Below, piece by piece: positions 1 to 64,000 of a stretch of DNA of 64,000 bases. The translations under genes were made by a program, and so were the position numbers. Every line of letters starts with the position of its first letter. Positions within the stretch are counted from its first letter, which is position 1. Location of the stretch: assembly GCF_018135625.1 (NCBI RefSeq), contig NZ_CP073078.1, forward strand, positions 1,662,001 to 1,726,000, given 5' to 3'. The notes below the pieces were generated by a model, which saw only the letters and a list, made by a program, of their open reading frames with translations, did no database searches and had not been told where the DNA came from. Source of the stretch: Phenylobacterium montanum (lineage in GTDB: Bacteria > Pseudomonadota > Alphaproteobacteria > Caulobacterales > Caulobacteraceae).

Positions 1-785
1 GCGTGCTGGTCAGCCCGCAACTGGCGGTCACGGCGCTGAAGTTCCTGGTGCCTGCGGCCGGCGCCATGCTGGCCCTGGCCGCCGCCCTCACCGCCGCGGC
101 CATGGTCCGGTGCTTCGGGACCGCCTTCCTGGGACGCCCGCGCTCGCCGCAAGCCGCCGCCGCCCGCGAGACCGATCCCTGGTCTCTCGGGGCGATGTTC
201 GCCCTGGCCGCCCTGTGCCTCGTGGTCGGCGTCCTGCCGGGCTTCGTCATCGACGCCCTGGCGCCCGCCGCCGCCCTGATCGTCGGCGGCCATATGCCGG
301 ACCAGGTCAGCCAGCCCTGGCTCTCCATCGTGCCGATCGCCGAGAGCCGCAGCTCCTACAACGGCCTGCTGGTGCTGGTGTTCATCGCCGCCTCGGCCGG
401 CCTGGCGGCTCTGGCCATCCACCGTTACGCCTCTGGCAAGGTGCGGCGCGCTCCGGCCTGGGATTGCGGCTTTCCCGACCCCAGTCCGCTCACCCAGTAC
501 AGCGCCGGCAGCTTCGCCCAGCCGATCCGGCGTGTGTTCGGTCCCGCCGCCTTCGCCGCCCGCGAGATCGTCGAGATGCCGCCGCCAGGCGATATGCGGC
601 CGGCGCGCTTCATCGCCGTTGTCCGCGACCGGATCTGGGAGACGCTCTACGCGCCCATCGACCTTGTGATCGGCAGGATCGCCGACCGTCTCAACCGCCT
701 GCAGTTCCTGACCATCCGTCTCTATCTCGGCCTGGTGTTTCTCGCCCTCGTCGGTCTGCTCCTGGTGCTGGCCATATGGGTGTGA
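1..785 (+). CDS. hyfB: HyfB-like proton-translocating membrane subunit, C-terminal part
   Basis: Only the C-terminal part, about 260 residues, lies in the window; the gene starts upstream of base 1. Hydrophobic segments near residues 12-38, 62-86, 118-140 and 230-258, separated by a soluble stretch with a CGFPDPSPLTQY-type motif, match the C-terminal end of HyfB/HycC, a Mrp/NuoL-like antiporter subunit in the inner membrane. Its stop overlaps the next start by about 10 bases, and the next five genes follow in the same tight order, so it is the proximal visible member of a hydrogenase-4-like operon. The assignment rests mainly on operon context and this C-terminal similarity. Confidence 0.85.
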   Translation, partial: VLVSPQLAVTALKFLVPAAGAMLALAAALTAAAMVRCFGTAFLGRPRSPQAAAARETDPWSLGAMFALAALCLVVGVLPGFVIDALAPAAALIVGGHMPDQVSQPWLSIVPIAESRSSYNGLLVLVFIAASAGLAALAIHRYASGKVRRAPAWDCGFPDPSPLTQYSAGSFAQPIRRVFGPAAFAAREIVEMPPPGDMRPARFIAVVRDRIWETLYAPIDLVIGRIADRLNRLQFLTIRLYLGLVFLALVGLLLVLAIWV

Positions 786-1738
786 TCCGCGATCTTTCGG
801 TGCAGGGCCTGCAGATGATGCTGGTCCTGGCTCTGGCGCCGCTGCTCACCGGCTGGGTGCGGCGACTGAAGGCGCGTCTGCTGCGCCGGCGCGGACCGCC
901 GCTCTTGCAGCCCTATCGCGACCTGTGGCGGTTGATGCGCAAGGAGGTGGTTCTGGCGCACAACGCTTCGTGGCTGTTCCGCGTCGCACCCTACCTGATC
1001 TTCGCCGCAACCTGGGTGGCGGCGGCCTTGATCCCGACCTTCGCTACCGGCCTTCTGTTCAGCTGGTCGGCGGACCTGATCGCCATCACCGCCCTTCTGG
1101 GCAGCGCGCGCTTCTTCCTGGCTCTGGCTGGCATGGACGTGGGCACGAGCTTCGGCGGCATCGGCTCAAGCCGCGAGGTGATGATCGCCAGTCTGGCCGA
1201 ACCGGCCATGATCATGATCGTGTTCAGCTTGGCCCTGCTGGCCCACTCGACCCAGCTGTCGACCGTCGCCGGGTTCATGCTGTCGTCGAATGTCGGCCTG
1301 AGGGTGACCCTGGCCATGGCCCTGGTCGCGCTCCTGATGGTGGCCGTGGCCGAGAACGGCCGCATTCCGATCGACAATCCGGCCACTCACCTTGAACTGA
1401 CCATGGTCCATGAGGCCATGGTCCTGGAATATTCCGGCCGCCACCTGGCCGTGCTGGAGTTGGCCAGCTTCCTCAAGCTCCTGCTCTACATCTCGCTGAT
1501 CGCCTGCGTGTTCGTTCCCTGGGGCCTGGCGCCGGTCGGGTCGGGCCTGGCGGCCGCCGGAATCGGTCTTGTCGCCTATCTCGGTAAGCTGGTCGTCGCC
1601 GGGGCCATGCTGGCCATCTTCGAGACCTCGATGGCCAAGATGCGGGTGTTCCGCGCCCCGCAATATCTGGGCGCGGCCCTGATGCTGGGCCTTCTGGGCG
1701 CCCTGTTGCTGTTCGTCTCGCGCGGGGGCCTCCGATGA
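776..1738 (+). CDS. hyfC: HyfC/HycD-like membrane subunit (NuoH-type)
   Basis: A 320-residue polytopic protein of the NuoH/HycD/HyfC family, which anchors the soluble arm of complex-I-like enzymes and forms the quinone-side cavity. Near residue 42 it has PPLLQPYRDLWRLMRKE, the family's amphipathic signature. Around residues 195-225 it has the acidic loop ENGRIPIDNPATHLELT followed by MVHEAMVLEYSG, the conserved Glu-rich region. An open frame continues further upstream, but the ATG at 776 is the start that gives the family N-terminus, and it overlaps the hyfB stop. The stop forms an ATGA overlap with the next gene. Confidence 0.92.
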   Translation: MGVIRDLSVQGLQMMLVLALAPLLTGWVRRLKARLLRRRGPPLLQPYRDLWRLMRKEVVLAHNASWLFRVAPYLIFAATWVAAALIPTFATGLLFSWSADLIAITALLGSARFFLALAGMDVGTSFGGIGSSREVMIASLAEPAMIMIVFSLALLAHSTQLSTVAGFMLSSNVGLRVTLAMALVALLMVAVAENGRIPIDNPATHLELTMVHEAMVLEYSGRHLAVLELASFLKLLLYISLIACVFVPWGLAPVGSGLAAAGIGLVAYLGKLVVAGAMLAIFETSMAKMRVFRAPQYLGAALMLGLLGALLLFVSRGGLR

Positions 1739-2397
1739 CCGGCCTCAGCTTTGACGTCGCCCATCTTCTCGCCGGCGGCCTGGTGCTGATGAGCTTCACC
1801 CTGCTCTACCAGGACCGGCTCAGCGCCCTGATCAATGTCTACGCCGTCCACGCCCTGGTGCTGTCCATGGCCGTCGCCTGGCAGGCGTTCGTGCAGCAGG
1901 CGCCTCACCTATACGTCACCGCCGTGATCGCCCTGGCCTTCAAGGCCCTGATCATCCCCGTGTCGCTGCACCGGATCATCCGCCGGCTCGGCATCCACCG
2001 CGAGATCGAGACCATGGTCGGCGTCGGGCCGACCATGCTGGCCGGCATTGGCCTAGTGGCCCTGTCGATGGTGGTGATGCTGCGCGTGACCGAGGATGCT
2101 GACCGACTGGCCCGCGAGGACCTGGCCTTCGCCCTTTCCGTGGTGCTGCTGGGCCTTCTGATGATGGTCACCCGGCGCAATGCGCTGAGCCTGATCATCG
2201 GCTTCATGTCGCTGGAGAACGGCCTGGTCCTGGCCGCCGCCGGCGCCAAGGGCATGCCGCTGGTGGTCGAGATCAGCGTCGCCTTCTCGGTGCTGATCGC
2301 CTTCATTGTCATCGGCGTCTTTCTGTTCCGCATCCGCGAGCGGTTCGAGACCATCGACGTCGCGGCCTTGGACCGGTTCCGGGAGGCTCGCGAATGA
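1735..2397 (+). CDS. hyfE: HyfE-like membrane subunit (NuoK-related)
   Basis: A 220-residue membrane protein with about six or seven hydrophobic helices. The C-terminal half carries the NuoK-like stretch RRNALSLIIGFMSLENGL, with the membrane Glu typical of MrpC/NuoK. HyfE is a membrane subunit of hydrogenase-4-type complexes that has no counterpart in hydrogenase 3. ATGA overlaps at both ends show strict translational coupling with hyfC and the downstream antiporter gene. The gene sits exactly where HyfE lies in Hyf-type operons. No unusual feature is seen. Confidence 0.9.
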   Translation: MTGLSFDVAHLLAGGLVLMSFTLLYQDRLSALINVYAVHALVLSMAVAWQAFVQQAPHLYVTAVIALAFKALIIPVSLHRIIRRLGIHREIETMVGVGPTMLAGIGLVALSMVVMLRVTEDADRLAREDLAFALSVVLLGLLMMVTRRNALSLIIGFMSLENGLVLAAAGAKGMPLVVEISVAFSVLIAFIVIGVFLFRIRERFETIDVAALDRFREARE

Positions 2398-3842
2398 CCC
2401 TGTTCGGTCTAAATGCCGTCCACCTCGCCCTGCTGATCCCAGCCCTGACCGCCGCGCTGCTGGCGCTGTCGCCCGGCTACCGCCTGAGCGCATGGATCAA
2501 CTCCCTGGCGGCGTTTCTGACCTTCCTGGCGACGGCCTCGCTCTTCTTCAGCCGTCCGCCGGTCGGGCTCTACCTACAGGTTGACGATCTCAGCGTCGTA
2601 TTCATCGTCCTGGGCGCGTTCGTCGGCTTCACCACCAGTCTGTTCAGCGCCAGCTACATCGCCCATGAGATTGAGATCGGCCGCCTGACCCCGATCCGCC
2701 TGCGCTTTTACCACGCCATGTATCAGGTGCTGATGTTCGCCATGAACCTGGCCCTGATGTCCAACAACCTCGGCCTGATGTGGGTGGCGATCGAGCTCGC
2801 CACCCTGACCACCGTGGCCATGGTCGGGGTCTATCGCACGCACGAGGCGATCGAAGCGGCCTGGAAATATTTCATCCTGGGCAGCGTCGGCATCGCGCTG
2901 GCACTGTTCGGCACCATCCTGGTCTATGTCGCCGCCGAACCCGTGGTCGGCCAGGGCCTGCGGGGCATGGTCTGGACCGTGCTGATGACCAAGGTCGCCC
3001 TGTTCGATCCGCCGCTGCTCAACGTCGCCTTCGTCTTTCTGCTCTTGGGCTACGGCACCAAGGTGGGCCTCGCCCCCCTGCACGCCTGGCTGCCGGACGC
3101 CCACGCCGAAGGGCCGACGCCGATCTCGGCCGTGCTCTCAGGCCTGCTGCTCAACGTCGCCCTCTATGCGGTGCTGCGCTTCAAGATGCTGTTGGCCGCC
3201 AACCACGCCGCGCTCGCGCCCGGCCCCTTGATGGTGACCATGGGCCTGGTCTCGCTGGTCTTCGCCGGCTTCATGCTCTACCGCCGACGCGACATCAAAA
3301 GGCTGTTCGCCTATTCCTCGATAGAGCACATGGGCATCATCGCCTTCGCCTTCGGCATGGGCGGACCCTTGGCCAATTTCGCCGGCCTGCTGCACATGAC
3401 CATGCATAGCCTCACCAAGTCCGGCATCTTCTTCAGCGTCGGCCATATCGCCCAGGTCAAGGCGAGCCAGCGGATCGACGACATCCGCGGCCTGACGGTC
3501 ACCCACCCCCTGCTGGGCTGGGCTTTGGTGGCGGGCGTGCTGGCGATCGCCGGCCTGCCGCCGTTCGGCATCTTCACCAGCGAGTTTCTGGTGGTCAGTT
3601 CGACCTTCGCGCGCCAGCCCTGGCTCGCCGCGCCGCTGGTCCTCGGTCTTCTGGTCGCGTTCGGCGCGCTTTTGCTGCGCCTGCAGGGCCTGGCGTTCGG
3701 CGAGCCTTCTCCGGGGGCGGCGCCGGTGAGGGCTTCCTATCTGCCGATGCTGGCCCATCTCGGTTTGGTGCTGGCGGCCGGCCTCTACTTCCCGCCCCTG
3801 CTCACGGCGTGGTTCCAGCACGTGGCGAGGATGCTCGGATGA
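2394..3842 (+). CDS. hyfF: HyfF-like antiporter subunit (NuoL/M/N family)
   Basis: A 482-residue polytopic antiporter-like subunit. It keeps the functional residues of the family: a Glu in the helix WVAIELATLTTVAMVG (near residue 133), Lys and His in GYGTKVGLAPLHAWLPDA (near 220-238) followed by the loop AEGPTPISAVLSG, and MHSLTKSGIFFSVGH near 336-350 with a further Lys. These are the proton-channel residues in complex I and Mrp antiporters. With HyfB this gives the complex at least two antiporter-like subunits. The start overlaps hyfE (ATGA) and the stop overlaps the large-subunit start (ATGA). Confidence 0.92.
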   Translation: MTLFGLNAVHLALLIPALTAALLALSPGYRLSAWINSLAAFLTFLATASLFFSRPPVGLYLQVDDLSVVFIVLGAFVGFTTSLFSASYIAHEIEIGRLTPIRLRFYHAMYQVLMFAMNLALMSNNLGLMWVAIELATLTTVAMVGVYRTHEAIEAAWKYFILGSVGIALALFGTILVYVAAEPVVGQGLRGMVWTVLMTKVALFDPPLLNVAFVFLLLGYGTKVGLAPLHAWLPDAHAEGPTPISAVLSGLLLNVALYAVLRFKMLLAANHAALAPGPLMVTMGLVSLVFAGFMLYRRRDIKRLFAYSSIEHMGIIAFAFGMGGPLANFAGLLHMTMHSLTKSGIFFSVGHIAQVKASQRIDDIRGLTVTHPLLGWALVAGVLAIAGLPPFGIFTSEFLVVSSTFARQPWLAAPLVLGLLVAFGALLLRLQGLAFGEPSPGAAPVRASYLPMLAHLGLVLAAGLYFPPLLTAWFQHVARMLG

Positions 3843-5311
3843 CGGGACTGGCTGACGCTCATCCGCCGTGGAGCGCGATTCTGGTCGATGAGCCCGGCTG
3901 GCGGGCGGCCATGGAGGCCCTGGCGGCGGGAGAGTTGACCCTGGTCAGCCTCTGGGGCGAGCCGGGCATGGTCCACATGGCGCTGTCCCGCGCCCACGGC
4001 GAATCGGTGATCCTCGATCTGCCATGCCCAGAGGGCCGCTACCCCTCGGTAGGGGCAGCGCACGCCCCGGCTATCCGGCTCGAACGGGCCCTGTTCGACC
4101 TGCACGGCCTCGTAGCGGACGGCGCAGTCGACACGCGGCCCTGGCTCGACCATGGCCAGTGGGAAGTCCGCCATCCGCTCGGCGCAGCCGCGCCCTCGAC
4201 CGGGCCCGCGCCCTATGCGTTCCTGCCGGTGGAGGGCGAGAGCCTGCACCAGATCCCGGTCGGGCCGGTCCATGCCGGGATCATCGAGCCAGGGCATTTC
4301 CGCTTTACCGCCAATGGCGAAACCGTCGCCCGGCTGGAAGCGCGGCTCGGCTATGCGCACCGGGGCGTGGACGGGCTGATGGCGGGGGCCGCACTGGACC
4401 GCGCCGCCCAGCTCGCAGCCCGGGTCTGCGGCGACAGCACCGTGGCCTATTCGCTCGCCTTCGCCCGCGCTGTCGAGGCGGCGCTCGGATTCGAAGCGCC
4501 ACCCAGGGCGGCTTGGTTGCGAGCTCTGCTGGCGGAGATGGAGCGGCTGGCCAACCATCTCGGCGACATCGGCGCAATCTGCAACGACGCGGCGTTCAGC
4601 CTGATGCTGGCTCACTGCGGCGTGCTGCGCGAGCAGGTCTTGCGCACGGCGAAGGTCGTTTTCGGTCACCGGCTGATGATGGACTGCGTGGTTCCAGGTG
4701 GCGTGTCCGTCGACCTGGACGTGACGGGCGAGGCCCTGGTCCGCGATCTGGTTCGCACGATCCGCGAGCGCTTTCCCACTCTGGTCGAACTCTATGACGA
4801 GACGGCGGCGCTGCAGGACCGAACCGTCTCGACTGGGATCGTGCCCCGTGAGTTGGTCCAACGCTTCGCCGCTGGCGGTTACGTCGGGCGAGCTTCAGGA
4901 CGCACGTTCGATGCGCGGCGTGACTTCCCCTATGCCCCCTACGACCGGTTCACCTTCAAGGTCGCAGTCCGCGAGGAGGGCGATGTCAACGCCCGGGTCT
5001 GGGTCCGTATCGACGAGGTAGACGAGAGCCTGTCGCTGATCGAGCAGATCCTTGGCGAGTCGCCAACCGGTCCGGTCCATGTGAACCCGCCATCGGGGTC
5101 CGGAGAGGGGACAGCCCTGGTCGAGGGCTTCCGCGGCGACATCCTGGCCTGGGTCAGAATTTTGAAGGGTCGAATCGAGCGCGCCCACCTGCGCGATCCA
5201 TCCTGGTTTCAATGGCCGCTGATCGAGGCCTGCATCGAGGGCAACATCGTCGCCGACTTTCCCCTCTGCAACAAATCGTTCAATTGCGCCTATGCGGGGT
5301 GTGACCTCTGA
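3839..5311 (+). CDS. Hydrogenase-large-subunit/NuoCD-like protein lacking Ni ligands
   Basis: A 490-residue protein with a short NuoC-like N-terminal region (about residues 1-125), then a 49-kDa/HyfG-like domain. [NiFe] hydrogenases of this group carry RxCGxC near the N-terminus of that domain and DPCxxC/H at the C-terminus. Here the first motif reads RVCGDS (residues 195-200), with Cys2 replaced by Ser. The protein ends CNKSFNCAYAGCDL, with no DPCxxC and no peptide for maturation cleavage. It is therefore unlikely to bind a NiFe site and resembles energy-converting hydrogenase-related (Ehr) complexes. The ATG at 3839 is preferred over an in-frame start at 3809 because it gives the ATGA overlap seen elsewhere in the operon. 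Confidence 0.9.
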   Translation: MTGLADAHPPWSAILVDEPGWRAAMEALAAGELTLVSLWGEPGMVHMALSRAHGESVILDLPCPEGRYPSVGAAHAPAIRLERALFDLHGLVADGAVDTRPWLDHGQWEVRHPLGAAAPSTGPAPYAFLPVEGESLHQIPVGPVHAGIIEPGHFRFTANGETVARLEARLGYAHRGVDGLMAGAALDRAAQLAARVCGDSTVAYSLAFARAVEAALGFEAPPRAAWLRALLAEMERLANHLGDIGAICNDAAFSLMLAHCGVLREQVLRTAKVVFGHRLMMDCVVPGGVSVDLDVTGEALVRDLVRTIRERFPTLVELYDETAALQDRTVSTGIVPRELVQRFAAGGYVGRASGRTFDARRDFPYAPYDRFTFKVAVREEGDVNARVWVRIDEVDESLSLIEQILGESPTGPVHVNPPSGSGEGTALVEGFRGDILAWVRILKGRIERAHLRDPSWFQWPLIEACIEGNIVADFPLCNKSFNCAYAGCDL

Positions 5312-5853
5312 TGGCCCTGACACGCCTCCTGACCAAGGGCCTGTTCAGCCGCCCACTGACCGAGCCGGCGCCGCCGATCGAGGAGGCGGCGTTGAAGCGG
5401 CTTGGCGAGCGCCTGGACGTCGCGGCCCGCCTCCGGCTGGGGCGCAGCCTGGCCATCCGCCAAGTCGACGCCGGCTCCTGTAACGGTTGCGAGCTCGAGA
5501 TCCACGCGCTGAGTAACGCCTTCTACGACCTCGAACGGTTCGGCCTGCGCTTCGTCGCCTCGCCGCGGCACGCGGACGTGCTTCTAGTCACGGGCCCTGT
5601 CACACTGAACATGCGCGAAGCGCTGCTGCGGACCTTCGATGCGACACCGGAACCGAAATGGGTGGTCAGCGTCGGCGGCTGCGCACTCGACGGCGGCCTG
5701 TTCGCGGGGAGCTACGCCTGCGCGGGCGGCGTCGGCGCCGTTTTGCCGGTCGATGCGCACATTCCAGGCTGCCCGCCGGCGCCCGAGGCTCTGCTCGGCG
5801 GCCTCATCGCTTTGATCGAAGCGAACACCAGGCGATCCGGCTCGAACCGCTGA
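5311..5853 (+). CDS. HyfI/NuoB-like iron-sulfur small subunit
   Basis: A 180-residue small subunit of the NuoB/HyfI family, which holds the N2-type [4Fe-4S] cluster next to the quinone or active site. All four likely ligands are present: the SCNGC motif gives C57 and C60, GGCALDGG gives C124 and HIPGCPPAPE gives C154. The start overlaps the large-subunit stop (TGATG). No HyfH-like ferredoxin gene lies between it and the large subunit, unlike E. coli hyf, and no hyp maturation gene follows. With the altered large subunit, this suggests an electron-transfer/ion-pumping module of unknown electron donor. Confidence 0.9.
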   Translation: MALTRLLTKGLFSRPLTEPAPPIEEAALKRLGERLDVAARLRLGRSLAIRQVDAGSCNGCELEIHALSNAFYDLERFGLRFVASPRHADVLLVTGPVTLNMREALLRTFDATPEPKWVVSVGGCALDGGLFAGSYACAGGVGAVLPVDAHIPGCPPAPEALLGGLIALIEANTRRSGSNR

Positions 5854-5893
5854 TGTCCGATGCTTCGCCGCTTTACCCCCCCTGGAGACCTCA

Positions 5894-6262
5894 ATGGCCG
5901 TCAATCCCTTTCTGACCGGACTGATGTGCCGGTGTCCCAATTGCAGCGAAGGTCCGCTCTTCAGCGGTTACCTGAAGGTGTTTGACCGGTGCGAAGCCTG
6001 CGGGGCAGATCTCTCGAAGGCCGATTCCGGGGACGGTCCCGTCGTCTTCATCCTCCTAATCGTTGGGGCCATCGGCTGCGGCGGCCTCCTGTTCACCCAG
6101 ATCGCGCTCAATTGGCCGATCTGGCTGGAGCTCGTGGTCTGGCTTCCGCTTATCGCGATCCTGACACTCGGAGCGCTGCGCCCCTTCAAGGGCGTGTTGA
6201 TCGCCATGCAGTTTCACAACCGGGCCTCAGAGGCGCGAATCGACAATCGCCCAGACGTCTGA
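5894..6262 (+). CDS. DUF983 family membrane protein
   Basis: A 122-residue protein of the DUF983 family, common in alphaproteobacteria and of unknown biochemical role. The N-terminal part has a zinc-ribbon-like cysteine set (C12, C14, C17 and C33, C36) in the pattern MCRCPNC...RCEACG. Two hydrophobic helices follow, near residues 48-70 and 76-97. It starts 40 bases after the Ehr-like operon and could be co-transcribed, but DUF983 genes occur in many contexts, so I do not infer a role in the complex. Confidence 0.88.
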   Translation: MAVNPFLTGLMCRCPNCSEGPLFSGYLKVFDRCEACGADLSKADSGDGPVVFILLIVGAIGCGGLLFTQIALNWPIWLELVVWLPLIAILTLGALRPFKGVLIAMQFHNRASEARIDNRPDV

Positions 6263-6443
6263 CCACGCAGCTTCGGCATAGAACCGGCAATATGCGAAAA
6301 TCTAAGGGCGCGCGGTTACCCGCCGCTGGGGTCGAGGCCTAACCCCCAACAAATCCGGGTGATGAATATTTACCCTAAGCGGAACGGCGGTCGGCCGTCT
6401 TGCTTGCAGATCAGAGGGCCGAGCGACGCTCGGAAAGGTACGA

Positions 6444-6764
6444 ATGATTTCGGAACAGGACGCTGAATTTGTCTATGACGAAGAGAGCGGAGAGTGGGTT
6501 AATCCAGCGCTGGCAGCCGCCAAGGCGGCGACCTCAAGCCAGGTGCAGGTCCGCGACGCAGTTGGCAACTTGCTGGCCGACGGAGACGGCGTGACGGTGG
6601 TCAAGGACCTGAAGGTCAAGGGCGCCAATCAGACGCTGAAACGCGGGACAGTCATCAAATCCATTCGTCTGACTGGCGACGCACAGGAAATCGAGTGCCG
6701 GCACGAAGCGATCAAGGGCCTGGTGCTCCGCGCCGAGTTCGTCCGCAAACTCAAGCCTGACTGA
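6444..6764 (+). CDS. PhnA-like protein without zinc ribbon
   Basis: A 106-residue protein whose C-terminal 70 residues match the PhnA/YjdM C-terminal SH3-like domain: VRDAVGNLLADGDGVTVVKD, then KVKGANQTLKRGT and IKGLVLRAEFVRK. PhnA proteins usually begin with a zinc ribbon of two CxxC pairs. This one has only an acidic Cys-free N-terminus (FVYDEESGEWVNP), and the single Cys lies in the C-terminal domain. Despite the name, the family has no established role in phosphonate use. A good ribosome-binding site (GGAAAGG) precedes the ATG. It stands alone between an AT-richer leader and a long gap. Confidence 0.85.
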   Translation: MISEQDAEFVYDEESGEWVNPALAAAKAATSSQVQVRDAVGNLLADGDGVTVVKDLKVKGANQTLKRGTVIKSIRLTGDAQEIECRHEAIKGLVLRAEFVRKLKPD

Positions 6765-7394
6765 CGCCCCGACGGGCGCCGTGTTCGTGGAGCATGGCCA
6801 ATCGGTTCCATAGCCGCTCGCACGGCGATCGCCAGAGCGCCCTTCGGACCGCTTGTGCAGAATTGGCGTCGGCTGGCGTTCAAGACCGGCTCCGCATCGG
6901 CGCGTTTGGGCGCATACGTCATTCGCCAACTGGTGGATCTCACCGTCACCACAATCGATGACGGTGAGATCCACCAATTCGATCGCCCCGCACTGTGCGC
7001 CACGACGCTACTATAGCTCCGGCAAGCAAATGGTGTAGGTTGAATTTTCTGGATGTCATGGATGTCAATCCGGCTGGCGGTCATCTACTAGAAATTAGGA
7101 TGACGCGACCCTACGAGCTTCTTCCATGCCAATGAACGCCAGTCGCGCCGCCCAGATGTGAGCACAGGCGACCCATGTTGCGGAACGAATGCTTCCGCGA
7201 AAAATAGATCTGTTGTGCTTGTTAACCCCACTGACCTATATGGCGAGGCCAAGCATGGTTCTCGATGCGGACGAGTGTCTAACAGGCCACCGTAGCTAGC
7301 AAGTTCCTGACTCGCCTCGCCATTCGATTGCGCCGACTGCAACGACATGAACAAATGGCGTTTGAATCGCCAATAGCGTCTCAGGGGATGGGCA
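6765..7394 (+). other. Gap with no convincing gene; contains an 18-bp inverted repeat
   Basis: About 630 bases without an open frame that shows family resemblance or normal codon bias on either strand. The only structure I can support is the perfect inverted repeat at 6931-6976. The last 150 bases are relatively AT-rich and probably carry the promoter of the downstream hydrolase. A possible pair TTGTGC (7213) and TATATG (7237), 18 bases apart, is weak. Confidence 0.6.
6931..6976. repeat. Perfect 18-bp inverted repeat, 10-bp loop
   Basis: The arm TGGTGGATCTCACCGTCA (6931-6948) is repeated as its exact reverse complement at 6959-6976, separated by 10 bases. It is not followed by a T-run on either strand, so it is not a typical intrinsic terminator. 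It lies 167 bases after the PhnA-like gene and about 420 bases before the next gene. Perfect 18-bp arms are far longer than expected by chance in a gap of this size. Confidence 0.85.
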
Positions 7395-9290
7395 ATGAAG
7401 CGGCTTTGTCTGGCTGCAATGCTTGCAGCGTCGATGGCTTTCGGCGCAATGGCTGCCCCTCCGGATTACGATGAACGCCCGGCGAAGGTGGAGCCTTACC
7501 GTGAGGGTTGGAACTATGACCGGCGCCTGGTCGACATCACCATGCGCGACGGGGTCAAGCTGCACACCGTCTTCCTGGTCCCCAAGGGCGCCAGGAACGC
7601 CCCGATCCTACTGACACGCACGCCCTATGACGCGGAAAAACTGACGTCGAATGTGCACAGCGGCAATCTGATCGCCGCGCTGGACGGCTATGACAACGCC
7701 GCCGACATCATCGTGGCCGGCGGCTATATCCGGGTGATCCAGGACGTTCGCGGCAAATACAAGTCGGGTGGCGGCTATGTGATGAACCGGCCGTTGGTCG
7801 GGAGCGGGCTCAATCCCACGCAGGTCGACGACGCCACCGACACCTGGGACACCATCGACTGGCTGGTCAAGAACCTCCCGGAAAGCAACGGCCGGGTCGG
7901 AACCCTGGGCATCTCCTATGACGGCTACGAGCCACTGGTCGCCCTGGTCAACCCGCATCCCGCGCTGAAGGTTTCGGTGCCGATGAACCCCATGGTCGAC
8001 GGCTGGCGGGGCGACGACTGGTTCCACAACGGCGCGTTCCGCCAGATGAACGCCGACTACATCTGGGAGCAGGTCGCGACCACCGACAATTCCGACCCGT
8101 TCTGGTGGAACAGCCGCGACATCTATGACGCCTTCATGCGCGCCGGCTCAGCCGGAGCGTTCGGCCGCATTCACGGCCTGGACCAGATAGGCTTCTGGCG
8201 CAAGCTCACCGAGCATCCGGCCTATGACACCTTCTGGCAGGCCCAGGCGATGGACAAGATCCTGGCGGCCCAACCGCTGAAGGTGCCAGTGATGCTGGTC
8301 CACTCGCTCTGGGACCAAGAGGACATCTACGGGGCGCCCGCGGTCTATGCAGCGCTCAAGCCCAAGGACACCGCTGGTGACATGGTCTTCTTGACCCTGG
8401 GCCCCTGGCACCACGGCCAGGAGATCGACGACGGAACCCACAGCGGAAACATCAGCTGGGACCAGGACGCCGCCAAATGGTGGCGCTGGCATGTGCTGGC
8501 CCCGTTCCTGGCCCACTATCTGAAAGACGAGCCGATGGACGTGGCGCCGGTGACCGCTTTCCAGTCCGGGGTCAACGAATGGAGGCGGCTCAACGCCTGG
8601 CCGGAGCGCCCCGCGGCCGCCAGGCTCTATCTGAAACCGGGCATGAGCTTAGGCTTCAGCCCTGCCGAGGGGGCCGCTGAAACCGCTGACTATGTCTCCG
8701 ATCCCGCCCACCCGGTGACCTTCGTCCCCCGTCCCGTGCGTCCTACCGGCTATGACGACGACCACTGGACCGACTGGCTCACCACCGACCAGCGCAACGC
8801 CGCCGCCCGGCCCGATGTCCTGACCTTCACCTCCGAAGTATTGACCGCGCCCGTGACCATCGCCGGCCAGCCGGTCGTGCATCTGTCCGCTTCGACCAGC
8901 GGAACCGACAGCGACTGGGTGGTCAAGCTGATCGACGTCTATCCCGACGAGACCCCTGTGCGACGCGATATGGGCGGCTACCAATTTGCTGTCGGTATGG
9001 ACATCTTCCGTGGTCGCTATCGCCAATCCCTGAGCGATCCCAAGCCAATCACACCGAACGCGCCACTGGCCTACAGCTTCGCCCTGCCACCGGCGAACCA
9101 CGTGTTTCTGCCTGGACACCGGATCATGGTCCAGGTGCAGTCCAGCTGGTTCCCGCTCTATGACCGAAATCCCCAGACATTCACCCCCAACATCTTCTTC
9201 GCCAAGCCACAGGACTATGTGAAAGCCACCCAGAAGGTCGTGATCGCCGGACCCAGCGAGAGCTATATCGAGCTGCCGCTGGTAAATTAG
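7395..9290 (+). CDS. Secreted CocE/NonD-family hydrolase (alpha-amino acid ester hydrolase-like)
   Basis: A 631-residue alpha/beta hydrolase of the CocE/NonD, X-Pro dipeptidyl-peptidase-like family, which includes alpha-amino acid ester hydrolases and glutaryl-7-ACA acylases. It opens with a signal peptide (cleavage likely after AMA, residue 20). The nucleophile elbow is GISYDGY with Ser174. The acid is probably the Asp in HSLWDQED (near residue 308) and the His lies in GPWHHGQ (near 338-340). The C-terminal third is the jelly-roll domain typical of the family. The exact substrate (beta-lactam side-chain esters, peptides or other esters) cannot be told from sequence. It is monocistronic. Confidence 0.88.
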   Translation: MKRLCLAAMLAASMAFGAMAAPPDYDERPAKVEPYREGWNYDRRLVDITMRDGVKLHTVFLVPKGARNAPILLTRTPYDAEKLTSNVHSGNLIAALDGYDNAADIIVAGGYIRVIQDVRGKYKSGGGYVMNRPLVGSGLNPTQVDDATDTWDTIDWLVKNLPESNGRVGTLGISYDGYEPLVALVNPHPALKVSVPMNPMVDGWRGDDWFHNGAFRQMNADYIWEQVATTDNSDPFWWNSRDIYDAFMRAGSAGAFGRIHGLDQIGFWRKLTEHPAYDTFWQAQAMDKILAAQPLKVPVMLVHSLWDQEDIYGAPAVYAALKPKDTAGDMVFLTLGPWHHGQEIDDGTHSGNISWDQDAAKWWRWHVLAPFLAHYLKDEPMDVAPVTAFQSGVNEWRRLNAWPERPAAARLYLKPGMSLGFSPAEGAAETADYVSDPAHPVTFVPRPVRPTGYDDDHWTDWLTTDQRNAAARPDVLTFTSEVLTAPVTIAGQPVVHLSASTSGTDSDWVVKLIDVYPDETPVRRDMGGYQFAVGMDIFRGRYRQSLSDPKPITPNAPLAYSFALPPANHVFLPGHRIMVQVQSSWFPLYDRNPQTFTPNIFFAKPQDYVKATQKVVIAGPSESYIELPLVN

Positions 9291-9510
9291 GATAGGCGTT
9301 CGCCCTGCCTTGCCGATCCCAATGTCAGCTTCCGGGAAACGACCGCTGCCGTAGCCGGCCAGCCGGATGGCCGCGAGCGCCGCGCCGCCTAGTCTTTCCT
9401 AGCCAGCGTGATGACGCCGGAGGGGCCATCGGTCAAAAATGTTCCCCCACTTCACTGGACCGCCCTGGTAGGCTTTCCGGGGTCAGTCGTGGCGGCCGGC
9501 GGGGCGTTGC

Positions 9511-10830
9511 ATGGCCGAAACGAGGCAGCTTGAAATCGCCGAGCTCAGTCCAACGCCCGAAGCCGTGGATGCGTCCTCGGAAGCGACCGGAGTTCAGGCC
9601 TATCTTTTTATCGCCGCCCTGTTCTTCCTGACGAACTTCGCGGCGCCTAATCTCGGCCTCGTCGACATACCGGTGTCCTTCTTCCTGAAGAACCGGCTCC
9701 ATCTGTCTGCAAACGGGACTGCGGTTTTCCATCTCATCGTGGCCATCCCGTTGATCCTGGGTTTCGTCTTCGGGTTCGTGCGCGACCGATGGAGCCCCGT
9801 TGGCCATGGCGATCGCGCGCACCTGCTGATCTTTTCCCTCGCGACGACGGCCATCTACATCGCGATGGGCTTCGCGCAGCCCTCCTACGCGACGCTGGCG
9901 CTGGGGGTTTTCGTCGCGACCTCGACCTATCAGATGACCAGCAGTGTCGCGAACGGCGTCTCGACCGTGGTCGGGCGCGACGCAAATCAGGCGGGCGGGA
10001 TGGCGGCCGCCACACTGATCGCGGCCTATCTGCCGCAGGTCCTGGGCTTTTTCGTCGGCGGTGTCTTGAGCCAGGCCCTCGAGGCGCAGAACGCAGTCAT
10101 CGCGGCGCGTGTCGTCTACCTGTGCGCCGGACTAATGATGGTCCTCCTTGCGATCGTCGGATTTCTGGGTCCGGCGTCCGTCTACGCCGCGGCCGAAAGA
10201 GCCCGCACCCGTCAGCACCTTGTTGCGGACCTCAAGCGTCTGGTGCGCCACTGGCCAATCTATCCCGTACTCTTCGTCCAGGCGCTTTGGCAGTTCTCCC
10301 CCGCGACCGCGACCGTTCTGCAGTACCACCTCGCCAACAGCCTGCACGGGACGGACGCCCAGTGGGGCGAGTGGAACGCGGTCTTCATCGGCGCCTTCAT
10401 CCCCGGCCTGGCGATCTATTCCTGGGCCTGCCGACGTGTGCAGCTCAGATGGCTTATCTGGGGCGCGTTCGGTCTTGCGGTCCTGCAGATGACGCCCCTG
10501 CTCCTCGTCAGAACCGCCAACCAGGCGATCGCCGCGGCGGCGGCTCTAGGCGTCATGGGCGCCTTCGCCCAGGCCGCGTTGGTCGACCTCTGCATACGCT
10601 CCGCGCCAAAGGGGTTGGAGAGCACCATGATGATGGCCTTCCTCGCCACATACTGGATCTCGTTCCGCTCGGGCGATCTGGCCGGGACCTGGATGTACGA
10701 TCGCTGGGGCTTCGTGCCCCCCGTCCTGGCGACCACCCTGACGATCGCCCTGTGCCTTCCGGTTCTTCTGCTCGTCCCGAGCCGTCTACTGCTCACACGG
10801 GACGGCGAGCCGATACGACAACAGACCTGA
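9511..10830 (+). CDS. MFS transporter, BT1/folate-biopterin-like
   Basis: A 439-residue protein with about 12 hydrophobic helices after a 28-residue soluble N-terminus. Short motifs such as FGFVRDRWSP in the loop after helix 2 and the later TYWISFRSGDLAGTWMYDRWG place it in the major facilitator superfamily, near the BT1-like branch. The substrate is unknown. It has no obvious operon partner: the upstream hydrolase ends 220 bases before it and the downstream region is a gap. The ATG at 9511 lies just after the GC-rich stretch GGCGGGGCGTTGC, which offers only a weak ribosome-binding site. Confidence 0.8.
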   Translation: MAETRQLEIAELSPTPEAVDASSEATGVQAYLFIAALFFLTNFAAPNLGLVDIPVSFFLKNRLHLSANGTAVFHLIVAIPLILGFVFGFVRDRWSPVGHGDRAHLLIFSLATTAIYIAMGFAQPSYATLALGVFVATSTYQMTSSVANGVSTVVGRDANQAGGMAAATLIAAYLPQVLGFFVGGVLSQALEAQNAVIAARVVYLCAGLMMVLLAIVGFLGPASVYAAAERARTRQHLVADLKRLVRHWPIYPVLFVQALWQFSPATATVLQYHLANSLHGTDAQWGEWNAVFIGAFIPGLAIYSWACRRVQLRWLIWGAFGLAVLQMTPLLLVRTANQAIAAAAALGVMGAFAQAALVDLCIRSAPKGLESTMMMAFLATYWISFRSGDLAGTWMYDRWGFVPPVLATTLTIALCLPVLLLVPSRLLLTRDGEPIRQQT

Positions 10831-11591
10831 TCCATTTGTCGTATCGCCAGTGGCGGATGTGCGCGAACGGCGGAAATTCGGCCGGCTCTTCAAACTCCCT
10901 GTTCGCGGCCCCACGCGGCCCACCGCCAAATGCCCTGTCAGACTCGACGGCCGCTCACCAGGGGCTCGATCGGGCTCCGCCTCCTGCCGGCGGATTGGGC
11001 GAGACTATTCGATGGTCTGGTGTTGAAGCCCGTCGTGCCGGCGGATCTAGTAAAAGCGCTTGCAGAATACGGCCGGCATAGGGGCCGACTCGATCGCAGA
11101 ACCGAGCAAACCGTCAGTCAGAACTGACGTTTTCGGTCGGTGGCAGTCTCGAAGCTGTTGCGAAGACCAGACGCCGAAACTGTCGGCTCTCGCGCGAACT
11201 GCCGCCAGGCCCCGTGCGAAAACTTGCCATTGGCCAGCCAAGGGGCTTCGGCGCCCGAAGCTGCCGCTCCCAAAAGCTGCTGTGGGTCAAAATCCTCCGT
11301 CTCGTGGCGCGACCGCGATGTCAGCTATGTGGAACCAGGCTCTGCTGTGGGCTGCGCAGAGGCAATGTCCGGAGATGGCGAGGCCATGCCGGCCCACCGA
11401 CCAGGGAGGATGCGCCAGGGACGGATACTGGAATAACTCCAGAAACTCGCCGCAAGAGAGCAGTTTCAATGGCTCGTTAGCGGCGATTTTCGTGAACCGG
11501 GTCTCACATGGCGCGCTCCAAGACGGAACTTTCGACGAATTACAGCTGGCGGCTCAACAAACTCTCTGGGTCTTCGCGCCGTTCGAGAGCC
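10831..11591 (+). other. Gap of about 760 bases with decayed-looking sequence
   Basis: No frame here shows a recognisable complete protein. Several open frames exist on both strands, but their translations are rich in Arg, Ser, Pro and Cys and lack hydrophobic-core patterning. One short stretch resembles the end of a response-regulator receiver domain (see the separate entry). The region may be a graveyard of a lost gene between the MFS gene and the AraC gene. Confidence 0.55.
10930..11127 (+). pseudogene. Possible fragment of a response-regulator receiver domain
   Basis: The translated segment around residues 24-47 reads ARLFDGLVLKPVVPADLVKA, which resembles the last strand and helix of CheY-like receivers, where a Lys-Pro pair follows a hydrophobic strand. 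No phospho-acceptor Asp or N-terminal half is present in frame. If real, it is a remnant of a sensor or response regulator gene. The match is short, so chance similarity is quite possible. Confidence 0.25.
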
Positions 11592-12599
11592 TCACAACAT
11601 CGCAGCATGGGTCGCCCGCCATTGTTTCGGTGGCGCGCCGAAGCGCGCGCGGAACCAGCGTATGAAGGCTGCGGAGCATGAATAGCCGAGAAGTTCGGCG
11701 ATCGCGGCGACGCTGAGACTGTGGTCCTGAAGATAGCCTACGGCCAGCTCAGCGCGAACCTGCGCCACGATATCGGCATAGATCGCGCCTTCAGCTTCGA
11801 GTTCACGCTGCAGGGTCCTGACCGTTCGGCCGAGAGACGCCGCGACCGTCTCGATGGAAGCCCGGCCCATGGGCAGCAGGGTCACCACCAGACGCCGGAC
11901 GATGGCGCTCATTGGGCTGCGCTCCTGTCCGGGCAGACTGTCGAGCAGGCTGCGTGCGTGGGCCGCCATGGAGCGGTCGGCCCGGGTATTGATGCGGTCG
12001 AGGTCCGCGGATGCAAATTCGAACCCATTGAACGAGCTGCCGAACAGGGTTGGGCAACCGAAGAAGCGTTTGTGGAGCGTTGGCCCCTGGGGAGCCGGGT
12101 GGGTGAAATGCACCGCCTGAGGCGTCCAGGCCTCCTCGAGGATCAGACGAAAGAGATGGATGAATGCGCACACGGCGAGTTCCCGCGATTGACGCATCGG
12201 CGCCGGCCCGCCCAGTTCAAGATCGATGGCGAGGTGCGCAACGGTCCCATCGTCTTCCAGATGGATGCCGATGGTCTCGTTCAGCAGGTGGCGATAGGCG
12301 ACCGCCATCGCCAAGGCCTCGCGAATGCTCGCCTGCTGGCCCAGCACAAGGCCGGCCACGCCAAGGTGCGAAAGACGCCGGCGCATGGCGAGGCGCACGC
12401 CGAGATCGGCATGACCGCTCCGCTGGGCGATAGTATCGAGAAGCCAGGCGGCCCGATCGGCCGCCACCGGCGCATCGAGCCCTCCCAGCGCCTCGGGCGC
12501 GATCCCCGCCTCGCGCATGAGCGGGAGGGGGTCGAACCCCAGTTCCATCGCGACCGCCGGCAGATCTGACAGGGAGACCGCTCTTATTCGCAGGCTCAA
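11592..12599 (-). CDS. AraC-family transcriptional regulator (arabinose-binding-domain type)
   Basis: A 335-residue regulator. The N-terminal 200 residues match the arabinose-binding-like domain of the AraC/OruR type (SLSDLPAVAMELGFDPLPLM, then a region like LGVAGLVLGQQASIREAL). The C-terminal 100 residues form the double helix-turn-helix: GRTVRTLQRELEAEG, then LSVAAIAELLGYSCSAAFIR and ARFGAPPKQWR. The frame runs open far upstream, into the divergent dioxygenase. I place the start at the TTG at 12599, which follows GTGGAGAGG and gives the usual family N-terminus. It is divergent from the dioxygenase-hydrolase pair and probably regulates it. Confidence 0.88.
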   Translation of the reverse strand: MSLRIRAVSLSDLPAVAMELGFDPLPLMREAGIAPEALGGLDAPVAADRAAWLLDTIAQRSGHADLGVRLAMRRRLSHLGVAGLVLGQQASIREALAMAVAYRHLLNETIGIHLEDDGTVAHLAIDLELGGPAPMRQSRELAVCAFIHLFRLILEEAWTPQAVHFTHPAPQGPTLHKRFFGCPTLFGSSFNGFEFASADLDRINTRADRSMAAHARSLLDSLPGQERSPMSAIVRRLVVTLLPMGRASIETVAASLGRTVRTLQRELEAEGAIYADIVAQVRAELAVGYLQDHSLSVAAIAELLGYSCSAAFIRWFRARFGAPPKQWRATHAAML

Positions 12600-12615
12600 C
12601 GCGCCTCTCCACTTG

Positions 12616-12651
12616 TTGTCATCAAATGTATGTTTTTTGTCGTCCGATGTA
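12616..12651. promoter_or_regulatory. Direct repeat, candidate AraC-family operator
   Basis: Two 15-base elements, TTGTCATCAAATGTA (12616-12630) and TTGTCGTCCGATGTA (12637-12651), match at 12 of 15 positions and start exactly 21 bases apart, two helical turns. AraC-type activators usually bind such phased direct repeats. The site lies between the regulator start and the dioxygenase start (12712) in an AT-rich island, so it could control either or both. Confidence 0.6.
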
Positions 12652-12711
12652 AACGCGATCAGCCGCCGCTCGCAATAACGTCTCTCCAAGAAGCGGGAAA
12701 GGAGACGTTCC

Positions 12712-13560
12712 ATGAAGGTCGAGACTCTCACCTGCGCCCTGGGCGCGGAGATCAGCGGTATTTCGTTGGCGGAAGCGGGCGCCAACGATGATCTGGCGGG
12801 CGCAATCGAGGACCTGCTGCTGAAGCACAAGGTGCTGTTCTTCCGCGATCAGGACATGAACGATGCGCAACACGCCGCCGTCGCGCGCCGTTTTGGCGAG
12901 TTGGAGGACCATCCGCTCACGACCAGCGTCAATGGCGAGCCTGGCATCATCCGCATCTGGAAGTCGCCGGAAAGTCCGCCCGAGCGTTATGAGAACAGCT
13001 GGCACAACGACGCCACCTGGCGCGAATGCCCGCCGATGGGCGCTGTGCTGCGCTGCATCGAATGTCCGCCCGTGGGCGGCGACACCATGTGGGCGAACAT
13101 GGAGCTGGCCTTCGAGCGCCTGCCCGACCGCGTCAAGGAAGACATCATCGACCTTCGGGCGCGCCACTCGATGGAGTCGACGTTCATGGCGGCCAAACCC
13201 ATTCAGGATCAGCTGGCGATGAAGGAACGCTTCCCCGACCCTGAACATCCGGTGGTGCGAACCCATCCGGTGACCAAGGCCAAGGCGCTGTTCGTCAACG
13301 CTTTCACCACCCATTTCACCAATTTTCTTACGGCCAGCCGGGTGCGTTACGGTCAGGACTATACCGACGGCTCGGGCGAGTTGTTGCGCTACCTGATCTC
13401 GCAGGCGCAAATCCCCGAATACCAGCTGCGCTGGCGCTGGACGCCAGGCGCCGTGGCGATCTGGGACAACCGCTGCACGCAGCATTATGCGGTGATGGAC
13501 TATCCGCCGTGCGTGCGCCGGATGAACCGCGCGACGATCATGGGCGACAGGCCGTTCTGA
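12712..13560 (+). CDS. TauD/TfdA-family Fe(II)/2-oxoglutarate dioxygenase
   Basis: A 282-residue dioxygenase of the TauD/TfdA family. The iron triad is visible: His98 and Asp100 in SWHNDATW and the distal His in CTQHYAVMDYPP (near residue 259). The 2-oxoglutarate-binding Arg follows in VRRMNRATI. The conserved segments KHKVLFFRDQ and GGDTMWANM are also present. Members hydroxylate taurine, aryloxyalkanoates, alkyl sulfates and many secondary metabolites, so the substrate is unknown. It is preceded by GGAAAGGAG and overlaps the downstream hydrolase (TGATGA), forming a two-gene operon under the divergent AraC regulator. Confidence 0.9.
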   Translation: MKVETLTCALGAEISGISLAEAGANDDLAGAIEDLLLKHKVLFFRDQDMNDAQHAAVARRFGELEDHPLTTSVNGEPGIIRIWKSPESPPERYENSWHNDATWRECPPMGAVLRCIECPPVGGDTMWANMELAFERLPDRVKEDIIDLRARHSMESTFMAAKPIQDQLAMKERFPDPEHPVVRTHPVTKAKALFVNAFTTHFTNFLTASRVRYGQDYTDGSGELLRYLISQAQIPEYQLRWRWTPGAVAIWDNRCTQHYAVMDYPPCVRRMNRATIMGDRPF

Positions 13561-14420
13561 TGACGCCCGACCAGTTCACCCACCACACCGCCGACCTGGG
13601 CGAAGTCACCCTGCACTATGTGACGGCGGGAGGCGGCGAGCCTGTCGTGTTGCTGCACGGCTGGCCGCAGACCTGGTTCATGTGGCGCGACGTGATCCCG
13701 CTCCTGGCCCAGCACTTCGCCGTGGTCGCGCCCGATATGCGCGGTCTGGGCGACAGCAGCAGGCCCAAGAGTGGTTATGATAAGATGACGGTCGCGCGGG
13801 ACATCGCCGACCTGATGACGTGTCTCGGCCATCAGCGCTTCCGCGTCGTCGCCCACGACTGGGGTGGGCCGGTGGCCTTCGCCCTCGCCGCCCAGTTTCC
13901 CGAGCGGGTCCTAGCCATGGCGATTTTCGATGCACCGGTTCCGGGCGACGGGGGTGATGTCGTGCATCACAACCGCTGGCATTTCGGCTTTCACGCGCTG
14001 CCTGGCCTGCCCGAGGCGCTGACCGAGGGGCGCGAGGACATCTATCTCCGCTTCTTCTACAAGTTCGGCGGCGCGCGGCCCGACGCCATCAGCGAGGAAG
14101 CCCAGGCCGAATATGTCCGCGCCTATGCGCAGCCGGGCGCCATGACGGCCGGGTTCAACTACTACCGCGCCGTGCCGCAGGACATCGCCGACAACGGCGC
14201 ATTCCTTAACGCGGGCAAACGGCTGGAAATGCCGATCCTCGTCTATGGCGGCGACCCGAACACGCGCGGCCGCGGCCTCAGCGCGCTCGAAAGCTGGCGG
14301 CGGGTGGCCGCCCATGTGACCGGCGGCGTCGCTGAGAATTGCGGGCACTGGATCCCTGAGGAACGACCGGATTTCGTCGCTACCGAGGTCATCCGCCATT
14401 TCAGGAGCGTCGGCGCATAG
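13560..14420 (+). CDS. Alpha/beta hydrolase, epoxide hydrolase/haloacetate dehalogenase-like
   Basis: A 286-residue alpha/beta-fold hydrolase. The oxyanion-hole motif HGWPQT lies near residue 39, the nucleophile elbow is AHDWGG (nucleophilic Asp near residue 101) and the catalytic His is in NCGHWIPEE near the C-terminus. An Asp nucleophile instead of Ser points to the epoxide hydrolase or fluoroacetate dehalogenase branch. An in-frame upstream start exists within the dioxygenase gene, but the ATG at 13560 overlaps its stop and gives the family start. It may act on the product of the dioxygenase. Confidence 0.88.
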   Translation: MTPDQFTHHTADLGEVTLHYVTAGGGEPVVLLHGWPQTWFMWRDVIPLLAQHFAVVAPDMRGLGDSSRPKSGYDKMTVARDIADLMTCLGHQRFRVVAHDWGGPVAFALAAQFPERVLAMAIFDAPVPGDGGDVVHHNRWHFGFHALPGLPEALTEGREDIYLRFFYKFGGARPDAISEEAQAEYVRAYAQPGAMTAGFNYYRAVPQDIADNGAFLNAGKRLEMPILVYGGDPNTRGRGLSALESWRRVAAHVTGGVAENCGHWIPEERPDFVATEVIRHFRSVGA

Positions 14421-14615
14421 TCTTCACATCGACCCGTTCGATGAAAGCGCGAGCGCCGCGCCAACGGGTCGGCCTTCTAAGTGGGAATTCGGGGGTGAAA
14501 GAAACATTCCCCGAATCCCAACGACCCAATGCACCGAATGACACGCAGCATTGACCGCTTTCTGTGTTCCGTGGTCAGCCCTCCCCTATCCACCTTAGGG
14601 CGGGTAATCGCGACG

Positions 14616-15464
14616 CTATGGATGTGGTTTCCGCGCAGTGAAGATGATCATCTGAAGCCGCACCTCACCGCCGTTTCTGTCAACCTCGCGACGCAGCGCA
14701 TCAGTTAGCGCTGCCACCAGCGGGTCCGGGTCGGCGCCGCGAGCCCGAATTTGGTCAGCCATCGGATTGCCGAACACCAGACCACGGGCGAAGGCCGAGG
14801 CATCGGAGACCGTCTTGGGATGGGCCACCACAGCGATCTCGAGGTCCCCGAAGCCGGCCTGGATCAGCGCCTCCTTGATCGGATCCATCTGGTGGCGGGA
14901 GAACGGCGCCAAGTAGAAAGGGGGCGGATCGGCAGGAAACAAGCGACCCGCAACTTCATGGGCGATGCGGCCGAAGGGATTGTGCTGGTGCGAGTCCCAT
15001 ACACTGAACACATAGCGGCCGCCGGGTGCGAGCACTCGCAACGCCTCGCGGTACGATCCTTCCAGGTCCGGGAAAAACATCAAGCCGAACTGGCAGACGA
15101 CCGCATCGAAGCTGCTTTCGCCGAAGGGTAAGGCGGTGGCGTCGGCGACCTCGAAGGTGACCCGCTCCGCCGGATCGAACTTGGCCCGCGCCAGGTCCAG
15201 CATCGGGCGATTGAAGTCTGTCGCGGTCAGCGCCGACCCGGCGGGCAATCGCCTGCGAAGCTCGCGGGTGACGATGCCGGTTCCGGCCGCCGTCTCCAGC
15301 ACATGCATGGGCGAAAGCTTCGCGACGCGCGTCGCCGTTTCCACCGCGAAGTCCTCAAAGATGATCGGCCCAAGATAGCGGTCGTAGTTTGCCGGTATGT
15401 CGCCGACGAAGCTGGCGTCGCTCATGAGCGGATGCTTCCCAGGAAACAGTATTTCATTCGACAT
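14616..15464 (-). CDS. Class I SAM-dependent methyltransferase
   Basis: A 282-residue methyltransferase of the UbiE/Methyltransf_11 type. Motif I is VLETAAGTGIVTREL (near residues 55-69), motif II contains ALTATDFNRPMLDLA, and FDAVVCQFGLMFFPD plus LRVLAPGGRYVFSVWD are motifs III and IV. The ATG at 15464 is preceded by GGGGGAGA. A second in-frame ATG lies 13 codons in. It starts 29 bases after the NTF2-like lipoprotein gene and is probably co-transcribed with it. The substrate is unknown. Confidence 0.87.
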   Translation of the reverse strand: MSNEILFPGKHPLMSDASFVGDIPANYDRYLGPIIFEDFAVETATRVAKLSPMHVLETAAGTGIVTRELRRRLPAGSALTATDFNRPMLDLARAKFDPAERVTFEVADATALPFGESSFDAVVCQFGLMFFPDLEGSYREALRVLAPGGRYVFSVWDSHQHNPFGRIAHEVAGRLFPADPPPFYLAPFSRHQMDPIKEALIQAGFGDLEIAVVAHPKTVSDASAFARGLVFGNPMADQIRARGADPDPLVAALTDALRREVDRNGGEVRLQMIIFTARKPHP

Positions 15465-15493
15465 CTCCCCCAGCGCCGCGCCCCGACCGCCTG

Positions 15494-15994
15494 TCAGGGC
15501 TTGGCGGGCGGGACAGTGGCGGGGGCCTGGGCGAAGGCAGTGATCTGCCAGGAGCCGTCCGCGACCTTGCGATAAGTCCCAATCCAGTTGCCGACGCCAT
15601 GTTCGACCTTGTGGGTCGCGGGGTCGGTCCCGTCCTGCACGTATGAGCCCGTCTGGTAGGCGATGTCCCCGGACTGGCCGATCACGGTCCGATCGACAGT
15701 GAGGCTGAAATTCGCCGCCGGATCCTTGAAGAACTCCTTGTTCGCGGCAAGGTCTTCGGCCTTGCTTTTCACCGGCGCCAGGCCGACGTCATAGGCGACG
15801 ACGTCGTCGGCGTCGAAGGCGACAAGCTTGGCGGGATCGCGCGCCTTGGCGGCTGCGTTCACCGCCGCGATCTCGGCGTTGATAGCGGCCGTCTCCTTGG
15901 CGACATCGACCGCAGGCGCAGGCTTTGCACAGCCCGCCATGCCGAAGAGTAAAAGAGCTGTGGCGCCGAGGCGCCAAGAAATCTCGAGTGTCAT
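15494..15994 (-). CDS. NTF2/SnoaL-like (DUF4440) lipoprotein
   Basis: A 166-residue protein. The start at 15994 gives a lipoprotein signal with lipobox GMAGC near residue 22, supporting this ATG (preceded by CGGGGAAA) over the longer open frame. The rest matches the cone-fold of DUF4440/SnoaL-like proteins: KETAAINAEIAAVNAAAKAR, then FDADDVVAYD and GNWIGTYRKVADGSWQITAF. Such domains bind small ligands or are enzymes, and the function of this lipoprotein is not known. It is likely in the outer membrane or periplasmic face. Confidence 0.85.
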   Translation of the reverse strand: MTLEISWRLGATALLLFGMAGCAKPAPAVDVAKETAAINAEIAAVNAAAKARDPAKLVAFDADDVVAYDVGLAPVKSKAEDLAANKEFFKDPAANFSLTVDRTVIGQSGDIAYQTGSYVQDGTDPATHKVEHGVGNWIGTYRKVADGSWQITAFAQAPATVPPAKP

Positions 15995-16160
15995 CTGTTT
16001 CCCCGATCGATGAGCCGCAGCCGCGGGCTTGGGTTTGAGCACTTCTGCTGACAGACGATTTGAGCCCCAGCGGCGGCGGAGACTGCGTAATTTTCCCAGC
16101 TGTTCCGCCGCCAAAGCCGCGTTCGTCCTGCGGCTCGCCGGGCAGGCCACGATCCGTTCC

Positions 16161-16625
16161 TCAGTTCCAGGCGCCTTGGGTCGTACCACCAGCGCCGGTC
16201 CCAAACTGCGAGAACTGGCCCGTCTTGCCCTTCAAGGCGCCGCCGGTGCCGCGCAGGGCGCCCCAGCATTGGTTCGGCTTGGTCGGGTCGGCCCCAGGGT
16301 TGGCGGCGCAGACGATCAAGGCCGACCAGGTGTCTCCGGCGCTGTTGCCGCCGTTGCAGACCCCGGATGTGGCGGTCGCCTGGCCTGGGGTGAGCCAACT
16401 GATGCAGGTGTACGGTGCTGAATCGTTCTTTCCGCTGGAGTCTGTGGTCTTGGAAACGCCCTTGAACATGACGCCGCCTTGATCGGGCGCGCCGTTGGCG
16501 CCCGGAAGGATGATCTGCACAACGCTGGAAGCGTCGGTAGCGAACGTGCCGGTATAGGGCAAAGCCAAGGCCGGACCGGCGGCGAACAGCGCGGCCGCGA
16601 CGGTGCAAATCGAAATCGACTTCAT
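16161..16625 (-). CDS. Small secreted protein with four cysteines, unknown
   Basis: A 154-residue protein with a clear signal peptide (MKSISICTVAAALFAAGPAL, cleavage near residue 22) and a strong ribosome-binding site (AAAGGGGG). I do not recognise a family. The mature part is rich in Gly, Thr, Ser and Asn and has four cysteines in TCISW, GVCNGG, IVCAAN and NQCWG, which could make two disulfides. It stands alone between the lipoprotein gene and the heme/Vgb gene. It may be a periplasmic or extracellular protein. Confidence 0.75.
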   Translation of the reverse strand: MKSISICTVAAALFAAGPALALPYTGTFATDASSVVQIILPGANGAPDQGGVMFKGVSKTTDSSGKNDSAPYTCISWLTPGQATATSGVCNGGNSAGDTWSALIVCAANPGADPTKPNQCWGALRGTGGALKGKTGQFSQFGTGAGGTTQGAWN

Positions 16626-16898
16626 GAGAGCCCCCTTTGGATTGGTCGAGCGGAAACGCGTGCGGCCCGGCCAGCCTTGCCGGCGTCATTGACCGCGGTA
16701 CGGAAATCCACTGTGCTCTATGCGAAGGTCCGGCCCGCCTTGGCCGGACACGCGGACCAACACGCTGTCGCCACGAGACCCACGGCAGCGGGTACCCGGT
16801 TACATTCGCCCCACAGCGAAGATTGTCAACTGGCAGTCAAAAATGAGCCAAAGTGTGGGATAGGCGCTCGTTCGACCTCGGCCGCCCGCCCCTCCCCT

Positions 16899-18710
16899 TC
16901 AGCCCTTGCTGTAGGGCGCGCCGGCCAAGGCCTGGCGATCTTTCTCGCCGCCCGTCGGATCGACACAGACGAACGCCGCGCGGTGATCTTCGATGGCGTA
17001 GGAGGGCAGGTTCGACGAGCTGGCGCAGACCTCGCCGTCTTCGGCGAAGGAGAAGTCGCGCAGCACCGTAACCCGGGTCGGGCTCGGGTAGCTGAGGAAG
17101 GTCTGGGTCGAGGGCGTGAAGCGCAGGATCCGATCCGAATTGTTCGCCGCCATCCAGATGTCGCCGGTCCGGCGATCGACATTCAGGGCATAGGGCGTCT
17201 CATACTCGCCCTCGCCGATCGGCGGGATCTTGAACGAGCGGAAAGCCTGGGTCTTGGGATCGAACCGCATCAGGCCACCCTCGTCGAAGGACGGGATCCA
17301 GAGGACGCCTTGTGGGTCGAAGCGCGGGCGCCGGGGCCCCTTCATCGGCGTGTCCCACTCGGTGACCTTCAGGGTCTTGGGATCGATGCGGCCGATCTTG
17401 GAAGCGTAGAGCTTGGCGTACCAGACGCTGCCGTCGGCCGGATCGATGTCGATGCCATAGGGGAACGGCAACACGCTGTAGCCAAAGAAGCGGTGGGTGG
17501 AGAGGTTCAGCTGGGCCGCCTGGTTCGGGAACCATGAGCCGATGCGCATCAGGGTCGGGAACAGCTGTTCGCTGATCCATTGGATAGGGTCTGAGACCGG
17601 CAGGCGCAACACCGTCATCTGGTCGGTCTTGGGATCGAAGCGGCCGAGTTGGTTGGAGGCGACGATGGTGAACCAGACGATGTCGTTCTTGTCCACGCGA
17701 ACCGTGTGCGGATAGAGCGCGTCGTGGCCGACCGGATAGCTCTTGAAAGCCTTGGTCGCCGGGTCGAACGACATCAGGGTCGAGGACAGGGCGTTGGTGA
17801 TCCAGATGCGGCCATCACTGGTCTGGGCCATGCTGTGCGGCCCGTGCTTGCCGGAGAACACCCCGATCGGCAGCTTCATGCCCGAGAACTTGCCGCCACG
17901 CGGCAGGTCAATGTCCGGCAAGGGATATTTGTCGACCTTGCCGGTGGCCCGGTCCAACACCCAGAGCAGATCATGGCCCTCGTCGGTGCCATAGAGCTTC
18001 TGGTCCCGCGCGACGTCGGCGTCGTGGATGAAGGTGTAGCCGTCGCCCACCAGCCATTCGCGGACCTTGGCCCTGGCCAGTTCGGGCCCCGCGCCATAGT
18101 CCTGGATCGCCTTGATCGGCTTGCCATCGAACCCCTGGGTCAGGACCTCGGCGAAGGTCTTCTTCTGCCAGGTCGACGGCATGGCCAGGAGGCCCTCCAT
18201 CTTGTCGAGCTCCACCATCCACTCCTGGTGACTGCGCGGAACGCGCGTCGTCAGGTTGCCGAGCTGGTGGCAGTAGTTGCACTGGCTGATGAAGGCTGGG
18301 CGGTCGCGCTTGACGTCCTTCCAAGGCAGGCGCGCGTTGAAGGCCGAGGCTGACAGCGCCATCGACGCATCGTCGTCGCTGGCAAAGCGCTTCAGGGCCA
18401 GGTCGACCCTGGTGGAATCGTTCTTTCCAGCCGTCTTGGCCGCCTCAGCGTCGTCGAATCCAGCTAGGCGCGCGCGAAGCTTGAGGTCGCCGTCAAAGTC
18501 GGTGCGGATGGCGTAGCCGCCGTCGGGGCCGGTGTAGACGGTTTCCTTGCGATCGGCTGCGGCGTTGAACACCGTGACCATCGCGCCGTAGGCGGGCTTG
18601 CCGTCTGGCGTGGCGATTTTACCGGAAAAGCTGGCGGCGTTGGCCTGGGCGGCCATGGCGAGGGCGGCGACGGATGCAGCGATTCGGCCGGCGCGAAGAT
18701 GGCGGGTCAT
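16899..18710 (-). CDS. Heme-c plus Vgb-like beta-propeller protein with carboxypeptidase-regulatory domain
   Basis: A 603-residue exported protein. After a signal peptide (cleavage near residue 25) comes a carboxypeptidase-regulatory-like beta-sandwich (about residues 27-108). A segment with a single heme-c motif CNYCH (C144, C147, H148) follows, then a large beta-propeller resembling virginiamycin B lyase/streptogramin lyase repeats (about 215-580), with recurring blades such as GRIWITNALSSTLMSFDPAT and GLMRFDPKTQAF. A heme and a Vgb propeller in one chain suggest a periplasmic redox enzyme rather than a lyase, but the function is unknown. It is co-transcribed with the small membrane protein upstream. 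Confidence 0.82.
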   Translation of the reverse strand: MTRHLRAGRIAASVAALAMAAQANAASFSGKIATPDGKPAYGAMVTVFNAAADRKETVYTGPDGGYAIRTDFDGDLKLRARLAGFDDAEAAKTAGKNDSTRVDLALKRFASDDDASMALSASAFNARLPWKDVKRDRPAFISQCNYCHQLGNLTTRVPRSHQEWMVELDKMEGLLAMPSTWQKKTFAEVLTQGFDGKPIKAIQDYGAGPELARAKVREWLVGDGYTFIHDADVARDQKLYGTDEGHDLLWVLDRATGKVDKYPLPDIDLPRGGKFSGMKLPIGVFSGKHGPHSMAQTSDGRIWITNALSSTLMSFDPATKAFKSYPVGHDALYPHTVRVDKNDIVWFTIVASNQLGRFDPKTDQMTVLRLPVSDPIQWISEQLFPTLMRIGSWFPNQAAQLNLSTHRFFGYSVLPFPYGIDIDPADGSVWYAKLYASKIGRIDPKTLKVTEWDTPMKGPRRPRFDPQGVLWIPSFDEGGLMRFDPKTQAFRSFKIPPIGEGEYETPYALNVDRRTGDIWMAANNSDRILRFTPSTQTFLSYPSPTRVTVLRDFSFAEDGEVCASSSNLPSYAIEDHRAAFVCVDPTGGEKDRQALAGAPYSKG

Positions 18711-18735
18711 GGGTCTGGACCTCTTGTATGGATGC

Positions 18736-19098
18736 TCAGGCGCGGACGAGGCTGGTGCGGGTCAGGAGCAGCGCGGCGACGAGGCTCAGGATGGGGCCGC
18801 CCGTCGCCAGGTTGACGAGCAGGGCCACCCCGGAAATGTCGAGCTTGAGATCGCCCAGGCCGCCGCCGAGCCAGAGGTCCAGCAACAGAACCATGCCGCT
18901 CACCACATTGATCAAGGCGACGAGCCCAACGAGCTTTGACGCCCGGCCCAGCCAGATCAGGGCCGCCAACAGCGCCAAGCAGGCCGCGGGGACGTAGTAG
19001 CCAGCCGCCATGGAGCCGAGGAAGGCCATGACGAGGCCGCCGGCGAAGAGCAGCAGGGCCAGGATGACGCTCGATCGGGAACGAGGGGAGGCAGCCAT
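18736..19098 (-). CDS. Small four-helix membrane protein, unknown
   Basis: A 120-residue protein with four hydrophobic helices (about residues 10-30, 35-50, 57-78 and 92-112) and short connecting loops. I do not recognise a family. It ends 25 bases before the heme/Vgb gene on the same strand, so the two probably form an operon. It might anchor or accept electrons from that protein, but it has no conserved His pair that would suggest heme b. Confidence 0.7.
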   Translation of the reverse strand: MAASPRSRSSVILALLLFAGGLVMAFLGSMAAGYYVPAACLALLAALIWLGRASKLVGLVALINVVSGMVLLLDLWLGGGLGDLKLDISGVALLVNLATGGPILSLVAALLLTRTSLVRA

Positions 19099-19160
19099 GG
19101 TGGTGGTGTCCGGATCTGGGTTGGATCGATCGCCAACCTAGTCATTCGATTGCAATCGGT

Positions 19161-19176
19161 TTGACTTTGCGCGCCA
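19161..19176 (+). promoter_or_regulatory. 16-bp motif copy 1, candidate AraC operator
   Basis: The sequence TTGACTTTGCGCGCCA lies between two divergent start codons (19098 on minus, 19213 on plus), 37 bases before the AraC gene. Near-identical copies occur at 21118-21133 (one difference) and, inverted, at 21166-21181 (one difference), in the promoter region of the neighbouring hydrolase and SDR genes. This pattern suggests the binding site of the AraC regulator encoded here. Confidence 0.6.
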
Positions 19177-19212
19177 ATCGATCTGAAGCTGGCTCTGGAG
19201 AGCGATGTATCG

Positions 19213-20208
19213 ATGACGGCCTGGGTCCGTAGCGGCGTCCTGGTCGGAGCGCCCGAATTGATCGCCGAGCTCGGCGGCGATCCGCAGGCGCTCGCCAACG
19301 ACGCGGGGATCGAACGCGTGGCCCTGGCCGACCCGGATTTTCCGGTGGAGGTGACCTCGGTCGTGCGCTTCCTCGAACTCGCGGCCGAAGCCTGCCGCTG
19401 CGAGACCTTCGGCCTCAGGCTTTCGAAGAAGCAGGAGCTGTCCCTGTTCGGCCCGCTCTGGCCGCTGTTCCAGAACGTGCCGACGCTGGGCGCTTTGGCG
19501 CAAGCCGTCGTCGATTATTTCCCCATGCATACCCAGGGCGCGCTGGTGGCGCTGGAGCCGGAACCGGAAGGCGCCAGCCTGGTCTATGACGTCGCCGCCG
19601 AGGTCGGCGGCTCGCGGCGCCAGATCATCGAGCTCGGCTTTGGGATCATGGTGGCCGAATTGCAGCGCTGGGCGCGCGACTGGCGGCCGAGCGACGTGGC
19701 TTTTCGCCATGGACCGCCTCTGGACCTGCGGCTGCATCGTCAGATCCTGGGCCCCGAGGTCCGCTTCAACGCAGACCGCAATGCGCTGTTCATCGAGGCC
19801 TGGATGCTGTCGCAGCCCAATCCCGCCCGCGACGCCGCCCTGCACGCGAGCCTTTTGGAAGACTTGGAGCCTCGCCGCCGCGCCCTGCCTGGCGCACTCC
19901 GACTACAGGCCGAGATCGCCGTACGGGCCCTGCTGCCCTTTGCAGACTGCACCCTCGACATCGTTGCCCGCCTGCTCGGAACCTCGCGGCGCACTCTGCA
20001 GCGGCGCCTGGCCGAGGACGGCATCAGCTTCGAGGCCCTGATCGACAAGGTGCGGGCTGACCTCGCCCTGACCTATCTGCGCGACTCGATGCTCAGCGTC
20101 ACGGCCATCGCCGAGATCCTGCAATTCTCGGAGACCAGCGCCCTGTCGCGGGCTGTGCGGCGCTGGTACGGCGCGCCGCCGACGGCGATCCGCAAGGGCC
20201 CGGCCTAG
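19213..20208 (+). CDS. AraC-family transcriptional regulator (arabinose-binding-domain type)
   Basis: A 331-residue regulator of the same general architecture as the one at 11592: an arabinose-binding-like domain (about residues 15-200) and a C-terminal AraC helix-turn-helix pair (LLGTSRRTLQRRLAEDGISF; LSVTAIAEILQFSETSALSR; RRWYGAPPTAIRK). It is divergent from the heme/Vgb operon and convergent with the hydrolase, their stop codons overlapping by four bases. A 16-bp motif near its start recurs twice between the hydrolase and the SDR gene, so it probably controls itself and both flanking transcripts. Confidence 0.9.
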   Translation: MTAWVRSGVLVGAPELIAELGGDPQALANDAGIERVALADPDFPVEVTSVVRFLELAAEACRCETFGLRLSKKQELSLFGPLWPLFQNVPTLGALAQAVVDYFPMHTQGALVALEPEPEGASLVYDVAAEVGGSRRQIIELGFGIMVAELQRWARDWRPSDVAFRHGPPLDLRLHRQILGPEVRFNADRNALFIEAWMLSQPNPARDAALHASLLEDLEPRRRALPGALRLQAEIAVRALLPFADCTLDIVARLLGTSRRTLQRRLAEDGISFEALIDKVRADLALTYLRDSMLSVTAIAEILQFSETSALSRAVRRWYGAPPTAIRKGPA

Positions 20209-21047
20209 AAGGCCGCGCTCGTCCGTCCGAGGAAATCCAGCACCAGCGCCGCCGCTTCGTCCGGTGCGTCAAGCGGTATCCAATGGCCGACGCCGTCCAG
20301 ACGCCGATACTCGAACCCGGCGTCGCAGAACCCCGCCGATGCCGTCATCTGCTCCTCGGCCAGCGCGATGTCGCCGGTGCTCCAGACGCCCAGCACCGGA
20401 ATCTGCACCCGGCCGAAGGAGGGCCGCAGCAACGGCCCGATGTTGGCGCGATACCAGTTGATGCCAGCGGTCAACCGGCCGGGACGCGACAGATCCGCGA
20501 TCCAATGCGGCATTTCCGGCGGATCGCCCAACCAGCGCCGGGGGAACGCAAAATTCCCGGCGCTGAACATCGCTTCGGCGAGGCCGCGCAACTGAAACAC
20601 CAGCACGTACCAGCCCTTGAGCTTCTGCCTCAGCCCCGCCGACGCATAGGCGTTCAGGTGGCCGACTGACAGGGCGACGTAGCGGCTGAAACGGTCTGGA
20701 TGCGCCGAGGCCAGAGCCCAGCCGATCGCTGCGCCCCAGTCGTGACCCATCAACGCGGCCTTCTCGATACCTAGCGCGTCGAGCAGACCAATGGCGTCGG
20801 CGGCGATCCGGTCGATCCTGTAGGGCCCCACTCCCTCGGGCGCTGCCGTGCGCCCAAAGCCCCGTTGGTCGGGCGCGATTACACGATAACCCGCCCCCAC
20901 CAGGGCGGGGATCATCTTGCGCCACAGCTGGGCGGAGTCCGGGAAGCCATGCAGCAGCAGAAGCGGCTCGCCTGTCCCGGCCAGCAGCACATGCATGTCG
21001 AGCTCGCCGATGTGGAACTGGCGATGTTCGATCTCAGCAGCGGCCAT
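20205..21047 (-). CDS. Alpha/beta hydrolase, epoxide hydrolase-like
   Basis: A 280-residue alpha/beta hydrolase. HGFPDSAQLW near residue 34 is the oxyanion-hole motif, GHDWGA near 101-106 places a nucleophilic Asp, and GVGHWIPLDAPDEA holds the catalytic His. This is the epoxide hydrolase/dehalogenase type, related to but clearly distinct from the enzyme at 13560. The ATG at 21047, preceded by GCGAGGA, is chosen over the longer frame, which would run into the intergenic operator. It is divergent from the SDR gene. Confidence 0.87.
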   Translation of the reverse strand: MAAAEIEHRQFHIGELDMHVLLAGTGEPLLLLHGFPDSAQLWRKMIPALVGAGYRVIAPDQRGFGRTAAPEGVGPYRIDRIAADAIGLLDALGIEKAALMGHDWGAAIGWALASAHPDRFSRYVALSVGHLNAYASAGLRQKLKGWYVLVFQLRGLAEAMFSAGNFAFPRRWLGDPPEMPHWIADLSRPGRLTAGINWYRANIGPLLRPSFGRVQIPVLGVWSTGDIALAEEQMTASAGFCDAGFEYRRLDGVGHWIPLDAPDEAAALVLDFLGRTSAAF

Positions 21048-21117
21048 GTGTCCTCGCCTGCAGCGCCGCCAGCCAGGGCGGACGCTGGCCAGCATGTCCC
21101 AACCCGGCCCCCACGAA

Positions 21118-21181
21118 TTGACCTTGCGCGCCAGTGCTGCGGCTATCCGCCCGGCAAGCCGGCTCTGGCGCGTAAAGTCAA
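21118..21181. promoter_or_regulatory. Inverted pair of the 16-bp motif between hydrolase and SDR
   Basis: TTGACCTTGCGCGCCA at 21118-21133 and, on the other strand, TTGACTTTACGCGCCA at 21181-21166 face each other in the divergent promoter region. Both match the copy at 19161-19176 except for one base each (consensus TTGACYTTRCGCGCCA). The placement between two divergent metabolic genes and near the AraC gene suggests a shared operator. Confidence 0.65.
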
Positions 21182-21253
21182 TCTGAGCCCTTCCGCCTCT
21201 GATACCGAAAGCCAAATCAAACGGGTCAGATCGTCGGGGAGACGCCAAAACCT

Positions 21254-22084
21254 ATGCAGATCAAGGATAAGCGCGCCCTCGTCACCGGAGCCGGATCCGG
21301 TATCGGGCGTGAAACGGCCCTGGCTCTGGCCCGGGCCGACGCGAAAGTGGTCGCCACCGACGTCAGCCTCGCCGGCCTCGCCGAACTCAAGGCCGACGCC
21401 GCCCGCGAGGGATTGACCATCGACACGCTCCGCCTGGATGTGGCCGACCGCCCGGCCTACGACGCCCTGGCCGCCGAACTGCAGTCGCAGGACCGCCTGC
21501 CCCAGATCCTGATCAACAATGCTGGTGTCGGCTATTTCGGGGCGCTGTTGGACACCCCGCTCGAGGTCTATGAGCGGGTGCTGCGCATCAATGTGCTGGG
21601 CGTGGTCAATGGCTGCCAGGTTTTCGGGCCGGCAATGGTCGAATCCGGCGAGCCCGGCTGCATCGTCAACGTGTCCTCGACCGCCTCGGCGATCCCAATC
21701 CCCAACATGAACGCCTACGCCGCCAGCAAATGGGCGGTGGAGGGGCTAAGCGACGGTCTGGCAATGGAGCTCAGCCGTTCGAGCGTGCACGTGATCAGCG
21801 TGCATCCCGGGATCATCAACACGGCGATCGTCCCCAATCCCATGGGGGCTGCGCCTTCGATCACGCGCGAACAGCTGGACGGGCTTTCCGCCTACTACGC
21901 CAAGAACGGCTGCCATCCGCGCGTCGTCGCCGACGCCATCGTCGCCGCCGTCCGATCAGGCAAGGACAAGGTGTTCGTGGGGCCCAGCGCCCAGTTCGGC
22001 GCCGTCGCGCGCCGCTTCGCCCCGACCCGGATGAAACGCCGGCTGACCCTTTCCGTCGCCAGCAAGATCGGCTTCTGGAAATAA
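21254..22084 (+). CDS. SDR-family NAD(P)-dependent oxidoreductase
   Basis: A 276-residue classical short-chain dehydrogenase. It has the cofactor motif TGAGSGIG (residues 10-17), an Asp after strand 2 (VATDVS) that favours NAD(H), NNAG, and the active site Ser in NVSSTAS plus YAASK (Tyr and Lys). The C-terminus KRRLTLSVASKIGFWK resembles the larger SDRs acting on lipids or hydrophobic alcohols. It is followed after 19 bases by the DUF1330-like gene. Its promoter holds two copies of the 16-bp motif. Confidence 0.9.
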   Translation: MQIKDKRALVTGAGSGIGRETALALARADAKVVATDVSLAGLAELKADAAREGLTIDTLRLDVADRPAYDALAAELQSQDRLPQILINNAGVGYFGALLDTPLEVYERVLRINVLGVVNGCQVFGPAMVESGEPGCIVNVSSTASAIPIPNMNAYAASKWAVEGLSDGLAMELSRSSVHVISVHPGIINTAIVPNPMGAAPSITREQLDGLSAYYAKNGCHPRVVADAIVAAVRSGKDKVFVGPSAQFGAVARRFAPTRMKRRLTLSVASKIGFWK

Positions 22085-22103
22085 TTCGTACAAGGATAAG
22101 CGC

Positions 22104-22766
22104 GTGCCCAAACTCACCCTTCTGCGCGGCCTCGCCGTCGCTTTCGTCCTGATCACCGCCGCGATGTTCGCCTGGCAGAACCCTGGCGTCCTGGGCTCGC
22201 GCCTAACCCCAGCGGAGGTCGACCGCTACCTCGCTCAGGCCGACCACAACCTGGCCATCCCCCCGGCCGAAAAGGCAGAAATGCTCACCCGTCTGCGCGC
22301 CTGGGCGTTCGCTGACGACGGCAAGCCGGTCTACATGCTCAACCTGATGCGGTTCTACCCGCAGGTGCGCGCCTTCCCGGGCGGCCCGCCTGCCTCCATG
22401 ACCCCGGCGCAGGCCAACGCCTATTACGAGTCAAAGGCGGTGCCCATGCTGCTGCCGATGGGCGGGTCGGCCCCGTTCATGGGGCGCCCCCAGGGCCAGA
22501 ACGTGCTGCCTTACGACGCCCGCGGCGACCACTGGAGCCGCATGTTGCTGATCCGCTACCCGAACCGCCGCGCCTTCCTGCAGCTGATCACCGACCCGCG
22601 CTACCCGGCGATCATGCCCTACAAGCTGGCCTCGCTGGAGATCGTGCTCGCCCCGTTCACGGCCGAGATGATGATGCCCGACTACACCCAGGCCACAGCA
22701 GCCCTGTTGCTGATCATCTTCCTTGGCGTCGGTTGGTGGCGCGCCGAACGTCGCAAACCCGATTGA
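22104..22766 (+). CDS. Membrane-anchored DUF1330-like protein
   Basis: A 220-residue protein with a hydrophobic helix at each end (about residues 8-24 and 193-212) and between them a ferredoxin-like dimeric alpha-beta-barrel region: KPVYMLNLMRFYP (near 75), then MLLIRYPNRRAFLQLITDPR. These are hallmarks of DUF1330/DUF1330-like domains. The start is a GTG at 22104, preceded by AAGGA. It follows the SDR gene closely and is probably co-transcribed with it. Its activity is unknown; the barrel faces either side of the membrane. Confidence 0.78.
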   Translation: MPKLTLLRGLAVAFVLITAAMFAWQNPGVLGSRLTPAEVDRYLAQADHNLAIPPAEKAEMLTRLRAWAFADDGKPVYMLNLMRFYPQVRAFPGGPPASMTPAQANAYYESKAVPMLLPMGGSAPFMGRPQGQNVLPYDARGDHWSRMLLIRYPNRRAFLQLITDPRYPAIMPYKLASLEIVLAPFTAEMMMPDYTQATAALLLIIFLGVGWWRAERRKPD

Positions 22767-23124
22767 GCGGAGGCCGACGCCATCCGAACAGGCCCGCCAG
22801 CTTCAGGCATGCACGGCCCATAAGCGGATTCCGCCAGATGCTCGAACTTTCATCGCGGCAGAACCCACGCCATTGTGCAATTCCGAAAGTGCAAACGCTG
22901 CCTGCGCGGACGCAGGCAATTCTCGGACCGGGGAGTTGCTGACTCAATCCGAGCCTGACCGAATCTGGCTATCTGCCCCAACTGCTTCGGGAGGTGCTTG
23001 CGTCGCGCAGAAGCCGCCAGCACAAGCGACGCCCTACGCGTCGATGCAATCAATTCGATCGATAGACGCGGATCGGTCCAACTATCTGCGCCGGAGTCCA
23101 GACTTCTCTGTCGTCCAACAAGAT
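22767..23124 (+). other. Gap of about 360 bases, no gene seen
   Basis: Between the DUF1330-like gene and the tRNA. Open frames exist on both strands but are short or compositionally unlike the neighbours, and none resembles a known family. The DNA is less GC-rich than average, and no repeat, terminator hairpin or promoter pair stands out. Confidence 0.5.
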
Positions 23125-23200
23125 TGGTAGGCCCGGAGGGACTCGAACCCCCAACCAGACCGTTATGAGCGGTCGGCTCTAACCATTGAGCTACGGGCCC
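23125..23200 (-). tRNA. tRNA with CAU anticodon, probably tRNA-Ile2
   Basis: Reading the minus strand, the 76 bases fold as a full cloverleaf: acceptor GGGCCCG, D arm GCTC/GAGC, anticodon stem GACCG/CGGTC with loop CTCATAA, T arm with GGTTCGAGTCC and an encoded 3' CCA. The anticodon is CAU. It lacks the C1:A72 mismatch and the three GC pairs of initiator tRNA, so it is either elongator Met or Ile2 (CAU modified to lysidine by TilS). The D loop AATGGTTA and the variable loop TGGTT resemble Ile2. The first pair is G1-U72, a wobble. Confidence 0.93.
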
Positions 23201-23298
23201 CCGTCGGCGCGGGAGAGCGGGTTAGCATGACGCCTTCGCCGCATAAAGGCCCGCTTCGGGTCGCATGCAAAGCTTGGCCCCTTGCATGGAGACGCTGC

Positions 23299-24042
23299 AT
23301 GACCCGCCCCCTCGCCCCGGCTATCTTCGCCGCCCTGGCCCTGGCCGGGCTCGCCGGCGCCGCCCGAGCTCAGACAGTAGGGGCCCAGGCCGACGAGGGC
23401 GGGCGCGCCTTCGACGCCACCACCCTGTCGCTTTCGGCCGAGGGCGAGGCCGAGGCCCGCCCGGATCAGGCGACCATCACCCTGGGCGTCCAGGTCAAGG
23501 CCCCCAGCGCCCGCCAGGCCATGGCCGACAACGCCCAGCGCATGAGCCAGGTGATCGCGGCGCTGAAGTCGGCGGGCCTGGAGGCGAAGGACATCCAGAC
23601 CTCGAACCTGTCGCTCAATCCAGCCTACGACTATGGCCCCAATCGCCCGCCGAAGCTGACGGGCTATGAGGCGGACAACGAGGTGCGGGTGACGGTGAAC
23701 GACCTGGCCCGTCTGGGGCCGGTGGTGGATGCGGTGGTGAACGCGGGCGCCGACCAGGTCAGCGGCATCAGCTTTGGCCTGAAGGATCCCCGCGCCGCCG
23801 AGGACCGGGCGCGCAAGTCGGCGGTCCAGGCCCTGGCGGCCAAGGCCGAACTCTACGCCGCCGAGACCGGCTATCGGCTGAAGCGCCTGGTCAACCTGAC
23901 CGAGGGCGGCGGTTATCAGCCTGGGCCGGTGCGGCCGATGTTGGCGTTTGCAGCGAAGGCTGCGGCGGCGCCGACCCCGGTGGAACAGGGCCAACTGACC
24001 GTGCGGATCGATATTTCCGGCGTCTATGAGCTGAGCAAATAG
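23299..24042 (+). CDS. SIMPL-domain (DUF541) periplasmic protein
   Basis: A 247-residue exported protein of the SIMPL/DUF541 family, also seen in E. coli YggE. The ATG at 23299, with GGAGA eight bases upstream, begins a signal peptide ending near residue 24 (AARAQ). This is preferred to an in-frame ATG 24 codons earlier. The core has LSLSAEGEAEARPDQATITL (near 45), then AKDIQTSNLSLNPAYDYG and YEADNEVRVTV. Family members are linked to oxidative-stress protection in bacteria, though the mechanism is unclear. Confidence 0.88.
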   Translation: MTRPLAPAIFAALALAGLAGAARAQTVGAQADEGGRAFDATTLSLSAEGEAEARPDQATITLGVQVKAPSARQAMADNAQRMSQVIAALKSAGLEAKDIQTSNLSLNPAYDYGPNRPPKLTGYEADNEVRVTVNDLARLGPVVDAVVNAGADQVSGISFGLKDPRAAEDRARKSAVQALAAKAELYAAETGYRLKRLVNLTEGGGYQPGPVRPMLAFAAKAAAAPTPVEQGQLTVRIDISGVYELSK

Positions 24043-24045
24043 GGC

Positions 24046-24279
24046 TCAGATCGAGACCAGCTCCTCGGCGGCGCGGCGCTTGCGCTCGCCCATGTGGTGA
24101 CTGAGCTTGTTCACACGCCGGCTGCCCGAGGTGGTGCAGAGGGCGGGGACCAGGCCGTGGACGATACAGGCCAATCCCGCGACCAGCAGCGTGCTGCCAT
24201 AGAAGAAGGCCGCGCGCTGATGCTCGAAATAGGTCTCGTTCACGGTGCGAGGATGGTCCAGGAACAGACGTTTGAACAC
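24046..24279 (-). CDS. DUF6356-like small membrane protein
   Basis: A 77-residue protein with a start GTG at 24279 preceded by GGGGGAA, better supported than the longer frame. It begins FKRLFLDHPRTVNETYFEHQ, has one hydrophobic helix (about residues 24-46) and a basic tail. This is the pattern of the alphaproteobacterial DUF6356 family as I recall it. Function unknown. It is divergent from the Lrp regulator, 101 bases away. Confidence 0.7.
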   Translation of the reverse strand: MFKRLFLDHPRTVNETYFEHQRAAFFYGSTLLVAGLACIVHGLVPALCTTSGSRRVNKLSHHMGERKRRAAEELVSI

Positions 24280-24337
24280 GGAAATTCCCCCAGCGATTCG
24301 CCGATTTAAGTTGATATTACTTGACCCGGGTCCGAAT

Positions 24338-24381
24338 TTTTTCCCAATTTCACCCAAACTAGCGGTCCGGATTGGGAAAAA
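24338..24381. promoter_or_regulatory. 11-bp inverted repeat upstream of the Lrp/AsnC gene
   Basis: TTTTTCCCAAT (24338-24348) is repeated as its exact reverse complement ATTGGGAAAAA (24371-24381), the second arm reaching the ATG of the regulator. The AT-rich arms and 33-base centre-to-centre spacing fit an Lrp/AsnC-type autoregulatory site. It lies between the regulator and the divergent DUF6356 gene. Confidence 0.5.
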
Positions 24382-24875
24382 TGACAACCTTACCGTCGAT
24401 CACCCTGGACGCCTTCGACATCGCCATACTGGGCCAGCTGCAGGAGGACGCCTCGCGCGCCGTGGCCGAGGTCGCCGCAGCGGTGAACCTGTCGCAGAAC
24501 GCCTGCTGGCGGCGGATCAAGATCCTGGAGGAGGCTGGGGTGATCAAGAAGCGGGTGGCGCTGGTCGACCCGCAGAAGGTCGGCTGCGGGGTGACCATCT
24601 TCGTCAGCCTCACGGCCGGCGAACACAGCGAGGACTGGCTGGAGGCCTTCGCCGACAAGGTCGCACGCATGCCCGAGGTGGTTGAGTTCTACCGCATGAC
24701 CGGCGACGTGGACTACCTGCTGAAGCTGCAGGTCAGCGACATCAAGGCCTATGACGAGGTCTACAAATCGCTGATCCGCACCGCCAGGCTGCGCGACGTC
24801 TCGGCCGCCTTCGCCATGGAGGAGCTGAAGCACACCCACGCCGTGCCCCTGCCGCGCCCGGCGATGCGGGGATAA
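24381..24875 (+). CDS. Lrp/AsnC-family transcriptional regulator
   Basis: A 164-residue regulator. The N-terminal helix-turn-helix reads LDAFDIAILGQLQEDASRAV then VNLSQNACWRRIKILEEAG, and the RAM (ligand-binding) domain follows, including VVEFYRMTGDVDYLLKLQV. The ATG at 24381 is preferred over an in-frame TTG three codons earlier. The effector, probably an amino acid, cannot be told. AMP nucleosidase starts 39 bases later on the same strand and may be co-transcribed. An inverted repeat at its start suggests autoregulation. Confidence 0.92.
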   Translation: MTTLPSITLDAFDIAILGQLQEDASRAVAEVAAAVNLSQNACWRRIKILEEAGVIKKRVALVDPQKVGCGVTIFVSLTAGEHSEDWLEAFADKVARMPEVVEFYRMTGDVDYLLKLQVSDIKAYDEVYKSLIRTARLRDVSAAFAMEELKHTHAVPLPRPAMRG

Positions 24876-24914
24876 TCGTCTCGAAAGCTTTGCGGCCCGG
24901 CGCTATAAGTCCCC

Positions 24915-26372
24915 ATGACTCACGAACACGACGCCATAGCCCTGGTCGACCGGCTGCAGGCGGAATACGAGCGCTCCGTCAATCATTTGCGGGAAGACCT
25001 GCGGGCCTATCTGGCCGACCGCACCGCGCCCGATCCCATCGCCCGCGCCGGCGGAGCCTATGCCTATCCGGCCCTGCGGCTCTCCTATGTGGCCAAGGGG
25101 CCCTCGCCGCGCCTGCCACGCGCCTACGCTCGCTTCAGCCAGGGCGGAACCTACTCGACCACCATCACTCGGCCGGACCTGTTCCGCAGCTACCTGATCG
25201 AGCAGCTGTCGCTGATCCTGTCCGACTTCGACGTCGGGGCGGAAGTGGTGCGCTCGCGCCAGGAGATCCCCTACCCCTACGTGCTGGACGGCTCGGTCGA
25301 CCTCAGCGACGGGGAAATCTCCTCGGCCGACATCGCCCTGCACTTCCCGGCCACCGAACTGGCCTCGATCGGCGACGAGGTTGCCGATGGGTTCTGGAGC
25401 CCGCAGGGCGGCGACGACGACCGTCCACTGACCCTGTTCGACGCGCTGAGGACCGACTTCTCCCTGGCGCGCCTGGCCCACTACACCGGCGGGCCGGCCG
25501 ACCAGGTGCAGACCTATGTGCTGTTCACCAATTACCACCGCTATGTCGACGAGTTCGTCCGCTGGGGCGCAGCCCAATTGGCCGATCCGTCCAGCCCGTA
25601 TGAGACCTTGCGCTGCCCCGGCGGGGTGGTGATCACCAAGGACACCCCTGACCCCGAGCGCGCCGCGGCCGAGAGCCCCTGGCGGCGCCATCAGATGCCG
25701 GCCTATCACCTGACCGCGGCCGGACGACGGGGCGTCAGCCTGGTCAATATCGGCGTCGGCCCCTCCAACGCAAAGACCATCACCGACCATCTGGCGGTGC
25801 TGCGCCCCGAGGCCTGGCTGATGATCGGCCACTGCGGCGGCCTGCGCTCGACCCAGACCATAGGCGACTATGTGCTGGCTCACGCCTACCTGCGCGACGA
25901 TCACGTGCTGGACGACATCCTGCCGCCCGAGATCCCGGTCCCGGCGCTCGCGGAAATCCAGGTGGCCCTGACCCGGGCGGCCGAAATGGTCACCGGCGAA
26001 AGCGGCGACGCCCTGAAGGCGCGACTCAGAACCGGCACCGTGGCCACCACCGACGACCGTAATTGGGAGCTGCGCTATTCGCTGAGCGCGCTCCGGTTCA
26101 ACCAGTCGCGGGCCATCGCCATCGACATGGAGAGCGCCACCATCGCCGCACAGGGCTACCGTCTGCGGACACCTTACGGCACCCTGCTCTGCGTCTCCGA
26201 CAAGCCGCTGCATGGCGAGATCAAGCTGCCGGGCCAGGCCAACGCCTTCTACGAGCGGGCGATCAGCCAGCACCTCAGGATCGGCATCGCCGCCATCGAC
26301 CTGCTCCGCCAGGAAGGCCCCAGGCTGCATTCGCGCAAGCTGAGAAGCTTCGACGAGCCGCCGTTCCGCTGA
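24915..26372 (+). CDS. amn: AMP nucleosidase
   Basis: A 485-residue AMP nucleosidase (AMP to adenine and ribose 5-phosphate). The N-terminal AMNp_N domain spans about residues 10-190, with GGAYAYPALRLSY and GGTYSTTITRPDLF. The C-terminal phosphorylase-like domain (about 230-470) carries NIGVGPSNAKTITDHLAVLR, IGHCGGLRSTQ and the purine/ribose site AIDMESATIAAQGY followed by LCVSDKPLHGEIKLPG. Length equals the E. coli type. It helps control AMP pools. The Lrp gene lies just upstream. Confidence 0.95.
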   Translation: MTHEHDAIALVDRLQAEYERSVNHLREDLRAYLADRTAPDPIARAGGAYAYPALRLSYVAKGPSPRLPRAYARFSQGGTYSTTITRPDLFRSYLIEQLSLILSDFDVGAEVVRSRQEIPYPYVLDGSVDLSDGEISSADIALHFPATELASIGDEVADGFWSPQGGDDDRPLTLFDALRTDFSLARLAHYTGGPADQVQTYVLFTNYHRYVDEFVRWGAAQLADPSSPYETLRCPGGVVITKDTPDPERAAAESPWRRHQMPAYHLTAAGRRGVSLVNIGVGPSNAKTITDHLAVLRPEAWLMIGHCGGLRSTQTIGDYVLAHAYLRDDHVLDDILPPEIPVPALAEIQVALTRAAEMVTGESGDALKARLRTGTVATTDDRNWELRYSLSALRFNQSRAIAIDMESATIAAQGYRLRTPYGTLLCVSDKPLHGEIKLPGQANAFYERAISQHLRIGIAAIDLLRQEGPRLHSRKLRSFDEPPFR

Positions 26373-26441
26373 ATTCGGAGTTACGGGGAGCGGCCAAGCT
26401 CCCTATCTCTGCCCTGCCCCTCCATCCACGCGTTCCATTGC

Positions 26442-27335
26442 ATGAACCGCCTCGCCTTCCTGCTGCTGCTGGCCGCAGGCCTCTTCTGGGGCCTGGGCTT
26501 TCCGCTGGGCAAGGTGGCGCTGACCGAGACCGATGCGGCGCACATGGTGCTCTGGCGGTTCGTGTTCGCCAGCGTGATCGCCCTGCCCTTTGCGCTGAGG
26601 CGGCCCGAGGCGCGGGCCCTGTTCCGCTCGCCGATCGTGATCGCCTGCGGGGTGATCTACGCCGTGGCTTTCGAGGTGCAGAACGAGGGCCTGGCCCGGG
26701 CCAGCGTCAGCCTGGCGGCGCTCCTGGTCGGGGCCATGCCGGCCCTGATCGCGGTGGCGGCGCGGCTCCTGGGCGAGCCTGTGAGTCGTATATCCTGGGC
26801 CGGGGTGGCCTCGGCCTCGCTGGGCGCTGTGCTGATCGCCGGCCGGCCGCAGGGCGCCGCCACGCCCTTAGGCGTAGCCTTGAGCGTGGTCGCGCTTCTG
26901 CTGTTCCTCACCTGGCTTTTGATCCTGCGCCGGGCGCCCAAGCCGCCCACGGCCATGGCCATGCCGGCGGCGACGGTGATCATCGCCACCCTGGCCCTGG
27001 CGCCGATCTCCTTCGCCCTGGACGGCGCCCCGCGGCTCGACCTCAGCCCTGCGGTCTGGAGCGCCATGATCGCCCAGGGGATTTTCTGCACCTTCCTGGC
27101 CACCGCCGCCTGGCAGTTCGGCGCCCCCCGCGTCGGTCACGCCAAGGCGGGGGTGTTCGTCAATATCGAGCCCCTGATGGGCGCGATCATCGGCGTGACC
27201 TTGTTCGGCGACCGCCTGACCTGGGGCCTGGCCGTCGGCGGCCTCTGCATCATCGCCGGCAGCCTGGTGGTGGTGCTGGGGGAGGAGCACACCACCGCCC
27301 CCGACCTGGAAGAGGTGGCGGCGACACCGAGCTGA
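26442..27335 (+). CDS. EamA/DMT-family transporter
   Basis: A 297-residue membrane protein with about ten helices in two EamA repeats. The first begins LLLLAAGLFWGLGFPLGKVA, and the second ends GVFVNIEPLMGAIIGVTLFGDRL, a hallmark of drug/metabolite exporters. Substrate unknown. It starts 70 bases after amn and converges with the M20 peptidase gene, with only 26 bases between the stops. No signs of truncation. Confidence 0.88.
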   Translation: MNRLAFLLLLAAGLFWGLGFPLGKVALTETDAAHMVLWRFVFASVIALPFALRRPEARALFRSPIVIACGVIYAVAFEVQNEGLARASVSLAALLVGAMPALIAVAARLLGEPVSRISWAGVASASLGAVLIAGRPQGAATPLGVALSVVALLLFLTWLLILRRAPKPPTAMAMPAATVIIATLALAPISFALDGAPRLDLSPAVWSAMIAQGIFCTFLATAAWQFGAPRVGHAKAGVFVNIEPLMGAIIGVTLFGDRLTWGLAVGGLCIIAGSLVVVLGEEHTTAPDLEEVAATPS

Positions 27336-27361
27336 ACGCCGCCGCGGGTTTCAGCCCTCGG

Positions 27362-28786
27362 CTACTGCTCCGCGTAGGCCTTGACCAGGTCGGTCAGGTA
27401 ATCGCGCCCGACCATCAGCGACCTGACCTCGATCCGCTCGTTCAGGCCGTGCACGCCGTTGCCGTCCGGGTCGCCCCAGGGGCCGGGCACGCCATAGACC
27501 GGGATGCCGATCGCCTCGAGGAAGATGCCGTCGGTGGCGCCGGTGGACATCACCGGGACCACAGGCACGCCCGGGAAGTACTTGGCCGATAGCCGCACGG
27601 CCGGGCCCATCACCTTGGGATCCAGCGGCGGGGGCACGGCGACCGGGCGCAGCGGCGGGACCGGGGTGATGCTGACGCCGGTGTCGCCGACCGCGGCGGC
27701 CAGCTGGGCCTGGGTTTCCTCGACCGTGCGGCCGGGGAACATGCGGCAGTTGACGTTGGCCGCCGCCCGCTGGGGCAGGGCGTTGTTGGCGTGGCCGCCT
27801 TCCAGCAGCGTCGCCACGCAGGTGGTGCGCAGCATGGAGTGGTAGGTGCGGTCGGTATTGACCACCTTTTCGGCCGCCTTGTCGGTCGGGTCCTTAGCCA
27901 GGGCGACCATGGCGGCGCCCAGGGCGTCGTGGCGAGCGGCCCCGGCCTGGGCGAAAAAGGCGCGGGTGGTGTCGGTCATCTGCAGCGGGAACTCGTAGGT
28001 CTGCAGTTTCAGCATCGCCGCCGACAGCTCATAGATGGCGTTGTCGGGGATCGGGATCGAGGAGTGGCCGCCGGGGTTGCGGGTCTCGAAGCGGAAGTTC
28101 TGCACCGCTTTCTCGCCCACCTGCATCGACTGATCCACGAGCTTGCCGTGGCCGTCGGTCTCGCCGCCGCCGCCCTCGTTCAGGGCGAACTCCGCTGCCA
28201 CCAGGTCGGGCCGGTTCTGCGCCAGCCAGTTGGCGCCGTTGAAGGCGTAGGTGGTCTCTTCCCCGCAAGTCAGGGCCATCTTGATGGTGCGCTTGGGGTG
28301 GTAGCCGGCCTGTTTGAAGCGGGCCATGTCGTCGGCCCAGATCGCCGCCATGGACTTGTCGTCGGCAGAGCCGCGGGCGAAGTAGTAGCCGTTCTCCTCC
28401 ACCAGGGTGAAGGGGTCGCGGGTCCAGTCGGCGCGCTTGGCCTCCACCACGTCGAGGTGGGCCAGCAGCAGGATCGCCTTGGCCTTGGGATCGGCGCCGG
28501 GCAGCACGGCGACGATGCCGCCTTCCTTGGGATGGTCCGGCGTCGAGAACAAGGTGATGTCGCTGTCGGCGAAGCCCGCCGCCTTCAGCCGCGCGCCGAT
28601 CTGCTGCGCCGCCTGGGTGCAGCTGCCGACCGACAGGCTGGTGTTGGTCTCGACCAGCTCCTTGTAGAGGGCGCGGAACTGCACCTGGTCCGGCCGCAGC
28701 GCCTGGGGTGCGTCGGCGCCGTAGGCGCTGTTGGCGAAGAGGCCGATGGCCGCTGTGGCTATGGCCTTGGCCCAGGCGTCGGTCAT
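27362..28786 (-). CDS. M20-family metallopeptidase, exported
   Basis: A 474-residue M20 zinc peptidase. The start ATG at 28786 begins a signal-like N-terminus (hydrophobic residues 8-24, cleavage near AYGAD), better than the longer frame. Metal and catalytic motifs are in order: LLAHLDVVEA (His and catalytic Asp), ARGSADDKS (bridging Asp), TCGEETTY (Glu pair), NEGGGG and, near the C-terminus, GVHGLNER (His). The dimerisation domain follows NPGGHSSIP. Members cleave small peptides, so it is probably a periplasmic dipeptidase or aminoacylase. Confidence 0.9.
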   Translation of the reverse strand: MTDAWAKAIATAAIGLFANSAYGADAPQALRPDQVQFRALYKELVETNTSLSVGSCTQAAQQIGARLKAAGFADSDITLFSTPDHPKEGGIVAVLPGADPKAKAILLLAHLDVVEAKRADWTRDPFTLVEENGYYFARGSADDKSMAAIWADDMARFKQAGYHPKRTIKMALTCGEETTYAFNGANWLAQNRPDLVAAEFALNEGGGGETDGHGKLVDQSMQVGEKAVQNFRFETRNPGGHSSIPIPDNAIYELSAAMLKLQTYEFPLQMTDTTRAFFAQAGAARHDALGAAMVALAKDPTDKAAEKVVNTDRTYHSMLRTTCVATLLEGGHANNALPQRAAANVNCRMFPGRTVEETQAQLAAAVGDTGVSITPVPPLRPVAVPPPLDPKVMGPAVRLSAKYFPGVPVVPVMSTGATDGIFLEAIGIPVYGVPGPWGDPDGNGVHGLNERIEVRSLMVGRDYLTDLVKAYAEQ

Positions 28787-28943
28787 GATGGTTACGGCTC
28801 CGTTCACCAAACGTCGCCGCGGACCCTGGCTGGAGTCCGCCGAGAGGGCAAGCGGACTGTGATCGCTCCTGCGCCAGATTGGCGTTTGGATCGTCCGCGC
28901 CCTGGGCCATAGTCGCGGCCAAGAACAGAGAACGGGGGGGTTC

Positions 28944-30605
28944 ATGGTCGCCGAGACCATTGGGGCGAAGGCCGAGCCGCGCACCACGGGGCTGGGCCTG
29001 GTGGTGGCTGGCGCCTCGCTGGGCACCCTCTTCGAATGGTACGACTTCTTCCTCTACGGCTCCCTGGCCGGCGAGATCGCCAGGCACTTCTTCGCCGCGG
29101 TGGACGAGCGCACGGCCTTCGTCTTCGCCCTGGCCGCCTTTGCCGCCGGCTTCATCGCCCGCCCGTTCGGCGCGCTGGTGTTCGGCCGGGTCGGCGATCT
29201 GGTCGGCCGCAAGAACACCTTCCTGGTCACCATGACCCTGATGGGCGCCTCGACCTTCGCCGTCGGCCTCTTGCCGGATTACAGCGCCATCGGTGTCGCC
29301 GCGCCGGTGATCCTGGTCGCCCTGCGCCTGCTTCAGGGCCTGGCGATCGGCGGCGAGTACGGCGGGGCGGTGGTCTATATCGCCGAGCACGCGCCCAGGG
29401 ATCGCCGCGGCTTCGCCACCGGCTTCATCAACATCATGGCCACCGGCGGGCTCCTGACCTCGCTCCTGTCCATCGTCCTCTTCCGCAGCCGCATGAGCGA
29501 GGCCGCCTTCGCCGCCACGGGCTGGCGCGCGCCGTTCCTGCTCTCGGCCGCGCTCCTGGCCATCTCGCTCTGGGTGCGGATGAAGCTGAACGAGAGCCCG
29601 ATCTTCCGCCAGATGAAGGCCGAGGACAGCCTCTCGCGGGCGCCCTACGCCGAAACGTTCGGCCGCTGGGAGAATATGCGGCTGATGCTGGTCGCCCTGT
29701 TCGGCCCGGTCGCAGGCCAGGCGGTGGTCTGGTACGCCGGCGGCTTCTACGCCCTGTTCTTCCTGCAGCGGGTCTTGAAGCTGGCGGACCTGCAGACCGA
29801 CCTGCTGCTGATCGTCGCCCTGGCCCTGGCCGCCCCGACCTATGTCGTCGCCGGCTGGCTCAGCGACGTGGTCGGCCGCCGGCCGGTGGTGATCGTCGGC
29901 TGCGCCATCGGCGCCGTGGCCCTGATCCCCCTGTTCCACGCCCTGACCTGGGCCGCCAATCCGGCCCTGGCCGAGGCCCAGGCCAGGGCGCCGGTCAGCG
30001 TCTATGCCGATCCGGCCCGCTGCTCGGTTCAGTTCGACCCGATCGGCGGCAACCGCTTCGATGCGACCGGCTGCGACATCGCCAAGGCCGGGCTGTCGAA
30101 GGCGGGGATCAGCTATCGCAGCCTCGCTTTGCCAGCCGGCGCCGCGACCCGGGTCGAGATCGGCCCGCGGGCGCTGACCGTTCCCGATCCTTCCGGCGCC
30201 GCCACGGCGCGCAAGGCCGGCGTCACCGCCTTCGCCGCCCAGGCCAAGGCCGCCCTGACCGCCGCCGGCTATCCGGCCAAGGCCGACCCGGCGCGGGTGG
30301 ACCAGGTGCGTGTGGTGCTGATCGTGGTCGCCCTGGTCTCGATCGCGGCCCTGATCTACGGCCCCACCGCCGCCATCCTGGCCGAACTGTTCCCGGCCCG
30401 CATCCGCTACACCTCGATCTCGGTCCCCTATCACCTGGGCGCCGGCTGGATCGGCGGGCTGATGCCGGCCACCGCCTTCGCCATCGTCGCCGGCGCAGGG
30501 GACATCTATGCCGGCCTCTGGTACCCGACCGCCTTCGTGGCCCTGAGCTTCGTGGTCTGCCTGCTGTTTCTGCCGGAGACACTGGGACGCTCGCTGGAGG
30601 CCTGA
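28944..30605 (+). CDS. MHS-type MFS transporter with extra-membrane insertion
   Basis: A 553-residue transporter of the metabolite:H+ symporter branch. The N-terminus has GTLFEWYDFFLYG and RPFGALVFGRVGDLVGRK, then YGGAVVYIAEHAP. Typical members are about 430 residues. Here a soluble stretch of about 115 residues (roughly 335-450, with ARCSVQFDPI and DATGCDIAKAG) is inserted between helices in the second half, just before PTAAILAELFPARIRYT. The insertion has two cysteines and would lie on the periplasmic side. The substrate may be an organic acid or similar. It is monocistronic. Confidence 0.88.
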   Translation: MVAETIGAKAEPRTTGLGLVVAGASLGTLFEWYDFFLYGSLAGEIARHFFAAVDERTAFVFALAAFAAGFIARPFGALVFGRVGDLVGRKNTFLVTMTLMGASTFAVGLLPDYSAIGVAAPVILVALRLLQGLAIGGEYGGAVVYIAEHAPRDRRGFATGFINIMATGGLLTSLLSIVLFRSRMSEAAFAATGWRAPFLLSAALLAISLWVRMKLNESPIFRQMKAEDSLSRAPYAETFGRWENMRLMLVALFGPVAGQAVVWYAGGFYALFFLQRVLKLADLQTDLLLIVALALAAPTYVVAGWLSDVVGRRPVVIVGCAIGAVALIPLFHALTWAANPALAEAQARAPVSVYADPARCSVQFDPIGGNRFDATGCDIAKAGLSKAGISYRSLALPAGAATRVEIGPRALTVPDPSGAATARKAGVTAFAAQAKAALTAAGYPAKADPARVDQVRVVLIVVALVSIAALIYGPTAAILAELFPARIRYTSISVPYHLGAGWIGGLMPATAFAIVAGAGDIYAGLWYPTAFVALSFVVCLLFLPETLGRSLEA

Positions 30606-30679
30606 GTCCAGCCCGAGGCCGCAATCTTTACCCTGTCCGTTGGGGGTTTCGTTCACCGCGGCTGGGCAGGATCGCGGCC

Positions 30680-30895
30680 ATGGATCCGATCTCAGCCATC
30701 AGTTCCGGCCTCACGGCCAGCATGAGCGTCTTCAGCCAGGCCAGCACGGCCCTCGGCAACGCCGCCGCGGGCAATAGCGACATCGCCTCGGCCATCACCG
30801 ACCAGATCGGCGCCAAGGTCGCCTTCGAGGCCGAGGCCAAGGTCATGCAGTCGCTGGCCCAGACCCAGAAGCAGGTGCTGGACATCCTGGTCTGA
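30680..30895 (+). CDS. Small conserved-type protein of 71 residues, unknown
   Basis: A 71-residue protein beginning MDPISAISSGLTASMSVF and ending QTQKQVLDILV, amphipathic and Ala/Ser-rich. It resembles small motility-associated YjfB-like proteins only loosely, so I do not assign function. GCAGGA lies about eight bases before the ATG. It begins 74 bases after the transporter. The reading frame and composition, with no Cys and no Trp, look like a genuine short gene. Confidence 0.55.
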   Translation: MDPISAISSGLTASMSVFSQASTALGNAAAGNSDIASAITDQIGAKVAFEAEAKVMQSLAQTQKQVLDILV

Positions 30896-30898
30896 GGT

Positions 30899-31897
30899 TC
30901 AAGCGGCGATCCTGGCCCAGGCCGCCCGGACGCCATCTAGGGTCTCCACAGGTTTTTGCAGCAGTCCCAGCGCGACGGCGCGAACCGGCGCCCGCTCCGC
31001 CTCGCCTGGCAGGTATTCCACCGGCGACTTGCCATCGACCCGGGCCAGCAACAGGCCGGGCAGGAGGGTCGCGGCCCGCGCCTCAAGCGCGGCCCTGGGC
31101 TCCCAGTCCACATGGGCGAGATAGGCGCTGGCCAGGGCGTCGAAGCTGGCGTCGAGGTCAGCCGTGGCCCCTGGCGCGACCCGCTGCTTCAGCAGTAGAT
31201 GGTTGAGGCAAAAGGCGAGGTCGAAGGCCGGGTCGCCCCACCAGGCGGTCTCGGCGTCGAGGAACACCGGGCCGGCCGGCCCGATCATGATGTTCTTGGG
31301 ACTGACGTCGCCGTGCACCAGGGCGAGGCGGGTCGCAGCGGTGCGTTCGACCAGGAAGGCCAGCCGTTCGGCGACCTCGGGCCTGCGCCGGCCGGCGGCC
31401 AGCAGATAGGCGTCGAGCCGCAGGTCGAAGAAGAAGGCGTCGGTCTGGAAGTTGGCGGCGAGGACGGCGTCGCCGGCTGTGGCGGCATGGATGCGCCCGA
31501 GCGCGCGCCCGACTTCGGAGGCGAAGGCGACATCGGCGCGCCCGGCCAGCAGCTCGGCCTTCCACAGGCTGTGGCGCGCCGGGTCGAGGAAATCCATGGC
31601 GAACACGCCGCGCGCCTCGTCGCGGGCCACCAGCCGCGGCGCATAGGACGGGAACAGGCCTCCCACCGTCTCGAACCAGCGCCATTCGTAGAGATTGCGC
31701 TCGACCGGCGCGGTCCAGTCGTCCTTGACCTTCAAGCGCGCCAGGGCCCGTTTCAGGCAATAGCTGCGCCCGCCGCTGTCCAGCCGCCAGATGTCGGACG
31801 AGACCCCGCCGGTGAGCGCCGCCCACTGCGGGGTTTCGCCGGCGCGGATCAGACCGGCGTCGCGGGCGAAAGCGTCGAGATCGGCGTCGGGGGTCAT
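30899..31897 (-). CDS. Aminoglycoside phosphotransferase-family kinase
   Basis: A 332-residue APH-family kinase. An N-lobe nucleotide site (GGVSSDIWRLDSGGRSYCLK, with the invariant Lys), the Brenner motif HGDVSPKNIMI (catalytic Asp and Asn) and the metal motif LDAETAWWGDPAFDLA are all present. Related enzymes phosphorylate small metabolites and choline-like substrates as well as aminoglycosides, so there is no reason to call it a resistance gene. It converges with the 71-residue gene (stops 3 bases apart) and lies next to the VOC gene on the same strand. Confidence 0.85.
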   Translation of the reverse strand: MTPDADLDAFARDAGLIRAGETPQWAALTGGVSSDIWRLDSGGRSYCLKRALARLKVKDDWTAPVERNLYEWRWFETVGGLFPSYAPRLVARDEARGVFAMDFLDPARHSLWKAELLAGRADVAFASEVGRALGRIHAATAGDAVLAANFQTDAFFFDLRLDAYLLAAGRRRPEVAERLAFLVERTAATRLALVHGDVSPKNIMIGPAGPVFLDAETAWWGDPAFDLAFCLNHLLLKQRVAPGATADLDASFDALASAYLAHVDWEPRAALEARAATLLPGLLLARVDGKSPVEYLPGEAERAPVRAVALGLLQKPVETLDGVRAAWARIAA

Positions 31898-31942
31898 GGG
31901 GCTTTCCCCCGGAGTTCTAGTAGAACCGCTCGCGAACGCAAA

Positions 31943-32392
31943 CTAGCTCAGCCCCTGCCCCACCGGCTTCGGCCCATCCTCGGTCAGGAGCCCCTTGCCC
32001 GGCACGTGGTTGATCTCCAGCCGCACCCCGTCTGGATCCTCGAACAGCACCGAATAGTAGCCGGGCGCGAATTGATCGTCCTGCGGGCCATGCACAATCC
32101 TGGCCCCGATCTCGAGCAGGAAGGCATGGGCCTCGTCCACATGGGCCCGCTCGCGGGCGCGGAAGCACAGATGATGCAGGCCGACCCGCCCCTGGTCGAA
32201 GCGGGCGCCCCGGTGCTGCGCGCTCGGCGCGCGGATGCCGACCGCCGTGCGCCCGCCGACGCAGTAATAGACCTGGTCGGTGTCGGCGACGCAGGCCATG
32301 CCCAGGAACGGCAGCAGCCTGCCGTAGAAAGCCCGCGCCGCCGCGAAGTCGCCCGCCGTGATGAAGGTGTGGGCGACTCCGTTGATCTCCAT
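31943..32392 (-). CDS. VOC-family protein (glyoxalase/bleomycin-resistance fold)
   Basis: A 149-residue vicinal-oxygen-chelate protein: VAHTFITAGDFAAARAFYGR at the start, then RVGLHHLCFRARER and YYSVLFEDPDGVRLEINHVP near the end, giving candidate metal ligands His, His and Glu. It lies six bases downstream of the crotonase gene and before the phosphotransferase, so it is probably co-transcribed with the crotonase. It does not look like a canonical methylmalonyl-CoA epimerase, though that family shares the fold. Confidence 0.85.
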   Translation of the reverse strand: MEINGVAHTFITAGDFAAARAFYGRLLPFLGMACVADTDQVYYCVGGRTAVGIRAPSAQHRGARFDQGRVGLHHLCFRARERAHVDEAHAFLLEIGARIVHGPQDDQFAPGYYSVLFEDPDGVRLEINHVPGKGLLTEDGPKPVGQGLS

Positions 32393-32398
32393 GGCCGC

Positions 32399-33199
32399 CT
32401 AGCGCCCCTTGAACGCCGCCGGGCGCTTGCCGAGGAAGGCGGCGACGCCCTCGCGGAAGTCCTCGGTCTTGCCGGCGATGCGCTGGGTCTGGCGCTCGAT
32501 GTTCAGCTGCTCGGTCCAGGAGGAGTCCAGCGACTGCCACACCATGCGGCGGATCAGGCCGATAGCCATCGGGCCTTCGGCGAGTTGCTTGGCCAGGCCG
32601 AGCGCGGTCGGCAGCAGGTCGGCGTCGGACACCACCCGGTTGACCATGCCCCATTCCAGGGCCTGGGCCGCGGGGATCTTCTCGCCCAGCAGCATCATCT
32701 CCATCGCCCGCGCCTTGCCGATCATGCGCGGCAGGATGTAGGTCGAGCCGCCGTCGGGCACGAGGCCGATGCGCCGGAAAGCTTGCAGGAAATAGGCGCT
32801 CTCGGCCGCCACGATCAGGTCGCCCATCAGGCCGATCGAGCAGCCGACCCCGGCCGCCGGGCCGTTGACCGCCGTGACCACCGGGATCGGCAGGTCGCGG
32901 ATCACGCTGACCATCGGATTGTAGAGCGTCTCCAGCGCCGCGCCCGCGTCCGGCTTGCCGTCCGGATCGACCTTGCCGCCGCCCGGTCCCGCCTGCAGGT
33001 TGGCGCCGGAGCAGAAGCCCTTGCCTTCGCCGGTGATCACCACCGCCCGCTTGGGCTCGGTCCCATAGGCCGCGACCTTGAGGGCGTCGGCGATCTCGGC
33101 GCCCATCTCGACGCTGGCGGCGTTGAGGGTGGCGGGATCCGACAGGGTGATGACGGCGATGTCGCCCTCGGCCGACACCTTGACCTTGTTGTAGCTCAT
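32399..33199 (-). CDS. Enoyl-CoA hydratase/isomerase (PaaG-like)
   Basis: A 266-residue crotonase. The oxyanion segments are GEGKGFCSGANLQ (near residue 62) and NGPAAGVGCSIGLMGDL (near 115). At the position of the second catalytic acid it reads GLVPDGGSTYILPR, with Asp rather than Glu. This resembles isomerases such as PaaG more than classic hydratases. It forms a pair with the VOC gene. It is separated by only 33 bases from the methylmalonyl-CoA mutase operon on the same strand and may be read with it. Confidence 0.9.
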   Translation of the reverse strand: MSYNKVKVSAEGDIAVITLSDPATLNAASVEMGAEIADALKVAAYGTEPKRAVVITGEGKGFCSGANLQAGPGGGKVDPDGKPDAGAALETLYNPMVSVIRDLPIPVVTAVNGPAAGVGCSIGLMGDLIVAAESAYFLQAFRRIGLVPDGGSTYILPRMIGKARAMEMMLLGEKIPAAQALEWGMVNRVVSDADLLPTALGLAKQLAEGPMAIGLIRRMVWQSLDSSWTEQLNIERQTQRIAGKTEDFREGVAAFLGKRPAAFKGR

Positions 33200-33232
33200 T
33201 GGGGGCTCCTCCAGCTGGGCTTTGCCGCCCCT

Positions 33233-35407
33233 CTAGGCCGGGCGTGAACTGCCAGTCCCCTGGGTATAGCCGAGCCTTACGTTGAGTTCGTCAAGCAGCT
33301 TGATGGCGGCTTCGGGCAGAACCGTGCCCGGCTGGAACACCGCCGCGACCCCCTCGTCATAGAGCGCCTTCAGGTCCTCGTCCGGGATCACACCCCCGAC
33401 CACGATCATGATGTCGGGCCGGCCGAGCTTGGCCAATTCGGCTTTCAGCTCCGGCACCAGGGTCAGGTGACCGGCGGCGAGCGAGCTGGCGCCCACCACA
33501 TGCACGTTCTTTTCCACCGCCTCCTTTGCCGTCTCGGCCGGGGTCTGGAACAGGGCGCCCACATCGACGTCGAAGCCCAGGTCGGTGAAGCCGGTGGCGA
33601 TCACCTTCTGGCCGCGGTCATGGCCATCCTGGCCCATCTTGGCCACCATCACCTTGGGCGACCGGCCATCAGCCTGCTTGAAGGCCTCGACCATGGCCTT
33701 AGCGCGGGCGACCTTGGGCGTCTCCCCCGAGGTCTTGCCATAGACGTCGTGCAGCAGACGGATTTCGGCCCTGTGCCGGCCGAACACGGTCTCCAGCGCC
33801 TGGCTGATCTCGCCGAGGGTCGCCTTGGCGCGGGCGGCGTTCACCGATAGCTCCAGGAGGTTGCCGTTCCCGCGCGCGCCCGCTTCAAGCGCCGCCAGGG
33901 CCGCGTCGGTCTCGGCCTGGTTCCGCTCGGCCTTGAGCTGCGCGAGCTTCTGCAGCTGCTGGGCGCGCACGGCGGCGTTGTCGACCTTAAGCACGTGGAT
34001 GTCGTCGGGCCTGTCGGGGCGATAGCGGTTGACCCCCACCAGGGTCTGCTGGCCGCTGTCGATGCGCGCCTGGGTCTTGGCCGCCGCCTCCTCGATGCGC
34101 AGCTTCGGGACCCCCTGCTCGATCGCCTTGGCCATGCCGCCCAGGGCCTCGACCTCTCGGATGTGCTCCAGGGCGCGCGCGGCCAGGTCGTGGGTCAGGC
34201 GCTCGACATAGTAGGAGCCGCCCCAGGGGTCGATGGTGCGGCAAAGGCCGCTTTCCACCTGCAGGAAGATCTGGGTGTTGCGGGCGATCCGCGCCGAAAA
34301 GTCGGTCGGCAGGGCGATCGCCTCGTCCAGCGAATTGGTGTGCAGACTCTGGGTCTGGCCGTTGGTCGCCGCCATGGCCTCGACCACGGTGCGAGGCACG
34401 TTGTTGTAGACGTCCTGGGCCGCCAGCGACCAGCCGCTGGTCTGGGTGTGGGCGCGCAGGGACAGCGAGCGCGCATCCTTCGGGTCGAAGGTCTCGCGCA
34501 TCAGTTTGGCCCACAGCAGCCTCGCAGCGCGCTGCTTGGCCACCTCCGTGAAGTAGCTCATGCCCGCGCACCAGAAGAACGACAGGCGCGGGGCGAACTT
34601 GTCGACATCCATGCCGGCGGCGACCCCGGCGCGGACATAATCGACGCCGTCGGCCAGGGTGTAGGCCAGCTCCAGGTCCAGCGAGGCGCCGGCCTCCTGC
34701 ATGTGATAGCCGGAGATGGAGATAGAGTTGAACTTGGGCATCTCCTTGGCCGTATAGGCGAAGATGTCCGAGATGATCCGCATCGAGGGCGTGGGCGGAT
34801 AGATGTAGGTGTTGCGGACCATGAACTCTTTCAGGATGTCGTTCTGGATCGTTCCTGAAAGCTTGGCGTGCGGCACGCCCTGTTCCTCGGCCGCGACGAT
34901 ATAGAGGGCCAGGATCGGCAGCACCGCGCCGTTCATGGTCATGGACACGCTCATCTGGTCCAGCGGAATGCCGGAAAACAGGGTGCGCATGTCGAGGATG
35001 GAGTCGATCGCCACCCCGGCCATGCCGACGTCACCGGCCACCCGCGGGTGGTCGCTGTCATAGCCGCGGTGGGTGGCCAGGTCGAAGGCCACCGACAAGC
35101 CCTTCTGCCCCGCGGCGAGGTTGCGCCGATAGAAGGCGTTGGAATCCTCGGCCGTGGAGAAGCCCGCATACTGGCGGATGGTCCACGGGTTGGTGACGTA
35201 CATGGTCGGATAGGGGCCGCGCAGGAAGGGCGCGAGGCCGGGATAGCCGCCCGTGAAATCCAGGCCGGCGACGTCGGCCGGGCCATAGGCCGGCTTGACG
35301 CTGACCCCTTCCGGCGTCTCCCAGGCGGCGCCGGCGGGCGCGACGGCTGCCTCGCCAGGCAAGGCGGCGTCGTAGGCCAGGGCGGCGAAATCGGGAAAGG
35401 CGCTCAT
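33233..35407 (-). CDS. scpA: Methylmalonyl-CoA mutase large subunit
   Basis: A 724-residue B12-dependent mutase large subunit (succinyl-CoA to/from (R)-methylmalonyl-CoA). The barrel domain holds [20 protein letters not shown] and [20 protein letters not shown] at the N-terminus. The C-terminal cobalamin domain (about residues 590-720) has the DxHxxG motif in [10 protein letters not shown], with His as lower axial ligand, then [11 protein letters not shown] and [14 protein letters not shown]. The ATG overlaps the stop of the small-subunit gene (ATGA). With the carboxylase alpha subunit downstream on the map, it closes the propionyl-CoA pathway. Confidence 0.95.
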
Positions 35408-36852
35408 TGGCCAGCCTCCTCGAAGGGCGCGGCGAGCCGCACGGGCGTGAGCGGAGGAACCTTCGTGTCGGGGCCGGGCAGGCGCGCCGAGGGCCCATCG
35501 ACCGGCCTCGCCTTGGGCGCTTCCACCGCCACCTCGACCTTCATCGGGTTGGGATAGAGGGTCACGCCCAGGATCTTCTCGGCCTTGCTCTCGATGGCGG
35601 CGTGGCGGCGTTCCAGGGTGGCGGCGGCCTCGCGGGCGATGGAGCCGGACGAGAGGGCGGCGACGATCCCGCCCTCGGACTCGATCCCCTGGAAGGCGGC
35701 CCAGCCGGCGCGGGCCAACTGGTCGGTCAAGGTCTCCAGGAAGCCGGCGCCGGCGGCGGGGTCGGCGACGCGGCCGAGGCTCGCCTCCTCCATCAGGACC
35801 AGTTGGGCGTTGCGCGCCTGGCGGCGGGCGAAGGCGGTCGGCAGGCCGAGGGCGTCGGTGAAGCCGCCGAGCTGGATGGCGTCGGCCCCACCCACCGCCG
35901 CCCCGAACCCGGCGGAGGTCAGGCGCAACATGTTGGTCCAGGGGTCCAGCCGGGCCAACATGCGCCGGGACGAGCGGGCTTCGATCTTTGCGGTCGCATC
36001 GACGCCGAGCGCAGAGGCGATGCGGGCGAAGATGCGGCGGGCGGCGCGCAGCTTGGCGATGGTGACGAAATAGTCGGCGTCGGCGGCGAGGCCGAGCACG
36101 ATGCGCGGCAGGGCGTCCCTTGTCGGCACGCCGGCGCGGGAGAGGGCCTTGGCGTAGGCGACCAGGCTCGCGGCCATGAAGCCCAGCTCCAGCGCCTCAC
36201 CGCCCCCGGCCTCGTGTACGGCCTGGCCGGAAGCCAGGAACAGACCGGCCTTGGGATAGGTCTCGGTCAGGCGCGCGGCCACGGTGGCGGCCGAGATCAG
36301 GTGGCTCTCGATCGGGCCCGGGCTGGCGCCGCCGCGGGCGAGCGCGCTCAAGGGATCGAGATGGAAGTTCAGCAGGGCGTTGGGCGAGGACTTGGCCGCC
36401 GCGGCCAGCCAGTCGGCCGCCTTCGGGCCGAGGAAGCCGGCGTCCAGCGCCACAGGCGCCAGCTCGAGCACCACGCCGTCCAGGGCCGCCGCCAGGCCCT
36501 CGGCCGAACCGATGGCGCAACCCGCCGCGCCCTCCGGGTCGATGGCGAGGATGGCCGACGCCGCGCCGCCTTCGAGGTCGGCCAGGATCTCGGCGCGCGC
36601 AGCGGCCGCATCCGGGTGCGCGGTGCGGACGCGCAGGTCCCAGGGCCGGGCGGAATCGCGCGCAGCCAGCGCCAAAGGCTCGGCGGCGTCGCCGGCCGGA
36701 TAGAGCGGCAAGATCTCCAGCCCGTCGATGGTCCGACTGACCAGCTTCTCGTCGAAGCTTGCGCCGTCGATGGTTTTGGCCACCAGGGCCAGCCATTGCT
36801 CGGAGGTGGCGGGCTCGAACCCCTCCGCCAGGGGGATCACCGCTTCGCTCAT
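35404..36852 (-). CDS. mutA: Methylmalonyl-CoA mutase small subunit
   Basis: A 482-residue subunit related to the large one but without the B12 DxHxxG motif, as expected for the non-catalytic partner in bacterial heterodimers. It has [20 protein letters not shown] (near residue 88) and the barrel strand [20 protein letters not shown] (near 307). It lies immediately downstream of the carboxylase gene (5 bases) and overlaps the large-subunit start, so the three form one operon. Confidence 0.93.
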
Positions 36853-36856
36853 GGCT

Positions 36857-38857
<2,001 letters not shown>

Positions 38858-38968
38858 CAGGCCTTTAGCTCCACACCGTCACCCCCGCGGCCGCGCCGAT
38901 GCGGCGCTTTGACAACGAGGCGGCCCGTATAGTGACCTCGCCGCTACGGCAGTCAAACGCCCCTGCCG

Positions 38969-39847
38969 CTAGGTCAGCGCGGGCGGGAATTTGCGCTGCG
39001 GATAGAGCCGGTGGAACAGGACGAACATCAGGCCGATGACCGGGAAAACCATCCAGCTGGCCTCTGGCCCCAAAAAGCCGCCGGTCAGCCAGTCAGGACC
39101 TGGCCAGCGCACATCCAGCAGCTTGCCGACGGCGAACTGGCCGCCGTTCTGCCCGGACCAGATGAACAGGTTGGCGAAGTCGAAGGCGGCGTGAAAGCCG
39201 ATCGCCCAGGCCAGGGCGCCGGTCCGCCGCAAGGTCAGGCAGATGAACAGGCCCAGCAGCCCCGTCGAGGCGAAATCCTCCCAGCGCTCGTGCGGCTTCA
39301 GGAAATAGTGCAGCGCGCCAAAGCCGATGGAGAGGAGGACCGCCGCCGGCCAGTAGCCGATCCCTTCGCCGAGCACGGTCAGGACATAGCTGCGGAACTG
39401 CACCTCTTCGGACCAGCCGATCAGGAGGCTGGCCAAGAGCCAGAGGGCGAGATAGCGCCCGACCTCGCCGCCATGGAGGGCCAGTCCCGTCACATGGAAT
39501 CCGCCAAGGGCGGCGACCAGGCCGACCAGCACGGTGGTCGAGCCCAGGCCCCAGCCCAGGCCCACCCAGAAATCCTTGCCGAAGGCGCTGCGCAACGGAA
39601 TACCGTAGGCCGTAAGGCTGCGCCGCTCGATCAGCGCCATGACGCCGATGGCGGCCAGCGCGACCAGCAGGCTGGTCGTTTCGGCCGCGATCATGCCGAT
39701 CGGATCGAGATCGGTGCGGTCGCCGATGGGGATCAGCCTGGGAACCAGCCAAGCCGCCGCATTGGAGAGCCCGAAGAAGATCGCGAGAACCGCCAGCAGG
39801 CGCCAACCGGCGCGCAATCCTCGCGCATTCATGAACAGCTTTCTCAT
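38969..39847 (-). CDS. CPBP-family intramembrane glutamic protease-like protein
   Basis: A 292-residue polytopic protein. The CPBP motifs are WSEEVQFR (the Glu-Glu...Arg motif, near residue 145), FGALHYFLK (His near 176) and FHAAFDFANLF (His and Asn). These define the abortive-infection/CAAX-protease-like family. I start at 39847 (MRKLFMNARGLRAGW), which matches the family pattern; a TTG 4 codons earlier and an ATG 5 codons later are alternatives. It lies 27 bases downstream of pckG and may share its transcript. Confidence 0.85.
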   Translation of the reverse strand: MRKLFMNARGLRAGWRLLAVLAIFFGLSNAAAWLVPRLIPIGDRTDLDPIGMIAAETTSLLVALAAIGVMALIERRSLTAYGIPLRSAFGKDFWVGLGWGLGSTTVLVGLVAALGGFHVTGLALHGGEVGRYLALWLLASLLIGWSEEVQFRSYVLTVLGEGIGYWPAAVLLSIGFGALHYFLKPHERWEDFASTGLLGLFICLTLRRTGALAWAIGFHAAFDFANLFIWSGQNGGQFAVGKLLDVRWPGPDWLTGGFLGPEASWMVFPVIGLMFVLFHRLYPQRKFPPALT

Positions 39848-39874
39848 TCGCCAAGCCAAGCCGGACGAATTTGC

Positions 39875-41764
39875 TCAGACCAGGGCAGGCTCCGGCCTGG
39901 CTTGCATGGCCGCCTGCAGCCGCCCTTTCAGAGCGTCCAGTTCGTCCCAGAGGGCCTGGGGCAAGCGATCCTCGAAGCGTTCGTAGAAAGCGGGAATCAA
40001 GCCCGCCTCTTCCATCCAGACTTCGGGATCCACCGAAAGCAAGGTCTCCAACTGCTCGGTGGTCAGGGACAGGCCGGATAGATCCAGCGAGGCCAGAGTC
40101 GGAAGGTGGCCGATGGCGGTCTGCTGGGCCTCGGCGGCGCCGTCCAGGCGCTCGAAGATCCACTTCAAGACGCGGCTGTTCTCGCCATAGCCGGGCCAGA
40201 CGAACTTGCCGCGCTCGTCCTTGCGGAACCAGTTGACGAAATAGATCTTCGGCAGCTTGGCGGCGTCCGGCGCGCGGTCGGCCATGCTGAGCCAGTGGCC
40301 GAAATAGTCGCCCATGTTGTAGCCGCAGAAGGGCAGCATGGCGAAGGGATCGCGGCGCAGCTCGCCGACCTTGTTCTCCGCCGCGGCGGTGCCTTCCGAG
40401 GCCACATTGGCGGCCATGAACACCCCGTGGCGCCAGTCGAGCGCCTCGGTGACCAACGGAACCGCGCTGGCGCGGCGCCCGCCGAACAGGATGGCCGAGA
40501 TCGGCACCCCGCGCGGGTCTTCCCATTCCTCCGCCACGATCGGGCACTGGCCGGCCGGGGCGGTGAAGCGGGCGTTGGGATGGGCGGCGGGCTCGGGCGA
40601 GTCCGGCGTCCAGGGGCGACCCTTCCAGTCGGTCAGTTCCGGCGGCGGCTCCTCGGTCAGGCCCTCCCACCAGACGTCGCCGTCCGGGGTCATGGCCACG
40701 TTGGTGAAGACGCTGTTGGCGTGCAGGGTGGCGATGGCGTTGGGATTGGTCGCCAGGCCCGTGCCGGGGGCGACGCCGAAGAAGCCGGCCTCCGGATTGA
40801 TCGCATAGAGCCGGCCGTCCTCGCCGAAACGCATCCAGCAGATGTCGTCGCCGATAGTCTCGGCCTTCCAGCCGGCCAGGGTCGGCTGCAGCATGGCTAG
40901 GTTGGTCTTGCCGCAGGCCGAAGGGAACGCCGCGGCGATATATTTCACCTGCCCTTCCGGCGAGGTCAGCTTGAGGATCAGCATGTGCTCGGCCAGCCAG
41001 CCTTCGTCGCGGGCCATCACCGAGGCGATGCGCAGGGCGTAGCACTTCTTGCCCAGGAGCGCGTTGCCGCCGTAGCCGGAGCCGTAGGACCAGATCTCGC
41101 GGCTTTCCGGGAAGTGGACGATGTACTTGATGTCGTTGCAGGGCCAGGGAACGTCCTTCTGGCCGGGCTCGAGCGGCGCGCCGACCGAGTGTACGGCGGG
41201 CACGAAGAAGCCGTCCTCGCCCATGGCGTCCAGCGCCTGCTTGCCCATGCGGGTCATCACCCGCATCGAGAGCGCCACATAGGCGCTGTCGCTGATCTCG
41301 ACGCCGAGCGCGCTGATCGGCGAGCCCACAGGACCCATGCTGAAGGGGATGACGTACATGACGCGCCCGCGCATGCAGCCCTTGAACAGGTCCTTCAGGT
41401 CCGCCTTCATCTCGTCCGGATCGAGCCAGTTGTTGGTCGGGCCGGCGTCCTTTGGGTCCTTGGAGCAGATGAAGGTGCGGCTCTCGACCCGGGCCACGTC
41501 GCGGGGATCGGAGACGGCGTAGAAGCTGTTTGGCCGCTTGGTCGAATCGAGACGTTTCAGCGTGCCAGCCTGGACCAGTCGTTCGGCCAGCATGTTCCAT
41601 TCCGCGTCAGAACCGTCGCACCAGTGAACCTCGTCGGGCTGGGTCAGGGCGGCGATCTCGCGCACCCAGGCGATCAGGCGTTTGTGGCGTACGGGCGGCT
41701 CGGCGAGCCCCGGAATGTCGCTGGAAGCCGGGGTCTGGCCGTCTTTGGCAAGGGCGGCGGGCAT
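39875..41764 (-). CDS. pckG: Phosphoenolpyruvate carboxykinase (GTP)
   Basis: A 629-residue GTP-dependent PEP carboxykinase (oxaloacetate to PEP, gluconeogenesis). The P-loop-like kinase-1a segment [13 protein letters not shown] (near 275), kinase-2 [12 protein letters not shown] and the substrate region [18 protein letters not shown] are present, with [12 protein letters not shown] later. The ATG at 41764 follows GAGGA; the open frame extends 24 codons upstream without support. A perfect palindrome 47 bases upstream may be an operator. The C-terminus is intact. Confidence 0.95.
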
Positions 41765-41810
41765 GACGGCGTCCTCATGTCTATGCAGGGTTAGTGAATG
41801 CGCTCGAGGC

Positions 41811-41822
41811 GCATACGTATGC
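41811..41822. promoter_or_regulatory. Perfect 12-bp palindrome upstream of pckG
   Basis: GCATACGTATGC is a perfect palindrome 47 bases before the pckG start codon, in the region between pckG and the glycosyltransferase gene, both on the minus strand. It is the kind of site a LacI- or GntR-family regulator binds. No cognate regulator is encoded nearby, so this is a candidate only. Confidence 0.4.
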
Positions 41823-41933
41823 AACAGGGATGCCAAAGCGCATCCGGCCCCGCAAGCAGCGCCGCTACGTAAGTCGCCGATACGCGCAAGAATTCAGCAG
41901 AAAATTAAGCCGCTCAAATTTTGGGCGCCGACT

Positions 41934-42893
41934 TCAGCTATCACTCGCAATATCTTGTCCAGCGTTATCAGAGACTGTGCGGCCATAGAAATTGATGCGG
42001 AATCTCTTGCCCCAGAAGACTTTTCCGAGGCCGCGGGCGGCGCGGTCCATCATGAACGCCCGATCCGGCCGCCGCAGCAGCCAGAGAATCAGCGCGAGCA
42101 GCCCGTAAACGATCGCCTGGCCGGCGCCGATCAGCATCCAGCGCAGGATTCCCGCCCAATCCGGCGGATCGGCGGCGGCGCAGTGCGCCACCGGCCCCTG
42201 GCCGTAGACGAAGGCGCGCGGCAGGGTATAGGCCAGGGCCAGCCGCTCCGGCGACGGGTCCTCCCAGACCCAGGCCTCGGGCGCCCAGGCGAATCGCTTC
42301 CCCGCTCGTTGCAGGGCGCCGAAGAGCAGATCATCCTCGCCGCCGCTCCTGTTCCTTTCCGGCGAGAAGGGCCGCTTCGGGTCGACCAGGGCCGCCCGGC
42401 GAAGCAGGCTGTCGCCGCAGCCATAGTAGTGGTCGATCAGCCCCTCGGCCGCCGGATCGCTGCGGGAAAAGAACTGCTCCAGATAGGCGCGGTGCCGGAC
42501 GATCCGGGCCGGGGCGCGGGCGCGGACCGGGCCGAACACCACGTCGGCGTCCCAGCGCGCCTGGACCGCCAGCAGGCTGGCCAGCCAATGCGGCGGCGCC
42601 TCCTCGTCGTCGTCCAGAAAGGCGATCAGTTCGCCTTCAGCCTGCTCCATCGCCGCATTGCGGGCGTTGGCGACCCCGGCGCTGGGCTCGTGCACATAGA
42701 CGAGCGGGAACGGCGCCTCGGTCGCCAAGCGCTCGACTGCGGCTTTCGCCGACGGGACGGAGTCGTTGTCGACCACCACCAGCTCCAGCTCGGCCGGATC
42801 GACGCCCTGCTGCGCCAGGGCCGAGCGCACGGCCAGGGCCAGCGGCCCGGGCCGCCTCTGGGTTGGAATGATCAGGCTGATGCGCGCCGCCAT
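41934..42893 (-). CDS. Family 2 glycosyltransferase
   Basis: A 319-residue GT-A glycosyltransferase. It starts ARISLIIPTQRRPGPLALAV, with VVDNDSV near residue 45, and carries the acidic metal motif AFLDDDEEAPPHWL near residue 92. A C-terminal hydrophobic helix (about residues 250-285) probably anchors it to the membrane, followed by a basic tail. It likely adds a sugar to a surface polysaccharide or lipid, but donor and acceptor are unknown. It stands alone with no other polysaccharide genes beside it. Confidence 0.85.
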   Translation of the reverse strand: MAARISLIIPTQRRPGPLALAVRSALAQQGVDPAELELVVVDNDSVPSAKAAVERLATEAPFPLVYVHEPSAGVANARNAAMEQAEGELIAFLDDDEEAPPHWLASLLAVQARWDADVVFGPVRARAPARIVRHRAYLEQFFSRSDPAAEGLIDHYYGCGDSLLRRAALVDPKRPFSPERNRSGGEDDLLFGALQRAGKRFAWAPEAWVWEDPSPERLALAYTLPRAFVYGQGPVAHCAAADPPDWAGILRWMLIGAGQAIVYGLLALILWLLRRPDRAFMMDRAARGLGKVFWGKRFRINFYGRTVSDNAGQDIASDS

Positions 42894-42937
42894 GCCCGGA
42901 CCTTAAGGGACGGCGGTTAGCGAAACTTGGACGCGCC

Positions 42938-43480
42938 CTACCCCTTGATCGCCTCGAACAGGGTCCAGGCGCCAAGGCCCGCGAAGATCAGGGCGGCGGC
43001 CAGGCGGATATACTTCAACGGCGCGATGCGCGTCGCCGCCTCGCCGAAGAACACCGCCGGGATATTGGCCGCCATCATGCCGATGGTGGTGCCTGTGGCC
43101 ACGCGGGCGATGTCGTGGAAGCGGGCGGCCAGGGAGACGGTGGCGATCTGGGTCTTGTCGCCCATCTCGACCAGGAAGAAGGCGACAGCGGTGGCGGCGA
43201 AGGCGCCCCAGTGGCTGACCTCCTTGGGCTCGTCCTCCTCCTTGTCAGGGAACAGGGCCCAGACCGCGGTGCCGAAGAAGGAAGCCGCAACCACGTATTG
43301 CAGCCAGCGCCCGTGCAGGAGGTCAGCGATTAGGTAGCCAGCCAGGGCCGACAGGCCGTGATTGGCCAGGGTGGCGACGAGGATGCCGGCGATCACCGGC
43401 CAGGGACGGCGAAACCGGCTCGCCAGGACGATGGCGAGCAGTTGCGTGCGGTCGCCGATCTCGGCCAGGGCGACCACCAT
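42938..43480 (-). CDS. Gdt1/TMEM165 (UPF0016)-type cation transporter
   Basis: A 180-residue protein with six helices in two repeats, each carrying the E-x-G-D-(K/R)-T motif: EIGDRTQ (residues 7-13) and EMGDKTQ (near 105-111). Bacterial members, such as MneA/MntX-like exporters, move Mn2+ or Ca2+. The first ATG (43480) leaves almost no N-terminal residues before the motif, whereas relatives usually have about 8 more. An in-frame CTG at 43504 would restore them (see findings). It is divergent from arsC. Confidence 0.85.
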   Translation of the reverse strand: MVVALAEIGDRTQLLAIVLASRFRRPWPVIAGILVATLANHGLSALAGYLIADLLHGRWLQYVVAASFFGTAVWALFPDKEEDEPKEVSHWGAFAATAVAFFLVEMGDKTQIATVSLAARFHDIARVATGTTIGMMAANIPAVFFGEAATRIAPLKYIRLAAALIFAGLGAWTLFEAIKG

Positions 43481-43604
43481 CGCCGAAATCAGGACCGGTT
43501 CCAGCGCCTTCGCCCCCCGCCTAGTGCATCAATGCCGGTCCGTGTATCTGCTGGCCGACCCTGCCACAAGCCGCGCGCTGTGGCCCCGGATTTGGAGCAT
43601 GCGC

Positions 43605-43961
43605 ATGGCGACCGGCGAGATCACCATCTTCCACAACCCCAGCTGCGGGACCTCGCGCAATACCCTGGCGGCGATCCGCGAGGCCGGCCACGAGCCCAAG
43701 GTGGTGGAATACCTCAAGGCCGGCTGGACCAAGCCGCAGCTGAAAGAGATCCTGAAGGCGATGAGGGCCGCCCCGCGCGATATCCTCCGGGTCCGCGGCA
43801 CGCCGGCGGAAGAACTGGGCCTGACCGACCCCAAGGCCGGCGACGAGACCATCCTGGACGCCATGGTCGCCCATCCGATCCTGGTCGAGCGCCCGATCGT
43901 GCTCAGCCCCAAGGGCGCGGCGCTGTGCCGGCCGATGGAAAAGGTCCGCGACCTTCTCTGA
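43605..43961 (+). CDS. arsC: Arsenate reductase, glutaredoxin-coupled (ArsC)
   Basis: A 118-residue ArsC/Spx-fold reductase (arsenate to arsenite using glutathione/glutaredoxin). The catalytic Cys is in TIFHNPSCGTSRNTL (C14), followed by the anion-binding Arg in RVRGTPAEEL and in ERPIVLSPKGAALCRP. The ATG at 43605 has GGAG seven bases upstream; an ATG two codons earlier is less well spaced. No arsR, arsB or acr3 is seen beside it, so the gene may have a broader redox role. Confidence 0.9.
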   Translation: MATGEITIFHNPSCGTSRNTLAAIREAGHEPKVVEYLKAGWTKPQLKEILKAMRAAPRDILRVRGTPAEELGLTDPKAGDETILDAMVAHPILVERPIVLSPKGAALCRPMEKVRDLL

Positions 43962-43981
43962 TACGGCGCCTGTCCCGGCGT

Positions 43982-43995
43982 TTGATCCAGGTCAA
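43982..43995. promoter_or_regulatory. Fnr/FixK-type box upstream of the hemerythrin-MCO operon
   Basis: TTGATCCAGGTCAA matches the TTGA-N6-TCAA palindrome bound by FixK/Fnr regulators in alphaproteobacteria, close to the consensus TTGAT-N4-ATCAA. It lies 85 bases before the start of the hemerythrin-like gene, after arsC. A second such box lies before the convergent cytochrome-porin operon. Confidence 0.7.
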
Positions 43996-44080
43996 CCTCG
44001 CGGCGGCGATTCTGGGGCATGGTTCCTTGACCGAGGCGCCGTGCGATGGCCGCACCGCCGCGTCCGGCGGAGAGGCGTCG

Positions 44081-44614
44081 ATGTTCACAGCAAAGAAGGT
44101 TTGCCTTGCTCTGGCGGCGGTCGTTGCGACAGCCGCCGGCGGCATGGCGCGCGCCGAGGCGGGACCCCACGAAATACCGCAATCGATCGCGGTCGAGCAC
44201 GCCGAGACCCTCGAGCGGCTGAGCGCCCTGGCGAAGCACAAGGGGCCGGTGGGGATCGAGGCGCGCAAGGCGGTCGACCTCTTTCGGCGGCACATCGCGC
44301 GCGAGGAAGAATACATCCTGCCGCCGTTGACGCTGCTGCCCGTGCTCGCAGACGGCAAGGTGACGCCCGACATGGCCTGGGCGGTGAAGATGACCGACCG
44401 GGTCAAGGCGGACCGCGAATTGATCTTCGAGGAGCACACCCGGGTCACCGACGCCATGAACGCCCTGCGAGTGGCCGGCCTGAAAGCCCACGACAAGCAG
44501 GCCGTCGAATTCGCCGAGGCTGCAGCCACCGACTCGCTGAACGACATCGAACTGATGGAGCCGACCGTGGTGATGATCGGCGACTACCTGCACGCCAAGC
44601 TGCCGGCGCAATAG
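44081..44614 (+). CDS. Periplasmic hemerythrin-like (HHE) protein
   Basis: A 177-residue exported protein. The ATG at 44081 follows GGAGAGG and starts a signal peptide (cleavage near residue 25, ARAEA). The mature part is helical with a hemerythrin-like set of ligands: H40 in VEHAETLERL, H71 and E75 in RRHIAREEEYILPPL (the classic HxxxE...P of HHE domains) and H119 in EEHTRV. Such proteins bind O2 or NO at a diiron site, or store iron. A periplasmic location in front of a copper oxidase operon is unusual. It heads the operon behind the Fnr-type box. Confidence 0.75.
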   Translation: MFTAKKVCLALAAVVATAAGGMARAEAGPHEIPQSIAVEHAETLERLSALAKHKGPVGIEARKAVDLFRRHIAREEEYILPPLTLLPVLADGKVTPDMAWAVKMTDRVKADRELIFEEHTRVTDAMNALRVAGLKAHDKQAVEFAEAAATDSLNDIELMEPTVVMIGDYLHAKLPAQ

Positions 44615-44647
44615 GCTCCGCCTGACTGCGGCAGAGAGGCGTAGCGG

Positions 44648-45211
44648 ATGGAGATCAGTTTCCGCGACTTCATCACCGTGCTGCATGGCATGGGTTTCGG
44701 CGCGCTGTTCATGCTCGCCTTCTCCGGGGCCATCGGCGTGGTCTATGCCGCCGCGGTGATGGGCGAGGGCTGGCCCGCCGAAGCCGAGCGCATGCGCCTG
44801 TTCCGCGCCTACCTGGTCAGCATGGCGGTGTTGGCCTGGCTGACCGTGCTTTCGGGGGCGTTCATCGTCTATCCCTGGTACAGGGCGCATCCGCCCGTCG
44901 GGGCGAACCTCGCCGACTATCCCCGCGCCCTGCTGCTCTCCAGCCCGCACACCGCCGGCTGGCACGAGATCGGCATGGAGTGGAAGGAGCACGTGGCGTG
45001 GCTGGCGCCGATCGCCACGACCATGGCGGCCTATCTGTTCCATCGCTACGGCCCCCAGCTCGGCCGCCAGCGCGCCCTGCGCAACGCCGTGCTGGGCTTC
45101 GTCGCCGTAGCGTTCGTGGCGACCGGCGTGGCCGGGCTGTTCGGCGCCATGCTCAACAAGTTCGCGCCGATCCGGGGCGGGCCGGCGATCGTGCTGCTGC
45201 AGGAGAAATAG
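44648..45211 (+). CDS. His-rich four- to five-helix membrane protein, unknown
   Basis: A 187-residue membrane protein. H13 lies in the first helix (VLHGMGFGALF), H101, H106 and H115 cluster before and at the third helix (SSPHTAGWHEIG; EWKEHVAWL), and H132 lies near its end (YLFHRYG). Other helices lie near residues 55-75, 118-132 and 147-167. The histidines could bind heme b, which would make it a quinone-linked subunit, but I do not recognise a family. It is placed between the hemerythrin and multicopper oxidase genes in a tight operon. Confidence 0.7.
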   Translation: MEISFRDFITVLHGMGFGALFMLAFSGAIGVVYAAAVMGEGWPAEAERMRLFRAYLVSMAVLAWLTVLSGAFIVYPWYRAHPPVGANLADYPRALLLSSPHTAGWHEIGMEWKEHVAWLAPIATTMAAYLFHRYGPQLGRQRALRNAVLGFVAVAFVATGVAGLFGAMLNKFAPIRGGPAIVLLQEK

Positions 45212-45544
45212 GTGGCCGAACCTGAGTCGACGCCGACAGGCCCCGCCGCCGCAGCCCTGCTTTCGGCCGGCGCGGGCGCGCTGTTGCTCGCTCTCCTCGG
45301 CATGTTGGGCGACGCGTGGCCCGCGGCGGCGAAGGCGCTCGACATCTGGCCGCCCAGCGGCCCCCTCTCCGGCGTCAGCCTCGCGGCGGTCGCCGGCTGG
45401 CTGGCGCTCTGGGCGGGCCTGGACAGGGCCTGGCGCCGACGGGACATTGCGCTAGGCCCGGCTGGCCGCATAGCGCTCGCCATGCTGGTGGCGGCCGGGC
45501 TGTTGACCTTTCCGCCGCTATCGGACCTGCTGATCGGAAAATAA
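45212..45544 (+). CDS. Small membrane protein of 110 residues, unknown
   Basis: A 110-residue protein with three hydrophobic helices (about residues 12-34, 53-67 and 85-105). The start is a GTG at 45212 immediately after the stop of the previous gene, with AGGAGA just upstream. I do not recognise a family. The tight placement suggests a partner of the His-rich membrane protein. It contains no Cys or obvious heme ligands. Confidence 0.65.
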   Translation: MAEPESTPTGPAAAALLSAGAGALLLALLGMLGDAWPAAAKALDIWPPSGPLSGVSLAAVAGWLALWAGLDRAWRRRDIALGPAGRIALAMLVAAGLLTFPPLSDLLIGK

Positions 45545-45560
45545 CCGCCGGGGCCGCGCC

Positions 45561-47009
45561 ATGCGCCGTCGAGACCTGCTCGCCATGACCGGAGCCGCCG
45601 CCGCGACGGCGGGCCTGGCCAGTTGCAAGGCGCGTCAGGGACCGGCCGGCCCAGCCGATCACACCATCCACATCGCATCCGGTCTGGTGGAGCTAGCGCC
45701 CGACAAGATCGTCTCGACCACCCTCTACAACGGACAGTTCCCGGGGCCGCTGCTGCGCCTGCAGCAAGGCCGCCCGGTGACGGTCGACATCGTCAACGAC
45801 ACCGACACGCCCGAACAATTGCACTGGCACGGCCAGTTCCTGCCGGTCGACGTGGACGGCTCGGCCGAGGAAGGCACGCCCTTCATCCCCGCGCATGGGT
45901 CCCGGCGCATCCGCTTCACCCCCGGCCCATCCGGCCTGCGCTTCTATCACAGCCATCTGCAGGCCCATGGCGACCTGGCAGCCGGCCAATATTCGGGCCA
46001 GGTCGGTCCGGTCTATGTCGAGCCGAACCGCGAGCCGGGACACTACGACCGCGAAGTGTTCCTGACGCTGAAGGAGTTTCAGCCGACCCTAAGCCGCGGC
46101 GGCGACATGGCCATGGACTTCCTGGCCGGGTCCGTCGATGCGGACCTGAAGGCGCGGGGCGAGGCGTCGATGAACGCGTCCCTGGCGCGGGGAACGCCCC
46201 ATGGATTCGAGGTGGGCTACGGCCTGTTTTCGATCAACGGACGCAAGCTGGGCCATGGCGATCCGATCCGTGTCCGCCAGGGCGAGCGGGTCCTGCTGCA
46301 TGTCGTCAACGGCAGCGCCACCGAGATCCGCAGCCTCGCCCTGCCCGGCCACAGCTTCCAGGTGGTGGCTCTGGACGGCAATCCGGTTCCGCACCCCGCA
46401 GAGGTCCCGGTCCTCTGGCTGGGAACGGCGGAACGGGTCTCGGCGATCGTAGAGATGAACCACCCCGGCGTCTGGATTCTGGGCGACACCGCCGACGACG
46501 ATCGCAAGAATGGCATGGGTATCGTGGTCGAGTACGCGGGCTTCGGCGGCGATCCGGTCTGGACGCCGCCGCCCAAGGCGCCCTGGGACTATGTCCTGTT
46601 CGGCGAGGCGAAGGCGACGGCTGCGCCCGACCAGGTCCTGGACATGGTCATCGCCAAGGACAACGCCGCGCTGGCGGGCTTCAACCGCTGGACCATCAAC
46701 GGGACGGCCTTCGACGACCAGGCGATGGCGGCGATATTCAAACTGAAGCGCGGCGCGCGCTACCGCCTGCGGCTACGCAACGCCAGCGACGACATCCACC
46801 CCGTTCACCTGCACCGGCACAGCTTCGAGCTGGCCCGCATCGGCGGCAAGGCCGGCGGCGGGGTCATGAAGGACGTGGTCATGCTGGGCGGCTACCAGAC
46901 GGCCGAGATCGACTTCGTCGCCGACAATCCCGGGCGCACGCTGTTCCACTGCCACCAGCAGCTGCACATGGACTTCGGCTTCATGGCCCTGTTCGACTAC
47001 GAGGCCTAG
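45561..47009 (+). CDS. Multicopper oxidase, Tat-exported lipoprotein
   Basis: A 482-residue three-domain multicopper oxidase. The N-terminus MRRRDLLAMTG is Tat-like and ends in a lipobox (LASC, C22). All copper-site motifs are present: HWHG (H88, H90), FYHSH (H130, H132), HPVHLHRHSFEL near residue 411 and HCHQQLHMDFGFM near residue 462, giving type 1, 2 and 3 sites with an axial Met. It resembles CueO/McoA-type oxidases that oxidise Cu(I), Fe(II) or phenols. It is the last gene of the hemerythrin operon, which suggests a link to the Cyc2-like cytochrome next door. Confidence 0.9.
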   Translation: MRRRDLLAMTGAAAATAGLASCKARQGPAGPADHTIHIASGLVELAPDKIVSTTLYNGQFPGPLLRLQQGRPVTVDIVNDTDTPEQLHWHGQFLPVDVDGSAEEGTPFIPAHGSRRIRFTPGPSGLRFYHSHLQAHGDLAAGQYSGQVGPVYVEPNREPGHYDREVFLTLKEFQPTLSRGGDMAMDFLAGSVDADLKARGEASMNASLARGTPHGFEVGYGLFSINGRKLGHGDPIRVRQGERVLLHVVNGSATEIRSLALPGHSFQVVALDGNPVPHPAEVPVLWLGTAERVSAIVEMNHPGVWILGDTADDDRKNGMGIVVEYAGFGGDPVWTPPPKAPWDYVLFGEAKATAAPDQVLDMVIAKDNAALAGFNRWTINGTAFDDQAMAAIFKLKRGARYRLRLRNASDDIHPVHLHRHSFELARIGGKAGGGVMKDVVMLGGYQTAEIDFVADNPGRTLFHCHQQLHMDFGFMALFDYEA

Positions 47010-47016
47010 CCTAAGG

Positions 47017-47412
47017 TCACTTCAGGGAGTCCAGATAGGCCACCAGGTCGTCCAGCTGGGCGGGATTCTTGACCCCGCCATAGGTCATCTTGATCCCGGG
47101 CAGCATCTTGTTGGGCGCGGCCAGGTAGTCCTTCAGCTTCTCGTCCGACCAGGCGAAGCCCGCCGCCTTCATCGCCGGAGAGTAGTTGTAGCCGGGGACG
47201 CCGCCGGCGGTGCGGCCCACCACCCCGAACAGGTTCGGGCCCAACAGGACCATGCCGCCGCGCTGGGCCGTGTGGCACATGCTGCATTGCGCCGAGAAGA
47301 CGGTCTTGCCGTGAGAGGCGTCGGCCGCGGCCGCCGGCAGGGCCGCCAGAAGACCAGCCGCCAAGATGAGCGCCGCCTCTCGGCGGCGCCGATGGATCAG
47401 TAGGCGAACCAT
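47017..47412 (-). CDS. Soluble class I cytochrome c
   Basis: A 131-residue exported monoheme cytochrome. After a signal peptide (residues 1-30) come CSMCH (C43, C46, H47) and the axial Met in GIKMTYGG (M109). The GPNLFGVVGR and YSPAMKAAG segments match short mitochondrial-type/cytochrome c2-like proteins. It overlaps the cytochrome-porin gene by 16 bases on the same strand, so they are translationally coupled. It could carry electrons from the outer-membrane cytochrome to the multicopper oxidase or a terminal oxidase. Confidence 0.92.
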   Translation of the reverse strand: MVRLLIHRRRREAALILAAGLLAALPAAAADASHGKTVFSAQCSMCHTAQRGGMVLLGPNLFGVVGRTAGGVPGYNYSPAMKAAGFAWSDEKLKDYLAAPNKMLPGIKMTYGGVKNPAQLDDLVAYLDSLK

Positions 47413-48767
47413 GTGAACACCCTGAAGGTATTGTTGTCGGAGGCGTTGGAGCCGGCGCCGTCCCAGTTCGAGCCGGCCCCGTTGAAGGTGGTGTAGAAGG
47501 TGTATTGCAGGCCCACCCGCATATTGAACCTTTGGCCGAACGGCGAGTGGCCGGCGCCCCAGGGCGTTCCGTCGAGCTGCAGCGTGACACCGGTGCTGTC
47601 CGGCTTGAAGGTGCGGTTGCCGGCGTAGATGAACGGGTTGGACGAGCCGAAGGTGTCGAACACCGAGACGGTGCCGCCGATCTTGTTGCGCCAGTAGTAG
47701 GAGGCGTCGGCGCGGATATCGTTCATCTCGTTGCTGGCGCAGCCGGCCGGCGTGGTCTCGGCGAGGATGCAGCTGGCCTTCAGCGACTGATGCTCGTGCG
47801 TATAGCGGGCGTTGAAGGTGACGACGTCGGTGCTGGCCAGGGTCTTGATGTACGAGGCGTCGACCCCGAGGTCGGTATAGCTATCCGTAGTCCCCGTGGT
47901 CCGGTCCAGGCCCGGGTGGATGTCCGCCTGCATGCCGAAGGCGCCGACCTCGAGCACGCCTTCCTTGACCATCTGCTGGTAGGCGATGCGGCCGTAGGGC
48001 GCGAGCCCCTTGATGTCGCCGGGCGAGGTCGGGTCGGAGCCCAGGCGGAGCAGGGTGGTGGCGCCGGGCGAGCCGTAGGCGCCGCCTTCCACCAGGAACC
48101 TGTCGTCGATCCAGGCATAGGCGGTGGCCCCAAGGCTGGTCTGCGCCAGGGCCCCGTTGATCAGGGGGCTTGCGGCCGGCCCGGGGGCCATGCCTGAGCT
48201 GGTATAGGGATAGCCCCAGGCGGGTGTGGTGTTCCAGGCGTCCTGGACCGTGGGATTGTTGTTCAGGCTCGCGCCCAGGAGCACGTCATGCCCTTTGACT
48301 GAGGTGGTGGTCACCGCCCGGATGTCGAGGTTGTCCCAGGTGAAGGCCCGGCCGATCCCGTCATAGGTGGTTTGGATGAAGGCGCCGAGATGCTGGCCAA
48401 AGCCGCCGGCGAAGAACAGGCTGAACTGATCCAGGCTGGCGTTGTCGTTGGGTCCGTAGTGCGGCGCCGGCGGCGGCTGGTCCTTCTGCGTGCGCACATA
48501 AGAGGCGACGGCCATGGCCGACAGAGGCACATTGAAGTCGCCATTGCGCTGGGTATAGCCGTGCAGCTTGAACTCGCGCCCAAACGGCGTCAGCTGCGGG
48601 CCGAACCCGCCGACGTGGCAGGCCTGGCAAGGCTGGCCGATCTGCGCCGCGAATGCGGGCACGGCCCCGGCCGGGCGGGCCCCGAAGGCGAGCGCGGCGA
48701 GAATTGCGGCCGGCGCCACAAAGAGTTTTAGGCTCGCTCGAAGCGAGGCATGCCGTTCGATACGCAT
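47397..48767 (-). CDS. Cyc2-like fused cytochrome c-outer-membrane porin
   Basis: A 456-residue exported protein. After the signal peptide (cleavage near residue 35) it reads VPAFAAQIGQPCQACH (C47, C50, H51), then QLTPFGREFKLHGYTQRNGD. Cyc2-type fused cytochrome-porins share this ACxxCH...LTPxGRxFKxxGYT layout. The remaining 380 residues look like an outer-membrane beta-barrel: alternating polar/hydrophobic strands, aromatic girdles and an aromatic-ending C-terminus (VFTWFAY). Cyc2 accepts electrons from Fe(II) outside the cell in iron oxidisers. This assignment is by pattern and needs a structure model. A Fnr-type box lies about 64 bases upstream. Confidence 0.8.
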   Translation of the reverse strand: MRIERHASLRASLKLFVAPAAILAALAFGARPAGAVPAFAAQIGQPCQACHVGGFGPQLTPFGREFKLHGYTQRNGDFNVPLSAMAVASYVRTQKDQPPPAPHYGPNDNASLDQFSLFFAGGFGQHLGAFIQTTYDGIGRAFTWDNLDIRAVTTTSVKGHDVLLGASLNNNPTVQDAWNTTPAWGYPYTSSGMAPGPAASPLINGALAQTSLGATAYAWIDDRFLVEGGAYGSPGATTLLRLGSDPTSPGDIKGLAPYGRIAYQQMVKEGVLEVGAFGMQADIHPGLDRTTGTTDSYTDLGVDASYIKTLASTDVVTFNARYTHEHQSLKASCILAETTPAGCASNEMNDIRADASYYWRNKIGGTVSVFDTFGSSNPFIYAGNRTFKPDSTGVTLQLDGTPWGAGHSPFGQRFNMRVGLQYTFYTTFNGAGSNWDGAGSNASDNNTFRVFTWFAY

Positions 48768-48830
48768 GTCTTTTCCCCTACGCTGTATCAGCGTCGAGTC
48801 GGACCATGCGCCGCCGCGGCCGGGTCAACC

Positions 48831-48844
48831 TTGACCTGCGTCAA
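48831..48844. promoter_or_regulatory. Fnr/FixK-type box upstream of the cytochrome-porin operon
   Basis: TTGACCTGCGTCAA is a perfect TTGAC-N4-GTCAA palindrome of the FixK/Fnr type. Its centre lies about 70 bases before the start codon (48767, minus strand). Just beside it the sequence GTCAACCTTGAC adds an overlapping half-site pair. It mirrors the box at 43982. Confidence 0.7.
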
Positions 48845-48972
48845 ACTTTGAAGACGTAGTGGAGGTGTGCGGCTGGACGGTTGTCTTTCGTCCAGCCGAC
48901 GGCCGGGGTCGCCCACGGGGGCGCTCCACACGCGCCTGCCGTCGATAAGCTGGCGACGGGATCGCAAGGAGA

Positions 48973-50469
48973 TCAGGACTCCTGCCAGTCCCCGTTCGAG
49001 GCGCCGCGAACCGAGGCGGCGATGCGCGCCTGCGCCTGGGCCACGGGGCTGCGGACCGGGGCATGGCGGCCCGCCCGCGCCAGTTCCATTCGGCCTGCGC
49101 CGGGGCTCTGCCCGGCCTTGAACCGGCCGACCAGTTCAGCCAGGGCCGCAGCCTCGCCCTTGAGGCTGGCGGCCGCGGCGGTGGCTTCCTCGACCATGGC
49201 GGCGTTCTGCTGGGTCACCTGGTCCATCTGGTTGATGGCGGTGTTGACCTGACTGAGGCCCACAGCCTGCTCCTGGCTCGACTGGGCGATCTCGGCGATC
49301 AGGGTGTCGATCCGGCTGACCTTGACCGCGATGCCGCCGAGCGCCTCGCCGGTGTCGCCGACCAGCTTCACTCCGCGCTGCACCTGGTCCGAGCTGGAGG
49401 CGATCAGGGCCTTGATCTCCTTGGCGGCCTCGGCCGAGCGCTGGGCCAGGGCCCGCACCTCCTGGGCCACGACGGCGAAGCCGCGGCCGGCGTCGCCCGC
49501 CCGCGCCGCTTCGACGCCGGCGTTCAGGGCCAAAAGGTTGGTCTGGAAGGCGATCTCGTCGATCACGCCGATGATCTGGGTGACCTTACCCGAACTTTCC
49601 TCGATCTCGCTCATGGCGGCGATGGCGTCGCCCATCACCTGGCCCGAGCGGGTGGCGTCGGCCTTGGCCTCGGAGGCGGCGGCGGTGGCGGCCTTGGCGC
49701 CGTCGGCGCTGCGCTTGACCGTGGCGGTGATCTCATCGAGGGCCGCGGCGGTCTCCTCCAGGCTGGCGGCCTGCTGCTCGGTGCGGCGCGACAGGTCGTC
49801 CGAGGCCCCCGCGATCTCGTCGGCGCCGGTGCGCAGTCCGTCCGACGCCTGGGATATGCCGATCACCGCCTCGCGCAGGCTTTCGGTGGCGCGGTTGAAG
49901 TCCTCCCGCATCCGCCGGTAGCGCCCGGCGAAATCGGCGTCGATGCGCGCGGTCAGGTCCCCGTCCGCCAGACGCTGGAGCCCCTCGGCCATGGCCGTGA
50001 CCACGGTGTTCATCTGCTCTTCGCTCTCGCGGCCCGCCTCGCGGGCGGCGCGCTCCAGCTCGGCCTGGGTGATGTCGGTGGCGAACTTGACCACCTTGTA
50101 GGGCCGCCCGGCCTTGTCCAGCACGGGGTTGTAGGCGCCCTGGATCCAGACCTCGCGGCCGCCCTTGCCGACCCGCTGGAACTTGTCGACGAAGAACCGG
50201 CCTTCGCCCAGCTGGCGCCAGAAGGCGCGATACTCGGCGCTATCGGCGTATTCCGGACTGACGAACATGCTGTGGCGCCGGCCCTTCACCTCGGACAGGG
50301 CGTAGCCCATGGTCTTCAGGAAGTTCTCGTTGGCGTCGACGATGGTGCCGTCGAGCTCGAACTCGATCACCGCCTGCGAGCGGTTGATCGCCGCGACCAT
50401 GGCTTCGAGTTCGGAGATGCGTTCCACCGAGCGGGCGTCGGGCGCGCGGGCGCCGCCGAAGAGAGACAT
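48973..50469 (-). CDS. Soluble PAS-containing methyl-accepting chemotaxis protein
   Basis: A 498-residue chemoreceptor with no transmembrane segment. A PAS domain (about residues 20-135: FELDGTIVDANENFLKTMGY) is followed by a HAMP-like linker and the signalling domain, with the hairpin tip [21 protein letters not shown] near 305-325. The C-terminus is DWQES, an altered form of the CheR-binding pentapeptide (xWxxF). The PAS domain may bind heme or FAD, as in aerotaxis sensors. It is the third gene of a chemotaxis operon with CheW and a near-paralogue. Its C-terminal half is almost identical to that of the paralogue. Confidence 0.92.
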   Translation of the reverse strand: MSLFGGARAPDARSVERISELEAMVAAINRSQAVIEFELDGTIVDANENFLKTMGYALSEVKGRRHSMFVSPEYADSAEYRAFWRQLGEGRFFVDKFQRVGKGGREVWIQGAYNPVLDKAGRPYKVVKFATDITQAELERAAREAGRESEEQMNTVVTAMAEGLQRLADGDLTARIDADFAGRYRRMREDFNRATESLREAVIGISQASDGLRTGADEIAGASDDLSRRTEQQAASLEETAAALDEITATVKRSADGAKAATAAASEAKADATRSGQVMGDAIAAMSEIEESSGKVTQIIGVIDEIAFQTNLLALNAGVEAARAGDAGRGFAVVAQEVRALAQRSAEAAKEIKALIASSSDQVQRGVKLVGDTGEALGGIAVKVSRIDTLIAEIAQSSQEQAVGLSQVNTAINQMDQVTQQNAAMVEEATAAAASLKGEAAALAELVGRFKAGQSPGAGRMELARAGRHAPVRSPVAQAQARIAASVRGASNGDWQES

Positions 50470-50612
50470 GACGAACTCCCCTGGTTATGGCCTCGGCGAG
50501 ATGTTCGTCGCCGCTGACCCTATGTGCGCGACAAGCTAGACATTTATACCTTAAGAAGTAATGTGGTGACTTGCCACATCAGGTAGTTCTCAGGTCGATG
50601 GGTCCGGTCGCA

Positions 50613-51077
50613 TCAGGCGGCGTGCCGTTGCTCCGCCGGCAGCAGGGCGCCGACCACCAAGCGGCTCAGCATCCGCCCTTCCATCGGCAGGATGGCGTCG
50701 ACGAAGCGATCCGTGGCGGTCGAACCCATGGCCGGCGGCGGCTTGAACAGGCTGGCCTCGACCTGGAAGGTCTCCTGCACCCCGTCGACCAGCAGGCCGA
50801 CGATGCGATCCTCGTGCTGCACCACCACGGTGACATGCCGCGAGGAGGGATCGGTGCGGCCCAGGCCCAGGCGGTTTCTGAGGTCCAGCACCGGGATCAC
50901 CGCGCCGCGCAGGTTGATCACGCCGCTGACATAGTCCGGCGTCTGCGGCATGGGCGTGGCCGGGGTCCAGCCACGAATCTCGCGCACCGTGCGGATGTCG
51001 ATGCAGAATTCCTGCTCGGCGATCTCGAAGGAGATCAATTCGAGGACGGCGTCGGAGGAGGCGGCGGTGTCGTTCAT
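50613..51077 (-). CDS. cheW: Chemotaxis adaptor protein CheW
   Basis: A 154-residue CheW coupling protein. It has VLELISFEIAEQEFCIDIRT, IRGWTPATPMPQTPDYVSGV and INLRGAVIPVLDLRNRLG, then VVQHEDRIVGLLVDGVQETF, the standard SH3-like CheW fold. I start at the ATG at 51077; a longer frame would add 20 residues with little support. It sits between two chemoreceptor genes on the same strand and so couples them to a CheA encoded elsewhere, since no cheA lies in the window. Confidence 0.93.
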   Translation of the reverse strand: MNDTAASSDAVLELISFEIAEQEFCIDIRTVREIRGWTPATPMPQTPDYVSGVINLRGAVIPVLDLRNRLGLGRTDPSSRHVTVVVQHEDRIVGLLVDGVQETFQVEASLFKPPPAMGSTATDRFVDAILPMEGRMLSRLVVGALLPAEQRHAA

Positions 51078-51121
51078 GGGCGCATGTCCAATGGATCTGG
51101 GGCCTGGCTTGCGGACGGGAA

Positions 51122-52621
51122 CTAGAATTCCTGCCAATCGCCGCCGGAGGCGGCGGGCTTGTTACGTATCGAGGCGGCCAGCCTGGCCTGGGCCTGGCCG
51201 ACCGGGTTACGGGCGGGAGCGTGGCGGCCGGCCTGAGCCAGCTCGATGCGCGAGCCGCCGCGGCCGCTGTCGAAGCGGCTGACCAGAGAGGCCAGTTCCA
51301 TGGCCTCCGCCTTCAGACTGGCGGCGGCGGCGGTGGCCTCCTCGACCATGGCGGCGTTCTGCTGGGTCACCTGGTCCATCTGGTTGACCGCGGTGTTGAC
51401 CTGGGAGAGGCCCTGGGCCTGCTCTTGGCTGGACTTGGCGATCTCGGCGATCAGGCTGTCGATCTCGCTGACCTTGGCGACGATGCCGCCCAGCGCCTGG
51501 CCGGTGTCGCCCACCAGCTTCACCCCGCGCTGCACCTGTTCGGAGCTGGAGGCGATCAGGGCCTTGATCTCCTTGGCCGCCTCGGCCGAGCGTTGGGCCA
51601 GGGCCCGCACCTCCTGGGCGACCACCGCGAAGCCGCGGCCGGCGTCGCCCGCCCGCGCTGCTTCGACGCCCGCGTTCAGGGCCAGGAGATTGGTCTGGAA
51701 GGCGATCTCGTCGATCACCCCGATGATCTGGCTGATCTGGCCCGAGCTCTGCTCGATCTCGCCCATGGCCGCGACGGCTTCGTCCATCACCTTGCCCGAG
51801 CGCACCGCATCATCCTTCGCGCCCGACGCGGCGGCGTTGGCCTGCTTGGCGCCCTCGGCGCTGCGCTTGACCGTGGCGGTGACCTGATCGAGGGCCGCGG
51901 CGGTCTGCTCCAGGCTCGAGGCCTGCTGCTCGGTGCGGCGCGACAGGTCGTCCGAGGCCCCGGCGATCTCCTCCGAGCCGTTGCGCAGGCCGTTGGCCGC
52001 CTCGGCTATGGAGCGCATAGTCTGGGCGAGGCTGTCGATCGCCTGGTTGAAATCGCTGCGGATGTCCTGGAAGCGGCCCGGCAGGGAGGCGTCGATGCGC
52101 GCGCCGAGGTCGCCGCCGGCGACACGCTGCAGGGCGTCGCCCAGCACCTGCACCACCAGGGCCTCGGCCTCCTCGCTCTGGCGGCGCTCGCTCTCGGCGC
52201 GGCCCTGGTCGCGTTCGGCGCGGGTGATGTCGGTCAGCACGGCCACGATCTTGTCGGTGCGGCCAGCCTTGCCGGAGACCGGGCAGAAGGCGCCGGCGAA
52301 AGCCACCTCCGAGCCGCCGCGGCCCAGGCGCTGGAACTTGCCGCTCTTGGACTGGCCGTCGGCCAGGGCGCGCCAGAAAGCCTTGTAGTCGGCGCCTTGA
52401 GCTTCATCCGGGCGGACGAAGTTGCTGTCGCGGCGGCCCTTTAGGTCAGAAAGGGCATAGCCGGTGGCGCGCAAAAAGGCGTCGTTGGCGTCGAGGATGG
52501 TCCCGTCCAGGTCGAACTCCACCACGGCCTGGGCGCGCTGGATGGCGGCGCTCATCGCCTCCAACTCGGCCATCCTCGTGGCCTGCTGTTCGCTCGCCCG
52601 GTTGCCGCCGAAAAGACCCAT
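51122..52621 (-). CDS. Soluble PAS-containing methyl-accepting chemotaxis protein with CheR pentapeptide
   Basis: A 499-residue chemoreceptor closely related to the protein at 48973: PAS domain (residues about 25-140, [20 protein letters not shown]), HAMP-like linker and signalling domain (tip [21 protein letters not shown]). No transmembrane helix. It ends GGDWQEF, an intact CheR/CheB-tethering pentapeptide (xWxxF). It is the first gene of the chemoreceptor-CheW-chemoreceptor operon. The two receptors diverge in PAS and linker but share long near-identical stretches in the signalling domain. Confidence 0.93.
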
Positions 52622-52757
52622 GCCCGCCGCCCCTGATGTTCGAATCCCGGCGCCGCGCGAAAGAGATTCGCGGCGCCTCTCGATTAGGCCGGCTTATGGT
52701 TAAGAGGGCTTAAAGAGCGGCTGCGAAAGAACACTCGCCCTTGAGGACTAGGGCGCA

Positions 52758-52775
52758 GAAAAGGCACACCTTTTC
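52758..52775. terminator. Possible hairpin downstream of the CinA-like gene
   Basis: GAAAAGG and CCTTTTC form a 7-bp stem with a CACA loop, just after the end of the CinA-like gene (minus strand, stop at 52807). The stem's 3' arm contains a short T-run but no long U-tract follows. It could be a weak terminator or merely a hairpin. Confidence 0.3.
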
Positions 52776-52806
52776 CTTGTGATTCACAGTGGGTCGAACC
52801 ACCGCC

Positions 52807-53598
52807 TCAGGCGCTGTTGGCGACGGCCGCCTTGGGTTCGGGATCGATGATGGCGCCGGTGATCCCGGCCGCAGTCAGGGCCTCCACCAGCTCCTGGATC
52901 GCCGCCTCGATCTCGCCGGCGTCGCGCCCGCGCAGCACCAGGTTCGCGCCGTAGCCCTCTGGGGTAAAGAAGGGATAGCTGCCCAGCGCCATGGCCGGAT
53001 GCGCCCTGGCCACCTGTTCCAAGGGCTCGGCGATCACCCCTTCGCCGAAGCCCTCGACCCGGACCGTGCGCGACAGCACCACCGCCCCGCCCTTCAGCCG
53101 CCAGCCCACGTCCTCCAGCATGCCGCGCATCACCTGGGGCACGCCGGCCATGACGAAGACGTTGCCGATGGTGAAGCCGGGCGGGCCGCCGACCGGGTTC
53201 TTGACCAGCTCGCCGCCCTCCGGCACCCGCGCCATGCGCCGGCGGGCCGGGGTCAGCTCCACGCCCTGCCAGCGCGCCTGCATCATGGCGATGATCTCAG
53301 GGTGCTCGCTCAGCGGGACGCTGAAGGCCGCAGCCACTGCGTCGGCAGTGATGTCGTCATGGGTCGGGCCGATGCCGCCGGTGGTCAGCACATAGTCGTA
53401 GCGGGCGCGCAGGGCGTTCAGCGCGTCCACGATCTCCTCGTGCACGTCCGCCACGACCCGCGCCTCGGCCAGGTCCACCCCGTGGGTTCCGAGGAACTTG
53501 GCGATGGCGTTCAGGTTGGTGTCCTGGGTGCGGCCGGAGAGGATCTCGTCGCCTATGATCAGGACGGCGGCCGTCACCCGCTCGGTGGTCGCATTCAC
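52807..53598 (-). CDS. CinA N-terminal-like molybdopterin-binding domain protein
   Basis: A 263-residue protein of the MoCF_biosynth/CinA N-terminal type: [20 protein letters not shown], then [19 protein letters not shown] and [21 protein letters not shown]. The C-terminal nicotinamide-nucleotide amidase domain of full CinA is missing, as is common in alphaproteobacteria where the two parts are separate genes. It may have ADP-ribose pyrophosphatase activity. It is divergent from sfsA (59 bases apart). Confidence 0.87.
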
Positions 53599-53657
53599 GG
53601 CTCAGCTCTCCTATGGTCCGGCCCAGGTTCCTTTTCGCTATCCGAGTTAGGCTTCCG

Positions 53658-54395
53658 ATGCAGTTCCCGCAACCGCTGGAGCACGGCGTGCTGCTGCAGC
53701 GCTACAAGCGCTTCTTCGCCGACGTGCGCATGGACGATGGGCGCCAGATCACCGCCCACTGCCCCAACCCCGGCGCCATGCTGGGGCTGAACATGCCGGG
53801 CCTGGGCTGCTGGCTCTCGCGCTCCGACGATCCCAAGCGCAAGCTGGCCCATACCCTGGAACTGGTGGAGGTCGAAGGCGGCCTCGTCGGCATCAACACC
53901 CTGCACCCCAACCGCCTGGTCGCCGAGGCCCTGACCGAGGATCGAATCCCCGAGGTCTCGGGCTATGCCGTGCATCGGCGGGAGGTCCGCTATGGCGAGA
54001 ACAGCCGGGTGGATTTCCTGCTGGAAGACGAGGGCCGCCGCTGCTGGCTGGAGATCAAGAACTGCCACCTGATGCGCCAGGCGGGCGTGGCGGAGTTCCC
54101 CGACTGCGTGGCGGCGCGCTCGCTGAAGCATCTGCGTGAGCTTGCGGCGATGGTTCAGGCCGGCGATCGCGCCGTGGCCCTGTTCGTCGTACAACGCACA
54201 GACTGCGACCGCTTCAGCGCCTGCCGCGACCTGGACCCGGCCTTTGCGCGCGGACTCGACGAGGCGGCCGAGGCGGGCGTCGAGGTGCTGGTCTATGCCT
54301 GCGAGATGGACGTGCAGGCGGTCAGGATCGCACGGCGGATTCCTTGGCTCGGTAGCGCTGGCGAAGGGGGGCGCGCCGTCGTCGGGCTGACGTAG
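53658..54395 (+). CDS. sfsA: SfsA DNA/RNA nuclease
   Basis: A 245-residue SfsA protein. It starts [20 protein letters not shown] and has [17 protein letters not shown], then the nuclease-like core SRVDFLLED and [11 protein letters not shown], where Asp, Glu and Lys fit a PD-(D/E)xK site. Conserved [19 protein letters not shown] follows. An in-frame ATG 15 codons upstream (53613) falls in the divergent promoter region with cinA-like, so I prefer 53658. Reported roles include DNA/RNA cleavage and sugar-regulated expression, neither of which the sequence proves here. Confidence 0.92.
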
Positions 54396-54472
54396 TCGCC
54401 GACGCTAGGATTCACGCATGCGGCGGTACTAGACCCATTGCAGTCGCCAGGTACATCCAGGATTTTAGGTGC

Positions 54473-54940
54473 ATGAGAGAACATGACGCCGCGGCTGAAG
54501 CGCGGCTTTTTGATCGATTCGATTGTTGCCTCCCGTATGGCGACAAGCACGCAGCGTCGGGATTGATCGGTGAGGGCATTGAGATTTCCGTCAACGGTGC
54601 GTTTGGAGTGCTGGAGGAAATTTGTAATCCTCCTCCATCGGAGGATGTCTCATCTTCCCGCCGTCTCGATCTCCTCAACGAGTGGTGTGAGGTAAAGGGT
54701 CTGGATTTTCACCCTCTTGCCCGGCCGATCAGTCGGGTGGCAGCCTCAATGATCCGAGGTCTTCACGCGTCAGCCGAAGAATGCCTTGGCCTGATCGTCA
54801 CCATTAGCCAATACCCAGCGCAGCGCGCGGCCCTGAACATCGTCGCCTCAGCCCTGGCCCCCGATGACGCGGAAGGCCAGGATCGCGTCGGCGACTTGGA
54901 GAGCGAAATCCGAGGTAGGTGGGACGGGATGGGCGTCTGA
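54473..54940 (+). CDS. Hypothetical protein of 155 residues
   Basis: I do not recognise this protein. It is slightly acidic, with Cys at residues 18 and 19 and again near 51, 72 and 103, and no signal peptide or membrane helix. Its DNA is less GC-rich than the neighbours, and it lies just upstream of the toxin-antitoxin pair, suggesting acquired sequence. The composition and absence of long Arg/Pro runs make a real gene plausible. Confidence 0.5.
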   Translation: MREHDAAAEARLFDRFDCCLPYGDKHAASGLIGEGIEISVNGAFGVLEEICNPPPSEDVSSSRRLDLLNEWCEVKGLDFHPLARPISRVAASMIRGLHASAEECLGLIVTISQYPAQRAALNIVASALAPDDAEGQDRVGDLESEIRGRWDGMGV

Positions 54941-55028
54941 AGCCAATGGCAGAAATCCGCCTATCCGAGCCCTTAGGAACGACGGGTTTCGGGGAGCCGA
55001 ACGGGCGCAAGTACGGAAGGCGTTGTCC

Positions 55029-55046
55029 GTATCGCAGTTGAGATAC
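55029..55046. promoter_or_regulatory. Candidate RelB operator in the toxin-antitoxin promoter
   Basis: GTATC and GATAC form a short inverted repeat (arms 55029-55033 and 55042-55046), 31 bases before the antitoxin start. A possible promoter pair TTGTCC (55023) and TACATA (55044) overlaps it. Toxin-antitoxin operons of this type are usually autorepressed at such sites. The arms are short, so this is tentative. Confidence 0.35.
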
Positions 55047-55076
55047 ATACTGGCCCGCGATCACCAGGAGACTCCG

Positions 55077-55373
55077 ATGGCCCAGACCACGATGCTGCAT
55101 GTTCGGGTCGACAACGACTTGAAGGCCGATGCTGCGGAAAAGCTCGCCAGCTTCGGCCTGACGGTTTCCGACGCCGTGCGAATCCTGCTTACCCGCATCG
55201 TCAAGGAGGGCGGGTTGCCGGCCGGGCTTGCGGCCGACCCCAACGCCTATGACGCTTGGTTCCGGATGAAGGTCCATGAGGCTTTGGACGACACGCGGCC
55301 TGCAGTTGATCATCGGCAAGTGATGGACGAAGCACAGGTGCTGATCGACAGGAAGCGGCGTGCTGGCGCTTGA
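55077..55373 (+). CDS. RelB/DinJ-family antitoxin
   Basis: A 98-residue antitoxin. The N-terminal ribbon-helix-helix reads TMLHVRVDNDLKADAAEKLA followed by FGLTVSDAVRILLTRIVKEG, the RelB/DinJ signature. The C-terminal tail would wrap the toxin. CAGGAG precedes the ATG by seven bases. The downstream toxin gene overlaps its last 14 bases, so the two are translationally coupled. Confidence 0.92.
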   Translation: MAQTTMLHVRVDNDLKADAAEKLASFGLTVSDAVRILLTRIVKEGGLPAGLAADPNAYDAWFRMKVHEALDDTRPAVDHRQVMDEAQVLIDRKRRAGA

Positions 55374-55641
55374 ATGGCGGCAAGCGGCGCGCGCCGACCT
55401 GCTGGCGATCGTCGATTTCATCTCTGACGACAATCCCGAAGCAGCCCAGCGTTTGAAGGATCAGATCGAGGCCAAGGCGGCGAAACTCGCAACGCGTCCC
55501 AAGCTCTACCGGCACGGCCGCGTCCCCGGGACCCGCGAGATGTTGGTCCGGCCGAGCTATGTCGTGATCTACATGGAAAACGCCCGCGCGGTGACGATCC
55601 TGCGCATCTTGCATACGGCGCGGCAGTGGCCGCAACCTTAA
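55360..55641 (+). CDS. ParE/RelE-family toxin
   Basis: A 93-residue toxin of the RelE/ParE superfamily. It begins GTG (MLALEWRQAARADLLAIVDF), has ISDDNPEAAQRLKDQIEAKA and GTREMLVRPSYVVIYMENA, and ends ILRILHTARQWPQP, the usual C-terminal strand with Arg and His. By these segments it looks like the ParE branch, which poisons gyrase, rather than the RelE mRNase branch, but that split cannot be settled here. The start overlaps the antitoxin gene. Confidence 0.9.
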   Translation: MLALEWRQAARADLLAIVDFISDDNPEAAQRLKDQIEAKAAKLATRPKLYRHGRVPGTREMLVRPSYVVIYMENARAVTILRILHTARQWPQP

Positions 55642-55657
55642 GAAATATGACCGCGCC

Positions 55658-56584
55658 TCAGGCCCTGTTGACCGTATTGCCCTTGATCTGCGGCGAGCCG
55701 TCGGCGGCGAGGTCTAGGCGGGTGCTGGCGAGGCGAGCTGGCCCCTTCAAAGCGGCGTTGAGGTCGTCGATGGCGGCCTTGGTCCCTGGCCGCTTGGCGA
55801 TCAGGTAGCGCAGGGATATGCGTTCGTGGTCGGCGGCGTCGGGCTGGGTGCCGTGCAGGGTGCAGGCGTGCCAGATGGCGACAAAGCCGGTCTCGCCGGT
55901 CAGGATGCGCTGGGCGCAGGCCACCTCCTGCCCCGCCCGGTCACCATAGAGCCAGGCCTCGCCGTCGCGGCGCAGGTCGTGCGGGAACACCGTCGCCCCC
56001 AGGGCGTGGCTGCCGTCCAGCAGGTACAGCGGCGCGTCGGCCCGGGTTACCGGATGCAGGTAGCAGTAGAGGGTGACGAAATCGGCGTCGCGGTCCTTGA
56101 AGTCGATCAGGTCCTGGTGAAAGTCGATGCCGTAGAAATAGGTGACGTCTCGATACTCGGGCCGCACATAGGGGCCGAGGTTGTTGACCAGGTCGTCGCC
56201 GATCTTGTCCTTGACCCACCCCGGGATCGCGCTCTGGGGCACGCCGCAGACGATCTTGCGGTTCAGGACCTCCCAGCCCTGCCCCAAAAGCGCGTCCAGG
56301 GCGCCCGTGACCATCGGCGAGCCCTCGACGAAACCCAGGCGGTCGGCGAACCGGTCCAGCAGGTTGCGCCCGGGGCGCGGATTGACGCCGGTATATTGCG
56401 GGTTCGCCTCGAAGCTCGCCTGGTCGAGGAACAGCGCCTGACCGAAGCTGCGGTCTGCGCGGATCTCGGCCAGCAGGGCGGCGGCGGCCTCGGCGTCTAC
56501 GGGCGCGGGCAGGATGTGCCGGCCATGCTCGGTAAAGTCGGAGACGGCGGCGGAGGTCGCCGGCTGGGTTTCGCCAAAGGCCAT
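55658..56584 (-). CDS. Phytanoyl-CoA dioxygenase-family protein
   Basis: A 308-residue Fe(II)/2-oxoglutarate-type dioxygenase. The iron-binding pair is in GIDFHQDLIDFKDRDADF (HxD), with a distal His in CTLHGTQPDAADHERISLRY, whose Arg may bind 2-oxoglutarate. Segments LHPVTRADAPLYLLDGSH match phytanoyl-CoA dioxygenase (PhyH)-like enzymes. The ATG at 56584 (AAGGA nine bases before) is chosen over a longer frame. It is divergent from a TylF-like O-methyltransferase, 179 bases away. Confidence 0.88.
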   Translation of the reverse strand: MAFGETQPATSAAVSDFTEHGRHILPAPVDAEAAAALLAEIRADRSFGQALFLDQASFEANPQYTGVNPRPGRNLLDRFADRLGFVEGSPMVTGALDALLGQGWEVLNRKIVCGVPQSAIPGWVKDKIGDDLVNNLGPYVRPEYRDVTYFYGIDFHQDLIDFKDRDADFVTLYCYLHPVTRADAPLYLLDGSHALGATVFPHDLRRDGEAWLYGDRAGQEVACAQRILTGETGFVAIWHACTLHGTQPDAADHERISLRYLIAKRPGTKAAIDDLNAALKGPARLASTRLDLAADGSPQIKGNTVNRA

Positions 56585-56763
56585 GGCCAGGTCCTTGAGG
56601 GGTCCAATAGCGCCCGAGACTTTCCCATTGTAGTTAATGGCGGCTGAAACCCGGCTGCGACGTAATGCGTCACGTCGGCGCGGCGGCGCGAACGCCATTC
56701 GAAGCTATCCTTAACCCGTCATCAATAACGTCGGTCCCGACCACACGGCTTTGAGGCATCCCG

Positions 56764-57480
56764 ATGATCCCGACGGACGAGACCCTGCGCACGCTGCTGA
56801 AGCGTCACCTCGACGACCACGACCTGATCGCCAATCTCGCCTCGTTCGGCCGGCGCATGCATTTCATGAAGCCGTTCGCGCACTACGAAGTGTTCCAGAA
56901 GGTGCGCGACCTGCCGGGCGACATCGTCGAGTGCGGCGTCTACAAGGGCGCCTCGCTTCTGACCTTCGCGCGGTTCCTGGAGACCTTCTGTCCCGGCGAC
57001 CGGACGCGGAAGGTGATCGGCTTCGACCACTTCAAGGGCCTGGCGATCCGCACCGACAAGGACGGAACGGACGCACGGGTCAAGAACACGCCGGAGGGGT
57101 GGAACTCTTCGGGCTTCCAGGAGACGCTGTACGCCCTGGTCGACGCCTTCAACCAGGACAGCTTCGTGCCTCAGCGCGCGCGGGTCGAGCTGGTGGACGG
57201 GGATGTGAGCGAGACGGCGGCGCGCTATGCGGCCGACAATCCGGGCCTCAGGATTTCCCTGCTGCACCTGGACATGGATCTCTACGCCCCGACCCTGGCG
57301 GCGCTTGAGGCCTTTTGGCCCAGGATCGTGACGGGCGGCGTGGTCCTGTTCGACGAATTCGCCATCCGCGAATGGCCGGGAGAGACCGAAGCGGTCGAAA
57401 CCTTCTTCAAGGGCGCGGTTCCGCGGATCGAGAAGTTCGGCTGGACCTCCGCGCCCGGCGGTTTCCTGGTCAAGGCCTGA
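56764..57480 (+). CDS. TylF/MycF-like O-methyltransferase
   Basis: A 238-residue SAM-dependent methyltransferase of the macrocin O-methyltransferase (TylF/MycF) family, which methylates sugar hydroxyls. It has GDIVECGVYKGASLLTFARF (motif I), IGFDHFKGLAI and, later, LLHLDMDLYAPTLAALEAF and VVLFDEFAIREWPGE, where Asp residues bind the metal. It starts two bases before another methyltransferase gene, with the stop of one at 57480 and the next ATG at 57482. Sugar or polysaccharide modification is the likely setting. Confidence 0.88.
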   Translation: MIPTDETLRTLLKRHLDDHDLIANLASFGRRMHFMKPFAHYEVFQKVRDLPGDIVECGVYKGASLLTFARFLETFCPGDRTRKVIGFDHFKGLAIRTDKDGTDARVKNTPEGWNSSGFQETLYALVDAFNQDSFVPQRARVELVDGDVSETAARYAADNPGLRISLLHLDMDLYAPTLAALEAFWPRIVTGGVVLFDEFAIREWPGETEAVETFFKGAVPRIEKFGWTSAPGGFLVKA

Positions 57481-57481
57481 C

Positions 57482-58642
57482 ATGGAAAACCAACCGATCG
57501 GCCGGGCCTGCTTCGTCTGCGGTTCGGCCGCGGGCGTGCGGATGTTCGACCAGGCGATCGAGGTCTGCGGCCTCGGGCCCGTCCGCTATGGCCTGCGCTG
57601 CTGCGATGGTTGCGGGCTGGTGCTGCAGGATCCGGCGGTGTCGCCGCAGACCATGGCGCGGCAATACGCCATGTTCTCGAACTACCTGGCGTTCGGCGAC
57701 GGCGATCCGCCGCTGTCGTCGACCGCCGCCCGGATGCTCGACTGCGTCGCGCGCGCCGACCTGAAGCCGGGGCGGGTCTACGACGTCGGGGCCGCGGCCG
57801 GCTTCATGCTCTGGCACTTAAGGGCCCAGGGGTGGAAGGTCGGCGGGTGCGATCCGTCGCCGGCCGCCGTCGCCCAGGCCAAGGCCCGCTTCGGCGTGGA
57901 GCTCGACACCGGAACCGGTGAAATCACCCTCAAGGACCACGCCGGCCTCGATCTCGTCACCATGAGCCATGTGCTCGAACACATCTACGATCCGGCGGCG
58001 GCCCTCGGCGTCGTCCGGGCGGCCCTGGCCGAGGGCGGTCATCTGCTGATCGAAGTGCCGTGCCTGACGGCGCCCGAGATCAACCCGCCCGGGCTGTTCA
58101 TGATGGAGCACCTCAACTACTTCGAGGCCGGCTCGCTGAAAAACCTGCTCTCCGGCGCCGGGTTCGAGATCGTGGACAGTGAAGTCACGCTGGATTTCTT
58201 CCCCTTCCCGGTCATCACCGTCCTGGCGCGAAAGGCCAGCGCCACCGGCGGAGCCGGCCTGGTCAACGGGTTCGCCGACAACCTGCGCTTCCTGGAGACC
58301 TATGCCGGCGTCGACGCCGAACGATGGCGCTCGGTCGACGCCCGCCTGCGGTCGGCGCTGGCGGAGGGGGAAGAGGTCTATGTCTGGGGCGCAGGCATCC
58401 ATACCTCGACGCTGCTGACACGGACCTCGCTGGAGACTTGGGCCAATATCCTGGCGATTACCGACCGCGACAGCCAGAAGCATGGCCATAGGCTCGGCCA
58501 TCATCCTGTCGTCGAACCGGACGCTGCGCTGCAGAGCGGGCGCAAGATCGTGATCTCGTCCTATGTTTCGGAAAAGGCGATCGCAGCGAGCCTTGGGGGC
58601 CAGGGCGTGGCGCCGGACCGCAACGTCCGCCTCTACACTTGA
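57482..58642 (+). CDS. Class I methyltransferase with N-terminal zinc ribbon
   Basis: A 386-residue protein. The N-terminus has four cysteines in CFVCG and CCDGCG (C10, C13, C41 or C42, C45), a zinc-finger-like knot. A methyltransferase domain follows (YDVGAAAGFMLWHLRAQG near 103; MSHVLEHIYDPAAALGVV near 160). The C-terminal part (about 290-386) has EEVYVWGAGIHTSTLLTRTS, a Rossmann-like segment. This layout resembles sugar C-methyltransferases of the TylC3/NovU type. It follows the O-methyltransferase by one base. Confidence 0.87.
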   Translation: MENQPIGRACFVCGSAAGVRMFDQAIEVCGLGPVRYGLRCCDGCGLVLQDPAVSPQTMARQYAMFSNYLAFGDGDPPLSSTAARMLDCVARADLKPGRVYDVGAAAGFMLWHLRAQGWKVGGCDPSPAAVAQAKARFGVELDTGTGEITLKDHAGLDLVTMSHVLEHIYDPAAALGVVRAALAEGGHLLIEVPCLTAPEINPPGLFMMEHLNYFEAGSLKNLLSGAGFEIVDSEVTLDFFPFPVITVLARKASATGGAGLVNGFADNLRFLETYAGVDAERWRSVDARLRSALAEGEEVYVWGAGIHTSTLLTRTSLETWANILAITDRDSQKHGHRLGHHPVVEPDAALQSGRKIVISSYVSEKAIAASLGGQGVAPDRNVRLYT

Positions 58643-58774
58643 GCGGGCAGGCCTACGTGGCGGCCGATATGCGACCACGGCGCAATCTGGCCGTTGAAGA
58701 TTTGTGCTATCGTTGCGACATAAGGGCCGCCGCCCCATCTTGGCGGCCACAGTGACCGGACTACAGGAACACCC

Positions 58775-59596
58775 ATGAACGATCTTGCCCTGGAAGCCTC
58801 CGCCACACGGCGCGGCAATGGCATCAAGATCCATACGCCCGACGAGTTCGAGGGCATGCGCCGCGCCGGCAAGCTGGCGGCGGAGTGCCTCGACATGCTG
58901 ACCCCGCATGTGAAGCCGGGCGCGGTGACCGACGAGCTGGACCGGCTGGCGCGGGAGTTCATCCTCGACCACGGCGCCCTGCCCGCCTGCCTGTTCTATC
59001 GCGGCTACGCCAAGACCCTGTGCATTTCGCCCAACCACGTGGTCTGCCACGGCATTCCCGGCTCCAGGACCCTGCGCGACGGCGAGATCGCCAATATCGA
59101 CGTGACCGTGGTGGTCGATGGCTGGCACGGCGACACCAGCCGCATGTACCTGGTGGGCGACGTTCCCACCCGCGCCCGGCGCCTGGTGGACATCACCTAT
59201 GAGGCCCTTGACCGGGGCCTCGCCGCCGCCAAGCCTGGCGCGCGCCTGGGCGACATCGGCTATGCGATCCAGTCCTATGTGGAAGCCCAGCGCTGCTCGG
59301 TGGTGCGCGACTTCTGCGGCCACGGCCTGGGGCGCGTGTTCCACGACAATCCCAATATCCTGCATTTCGGCCGCCGCGGCGAAGGCGCGGTGCTGAAACC
59401 TGGCATGTTCTTCACCATCGAGCCGATGGTGAACCTCGGCAAGCCGCAGGTGAAGCTGCTCTCCGACGGCTGGACGGCGGTCACCCGCGACAAGTCGCTG
59501 TCGGCCCAGTGCGAGCATTCGGTGGGGATCACCGAGGACGGCCTCGAGATCTTCACCCTCTCGCCCGCCGGCCTCTACCGCCCGGCCGCCGCCTGA
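58775..59596 (+). CDS. map: Methionine aminopeptidase, type I
   Basis: A 273-residue type I MetAP, which removes the initiator Met. Metal ligands are present in order: VTVVVDGWHGDTSRM (Asp, Asp), GHGLGRVFH (His), FFTIEPMV (Glu) and CEHSVGITEDG (Glu). GVCHGIP-like NHVVCHGIPGS is the His-containing active-site loop. Length equals the family norm with about 20 extra N-terminal residues. A CTGA overlap with radC at the stop couples the two genes. Confidence 0.95.
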   Translation: MNDLALEASATRRGNGIKIHTPDEFEGMRRAGKLAAECLDMLTPHVKPGAVTDELDRLAREFILDHGALPACLFYRGYAKTLCISPNHVVCHGIPGSRTLRDGEIANIDVTVVVDGWHGDTSRMYLVGDVPTRARRLVDITYEALDRGLAAAKPGARLGDIGYAIQSYVEAQRCSVVRDFCGHGLGRVFHDNPNILHFGRRGEGAVLKPGMFFTIEPMVNLGKPQVKLLSDGWTAVTRDKSLSAQCEHSVGITEDGLEIFTLSPAGLYRPAAA

Positions 59597-60273
59597 GCAA
59601 CGCCGCCGATCATTCGGACCACAGGGAGCGCCTGCGCGAGCGTGCGCTGAAGGGCGGCCTGGGCGCTTTGCCCGACTATGAACTGCTCGAGCTTTTCCTG
59701 TTCCGCTCGATCCCGCGCAAAGACGTGAAGCCGCTGGCCAAAGCGCTGCTGGCCCGGTTCGGCGACCTGGGCGGGGTGCTGGGCGCCTCCATCCCCGAAC
59801 TGCGCGCCGTCAGCGGTATCGGCGAGGCCGTGGCCCTGGACCTGAAGCTGCTGCACGAGGCGGCGATCCGGCAGGGCCGCGCGCCGGTGGCCAAGCGGCC
59901 CCTGATCGGCTCGGCCAGCCAACTGCACGCCTATATCCGGCTGGCCCTGGCCAATGAGGCGCGCGAGCAGTTCCGGGTGCTGTTCCTCGACAAAAAGAAC
60001 CAGCTGATCGCCGACGAGGTGATGAACCACGGCACGGTCGACCAGGCGCCCGTCTATCCGCGCGAGGTGATGCGCCGGGCGCTTGAGCTCTCATCCAGCG
60101 CGGTGATCCTTCTGCACAACCACCCCTCCGGCGACCCGAACCCCTCGTCCGCCGACGTGACCATGACCAGGCTGGTGGTCGAGGCCGGCAAGCCCCTGGG
60201 CGTCACCGTGCACGACCACCTGATCGTCGGCCGGCAGGGCGTTGCGAGCCTGAAGGGGCTGGGGTTGTTCTAA
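59593..60273 (+). CDS. radC: RadC/JAMM-family protein
   Basis: A 226-residue RadC protein (UPF0758). The helix-hairpin-helix region spans about residues 40-90, and the JAMM/MPN motif is VILLHNHPSGDPNPSSAD near 175. The family N-terminus reads MxN...DHRERLRERxLxGG, which here starts at a CTG (59593) overlapping the map stop (CTGA). The only other upstream start is a GTG at 59509 deep inside map, which would add 28 unlikely residues. RadC is not a proven DNA repair enzyme. The two-gene map-radC order is common in alphaproteobacteria. Confidence 0.9.
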   Translation: MSNAADHSDHRERLRERALKGGLGALPDYELLELFLFRSIPRKDVKPLAKALLARFGDLGGVLGASIPELRAVSGIGEAVALDLKLLHEAAIRQGRAPVAKRPLIGSASQLHAYIRLALANEAREQFRVLFLDKKNQLIADEVMNHGTVDQAPVYPREVMRRALELSSSAVILLHNHPSGDPNPSSADVTMTRLVVEAGKPLGVTVHDHLIVGRQGVASLKGLGLF

Positions 60274-60704
60274 GGCCGACCCAGCCGCTCCAGCGTCGCC
60301 GGATCAACCTCGCCGTCATAGAAGCGCCGCAGCGCCTCGCCGAACACCGGCTGCTCGGGCGCGACCGCGGCGAACAGGGTCAGGCAGGAGCGGAACTTCA
60401 TGTCGTCGGGCGAGCCGAAGATCTCGTGGGCGGTCTTCTCCGGCGCCGCCGTCACGATCGCCGTCAGCTCGCGCAGCCGCGGCCCCAGGACCGGGTGGGC
60501 CAGATAGGCCAGCGCCTCGGCGCGGCCGGTGATGGCATAGCGCTGGGCCATGGGGCTGAAGCCCAGTCCGGCGATCTGGGGAAAGATGAACCACATCCAA
60601 TGGCTGGCCTTGCGCCCGCGCCTCAGCTCCTCGCGCACCCGGTCGATCACGCCGTCCTGGGCCTCGACGAAGCGCTGCAGGTCGAACGGATCGGCGCCGG
60701 TCAT
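60270..60704 (-). CDS. DUF1810 family protein
   Basis: A 144-residue DUF1810 protein: DPFDLQRFVEAQDGVIDRVREELRRG region, then KASHWMWFIFPQIAGLG and DDMKFRSCLTLFAAVAPEQ. The family is related to the YbiA/ADP-ribose-linked fold and of unknown function. Its stop overlaps the end of radC (4 bases) on the opposite strand. It is just downstream of the dehydrogenase gene on the minus strand. Confidence 0.92.
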   Translation of the reverse strand: MTGADPFDLQRFVEAQDGVIDRVREELRRGRKASHWMWFIFPQIAGLGFSPMAQRYAITGRAEALAYLAHPVLGPRLRELTAIVTAAPEKTAHEIFGSPDDMKFRSCLTLFAAVAPEQPVFGEALRRFYDGEVDPATLERLGRP

Positions 60705-60707
60705 GGC

Positions 60708-61781
60708 TCAGGCCGCCGCCTTGGCTCCGGCGCGGGTCAGCCGGGCCTTGGCGACCTGGTTCGCGATCAGGTGGGTCGGGCGGTGTTCGTCGATCGAGCG
60801 CTGCAGAATCTCGCCCAGGGTCTCGGTCAGGCGGGCGAGCTTGGCGTCGACCCAGGCGCGGTCGAAGGCTTCGCCCAGCTCCAGCGCGCGGATCTCCGCC
60901 GCCACATTGATGATCCCGCCGCCGTTGATCACATAGTCGGGGGCGTAGATCAGGCCCTTTTCGTAGAGGGCCTGGCCGGCCTCGGCGCTGGCCAGCTGGT
61001 TGTTGGCGCCGCCGGCGATGATGCGGGCGCGGATGCGGGCCAGGGTCTCGATCGAGATGGCGCCGCCGAGGGCGCAGGGGGCGAAGACGTCGCAATCCGT
61101 GTCGAAGATGGCGCCGGGCGCGACCAGCTCAGCTCCGGTGCGGTCGGCCACCTGTTCGGCATGGGTCATGTTGGCGTCGGTGATGGTCAGGACCGCGCCG
61201 GCAGCGGCCAGCTTGTCGGCCAGGGCGCCGCCGACATTGCCGACACCCTGTATGGCCACCCGCACCCCGTCGAGCTCGCGGCCCAGGGCGCGGCGCACGC
61301 ACAGCTGCAGGCCGCGGAACACGCCCTCGGCGGTGACCGGGCTGGGATCGCCCGAGGCCGCGTCGTGTCCCTCCAGCCCCGCCACGTAGCGGGTGCGGCG
61401 GCGGGTGTGGGCCAGGTCGGCGGGCGAGACCCCCACGTCCTCCGCCGCCCAGTAGCGGCCGCCCAGCTGCTCCACCGCCTCGCCGAAGGCCTCGAACAGG
61501 GCTGGGGTCTTCTGGGTGCGGGAATCGCCGATGATCACCGACTTTCCGCCGCCGAGCTCCAGGTCGGCCACCGCGTTCTTGTAGGACATGGCCCGCGACA
61601 GGCGCAGGGCGTCGTCCAGGGCCGCCTGGTCGTTCTCGTAGGCCCACATGCGCACGCCCCCGGCGGCGGGCCCGCGGACCGTGGAGTGCACGGCGATGAT
61701 CGCCTTCAGCCCGGAAGCTTCGTCGAAGAAGGCGTGGACCCCTTCGTGGCCCTCGAAGGCCGGGGACTGGAACAGGGGCAT
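60708..61781 (-). CDS. Glu/Leu/Phe/Val dehydrogenase (leucine dehydrogenase-like)
   Basis: A 357-residue amino acid dehydrogenase. The catalytic region is DLELGGGKSVIIGDSRTQ (Lys near residue 80), with VRGPAAGGVRMWAYEN near 40 and the NAD-binding VAIQGVGNVGGALADKL near 175. It resembles leucine dehydrogenases, which deaminate branched-chain amino acids to 2-oxo acids with NAD+, feeding acyl-CoA breakdown. Substrate choice between Leu, Val and Phe is not settled by sequence. It is read with the neighbouring minus-strand genes. Confidence 0.9.
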   Translation of the reverse strand: MPLFQSPAFEGHEGVHAFFDEASGLKAIIAVHSTVRGPAAGGVRMWAYENDQAALDDALRLSRAMSYKNAVADLELGGGKSVIIGDSRTQKTPALFEAFGEAVEQLGGRYWAAEDVGVSPADLAHTRRRTRYVAGLEGHDAASGDPSPVTAEGVFRGLQLCVRRALGRELDGVRVAIQGVGNVGGALADKLAAAGAVLTITDANMTHAEQVADRTGAELVAPGAIFDTDCDVFAPCALGGAISIETLARIRARIIAGGANNQLASAEAGQALYEKGLIYAPDYVINGGGIINVAAEIRALELGEAFDRAWVDAKLARLTETLGEILQRSIDEHRPTHLIANQVAKARLTRAGAKAAA

Positions 61782-61793
61782 GGGCGGGGCTTT

Positions 61794-62813
61794 CTAGCGG
61801 GTGGCCTGGACGGTCGGCTTCTCGGCCGGCGTCGGCGCGCCGGGAATGGGCGGTGTGTGCGACGCCAAGCGCGCCGCGGGGTCGCGGATATAGCCTTCGA
61901 TGTCGCGCCAGACCACCCCCGCCTGCTTGTCGACCAACAGCAGGTGCCAGCCGTTGGGATAGAGGGCCGAGCGGTCGTCCGGCCGCAGTTTGCGGGCCGC
62001 CTCGAAGTGGGAATGCAGGGGTATGATCTGGTCGTGCTTTCCGGCGAGGTAGAGGGCCGGAATACTTGTCTGCCCGGCCTTCTCCCAGGCGGTCTGCATC
62101 AGGTCGACCAGGCCATACAGAGTGTCGGTGCGCGCGCCCCAGATCATCAGGGGATCGCGGCCCATGTGGCGCAGCTCGTCGATATTGTCGCTAGCGAGAA
62201 TGTGGTTTTCCAGGAACCGCGGCGGGTTCATCACCAGTGGGCCGTCGATGTGGGCGGTCAGCCACAGGGCCGCGCTGTTGGGCCAGGGCTGGCTGGACCA
62301 GCCCCACACGGCTGGCGAGACCAGGACCAGCCGGTCCGCGGCCGGCGGCCGGTCGGAGGAGAAGGCGTCGATGGCCACAGCCGCGCCCATGCTCTCCCCA
62401 GCCACGGCGATGATCGCGTGCGGATAGCGCTGGCGGGCCAGGGCGGTGATCGTGCGCAGGTCCTCGGCCATCAGGTCCTGGCCGCCCCAGACGCCTCGCG
62501 CCGGCGAGCGGCCGAAGCCGCGCTGGTCATAGGCGATGGTCGTGATCCCGTCCTGGGCCCATTGTTCGCCGGCCAAGTGGAAGGCGTTGGCATAGTCGTT
62601 CATGCCGTGCAGGCCGATCACCACCGCCCAGGGCTCGCCGGTGGCAGGGTCCCATTCGCTGAGGCCGAGCCGGGCGCCGTCGAAGCTGACGAAGGCGTGC
62701 TCCTCCAGCCGCGGCCCCTGGAAAGTGACATCGGGCTTGCCGGCCAGCTGGGTCACCGGCGCGCAGGCGGCCAGCAGCATAAGGACGGCGGCGGTCAGGA
62801 CAGCTCGGATCAT
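61794..62813 (-). CDS. Lipoprotein alpha/beta hydrolase (monoacylglycerol lipase-like)
   Basis: A 339-residue hydrolase. A lipoprotein signal ends in the lipobox LLAAC (C17). The fold motifs are GLHGMNDYANAF (oxyanion), DQRGFGRSPARG, GESMGAAVAI (Ser nucleophile near 142), AGKHDQIIPLHSH (Asp) and YPNGWHLLL (His). This is the Hydrolase_4 group, similar to monoacylglycerol lipases and lysophospholipases. The C-terminal tail is rich in Pro and Ala. Its start overlaps the uracil-DNA glycosylase-family gene by 4 bases. Confidence 0.87.
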   Translation of the reverse strand: MIRAVLTAAVLMLLAACAPVTQLAGKPDVTFQGPRLEEHAFVSFDGARLGLSEWDPATGEPWAVVIGLHGMNDYANAFHLAGEQWAQDGITTIAYDQRGFGRSPARGVWGGQDLMAEDLRTITALARQRYPHAIIAVAGESMGAAVAIDAFSSDRPPAADRLVLVSPAVWGWSSQPWPNSAALWLTAHIDGPLVMNPPRFLENHILASDNIDELRHMGRDPLMIWGARTDTLYGLVDLMQTAWEKAGQTSIPALYLAGKHDQIIPLHSHFEAARKLRPDDRSALYPNGWHLLLVDKQAGVVWRDIEGYIRDPAARLASHTPPIPGAPTPAEKPTVQATR

Positions 62814-63394
62814 GCGGCCAACATGGAGACTATGCGCGTGCGCAAATATGGCGCCGCTTCGTCTTCGAACCAGGGATTCTTCTTCAGCCAGGCGGTGTTG
62901 CGCCAGGAGGGGTGCGGCAGGGGCATCAGGTCGGGCAGGAGCGACCGCCAGGCGGCCACCGTCTCGGTCATGTTGGCGCCGGCCCGCTTTCCGAGCGCCC
63001 AGGCCTGGGCGTAGGAGCCGACCAGCAGGGTCAGCTTCACCTGCGGCAGTTCAGCCAGCAGCCGCTGTCGCCAAAGCGCGGCGCAGCGCGGCGGCGGGGG
63101 ATAGTCCCCGCCCTTGGGCGCCGTGCCGGGATAGCAGAAGGCCATCGCCGCGACGCCTATCGCCGGGTGACCGTAGAAGGTCCCGCGATCGACGCCCATC
63201 CAGGCGCGCAGCCGATCGCCGGAGGGATCGTCGAACGGCAGGCCGCTCTCGTGCACCCGCCGCCCCGGCGCCTGGCCGCAGATCAGGATGCGCGTGTCGG
63301 CGCTGACCCGCACCACCGGCCGCGGCTCGTACGGCAACTCCTCCGCACAGGCCCGGCAGGCTCTGATCTCGGCAAGGACGGCGTCCAGGGACAT
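62810..63394 (-). CDS. Uracil-DNA glycosylase-family protein with four-cysteine cluster
   Basis: A 194-residue protein of the UDG superfamily. It has CRACA (C13, C16), GQAPGRRVHESGLPFDDPSGD (nucleotide site), C87 in AFCYPG, C104 in PRCAALW and LPHPSWRN near the end. The four cysteines are spaced as in [4Fe-4S] family 4/5 glycosylases. It ends directly over the lipoprotein gene start. The usual motif I GQAPGxxE has Arg-Arg-Val in place of E, so catalysis may differ. Confidence 0.87.
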   Translation of the reverse strand: MSLDAVLAEIRACRACAEELPYEPRPVVRVSADTRILICGQAPGRRVHESGLPFDDPSGDRLRAWMGVDRGTFYGHPAIGVAAMAFCYPGTAPKGGDYPPPPRCAALWRQRLLAELPQVKLTLLVGSYAQAWALGKRAGANMTETVAAWRSLLPDLMPLPHPSWRNTAWLKKNPWFEDEAAPYLRTRIVSMLAA

Positions 63395-63453
63395 GGCCCC
63401 TGTCTAGCGTGCGTCGCCGCCGGGCTCCAGACGACCGGGGGACGCAGGGGGCG

Positions 63454-63693
63454 TCAGGGCAGCCGCAGCCGATACACCCCTTTGAAACTGTCCGGGTCGG
63501 CCGGCTTGCCATGGCGGGTGATGACCAGCCGCTCCTGGCGGGCGAGGCCGATGGCGGTGGCGCGGACCTGGCCCAGCATGCGCCGCCAGCCCTCGGCGTC
63601 CACCGCCCGCGCCACCTGCTCGGGCGAGACCGACTTGCCGGGTTCGAGCCCCTTCAGGAGGTCGAAAATGGCCTCTTCGATGGGAGAACGCAC
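63454..63693 (-). CDS. DUF3253 family protein
   Basis: A 79-residue protein: SPIEEAIFDLLKGLEPGKSV, VARAVDAEGWRRMLGQVRAT and ITRHGKPADPDSFKGVYRLR. This is the DUF3253 winged-helix-like domain, of unknown function and common in proteobacteria. It lies one base from the end of the acyl-CoA dehydrogenase gene and is probably co-transcribed with it. No ligand or metal motifs are seen. Confidence 0.87.
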   Translation of the reverse strand: MRSPIEEAIFDLLKGLEPGKSVSPEQVARAVDAEGWRRMLGQVRATAIGLARQERLVITRHGKPADPDSFKGVYRLRLP

Positions 63694-63694
63694 C

Positions 63695-64000
63695 TCACCC
63701 GCCCCGCTTCATCGTCTCGCGGGCGATGACCAGCTTCTGGATCTCGCTGGCGCCTTCGTAGATGCGGAAGATGCGCACGTCGCGATAGAGCCGCTCGATG
63801 CCGTAGTCTGCGACATAGCCGGCGCCGCCGAAGATCTGCACCGCCCGGTCGGCGACGCGGCCGACCATTTCCGAAGCGAACAGCTTGGAGGAGGCCGCCT
63901 CCAGGGTGACGCTGTCGCCGGCGTCGCGCTTTCTGGCGCTGTCCAGCACCAAGGCCTTGGCCGCCAGGGCCTCGGTCTTGCTGTCGGCGATCATCGCCTG
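63695..64000 (-). CDS. Acyl-CoA dehydrogenase, C-terminal part
   Basis: The C-terminal 99 or so residues of an acyl-CoA dehydrogenase; the rest lies beyond the window end. It carries the FAD-binding C-terminal signature AVQIFGGAGYVADYGIERLY followed by RIFRIYEGASEIQKLVIAR, the last part common to short/medium-chain dehydrogenases. The enzyme would oxidise an acyl-CoA in fatty- or amino-acid breakdown. The DUF3253 gene follows directly. Confidence 0.93.
   Translation of the reverse strand, partial: QAMIADSKTEALAAKALVLDSARKRDAGDSVTLEAASSKLFASEMVGRVADRAVQIFGGAGYVADYGIERLYRDVRIFRIYEGASEIQKLVIARETMKRGG

Follow-up and report, generated by a model that had tools for sequence, protein, structure and literature searches.

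A Cyc2-like cytochrome-porin clusters with a cytochrome c, a multicopper oxidase and a hemerythrin-like protein behind Fnr/FixK-type boxes in Phenylobacterium montanum

Do the genes for a Cyc2-like outer-membrane cytochrome, a cytochrome c, a multicopper oxidase (MCO) and a hemerythrin-like protein in P. montanum belong to one unit, and which way would electrons move through it? The ORF listing for the window (the whole stretch of 64,000 nucleotides that was analysed) gives a cluster of six genes at 44081–48767, four on the forward strand and two convergent with them on the reverse strand. The forward genes encode a hemerythrin-like helical protein of 177 residues whose N-terminus, judged by eye, points to secretion (44081–44614), an integral membrane protein of 187 residues with conserved H13, H106 and H115 (44648–45211), a small membrane protein of 110 residues whose GTG start lies right behind the preceding stop codon (45212–45544), and a Tat-type MCO (45561–47009). 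On the reverse strand, the gene for a 456-residue Cyc2-like monoheme cytochrome fused to a predicted 16-stranded barrel (47397–48767) overlaps by 16 nt that for a class I monoheme cytochrome c of 131 residues (47017–47412), which converges on the MCO gene across a gap of 7 nt. The first-pass annotation had described two convergent, boxed operons, and both the gene order and the two promoter boxes were confirmed; every gene that it named is an ORF at the position it gave, while the small membrane protein gene had been overlooked. An arsC-type gene lies just upstream in the same window.

Structure prediction for the barrel protein returned 16 long strands (pLDDT 84.2, pTM 0.83) and porin matches at Z about 22, so that the proposed outer-membrane barrel does model as a porin, with a weak region at the heme site (residues 49–57, pLDDT below 50). 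Its sequence matched nothing in Pfam or NCBIfam at E 0.1 and nothing in the PDB at E 1; a PDB sequence profile yielded azurin and scaffoldin only, at E 0.27 or worse, which we took as noise. The protein carries a single N-terminal CxxCH (CQACH, residues 47–51), the conservation of which had been left as a point to check, and this motif is invariant in 20/20 and 40/40 aligned relatives, the latter ruling out a heme-free barrel. Cyc2, as known from Mariprofundus ferrooxydans PV-1 and others, is a fused cytochrome-porin with a 16-stranded barrel, and its signature, as given in the available part of PMC8406198, is AXPXFAR[Q/K][T/Y] five residues upstream of CXXCH and PXL four residues after it. 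The protein of the window resembles Cyc2 in its single N-terminal CxxCH, its 16 strands, its length (above the Cyc2 minimum of 365 residues) and a profile-level relationship spanning the cytochrome part and the first strands, but it reads AVPAFAAQI-GQPCQACH, in which the arginine of the strict motif is replaced, and its PxL stands five residues past CxxCH instead of four. Among the matches listed (the best 80 of at least 568 confirmed stretches plus loci from 100 relatives), the strict motif was present in 10 of 91 sequences (the window and 90 relatives), and PxL was found at five residues in 91/91 and at four in 0/91. The published Cyc2 tree discarded sequences lacking PXFAR[Q/K][T/Y], a filter that, as worded in the accessible text (PMC8406198), would leave out 81 of these 91 listed sequences. 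Among 28 further phylum-level loci, 20 had the strict motif and 6 yielded no such frame. The barrel profile reached AxPxFARQT cytochromes of one family, which we take to be zetaproteobacterial, at E values down to 1e-18, the kinship being confined to the cytochrome region and the first strands. Since the published signature is missing, we call the protein Cyc2-like and do not claim plain membership; the earlier assignment to Cyc2 stands as regards barrel, heme and length, and falls on the arginine and the PxL spacing. Judging from sequence and model, the barrel may work in a Cyc2-like manner.

The adjacent cytochrome c matches PF00034 over the Pfam cut-off, and a homologue lies within 3 kb of the barrel in 46/90 non-redundant loci among the matches listed, a count made by BLAST with the window cytochrome only, which other cytochromes can escape. 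In these listed loci we also found a HiPIP-pattern ORF in 24/90 and a cupredoxin-pattern ORF in 4/90, pattern-based numbers for which sequence clustering gave 19 and 6 loci, respectively; on a Pfam check, one of three HiPIP ORFs scored over the cut-off and two just under, and the one cupredoxin ORF scored over it. Cytochrome and HiPIP were present together in only two of the 90 listed loci, suggesting that the carriers are interchangeable. By these criteria, 21 of the 90 listed loci had no carrier, and in eight of these 21 the barrel lay less than 500 nt from an end. The exact 16-nt overlap of the barrel and cytochrome genes was found in 22/46 non-redundant same-strand pairs among the matches listed. 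The barrel with a cytochrome c (or a HiPIP) is a widespread core, to which the hemerythrin-like gene and the MCO are rare additions: outside the window, an MCO of this type occurred in 4/90 and a hemerythrin-like gene in 6/90 non-redundant barrel loci among the matches listed (the latter search covering the fetched loci and plasmids), which does not bear out the view of the two as a constant part. Within the genus, one genome of 80% completeness (G004) has the barrel and cytochrome and no close MCO, while in another (G001) the MCO is in a PadR–ChrA setting and the barrel is represented by a fragment where a contig stops; that contig lacks a cytochrome homologue. P. montanum itself has a second barrel pair.

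The MCO matches all three Cu-oxidase domains (PF07731, PF07732 and PF00394) over cut-off. The ligand motifs of such enzymes are HWHG, HSH, HPVHLH and HCHxxxH, and residues H88, H90, H130, H132, H413, H416, H418, H463, C464, H465 and H469 were invariant in 10/10 sequences; the type 1 axial position is occupied by Phe. With its domains and copper ligands in place, the earlier identification of a Tat-type MCO holds, and the copy in the window is possibly a lipoprotein, as RRRDLL...LASC suggests by eye. Assignments to CopA/PcoA (TIGR01480, 122.6 bits against a cut-off of 478.95) and to CueO (NF008205, 83.7 against 525) were rejected. The hemerythrin-like protein modelled as helical (pLDDT 83, built from three sequences only), and PF01814 matched weakly, at 19.8 bits, under its cut-off of 25.3. 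Its residues H40, H71, E75, H119 and E157 were invariant in 9/9 sequences. A Foldseek search with this three-sequence model gave nothing at E < 0.001, the best hit being at E 0.38 and the matches mostly ferritin-like, with YtfE among the weak ones. Sinorhizobium plasmids carry several relatives whose annotation reads 'hemerythrin domain-containing'. The larger membrane protein had been called His-rich, which is overstated for 6 His in 187 residues; H13, H106 and H115 are nevertheless invariant in 4/4 homologues. Profile searches in Pfam and NCBIfam placed it in no known family, sequence searches found no relative of solved structure, and PF22285 was rejected at 14.7 bits against the 27 needed.

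Four further loci have the gene set, complete or reduced, arranged in three different ways. In L049 the order is convergent as in the window; in L051 the barrel, cytochrome, hemerythrin-like, both membrane protein and MCO genes all run in one direction as one operon; L062 and L132 share a third order that omits both membrane protein genes. The small membrane protein is 50 and 51% identical to its counterparts in L049 and L051, respectively. In a quick tree, on whose branch support this statement rests, the module barrels fall into two clades split by a branch with support 95. Recurrence in four loci, three orders and two barrel clades indicates that the grouping is not due to chance, and the co-occurrence in other genomes by which the first-pass annotation could be judged was found.

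Both operons are preceded by an Fnr/FixK-type box. One, TTGATCCAGGTCAA (43982–43995, forward strand), lies 85 nt ahead of the ATG of the hemerythrin-like gene; the other, TTGACGCAGGTCAA (48831–48844, reverse strand; TTGACCTGCGTCAA as read on the forward strand), lies 63 nt ahead of the barrel ATG. The Fnr/FixK consensus is a palindrome of the TTGAT-N4-ATCAA type, which both boxes fit, each with one or both half-sites reading TTGAC. The window has no TTGAY-N4-RTCAA site besides these two, and the 5.65-Mb genome holds 24, as compared with 3 for a control pattern; the Poisson probability of a pair of sites falling within 2 x 150 bp, calculated post hoc and assuming even density, is about 8e-7. 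In L049, L062 and L132, the TTGATCCAGGTCAA 14-mer, read on the gene strand, likewise lies ahead of the hemerythrin-like gene, and TTGAY-N4-RTCAA is found at both module promoters in these three loci as in the window, while the L051 barrel promoter has only TTGA-N6-TCAA. Upstream of 86 barrels among the matches listed, TTGA-N6-TCAA ranked first of 256 such palindromes, with 24 loci, the next, a GC-rich one, having 13. The strict box was present at 19 of these 86 listed barrels, where permuted half-sites averaged 0.25, and missing at 67; the second barrel pair of P. montanum has none. A perfect box lies 59 nt ahead of one of the three COX1-family genes of the genome, which we read as the cbb3 type, and HTH_Crp_2 gave five matches over cut-off in the genome. 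The oxygen-responsive control proposed earlier has the boxes at both promoters as its one line of support, and from these the cluster is probably switched on at low oxygen.

Taken together, we tentatively favour, at close to an even chance, a unit for microoxic Fe(II) oxidation and tolerance controlled by a FixK/Fnr-type regulator. A drop in oxygen would lead a Crp/Fnr-family regulator (of FixK or Fnr type) to activate both operons, and at the outer membrane the barrel heme would accept electrons one at a time from Fe(II) in solution (or from some other reductant), which would keep the resulting Fe(III) outside the cell; Fe(II) as donor, the inward flow and the oxygen control are what knowledge of the families leads us to infer. 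The cytochrome c would ferry the electrons over the periplasm to the respiratory chain, where a terminal oxidase gene has the same box, and, at a guess, might also feed the Tat-exported MCO, which could use O2 to oxidise Fe(II) that has leaked as far as the periplasm, or to draw electrons off the cytochrome. We can likewise only guess at what the hemerythrin-like protein, which may bind iron or O2 in the periplasm, and the two membrane proteins do. The genome gave no match to the RuBisCO large chain. An unlikely variant, taken with all its parts, is a short circuit within the envelope, in which electrons would pass from extracellular Fe(II) through the signature-less Cyc2-like barrel and the cytochrome c to the periplasmic, perhaps membrane-anchored, MCO and on to O2, the MCO replacing a proton-pumping inner-membrane oxidase and the hemerythrin-like protein serving as a source of, or a buffer for, iron or O2. 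Were it true, this would be a dedicated iron shield, induced by low oxygen, in a bacterium not living on iron.

Alternatively, the MCO may be part of a cassette for metal(loid) tolerance that adjoins an independent pair of electron-uptake genes, which we consider possible, though rather doubtful, for the cluster and a serious rival reading of the MCO. On this view, a mobile pool of resistance genes would have supplied the MCO and both membrane proteins, whose task would be to oxidise or detoxify species of Cu, As, Cr or Mn; they would share low-oxygen control, but no electron path, with the barrel pair. MCO relatives also occur without a nearby barrel, and several adjoin arsenic and chromate genes (MCO clade identity 64–74% across these neighbourhoods): in G001 the MCO lies between PadR and ChrA; a Bradyrhizobium SK17 plasmid has an MCO match, in two pieces and with no gene listed, between PadR–ChrA and arsH, arsB, arsC and arsR; in Komagataeibacter a clade member adjoins arsR, arsC, a transporter and arsH; in B. 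betae one adjoins PadR–ChrA, with a heavy-metal RND pump further on; and in G043 one follows a GDT1-family gene. A 60% homologue of the membrane protein lies near PadR–ChrA and mer genes on a Burkholderia plasmid, and the arsC-type gene of the window also fits. For the MCO, such neighbours speak for metal tolerance no less than for a role as oxidase sink. Against this, three different arrangements pack the MCO closely together with the genes for the barrel, the cytochrome and the hemerythrin-like protein, the MCO and barrel units have the same strict boxes in all module loci except L051, the MCO scores below the CopA and CueO cut-offs, and a relative in G772 has, by eye, no recognisable metal gene alongside.

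We regard it as improbable that the flow is outward, with the barrel pair passing electrons to Fe(III) or another extracellular acceptor under oxygen limitation, even though Fnr/FixK-type control suits an anaerobic role and a barrel relative occurs in Rhizomicrobium electricum, a species linked to electrodes. Cyc2B of A. ferrooxidans has also been reported to act in the reduction of extracellular Fe(III), according to the accessible sections of PMC10715153. However, an enzyme that consumes O2 is part of the module. Moreover, the high-potential side of a chain is where class I cytochromes c and HiPIPs usually serve, which counts against outward flow as well. That the genes are chance neighbours or an artefact of reading is very hard to credit: the MCO and the hemerythrin-like gene rarely accompany the barrel, but the whole or reduced set in L049, L051, L062 and L132, and the presence of both promoter boxes in the window and in three of the four loci, led us to reject a chance neighbourhood.

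The cluster brings known parts together in an unusual and new way; it is not a wholly new machine. The excerpts available describe a Bradyrhizobium sp. Cyc2 cluster with a HiPIP and three cytochromes c (PMC5566968) and an Acetobacteraceae Cyc2 with an adjacent cytochrome c (PMC10715153); they share with the window a barrel gene beside cytochrome c or HiPIP genes, whereas these excerpts mention no hemerythrin-like gene, MCO or Fnr/FixK box. The porin–MCO pair PcoAB/CopAB, in which PcoB has 10–12 transmembrane motifs, has been proposed for Fe(II) oxidation in the same partial text (PMC5566968). As described there, it likewise sets an MCO beside an outer-membrane barrel gene with metal oxidation as its proposed task, but the MCO of the window is far below the CopA cut-off and its barrel is a 16-stranded cytochrome-porin. 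The Pio and Mto conduits also take electrons from Fe(II) at the outer membrane, using a multiheme (decaheme) cytochrome and a separate porin, unlike the one heme fused to the barrel here; PcoB, to our knowledge, has no heme. Our literature search returned nothing combining Cyc2 with hemerythrin and multicopper oxidase, or Cyc2 with Caulobacteraceae. Co-mentions of Cyc2 with FixK, of Cyc2 with hemerythrin, and of MCO with a chromate transporter and PadR do appear in the literature searched.

If the favoured reading is true, the range of Cyc2-type electron uptake would widen to include Caulobacteraceae and Sphingomonadales, chiefly by way of a clade without the diagnostic arginine, which motif-based surveys of iron oxidisers therefore miss. 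Such uptake would be coupled to control by low oxygen and, in a small number of genomes, to a hemerythrin-like protein and a copper oxidase, offering a testable case of iron oxidation for protection, not livelihood. Relatives of the barrel are present in named strains, namely of Novosphingobium, Rhizomicrobium electricum DSM 21034 and Rhodanobacter, which probably puts the core pair within reach of tests on cultured bacteria.

The cluster of six genes within 44081-48767 is real and recurrent, and its promoter boxes are conserved. On the forward strand, a gene for a secreted hemerythrin-like protein (44081-44614) is followed by open reading frames for two membrane proteins, the second of them small (44648-45211 and 45212-45544), and a Tat-type multicopper oxidase (MCO, 45561-47009), which converge, across a gap of 7 nt, with reverse-strand genes for a cytochrome c (47017-47412) and a 456-aa Cyc2-like cytochrome-porin (the barrel, 47397-48767), the 3' end of the latter sharing 16 nt with the start of the cytochrome c gene. 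All genes named in the first-pass annotation were present, and the small membrane protein at 45212-45544 had been overlooked there. A second open frame of 177 codons (44083-44613, forward strand), two bases on from the hemerythrin-like frame, contained one or two stops in three relatives and is most likely just a product of high G+C for that reason.

Searches with the barrel gave no match in Pfam, NCBIfam or PDB sequences, and a profile of 40 relatives returned only noise from the PDB. An AlphaFold2 model built with these relatives had 16 long strands (pLDDT 84.2, pTM 0.83), with general porins as the closest solved folds (Z about 22). The heme motif was kept in 40/40 aligned relatives, and the model was weak at the heme site (residues 49-57, pLDDT below 50). 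The barrel has the architecture described for Cyc2 in PMC8406198, where the published signature is AXPXFAR[Q/K][T/Y] together with a PXL four positions beyond the heme motif, whereas it reads AVPAFAAQI, with PQL at five residues. We did not file it as Cyc2 because of this departure, although by analogy it would work like Cyc2. The strict motif was found in 10 of the 91 sequences of the barrel set, PxL at five residues in all 91, and at 28 phylum-level loci the strict motif occurred in 20 and a variant in 2, with no frame found by pattern in 6. According to PMC8406198, sequences lacking PXFAR[Q/K][T/Y] were excluded from the published Cyc2 tree, and 81/91 of our set would therefore be absent from it.

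The barrel was present in 18 of the 100 closest genomes (own genome counted), and named records among the best 80 of at least 568 confirmed stretches came from Caulobacteraceae, Sphingomonadales, Rhizomicrobium and Rhodanobacteraceae; at phylum level its profile (A1) matched 85/398 genomes, many with distant N-terminal matches in one family (f39). The window's own locus aside, a non-redundant set of 90 barrel loci had a cytochrome c homologue within 3 kb in 46, a HiPIP-pattern ORF in 24, a cupredoxin-pattern ORF in 4, cytochrome and HiPIP together in 2, and none of these carriers in 21, 8 of which have the barrel less than 500 nt from an end of their stretch. Pfam placed one of three HiPIP examples over the cut-off and two just below, and the single cupredoxin example over it. 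The gene overlap was exactly 16 nt in 22/46 non-redundant same-strand barrel-cytochrome pairs. The carrier counts thus define a core of barrel and exchangeable periplasmic carrier, as also reported for a Bradyrhizobium Cyc2 cluster (PMC5566968) and for Acetobacteraceae (PMC10715153). Many loci without cytochrome c had a HiPIP-type gene directly preceding the barrel (L089:9696-9971, L078:7341-7619 and L131:9733-10005, among others), as if the two carriers substituted for each other. The genome itself has a second Cyc2-like barrel, 68% identical (G000:C1:1361909-1363231; L048:8838-10232), directly followed by a cytochrome c homologue (55%), and no hemerythrin-like gene, MCO or box was found nearby.

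Each operon is preceded by an Fnr/FixK-type box (TTGAY-N4-RTCAA), TTGATCCAGGTCAA at 43982, 85 nt before the first codon of the hemerythrin-like-first operon, and TTGACCTGCGTCAA at 48831, 63 nt before that of the barrel-first operon. These were the only two sites in the 64-kb window, and the 5.65-Mb genome contained 24, as compared with 3 for a control pattern. An arsC-type gene ends 20 nt upstream of the box at 43982, with a GDT1-family gene further upstream. A first count placed the box upstream of 18/72 barrel genes (0.64 per kb, with 0.035 per kb in the remainder of the loci). Upstream of 86 barrels, TTGA-N6-TCAA ranked first among all 256 such palindromes (24 loci; the runner-up, of GCCG type, 13), and the strict box preceded 19 versus a mean of 0.25 for permuted half-sites, two permutations overlapping the true motif scoring 9 and 6. 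The strict box was not found upstream of the other 67/86, and its control is therefore not general in the barrel family. A perfect box also lies 59 nt upstream of one of three COX1-family genes in the genome, which we read as cbb3 type, and five HTH_Crp_2 matches exceeded the cut-off.

A hemerythrin-like gene was close to the barrel at 6/90 loci, and an MCO closely related to that of the window at 4/90, each with a hemerythrin-like gene. Gene order at locus L049 was as in the window; at L051 all six genes run in one direction; at L062 and L132, where the two membrane genes were not found, the barrel is divergent from hemerythrin-MCO, with cytochrome c beyond. Both module promoters carried the box at L049, L062 and L132, and the L051 barrel had only TTGA-N6-TCAA with other inner bases. 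In a quick tree the module barrels formed two clades, parted by a branch of support 95, and those of L056 and L057, which have the hemerythrin-like gene without MCO, were placed elsewhere again (support below 95). The MCO clade (72-77% identity) occurred in 5 of 100 relatives besides the own genome, with no further match above 40% identity among those listed, and in one other of 385 class-level genomes (66%; E limit 1e-60). The membrane protein at 44648-45211 occurred in 3/100 relatives, own genome counted, and gave no match in the other 384 genomes of the class. At L049:7775-8548 (genome G003), an OmpW-family gene lies just upstream of the module barrel on the opposite strand.

We tentatively propose, at close to even chances, that low oxygen induces a route of electron uptake at the outer membrane, for which Fe(II) would be the likeliest donor because of the kinship with Cyc2. 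No RuBisCO large-chain match was found in the genome, which makes RuBisCO-based autotrophy an improbable use of the electrons; protection or mixotrophic energy is more likely. The MCO may drain the cytochrome, oxidise stray Fe(II) or handle another metal. Its signal region has two Arg in 10/10 aligned members, some of which, the window copy included, also have a lipobox-like Cys, and the Tat model gave 15.4 of 16.7 bits on the window copy. At the position that we take to be the type 1 axial place, the clade has Phe or Leu, whereas CueO has Met.

Alternatively, the MCO and membrane proteins could form a metal(loid)-tolerance cassette beside a separate electron-uptake pair, a serious rival that we consider less likely; its main case is that homologues of both sit by metal genes elsewhere. 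The MCO-clade gene is flanked by PadR and ChrA in the relative G001. In Bradyrhizobium SK17, where the match is in two pieces, it has PadR-ChrA on one side and ars genes on the other; in Komagataeibacter it adjoins ars genes; in B. betae both PadR-ChrA and a metal efflux pump are close by; and in genome G043 it follows a GDT1-family gene. A Burkholderia homologue of the membrane protein has PadR, ChrA and mer genes nearby. The neighbours of the MCO-clade gene in genome G772, however, were by eye not linked to metals. Our literature search, run mostly outside subscription journals, returned no paper joining Cyc2 with hemerythrin and multicopper oxidase, or Cyc2 with Caulobacteraceae.

The gene row in G001 reads PadR, MCO, chromate transporter (L069:2393-5451), and the PadR, MCO and ChrA families also occur together on two Bradyrhizobium plasmids. 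The membrane protein, for which no family was found, has a 60% identical homologue on Burkholderia contaminans plasmid pB1701 (L190:7001-7997) that adjoins a Tn3 transposase and lies near metal resistance genes, suggesting transfer of this gene across classes. At 48973-52621 on the reverse strand, a CheW gene is flanked by two PAS-type chemoreceptor genes, the second of which was recognised by its sequence and not by Pfam. Some distant barrels (L066, L067 and L074) also had MCP genes nearby, and a role in aerotaxis or redox taxis is possible.
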